Shown: positions 1 through 7,802 of the stretch, piece by piece
How positions within the stretch are numbered: position 1 is the first letter of the stretch
Layout of the letters: each line of letters opens with the position of its first letter
Notes under the pieces: generated by a model
What the model saw: the letters and a program-made list of their open reading frames with translations, nothing else
Told to the model about the DNA's origin: nothing
The model's database searches: none
Translations under genes and position numbers: made by a program
Source of the DNA: Clostridia bacterium
GTDB lineage: Bacteria; Bacillota_A; Clostridia; Oscillospirales; Acutalibacteraceae
Assembly: GCA_024699005.1 (NCBI GenBank)
Contig: JAILQN010000339.1
Span: forward strand, 1-7,802
Reading direction: 5' to 3'
Length of the DNA stretch: 7,802 nucleotides

Positions 1-242
1 TATTTCTCGCCGTCGATCTTGACCTCGGTGCCCGAATACTTGGAGAGGATGACCTTGTCGCCCTCGTCCAGTTCCATGATAACGTCCTTACCGTCCACGA
101 TGCCGCCGGGGCCCACCGCGATAACTTCCGCTATCTGCGGCTTCTCCTGCGCGGAAGAGGAAAGGATGATGCCGCCCTTGGACTTCTCCTCAGCCTCCAG
201 AAACTTGAGAACGATCTTGTCGCCTAAAGGTTTGAGATTCAT
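1..242 (-). CDS. groES: Co-chaperonin GroES, 5' part (C-terminus beyond window)
   Basis: GroES forms the heptameric lid of the GroEL folding chamber in the cytoplasm. Read on the minus strand from the ATG at 242-240, 80 codons are visible, beginning MNLKPLGDKIVLK. They include the mobile-loop region (EAEEKSKGGIIL, about residues 16-27), the EVIAVGPG strand (39-46) and the GDKVILSKYSGTEVKIDGE segment (61-79), all typical of the Cpn10 family. GroES is normally about 94 residues, so only some 14 C-terminal residues lie outside the window. The start is fixed by a clean AGGAGG (complement of 250-255) 7 bases upstream. A CIRCE operator and promoter lie directly upstream, so HrcA heat-shock control is expected. 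groEL would be expected downstream, off the left edge. No anomaly is seen. Confidence 0.97.
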   Translation of the reverse strand, partial: MNLKPLGDKIVLKFLEAEEKSKGGIILSSSAQEKPQIAEVIAVGPGGIVDGKDVIMELDEGDKVILSKYSGTEVKIDGEK

Positions 243-249
243 TTGATTG

Positions 250-255
250 CCTCCT
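250..255 (-). promoter_or_regulatory. Ribosome binding site of groES
   Basis: CCTCCT on the plus strand reads AGGAGG on the minus strand, 7 bases before the groES ATG. It confirms that start codon. Confidence 0.9.
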
Positions 256-280
256 GTATGTATTGTCTTTGTAAACTGTT

Positions 281-307
281 TTAGCACTCGCACCTCTTGA
301 GTGCTAA
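281..307 (-). promoter_or_regulatory. CIRCE operator (HrcA binding site)
   Basis: The sequence is a perfect CIRCE inverted repeat, TTAGCACTC-N9-GAGTGCTAA, with both 9-base arms exact. In Firmicutes HrcA binds CIRCE and represses groESL (and often dnaK) until heat stress depletes active HrcA. The site begins at about the expected transcription start of the groES promoter, where bound repressor would block initiation. hrcA itself is not in the window. Confidence 0.97.
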
Positions 308-311
308 ATCT

Positions 312-339
312 ATTTTAATCCGTTTTCCGAAAATGTCAA
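312..339 (-). promoter_or_regulatory. Sigma-A-type promoter of groES
   Basis: On the minus strand a consensus TTGACA (-35, plus-strand 334-339) is followed after 16 bases by TAAAAT (-10, plus-strand 312-317). The predicted start of transcription falls at about 305, inside CIRCE. A long T/A-rich tract upstream (about 341-376) could act as an UP element. Confidence 0.85.
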
Positions 340-385
340 TACTTTTTTTATTTTTTTCACAGATTTATTTTTTCGTGTATATTAA

Positions 386-414
386 TTGACATTTGTCTTA
401 TATTCGATTAATAT
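386..414 (+). promoter_or_regulatory. Sigma-A-type promoter of the TetR gene pair
   Basis: TTGACA (386-391) is separated by 17 bases from TAATAT (409-414), close to an ideal housekeeping promoter. It diverges from the groES promoter, with the two -35 boxes about 46 bp apart in an AT-rich spacer. A GTTACAATT half-site (422-430) sits at the predicted transcription start and may be an operator. Confidence 0.8.
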
Positions 415-473
415 TGATTACGTTACAATTATCGTGTTGTGTTTCTTTTCCGCAATGAAAGAGAGGTGTCCCT

Positions 474-1082
474 ATGGCAAAATCCGAAAGGAAAGAGGAT
501 CTGCGGGTCAAACGCACCAACAGGATGCTGAACGAGGCGATCTTTGATATGCTCAAGACAAGAAGCATAAACAAGATCTCCGTCGTCGATCTGTGCGAGG
601 CCGCAAAAATCCACAGAGCGACCTTCTACAAGCATTATAAGGATAAAGAAGGTTTTATAGAGCATATCATCTCCATGCAGGTCGATAAGCTCTACAACGA
701 GGCGAAAAGCCGCATCATGACCGACGATCCCACCGAGTACGTCCGGGTCATCGCGGACGTCACGATAGACTTTGCCGCCAGGAACAAAAACCTGATCCTG
801 GCGAATTCCGGATCCAGCGAGGGCGCCGGGCTCATGGGGATACTCGCTTCCGTACTCTCCCGCGAACTGAAATACCAGATCAGAAAGGCTGCCGGCGACT
901 CCGCCGACGACAAGTACCTGGACGTTGTATCCCACTACCTCGCGGGCGGCTTTATTTATCTCCTCGGCTGGTGGTTATCGAACGATACGGGCATAACCAA
1001 ACCCGAGCTTGTCGAGCGCATAGTCCGGTTGGTCCTTCCGAACAACAATTTTGAAGAATATTATAAAAACGATAATGCATAA
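474..1082 (+). CDS. TetR/AcrR-family transcriptional regulator (first of a tandem pair)
   Basis: This 202-residue protein has the TetR architecture. An N-terminal helix-turn-helix spans about residues 15-60, with the recognition-helix signature HRATFYKHYKDK at 47-58. The ligand/dimer domain is all-helical and ends in HYLAGGFIYLLGWWLS and a LVERIVRLVLP helix. The ATG at 474 is supported by GAGAGGTG at 461-468. The stop codon TAA (1080-1082) is part of TAAGGAG, the ribosome binding site of the next gene, so the two are almost certainly co-translated. That next gene is a paralogue sharing the HRATFY, HYxAGG, WWLS and LVERI motifs. Ligand and targets cannot be read from the sequence. The strong upstream promoter and a candidate half-site suggest autoregulation. 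Its position divergent to groES need not imply a heat-shock role, because CIRCE already explains groES control. Confidence 0.9.
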   Translation: MAKSERKEDLRVKRTNRMLNEAIFDMLKTRSINKISVVDLCEAAKIHRATFYKHYKDKEGFIEHIISMQVDKLYNEAKSRIMTDDPTEYVRVIADVTIDFAARNKNLILANSGSSEGAGLMGILASVLSRELKYQIRKAAGDSADDKYLDVVSHYLAGGFIYLLGWWLSNDTGITKPELVERIVRLVLPNNNFEEYYKNDNA

Positions 1083-1086
1083 GGAG
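1081..1086 (+). promoter_or_regulatory. Ribosome binding site overlapping the upstream stop codon
   Basis: AAGGAG shares its first two bases with the TAA stop (1080-1082) of the first TetR gene and lies 9 bases before the ATG of the second. This arrangement favours translational coupling of the pair. Confidence 0.8.
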
Positions 1087-1095
1087 TAACCCACA

Positions 1096-1683
1096 ATGAA
1101 AGAAGACAAACACATCGACACGCGAATCCTCCGGACCTACGAGCTGCTGACAGAGGCTTTCTTCCGGCTTGCGGATACCAAAAGCATAGATTCCATCAGG
1201 ATAAGCGAGATATGCGACGCCGCCATGGTGCACAGAGCGACCTTCTACAACCATTTCAACGACAAAGACGATTTTATCAATTTCGTAATCGCGTCCACAT
1301 TAAAAAAGACCTACGACAAAAGCCTTAAGGAAGCTGAGACGGACGACAGCAGATCCTTCGGCGAGATCCTGCTGTACAACCTGATAAGCTTTGCCGAGTT
1401 GCACCGCAGTCTGGTACTCGACACCACCGCCGGAAACGGCGGTCTGGTACACGACAGGCTGTATGACTTTTTCCTGGATCAGCTCGCCTCCAAGGTAGTC
1501 CCGAATATAGAGAATTTAGAGAACAAACAACAGTTTGAATCTGCGTTCTGCCATTACATAGCAGGCGGCTCACTTTCGCTCATCAGATGGTGGCTCTCCG
1601 GAGGGTACGATTACAGCACCAAGGAGAACCTGGTGGAAAGGATAAAGCTCGTTCTCAATACGCTTCTGGCCGTTGACAGATAG
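1096..1683 (+). CDS. TetR/AcrR-family transcriptional regulator (second of a tandem pair)
   Basis: This 195-residue protein has an N-terminal TetR helix-turn-helix with signature HRATFYNHFNDKDDF (about residues 46-60). Its helical C-terminal domain contains HYIAGGSLSLIRWWLSGG and a LVERIKLVL helix. It is clearly paralogous to the gene just upstream in both the DNA-binding and C-terminal domains. The two genes share a 20-bp identical DNA stretch across the recognition helix (612-631 and 1231-1250). The central ligand-binding helices differ much more, so the two may bind related DNA but sense different ligands, or form a heterodimer (inference). The start follows AAGGAG with 9-base spacing. A strong hairpin terminator follows about 30 bases after the stop, so the pair forms a complete two-gene operon. 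Confidence 0.9.
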   Translation: MKEDKHIDTRILRTYELLTEAFFRLADTKSIDSIRISEICDAAMVHRATFYNHFNDKDDFINFVIASTLKKTYDKSLKEAETDDSRSFGEILLYNLISFAELHRSLVLDTTAGNGGLVHDRLYDFFLDQLASKVVPNIENLENKQQFESAFCHYIAGGSLSLIRWWLSGGYDYSTKENLVERIKLVLNTLLAVDR

Positions 1684-1710
1684 TTTTTTAGATTGATTTA
1701 AGTTAAGTGC

Positions 1711-1763
1711 AATAAAATGACCCCGCAGCTGCCCTTACGGCTCTGCGGGATCCGCATTTTATT
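1711..1763. terminator. Rho-independent-type terminator after the TetR pair
   Basis: This is a nested hairpin. The outer stem is AATAAAATG (1711-1719) with CATTTTATT (1755-1763). The middle stem is CCCGCAG (1722-1728) with CTGCGGG (1743-1749). The inner stem is GCC (1731-1733) with GGC (1739-1741), closing a 5-base loop. The A-rich and T-rich outer arms flanking a GC core could work in either direction. It insulates the TetR operon from the CdaR-like gene. Confidence 0.85.
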
Positions 1764-1764
1764 G

Positions 1765-1780
1765 GTTACAATTTTGTAAC
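1765..1780. promoter_or_regulatory. Palindromic candidate operator GTTACAA-TT-TTGTAAC
   Basis: This perfect 7-bp inverted repeat with a 2-bp centre sits just after the terminator and upstream of the CdaR-like gene. The same GTTACAATT half occurs at 422-430, at the transcription start of the TetR operon. A looser copy (GTTACA, then TTGTTG) lies at 1830-1846. The size and symmetry suit a dimeric regulator. Which protein binds it is not shown. The rest of 1764-1893 is AT-rich with no gene visible. Confidence 0.45.
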
Positions 1781-1893
1781 TATATATTGTATACCGATTG
1801 CTTTTTAACACAGTTTTGTCGCATATTTTGTTACATATTTTTGTTGAGTCGTTATTTTAGACAAGGCAATATATCCTTTTTTGTGAAAAATGC

Positions 1894-1922
1894 TTGATTT
1901 TTTATGATTCATATGATAGAAT
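1894..1922 (+). promoter_or_regulatory. Candidate promoter of the CdaR-like gene
   Basis: TTGATT (1894-1899) lies 17 bases from TAGAAT (1917-1922). Transcription would begin near 1929, giving a leader of about 28 bases before the ATG at 1957. This also argues against translation from the TTG at 1894. Confidence 0.55.
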
Positions 1923-1956
1923 GATGAAAATCAATCATTATGACGGAGGGGTCAGG

Positions 1957-3045
1957 ATGTCAGACAAATTATTCCAGAGCGTTATTTTTCAGATGAAGGA
2001 TTCTGTCGGCGGCACGCTCGGCATCATAGACGAGAGCGGCGCAGTCATCGCCTGCAGCGATCTTACCAAAATCGGAGAATCGTTGGATAAAGCCGTCGCC
2101 GCCGCGGTATTCGCGGCTAACGATGCCTACGCTACCGACAAATACACCTTCAGGACCTTCGGCACTCCGGTCCATCCGGAATACGCCGTATTCGTGGAAG
2201 GCGCGGACGATACTGCCGTCAGACTCGCGCAGGTCCTGGCTGTATCCGTCACGTCCATCAAGCAGTATTATGACGAAAAGTACGACCGTGCGAATTTTGT
2301 CAAGAACATCATGCTTGACAATATCCTGCCCGGGGACATCAGCGTCAAAGCGCGCGAGCTGCACTTCCCCGCAGACGCTTATTACGTGGTATTCCTTATA
2401 AGGATCGTCGGCCGCGACAACACCGCCACTTACGACGTTATCGCAAAGCTCTTCCCGGACAAGGCAAAGGATTTCGTCATCAATATCAACGACACCGATA
2501 TCGCCCTTGTCAAAGAGGTCAGGGAGTCCGTTGAGCGCACCGACCTTGAAAAGCTCGCCATGTCCGTGGCGGATTCTCTCGGACCGGACTATTACACCCA
2601 CACCCTTGTAGGTATCGGCACCGCAGTCAGCGGTCTGAAGCAGCTCGCAAAATCATTCAAAGAGGCGCGTGTCGCGCTCGAAGTCGGCAAAGTATTCGAC
2701 ACCGAAAAGACGATCATCAGCTACGAGAACCTCGGCATAGCCAGGCTTATCTATCAGCTTCCCGGCGCTCTCTGCGATATGTTCCTGCGGGAAGTGTTCC
2801 GCAAGGGCTCCATTGACTCCCTCGACGCCGAGACGCTGTTTACGATCCAGAAGTTCTTCGAAAACAACCTCAACGTATCCGAGACATCCAGAAAGCTGTT
2901 CGTACACAGGAATACCCTTGTTTACAGGCTTGAGAAGATCAGGAAACTGACCGGGCTTGACCTGCGCGAATTTGACGACGCGATAGTTTTCAAAGTAGCG
3001 CTCATGGTCAAGAAATATCTTGAATCCAACCCGACAAAATATTAA
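1957..3045 (+). CDS. CdaR/PucR-type transcriptional regulator
   Basis: This 362-residue cytoplasmic regulator resembles the CdaR sugar-diacid regulator family in layout. The N-terminal region (about 1-110, GTLGIIDESGAVIACSD) looks like a small-molecule recognition domain. A central degenerate GGDEF-like region (about 130-260) contains GIGTAVSGLKQLAKSFKEAR. The C-terminal PucR-type helix-turn-helix spans about 300-355, with NVSETSRKLFVHRNTLVYRLEKI at 306-328. The ligand is unknown; CdaR of E. coli senses diacids such as glycerate, but that cannot be transferred here. The ATG at 1957 is preferred because GGAGG (1945-1949) precedes it by 7 bases. An in-frame TTG at 1894 would add 21 residues but overlaps the likely promoter. 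ftsE starts 50 bases downstream on the same strand, so read-through into the division genes is possible despite an intervening hairpin. Confidence 0.88.
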   Translation: MSDKLFQSVIFQMKDSVGGTLGIIDESGAVIACSDLTKIGESLDKAVAAAVFAANDAYATDKYTFRTFGTPVHPEYAVFVEGADDTAVRLAQVLAVSVTSIKQYYDEKYDRANFVKNIMLDNILPGDISVKARELHFPADAYYVVFLIRIVGRDNTATYDVIAKLFPDKAKDFVININDTDIALVKEVRESVERTDLEKLAMSVADSLGPDYYTHTLVGIGTAVSGLKQLAKSFKEARVALEVGKVFDTEKTIISYENLGIARLIYQLPGALCDMFLREVFRKGSIDSLDAETLFTIQKFFENNLNVSETSRKLFVHRNTLVYRLEKIRKLTGLDLREFDDAIVFKVALMVKKYLESNPTKY

Positions 3046-3048
3046 TTA
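3020..3048 (+). promoter_or_regulatory. Weak candidate promoter for ftsE
   Basis: TTGAAT (3020-3025), a 17-base gap and TAATTA (3043-3048) overlap the end of the CdaR-like gene. A transcript from here would carry the 3059-3078 hairpin in its leader. The match to consensus is modest. Confidence 0.3.
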
Positions 3049-3058
3049 CAGCGCTTAA

Positions 3059-3078
3059 TCCGCCGGCCCCCCGGCGGA
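3059..3078. other. GC-rich hairpin between the CdaR-like gene and ftsE
   Basis: TCCGCCGG (3059-3066) pairs with CCGGCGGA (3071-3078) around a CCCC loop, giving a perfect 8-bp stem. No T-run follows, so it is a poor intrinsic terminator. It could be a partial terminator, an RNA stabiliser or a translation control element, since it ends 17 bases before the ftsE ATG. Confidence 0.6.
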
Positions 3079-3095
3079 ACAACTGTTTAAACATC

Positions 3096-4259
3096 ATGGT
3101 AGAATTCAAAGGAGTAACAAAGGTCTACAACGGCGAGTTCGTAGCCCTGCGAAACATCAACCTGAAGATCAACGACGGTGAATTCGTATTTGTCGTCGGC
3201 GCTTCCGGCGCGGGCAAAAGCACCTTCCTCAAGCTGATAATGCGCGAGGAGGTCCCCACCCGCGGCGATATCATAATAAACGGCTTTGATCTGAACCGGA
3301 TCAAAAAGCGCCACATCCCCTATTTCAGGCGCACGCTGGGCATAGTGTTCCAGGATTTCAGGCTGATCCCCAACATGAACGTTTACGACAACGTCGCATT
3401 CGCTCTGCGGGTCACAGGCGCAAAAGAAAGGGAGATACGCCAGCGCGTCACCCACTCTCTGGGAATGGTCGGGCTTATGCAGAAGGCAAAATCCATGCCG
3501 CATGAGCTGTCCGGCGGCGAGCAGCAGCGCGTCGCCATAGCCCGCGCTCTCGTCAATAACGCAGAGATCATCATAGCGGACGAGCCTACCGGCAACGTCG
3601 ACCCGCAGATGTCCATCGAGATCACTCAGCTGCTGGACAATATCAATTACGAGAAGCACGCCACGGTCATCATGGTCACCCACGCACACGATCTGGTGCG
3701 CAAATTCGATCACCGCATAGTCGCCCTCAACAACGGACGGATAGCGGCGGACGGTTTTGACAAGAACGTCATTCTGCCCACGGTGGACGAGACCGCGCAC
3801 GAGACAGTCGGTTATTTTGAGCAGCCCGGCACGGCAGGAGACGTAGACGACTTCATTTTCAACTACGGCAGAGAAGAAACAGCCAACCGTTCGTTTGTCA
3901 TTCCGGCAGACGGCAAAGTCGCGTCTGCTAAAACCGCCGGCGCGGCAGTTCCGGCCCCAGGCCCCAGGGTTCCGGGTCCCAATCCGGTGCCGGCGGAAAG
4001 ATCCCAAAGCGCAGCCGGGCCGAGATTCCGTACGGAATCCCCCGCCGGCAGGCTGCGCCGTCAGCAGGCGGCAGAGAGAGCGGAGAGTGCAGAGCACAGA
4101 GCGGAGACACCGTCCCCCGCACCTCAGAATCCAACGCTCAACGCTCAGAACTCAAAGCCCAAAACCGATCTCCCGCCCGATACAGGTTCCTTCACGTTCA
4201 ATTACGGAGGCGTGAACAAAGACAGCTCCGGACCGAATGGAGGTGACTCCGATGGCTGA
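3096..4259 (+). CDS. ftsE: Cell-division ABC transporter ATPase FtsE with long C-terminal tail
   Basis: FtsE is the cytoplasmic ATPase that drives FtsX to activate a peptidoglycan hydrolase. All ABC motifs are present: Walker A GASGAGKST (35-43), Q-loop VFQDF (Q86), signature LSGGEQQR (138-145), Walker B IIIADEP (158-164), D-loop GNVDP and switch histidine H196. The ATPase part ends near residue 230, the usual full length of FtsE. About 155 extra residues follow. The motif FIFNYG (253-258) opens a Pro/Ala/Arg/Glu-rich disordered linker, and FTFNYG (366-371) closes it near the C-terminus. The linker DNA contains three 7-bp tandem arrays. The start matches the family (MVEFKGVTKVY), but no Shine-Dalgarno sequence is visible. 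The gene overlaps ftsX by 8 bases. Identity as FtsE is firm from the ATPase core and the ftsX neighbour; the role of the tail is unknown. Confidence 0.95.
   Translation: MVEFKGVTKVYNGEFVALRNINLKINDGEFVFVVGASGAGKSTFLKLIMREEVPTRGDIIINGFDLNRIKKRHIPYFRRTLGIVFQDFRLIPNMNVYDNVAFALRVTGAKEREIRQRVTHSLGMVGLMQKAKSMPHELSGGEQQRVAIARALVNNAEIIIADEPTGNVDPQMSIEITQLLDNINYEKHATVIMVTHAHDLVRKFDHRIVALNNGRIAADGFDKNVILPTVDETAHETVGYFEQPGTAGDVDDFIFNYGREETANRSFVIPADGKVASAKTAGAAVPAPGPRVPGPNPVPAERSQSAAGPRFRTESPAGRLRRQQAAERAESAEHRAETPSPAPQNPTLNAQNSKPKTDLPPDTGSFTFNYGGVNKDSSGPNGGDSDG
3953..3987. repeat. Heptanucleotide array 1 inside the ftsE tail
   Basis: Five consecutive 7-base units occur, the first two identical (GGCCCCA) and the rest diverged (for example GGGTTCC, GGGTCCC). 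They encode part of the Pro/Gly-rich linker (about residues 286-298). The period of 7 runs across codon boundaries, so it is not a codon-level repeat. Confidence 0.65.
4024..4039. repeat. Perfect 16-bp palindrome inside ftsE
   Basis: GATTCCGTACGGAATC is fully self-complementary and lies between the heptanucleotide arrays in the linker-coding DNA. It could be the core of an inserted element, a protein-binding site or chance. Confidence 0.6.
4077..4111. repeat. Heptanucleotide array 2 inside the ftsE tail
   Basis: Five 7-base units of the form AGAGNNN occur. AGAGCGG appears twice, with AGAGTGC and AGAGCAC between, and the last unit is diverged (AGACACC). They encode the AERAESAEHRAET stretch of the linker. 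Confidence 0.7.
4123..4164. repeat. Heptanucleotide array 3 inside the ftsE tail
   Basis: Six 7-base units close to CTCAANG occur; CTCAGAA appears twice, and CTCAACG and CTCAAAG once each. They encode the PQNPTLNAQNSKPKT stretch just before the terminal FTFNYG motif. Read on the minus strand the units end in TGAG, similar in style to the TCAG-ending units in the ftsX-M23 spacer. Confidence 0.7.
4239..4246 (+). promoter_or_regulatory. Ribosome binding site of ftsX, inside ftsE
   Basis: GGAGGTGA is a near-perfect anti-16S match, 5 bases before the ATG at 4252. It decides that start over the in-frame ATG at 4237, which it overlaps. Confidence 0.85.
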
Positions 4260-5211
4260 CAAAGCTGCGGCCCGCGCGCGCAAAAAACGGATACGCGAGC
4301 GCAAGGGCAGATTCAACGGTTCGTATCTCACCAAAGAGGGATTCAGGAACATACGCATACACAGGCTTATGAGCGTGGCTTCAGTCGCGGTAATGATGTC
4401 CTGTCTTCTGCTGGTCGGCGGCGCGTTCCTTATCTACGTCAATATACAGACAGTTATCGACAGAGTCGGCGAACAGAACGTGATCATGGTCTTTATAGAC
4501 GACAACGCCACCGAGGCACAGGAGGCAAAGCTCGCTGAAAACATACGCAACACGGCGAACGTCTCGGACTGCGTATTCGTATCGCGCGACGATTCCTACA
4601 GCAGCATTCTCTCTTCGATGGGCGACTCTGCGGACATCATGGAGAACGTCGACTCCAGCTTCCTGCCGGATGCGTACAAGGTCACCATAAGCGATATGAC
4701 CGCCTTCAAGGCGACCGTGGATACGATCAGCGGTTATGAAAACGTCCTGACCGTACGCGAGAATACGGAACTTGCCGAGAAATTAGCGAGCATACAGAAG
4801 AGCGTAGGGCTTATAAGCCTGTGCATAGCCGTTATCCTGCTTATCGTTTCGCTGTTCATAATAGCGAACACCGTCAGGATAACAATGTTCACCCGCAGCC
4901 TGGAGATATCCATAATGAAGGCCGTCGGCGCGACCAACCGCTTCATCAGGTGGCCGTTCCTGGTCGAGGGCTTCGTGCTGGGCATAATCTCTTCGATAAT
5001 AGCGTTTGCCGTTGTCTTCCTGCTGTATTACGGCGCAGATCAGTTCTTCGGCAGTCTTTTCGATTTGCTCGGCAGCAAAATGGTACCGTTCGAGGACGTC
5101 ACGGCTCCCCTGCTGTTCACGTTCATGGGTATGGGTATCATCACGGGCGTTTTAGGCAGCGCAATTTCGCTCAACAGGTATCTGAAGGATCACGGTAAAG
5201 TGGTGGAATAA
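4252..5211 (+). CDS. ftsX: Cell-division ABC transporter permease FtsX
   Basis: FtsX is the membrane partner of FtsE; its extracellular loop binds and activates a coiled-coil hydrolase. The 319-residue protein has the family topology. A very basic cytoplasmic N-terminus (about 1-38) is followed by TM1 (about 41-63) and an extracellular domain (about 64-182, starting NIQTVIDRVGEQNVIMVFIDD). TM2 lies at about 185-207. A cytoplasmic coupling segment (LEISIMKAVGATNRFIRWPFLVEG, about 217-240) precedes TM3 (about 241-262) and TM4 (about 287-308). The ATG at 4252 has an excellent ribosome binding site and overlaps the ftsE stop by 8 bases, indicating translational coupling. Length and motifs are normal. 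The likely partner is the M23 protein encoded next. Confidence 0.96.
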   Translation: MADKAAARARKKRIRERKGRFNGSYLTKEGFRNIRIHRLMSVASVAVMMSCLLLVGGAFLIYVNIQTVIDRVGEQNVIMVFIDDNATEAQEAKLAENIRNTANVSDCVFVSRDDSYSSILSSMGDSADIMENVDSSFLPDAYKVTISDMTAFKATVDTISGYENVLTVRENTELAEKLASIQKSVGLISLCIAVILLIVSLFIIANTVRITMFTRSLEISIMKAVGATNRFIRWPFLVEGFVLGIISSIIAFAVVFLLYYGADQFFGSLFDLLGSKMVPFEDVTAPLLFTFMGMGIITGVLGSAISLNRYLKDHGKVVE

Positions 5212-5214
5212 CAG

Positions 5215-5358
5215 TTTTCAGGTTTCGGGGATCAGGGTTCAGTAAAAATCAAGCAGATTTCAACGTTTCGGTTTTATAAAATCTCAGTCGAAAGCATAAT
5301 TATTTTACTGTCGAATACTGACCGCTGCCCCCTGATCACTGACCACCGGTCCCGATCC
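5215..5358. repeat. Foldback element with facing heptanucleotide arrays, ftsX-M23 spacer
   Basis: The left array (5215-5242) has four 7-base units ending TCAG or similar (GGATCAG, GGTTCAG). The right array (5317-5358) has six 7-base units (ACTGACC twice, CCTGATC and diverged copies). Read on the minus strand the right units also end in TCAG (TGGTCAG, TGATCAG), so the arrays face each other. Exact inverted arms are GATCAGGG (5230-5237) with CCCTGATC (5330-5337), CAGTAAAA (5240-5247) with TTTTACTG (5303-5310) and AGATTT (5255-5260) with AAATCT (5279-5284), around an AT-rich core. The element fills most of the 181-bp spacer. No convincing separate promoter was seen here. Confidence 0.7.
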
Positions 5359-5375
5359 TTCACACAAACTCCCGC

Positions 5376-5383
5376 AAAGGAGG
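5376..5383 (+). promoter_or_regulatory. Ribosome binding site of the M23 gene
   Basis: AAAGGAGG lies 9 bases before the ATG at 5393, immediately after the foldback element. Confidence 0.85.
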
Positions 5384-5392
5384 AACAAAAAA

Positions 5393-6763
5393 ATGAAATT
5401 TCCCACAAAGCGCCTTGCCGCGGTGATCGTATCGTTCGTCATGCTGCTCGGCATAATGATAATCGCGCCGGCGGAAGACAGCGAGATCGACAGCATCAAG
5501 GACAAAATATCCGCCGCGCAGCAGAAGATCGACAGTGCGGAGGAGAAGCTTGACAGCCTTGAGGGCGACATCTCCAAAACCAAGGAATATATCTCCGAAC
5601 TCGATTCGCAGATCAGCGCCTACCAGTCTCAGATAGACGCTTACTCGGAACAGATCGAGGAATACGAAGCCCAGACGAAGGAGCTGACCGCCGAGCGCAA
5701 ACAGCTGGAATCCGATATTGTCGGGCTCAACAACAAGATCGACAGCTACAACAAAAGGATCGATTACCTCAACACCCAGATCGACGGCAAGATGGATCAG
5801 CTCAAGGAGATACTCCGGGCAAACCTCCTTACCGGCGAGACCTCGGCTCTCGAGATCCTGCTGACCAGCGAAGATTTTGCTGAATACCTGACCAAGACCC
5901 AGATGCTGTCAAGCATTGCCGACAGGCAGGACTCCATCATCGAAGGGATCAACGGGGATATCGATAAGGTCAACACCGTAATTCTGCAGGTACAGGAGAG
6001 CAAGGAGCAGGTGGAGACCTACAAGGAAGAGGTCGCCGCAAAGATCGAGAACATCCAGGTCCTGAGCGAGCAGATAGCAGACAGTCAGGCAGAGGTAGAG
6101 GCAAAACGCGCAAAGGTGCAGGAGAAAGTCGACGAGTCCAATTCCTATCTCTCTCAGCTCAACAGTCAGAGCGAGGAGTATCAGGATATGATAACCGGCT
6201 ACGAAACCGACATCGCAGAATTCGAGAGCGAGATCTCGTCCATACTGCAGAGGCGCGCCGCGGAGCGCGAGGCTGCCCAGCAGCAGTCAAGCTCCGGCGA
6301 CGGCGGATCGTCCGGTGATTCGGGTTCATCTTCTTCGGGCGGCGGTTACACCGGCACCGGCGACTTCGGCGCTCCCCTGTCCATAAGCGGACAGTACGTA
6401 TCCTCCGGTTATTATTACAGGACAAACCCCGTCACCGGCGCGGAAGAGCACCACGGCGGCCTTGATATAGCCGCTCCGAACATCTACGGTGCAAGCATCT
6501 ACGCCTGCGACAGCGGCGAGGTCGCCACCGCGACCTACCACTACAGCTGGGGCAACTACGTGCTTATCGACCACGGCAACGGCTACGCCACTCTCTACGC
6601 TCACATGAGCTCCATAGCCGTGTCGGAGGGGCAGTCGGTATCCAAGGGCCAGGTCATAGGCTACGTCGGTTCCACGGGCTACGCCACCGGTCCGCATCTG
6701 CATATAGAAGTGTGGATCAACGGCTCCAGGACCGATCCCTCGCCGTATATACCGGTGGGATAG
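5393..6763 (+). CDS. Secreted coiled-coil M23 (LytM-type) peptidoglycan endopeptidase, likely FtsEX-controlled
   Basis: This 456-residue protein has a Sec signal peptide (about 1-27, MKFPTKRLAAVIVSFVMLLG, probable cut after APA). A long coiled coil follows (about 30-298; EEKLDSLEGDISKTKEYISEL and similar), then a Gly/Ser linker (about 300-322). The C-terminal M23 domain spans about 325-452. The metal and catalytic set is complete: H354 and D358 in HGGLD, H404 in YAHMS, and H435 and H437 in HLHIEV. It should therefore cut peptide cross-bridges in peptidoglycan. The coiled-coil-plus-LytM layout matches EnvC, which is catalytically dead. The coiled coil and FtsEX context also resemble PcsB and CwlO of Gram-positives, which use different enzyme domains. 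The location after ftsEX suggests FtsX binds the coiled coil and relieves autoinhibition (inference). The gene is flanked on both sides by heptanucleotide foldback elements. Confidence 0.92.
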   Translation: MKFPTKRLAAVIVSFVMLLGIMIIAPAEDSEIDSIKDKISAAQQKIDSAEEKLDSLEGDISKTKEYISELDSQISAYQSQIDAYSEQIEEYEAQTKELTAERKQLESDIVGLNNKIDSYNKRIDYLNTQIDGKMDQLKEILRANLLTGETSALEILLTSEDFAEYLTKTQMLSSIADRQDSIIEGINGDIDKVNTVILQVQESKEQVETYKEEVAAKIENIQVLSEQIADSQAEVEAKRAKVQEKVDESNSYLSQLNSQSEEYQDMITGYETDIAEFESEISSILQRRAAEREAAQQQSSSGDGGSSGDSGSSSSGGGYTGTGDFGAPLSISGQYVSSGYYYRTNPVTGAEEHHGGLDIAAPNIYGASIYACDSGEVATATYHYSWGNYVLIDHGNGYATLYAHMSSIAVSEGQSVSKGQVIGYVGSTGYATGPHLHIEVWINGSRTDPSPYIPVG

Positions 6764-6874
6764 AGTTTTGAGTTTTACGTTTTGCGTTTTGTGCTTATAA
6801 GGTTTTTTGATATATATAGAATAAACCTTCCGTGCACGACACGCAACACGCAACACGCAAAGCGCAACACGCAC
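6763..6874. repeat. Foldback element with facing heptanucleotide arrays, M23-S41 spacer
   Basis: The left array (6763-6790) is four 7-base units, GAGTTTT twice and then ACGTTTT and GCGTTTT; it begins on the last base of the M23 stop codon. The right array (6840-6874) is five units, CACGCAA three times, then AGCGCAA and CACGCAC. On the minus strand the right array reads GCGTGTT, so the arrays face each other. Exact inner arms are GTGC (6791-6794) with GCAC (6834-6837) and AAGGTTT (6799-6805) with AAACCTT (6823-6829), around an AT loop. The element fills the whole spacer and ends one base before the next ATG. Confidence 0.75.
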
Positions 6875-6875
6875 A

Positions 6876-7793
6876 ATGAATAAAAAAATCTCTTTAGGTC
6901 TGACATTCACGCTTATAGCGGCGGCAGTCGTAATTTCGGCTGCCGCGGCGGTTTTTTTGTCGATCAGGGTATTCAACAAAATAATAATCGATCTTCCCGC
7001 GCGTGAGGCGGCATACAAATTCCTGACCGAAGCGGACAACATAATCCGCACGAATTACTACGGCGACGTGGATCCGGACATCGCGGGCGAGGGGCAGGTG
7101 AGCGGATATCTGAAGGCGCTTCCTCTCGGCACGAACTACTATATGAGTCCGGACGAATATTCGGAGTACAAGCGCGATCTGTCCGCCTCCGGCTCCGTCA
7201 CCTGCGAGACCTACGCCTCCGCAGGATATATAAAAATCCATTCTTTCACAGACAACACCGCGAAGGAGTTCAGACACGCCGTAGATGAGTTGACCGGCAA
7301 AAACGCCACCGTACTCATCATCGACCTGAGAGGCGTGCAGAGCATCAATACCGAAGGGGCTGCCGGGGTGATCGACGAGATCGCGCCTATCGCATCCGCC
7401 GGCACGGGGGTCATCGCTTCGGCAGTCAACAGGGACGGCAAGACTATCACGTCCTTCTCGTCCGACGCGGACAGTATATCCCTGCCCATGGCGGTACTGA
7501 TAAACGGCAGGACCGGCGGCGCGGCGGAGCTTGTGGCGTGCGACGTGCGCGACTTCGGCAAAGGGATAATCGTGGGCGAAAAGTCCATGGGCAGCGGCGG
7601 TTATCAGCAGATATTCGAACTGTCCGGCGGCGGCGCCATCACACTGACCACAGGCGTCATCATCCCCTATTCCTCCGACACCTACGACGGCGAGGGCGTC
7701 ACGCCCGATTTCACCGTCAAGAACCAGGGCGAGGACACGGGGAACCTTTCGGACGACGAGCAGTTCATGAAGGCGTATACCGAGGTATCTTAG
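6876..7793 (+). CDS. S41-like (C-terminal processing protease family) membrane protein, apparently catalytically dead
   Basis: This 305-residue protein has one N-terminal membrane anchor (about 7-30) and then an extracellular S41-type fold. Family landmarks are YYMSPDEYSEY (about 88-98), GYIKIHSF (117-124), VLIIDLRG, VLINGRTGGAAELVA (207-221), VGEKSMGSGGYQ (233-244) and GEGVTPDF. Active CtpA-type enzymes have a serine in a TASASE motif and a lysine in GKG. Here these positions are G215 (TGGAAE) and S240 (GSG), so the Ser-Lys dyad is missing. The PDZ domain usually found after the SPxEY motif is absent; only 21 residues separate Y95 from G117. It may bind or tether a partner of the FtsEX-M23 system (inference). 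The start has no Shine-Dalgarno sequence; a 7-bp repeat array abuts it. The reading frame is otherwise intact. Confidence 0.85.
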   Translation: MNKKISLGLTFTLIAAAVVISAAAAVFLSIRVFNKIIIDLPAREAAYKFLTEADNIIRTNYYGDVDPDIAGEGQVSGYLKALPLGTNYYMSPDEYSEYKRDLSASGSVTCETYASAGYIKIHSFTDNTAKEFRHAVDELTGKNATVLIIDLRGVQSINTEGAAGVIDEIAPIASAGTGVIASAVNRDGKTITSFSSDADSISLPMAVLINGRTGGAAELVACDVRDFGKGIIVGEKSMGSGGYQQIFELSGGGAITLTTGVIIPYSSDTYDGEGVTPDFTVKNQGEDTGNLSDDEQFMKAYTEVS

Positions 7794-7802
7794 TTTTTAG
7801 TG

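Follow-up and report, generated by a model that had tools for sequence, protein, structure and literature searches.

The window, by which we mean the whole 7,802-nt stretch analysed, comes from a Clostridia bacterium whose habitat was probably a gut and carries on its forward strand a cell-wall operon in which ftsX (4252–5211; FtsX_ECD and FtsX domain matches) is followed by the gene for an M23 peptidase with a coiled coil, PcsB/EnvC-like (5393–6763; Peptidase_M23), and by a CtpA-like S41 peptidase gene (6876–7793; Peptidase_S41). The two spacers, 181 bp between ftsX and the M23 gene and 112 bp between the M23 and S41 genes, hold element 1 (5213–5347) and element 2 (6764–6871), respectively, so that the M23 gene sits between both. 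These bounds were refined by reading of the sequence and a recheck. The left arm of element 1 (5213–5243, plus strand) begins 2 nt past the ftsX stop codon (5209–5211) and reads AGTTTTC AGGTTTC GGGGATC AGGGTTC AGT, that is, four heptads plus 3 nt; the right arm (5317–5347, minus strand) reads GGTGGTC AGTGATC AGGGGGC AGCGGTC AGT as reverse complement. The left arm of element 2 (6764–6794, plus strand), AGTTTTG AGTTTTA CGTTTTG CGTTTTG TGC, begins immediately 3′ of the M23 stop codon (6761–6763), and its right arm (6841–6871, minus strand; reverse complement CGTGTTG CGCTTTG CGTGTTG CGTGTTG CGT) stops 4 nt upstream of the S41 start codon at 6876. All four arms can thus be read as four heptads followed by three further bases, 31 nt in total. 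The words NGRTCAG and GCGTKTT, by which a previous, sequence-only reading described the two arrays, are rotations of AGNGRTC (element 1) and CGTKTTG (element 2). The AT-rich cores with short exact stems that it described were also found. The core of element 1 (5244–5316) carries short stems, the first of which, CAGTAAAA (5240–5247) paired with TTTTACTG (5303–5310), is exact and extends into the left arm; the core of element 2 (6795–6840) has the stem AAGGTTT/AAACCTT within GTGC/GCAC.

We scored period 7 as the best run in the left half plus the best run in the right half of a spacer, with 2000 dinucleotide shuffles as the null. The score was 22 for 5212–5360 (shuffle mean ≈ 6, maximum 15) and 37 for 6763–6875 (mean ≈ 6, maximum 14), and 0 of 2000 shuffles reached it in either case. 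Periods 4–6 and 8–11 scored just 4–9 in both spacers and none stood out. The entire window contained 5 period-7 segments at a score of at least 12, a threshold under which the right arm of element 1 falls when taken alone; 100 shuffled windows contained none. These results confirm that the period-7 arrays in both spacers are real. The ability to fold back, also claimed earlier, held well for element 2, whose halves (6763–6875) gave a facing complementarity of 20 (0 of 600 shuffles). The claim was borne out less firmly for element 1 (5212–5360), whose inversion is modest on its own because the facing score was only 11 (6 of 600). The scan also picked up two plus-strand arrays that the sequence-only reading had missed. 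They lie in coding DNA, within the 3′ extension of ftsE (4076–4107 and 4132–4166), and are an exception to the spacer location. This region (4060–4200) had a significant period-7 score of 27 (0 of 2000) and a facing score of only 9 (19 of 600); since the arrays are weak as facing arms, they were not counted as an element.

According to the sequence-only reading, facing 7-bp arrays form a family, and period 7 should then be in excess in other spacers. Both expectations were borne out in related Clostridia. In samples taken from base 1 of contigs on which element hits were known beforehand, 180 kb of G001 contig 1 contained 14 period-7 segments (0–4 for eight other periods; 0 period-7 segments in five shuffles) and 160 kb of G006 contig 11 contained 32 (0–5 at other periods; 0–1 in shuffles). 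Densities counted in further stretches of G001, G002, G005 and G006, which were partly picked from first-search hits, are not free of bias. Within the genus of G001 (11 species), period-7 segments occurred in G001, G002, G310, G311, G312 and G314, and there were none in the sampled DNA of G003, G313, G315, G316 and G317. A duplicate filter reduced 193 segments, from which those dominated by one base had been removed earlier, to 165 arms. The commonest length, 31 bp, corresponds to four heptads with three extra bases and was found in 35 of 165 arms; 86 of 165 measured 30–33 bp. With periods 6, 9, 12 and 15 as control, the sharpest length peak belonged to period 9, with 9 of 71 at a length of 33. 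A complementary partner lay within 300 bp of 112 of the 165 arms. Inverted matching beat direct matching in 46 of 54 close arm pairs; the mean inverted score was 15.5 with the own partner, as against 9.6 with shuffled partners and 6.4 for direct matching. The spans of 40 facing pairs were 80–302 bp (median 141), including one pair (L090 13887–14188) that joins arms from two neighbouring copies. Spacers contained 34 of 37 facing pairs, as judged by a simple ORF call, at a coding fraction of 0.82; element 1 of the window had been added to this list by hand. The relatives carry a class of elements, and coincidence is ruled against. Flanking stop codons lay within 15 nt of the element in 9 of 29 cases; a general preference for stop codons is unsupported, as many flanking starts were equally near.

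The words of the relatives have a frame in common. A[AG]T[GT] (ART-K) was present in 33 of 50 words, as against a mean of 15.1 and a maximum of 27 in 1000 letter shuffles, in a set that left out loci fetched by ART patterns as well as L241–L248 and whose words are not independent, many descending from one another and some loci having been fetched by element similarity. The same period is kept while the word changes, as had been proposed. The statement that the elements agree in design and differ in sequence holds only by half, given the ART-K frame common to the relatives' words. Of 398 genomes in the phylum to which G003 belongs, 43 contained the single-arm pattern (AATKNNN)4AAT, in a search in which overlapping registers of a long array give several hits and one place may count on both strands. 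The reversed pattern used as control also matched in some genomes, e.g. G672, G377 and G579; a pitch-8 control pattern matched in 9 of 398, in 8 of these at one place only. With this distribution and the facing pairs of the related Clostridia, the statement that there is no Firmicute counterpart has to be given up. Some arms are long pure heptad arrays, as at L199 and L200.

Copies of single elements were found in the relatives. One G001 element had 46 matches at E ≤ 1.2 × 10−9, 42 of them at least 100 bp long, and the flanks of 23 aligned copies mostly differ. One 125-bp element of G002 is identical at four contig ends. The proposal that the units arise by some process rather than by ordinary copying is unsupported in that wording, because the relatives show plain copying, with word replacement on top. 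A comparison among sister species, akin to the sister-strain check suggested earlier for the window spacers, did reveal presence and absence: one G001 element lies between uvrC-like and gph-like genes, and in five sister species the orthologous spacer is short and without heptads. We infer that this absence reflects insertion rather than repeated loss. The absence was detailed for this one G001 element; a second spacer, from L001, is short and without heptads in G002, G311 and G314, and longer and unrelated in G317. BLAST of the window elements against 295 genomes gave no whole-element homologue among the at most two candidates scored per genome, and short fragments only, which at E ≤ 0.01 turned up in 7 genomes for one element and 10 for the other.

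Core and arm words did not always go together. In G001, one core was found with three left-arm words: the left arms of 27 core hits were 18 of AAAGTGC type, 2 AATGTAC, 1 AATGAAT, 5 hairpin strings and 1 unclear. A G002 element with AATTCGT arms contains TCAAAAGGCGAAGCCTTTTCC, which is part of the G001 core. The arm–core junction of the armed G001 copies varies by 1–2 bases, with ART then mostly TTCGG or GTCGG. When 22 G001 copies were aligned, their arm helix showed no both-sided (compensatory) changes, a result that lends no support to arm-to-arm correction.

We favour, with a probability of roughly 0.6, dispersed non-coding foldback insertions of a MITE-like kind whose heptads are homogenised within each element. 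Each window spacer would carry a single representative of a class of short foldback insertions that occurs in many Clostridia, in which two facing arms of ≈ 31 bp (four heptads and three further bases, the unit mostly ART-K-NNN) would enclose a core in which small hairpins are frequent. The elements would multiply by copying within their genome, with spacers as the usual site of insertion, and a trans-acting enzyme would presumably move them. Slippage within each array, together with repair templated by the hairpin, or template switching, between the facing arms, may keep the heptads of the two arms similar; the word would therefore drift as a block, and pitch and arm length would persist. Pitch, facing (strong in element 2) and arms that fit the length are seen in the window itself; the class, the arm length, pitch and facing, the copy family, one lineage-specific presence and the mismatch of core and word are seen in the relatives. 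That the seven-letter step and the favoured arm length are kept across words hints at an unusual copying of small mobile DNA. Heptameric simple repeats could instead have arisen in place by polymerase slippage, their facing produced by local inversion or hairpin-mediated copying with no mobile element. Heptamers are reported to outnumber all other long simple repeats in many bacteria, and slippage has been proposed for them (Mrazek 2007, as cited in PMC4692102 and PMC4679880); the 53 of 165 arms without a local partner and the long pure arrays would fit this origin. We consider it unlikely, since dozens of same-core matches at scattered sites are a strong argument against slippage as the sole cause, and the preferred 31-bp arm length, the spacers of five sisters that lack the element and the identical G002 copies also speak against it.

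RNA folding of the spacers, another check suggested by the sequence-only reading, gave a good result for one element and a weak one for the other. The RNA of 6763–6875 folded with z = −3.8 on the plus and −3.2 on the minus strand, and that of the L001 element with z = −4.9 on both strands, whereas the fold of element 1 was weak (z = −1.65) and was equalled by 10 of 200 shuffles. Across 22 G001 copies, hairpins 2 and 3 of the core showed 9 both-sided changes; their covariation score was 0.053, as against 0.029 (0 of 500 shuffles). The good folds and this score are what speaks for cis-acting RNA structures (attenuators, or processing or stability hairpins) selected operon by operon, with heptads as a cheap source of long imperfect helices. 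The covariation is nonetheless weak, because two stricter measures were no higher than in shuffles (both-sided pairs, 2 versus 2.3, 403 of 500; further pair types, 177 of 500), and RNA is not singled out because DNA folded about as well. Rfam gave 0 matches in the window at the gathering cut-off, and L001, L023 and the window had 0 when E ≤ 1 was allowed; no terminator was called within either window element, and the core of element 1 contains one promoter-like match (3 found in the region, 1.3 expected). Together with the presence of an element at one species' site and its absence from the orthologous spacer of five sisters, these results make selected RNA structures improbable.

Target-site duplications and a partner enzyme were also looked for. 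Around 37 elements, whose ends are uncertain by a few bases, there was no clear excess of duplications for k = 3–9, the range covered starting at k = 3: counts were 28 versus 23.4 in the control for k = 3, 16 versus a mean of 10.9 for k = 4 (equal to the control maximum), 6 versus 4.8 for k = 5 and 0 for k = 7–9. No gene between matching arms was seen when partnerless arms were scanned 4 kb each way and one inward pair was followed. An inward pair in G006 (L101, 8970 and 10808, 1.84 kb apart) was rejected as an autonomous copy; it represents two separate elements around ordinary genes. Presence of Y1_Tnp, RVT_1 and DDE_Tnp_1 does not track the element-rich genomes, and none of the three was found in G001, the genome of the copy family; repeated IS may be missing from MAGs. 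Heptad arms adjoined 0 of 10 fetched Y1 loci (some at contig ends) and 0 of 4 fetched RVT_1 loci; one of 4 DDE_1 loci (L247, in element-rich G006) had a period-7 segment ≈ 0.9 kb from the match, which we took as the general density in this genome. The Y1 data bear on whether the elements are REP/BIME-like and moved by a RAYT or another Y1 (IS200/IS605-type) transposase. Such an origin would agree with the hairpin mosaics, the position in spacers, the large number of copies, the REP-like palindromes that lie within some elements and the 8 Y1_Tnp matches of element-rich G006. It was already disfavoured, as Y1 does not follow the element-rich genomes, and we regard it as highly improbable: PF01797 was not found in element-rich G001, G002 and G005, and is present in G007 and G010, which had 0 period-7 segments in the 61 and 37 kb sampled.

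Bacterial MITEs are described in PMC3733652 as dispersed, non-coding elements of 70–300 bp with terminal inverted repeats of 15–30 bp. The present elements resemble them in being short and non-coding, with terminal inverted repeats, dispersed copies and presence or absence at orthologous sites, the copy number and the presence/absence being seen in relatives (G001). They differ from MITEs in that the inverted repeats are tandem heptads of variable word, with no clear target duplication and no parent IS found. Terminal inverted repeats that are internally repetitive are also a feature of the Foldback/Galileo transposons of Drosophila (PMC3573991), a group that is by contrast eukaryotic and has a transposase-coding sequence of the P-element kind.

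STRR heptanucleotides of cyanobacteria (Calothrix) are short arrays of 7-nt units. The window and the relatives share with such LSSR/STRR repeats an excess of 7-nt tandems over other unit lengths and, in 34 of 37 facing pairs, a spacer location. Cyanobacterial heptanucleotide repeats (Calothrix) are mentioned in PMC4692102; in the sections compared, STRR are not described as the facing arms of an element. The TAACTGA repeats that PMC4679880 reports from Beggiatoaceae, cyanobacteria and some Bacteroidetes are intergenic heptads as well, with 2–6 units, and on the other strand, rotated, they read AGTTATC, an ART-K-NNN word. They form direct arrays of one word with just one indirect repeat reported there, whereas the Clostridia elements have facing arms with a core. 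A CspB-type cold-shock protein is reported in the same source to bind heptamers, one protein per unit. This remark, the constant pitch, the favoured unit number and a constant ART-K with free NNN, resembling a recognition part plus filler, would suit arrays that bind a cold-shock, single-strand-binding or other protein stepping 7 nt. Binding would not, however, force like filler across the units and the facing arm (15.5 versus 9.6), and we think it very unlikely to be the explanation.

Among the closest published cases is Xanthomonas (Rehm et al. 2015; PMC4692102), for which facing heptad arrays have already been described; the Clostridia elements are thus a variant of a kind already known. 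Its GGGAATC heptamers are likewise degenerate, dispersed and mostly in spacers, four units are the commonest number, and 70 and 75 convergent pairs are able to form stem-loops; the function was given as unknown and their role as still to be elucidated. In Xanthomonas there is one word type per genome, GGGANTN, described as G-quadruplex repeats and lying near the upstream gene. Here there are many words, structured cores, a lineage-specific presence and no clear upstream-gene preference, and 0 of 4 window arms have a GGG run in each unit. The sections compared do not mention conserved cores, families of copies or empty sites for Xanthomonas, and we found no description of facing-heptad elements for Clostridia among the titles and abstract openings surveyed in the openly licensed literature. 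Bacterial heptads have been described as over-represented, with no consensus as to why. Here they form the termini of dispersed elements for which we saw a preferred length, a common unit frame, families of copies, one empty site and cores with exchanged arms, and this makes the question 'why seven?' testable. As a long shot, the arms might not be inherited terminal repeats at all but be rewritten by a machine with a 7-nucleotide step, cellular or element-borne, that re-makes four units and three bases with ART-K fixed and NNN free. Such a machine could re-arm one core with a new word, and the heptads of Clostridia, Xanthomonas, cyanobacteria and Beggiatoaceae might then stem from one kind of process.

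Finally, we compared the window spacers with those of more distant relatives. In L001, L023 and L025, ftsX overlaps the M23 gene and the M23–S41 spacer measures 14–21 nt, versus 181 and 112 bp in the window. Both window insertions lie in the operon for ftsEX and the M23 and S41 peptidases, and the elements show a remodelling of its short spacers, start sites and overlapping genes.

The window starts with a minus-strand groES-like frame (named by eye), ahead of which lie TTAGCACTC (281–289) and GAGTGCTAA (299–307), which together have the layout of a CIRCE operator. Two TetR-type genes, a PucR-type regulator, ftsE, ftsX, a gene for an M23 peptidase with a coiled coil and an S41 peptidase gene follow. 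Spacer 1 lies between ftsX and the M23 gene, spacer 2 between the M23 and S41 genes. The sequence-only reading had proposed that each spacer carries facing, complementary arrays of 7-base units. The period was confirmed in both: the period-7 run score over the two halves was 22 for 5212–5360 and 37 for 6763–6875, values attained by none of 2000 dinucleotide shuffles, and periods 4–6 and 8–11 scored 4–9. Five period-7 segments scoring ≥ 12 were found in the whole window, versus none in 100 shuffled windows. The facing arrangement was clear in spacer 2, whose halves are inverse-complementary (score 20; 0/600 shuffles), and only marginal in spacer 1 (score 11; 6/600).

In register, all four arms are 31 nt long and consist of four heptads plus a closing triplet. 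Element 1 (5213–5347; 135 bp) begins two bases downstream of the ftsX stop. Its left arm (5213–5243) reads AGTTTTC AGGTTTC GGGGATC AGGGTTC AGT and its right arm (5317–5347) is the reverse complement of GGTGGTC AGTGATC AGGGGGC AGCGGTC AGT. Element 2 (6764–6871; 108 bp) directly abuts the M23 stop codon. Its left arm (6764–6794) reads AGTTTTG AGTTTTA CGTTTTG CGTTTTG TGC, and its right arm (6841–6871), the reverse complement of CGTGTTG CGCTTTG CGTGTTG CGTGTTG CGT, stops four bases ahead of the S41 start codon. There is no recognisable Shine–Dalgarno sequence ahead of this start (6841–6876), the heptads of the right arm occupying the place; the S41 start in the relatives' loci L001, L023 and L025 is preceded by a purine-rich, Shine–Dalgarno-like stretch. 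RNA folding was strong for element 2, well below shuffles (z = −3.8), and weak for element 1 (z = −1.65). With DNA parameters, z was −3.6 and −2.3, respectively.

In the three nearest relatives of the window, ftsX overlaps the M23 gene and the M23–S41 gap is 14–21 nt; the window spacers measure 181 bp and 112 bp. Among 25 loci gathered from relatives by an FtsX scan, clear heptad segments were present in L001, L023 and L016, and L001 and L023 each have one facing pair with complementary words. L001, L023 and L025 come from genomes G001, G002 and G003 of one genus, of which 11 species were sampled. The L001 element of G001 lies between uvrC-like and gph-like genes (named by eye from the encoded sequence); the same junction in five sister species (G002, G003, G310, G314 and G317) is short and has no heptads.

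The relatives also bore out the anticipated genomic excess of period 7. A contiguous 180-kb sample of G001 contig 1 held 14 period-7 segments versus 0–4 for eight other periods, and five shuffles held none; a contiguous 160-kb sample of G006 contig 11, outside the genus, held 32 versus 0–5, with 0–1 in shuffles. Within the G001 genus, the sampled stretches, partly biased towards known matches, contained such segments in six species and none in five (12–161 kb sampled). Outside it, G005 was rich as well as G006, and G007 to G016 (20–61 kb each) yielded one doubtful segment, in G009, and otherwise none. One longer array in G005 (L117, 9224–9367) has a 28-bp higher-order period made of four heptads. 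By pattern search, 43 of the 398 genomes in the phylum of G003 contained (AATKNNN)4AAT, with dozens of scattered matches in some (e.g. G493 and G544); the pitch-8 version occurred in 9/398, at a single place in 8 of these. The pattern of window word 1 was found in 3/290 genomes of the order, including G230 (AGTTTTC arrays) and G042 (AGTTGTC arrays); at L231 of G042, facing arms flank a GGGCTTCGCCC-type hairpin.

After duplicate removal, 165 of 193 segments remained. Their length has its mode at 31 (35/165), with 86 at 30–33; the sharpest peak for periods 6, 9, 12 and 15 was 9/71. This favoured arm length is the fact least explained. Of 54 neighbouring arm pairs, 46 matched better inverted, 7 better direct and 1 tied; the mean inverted score was 15.5 with the own partner versus 9.6 with shuffled partners, and the direct score 6.4. 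A complementary partner lay within 300 bp of 112 arms, leaving 53 without. The frame A[AG]T[GT] occurred in 33 of 50 distinct cyclic words (letter shuffles: mean 15.1, maximum 27; 0/1000). The window fits this frame more loosely than do the AT-rich relatives, because its units include CGT (element 2) and AGG, GGG and AGC (element 1). Single genomes use several words: AATGCAA, AATAAAG, AATGAAT and TTATCTC types in G006, and AATTAGG, AATTAGC and AATTAAT in G314.

The L001 element (151-bp query) had at least 94 matches in G001 at E ≤ 1 and at least 46 at E ≤ 1.2 × 10−9, 42 of these spanning ≥ 100 bases; the counts are lower bounds, 40 of 111 first-look candidates having been scored. Twenty-three aligned copies share terminal heptads and core hairpins with matched changes (GAAGCCCTGCGGGCTT, GAAGCGCTTCGCGCTT, GAAGCACTTCGTGCTT). 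Their flanks mostly differ, except for one tandem triplication and copies behind a common hairpin string. The triplication (L090, 13700–14400) comprises the whole element and ~ 50 bp of flank, with a 189-bp step. Over 22 copies, the covariation score was 0.053 versus 0.029 in shuffles and both-sided cells numbered 9 versus 3.4 (0/500 each), in core hairpins 2 and 3 only. Against shuffles there was no excess of pairs changed on both sides (2 versus 2.3) or of additional pair types (10 versus 9.1), and the arm helix had no both-sided change. Four contig ends of G002 (L112, 14190–14314; L176, 12–136; L177, 2–126; L178, 2–126) carry identical copies of one 125-bp element. Such elements probably break short-read assemblies, so that they may be undercounted in MAGs.

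At 27 matches to the G001 core (400 kb), the left arm was AAAGTGC-type in 18, AATGTAC in 2 and AATGAAT in 1; 5 lay behind strings of other hairpins and 1 was unclear. The last triplet of the arm, AAT or AGT, immediately precedes the core TCGG, give or take a base or two. At L084 (10027–10456) and L086 (9600–9810), strings of small palindromes with GTGAAG/TGAAAT between them, a hairpin-mosaic repeat, replace the left arm and adjoin the G001 core. In the G002 element with identical copies, the arm word is AATTCGT, and yet TCAAAAGGCGAAGCCTTTTCC, part of the G001 core, is present. G006 carries one arm type around middles that differ, and some of these contain nested palindromes or a second pair of heptad arrays; REP-like palindromes lie near heptad arms at L101 (8970–9190) and L097 (16200–16370). 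Since one core occurs with several arm words and one arm type with several middles, arms and cores are swapped or re-made independently of each other.

Copies at many sites and lineage-specific presence speak for mobility of the elements. Those examined had no clear target duplication and no internal gene, and three common enzyme families were not found in G001. Heptads are more alike within an element than between elements, and a local process is therefore needed. Slippage in register, and repair between the facing arms with the hairpin as template, are both well-established types of event and would account for this likeness.

Facing heptad arrays are on record for Xanthomonas: there are 186 and 183 arrays, most often of four units and near the upstream gene, with 70 and 75 convergent pairs, and their function is left open (PMC4692102). 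Facing heptads and four units are common to both systems, and the Clostridia elements are thus no new category. Their structured cores, copy families, many words and absence from the spacers of sister species go beyond that description.

Period-7 arrays missing from the sequence-only reading occur at 4076–4107 and 4132–4166, within the coding 3′ extension of ftsE (4060–4200; score 27; 0/2000 shuffles). Past residue ~ 260, the FtsE tail of the window does not align with those of L001, L023 and L025.
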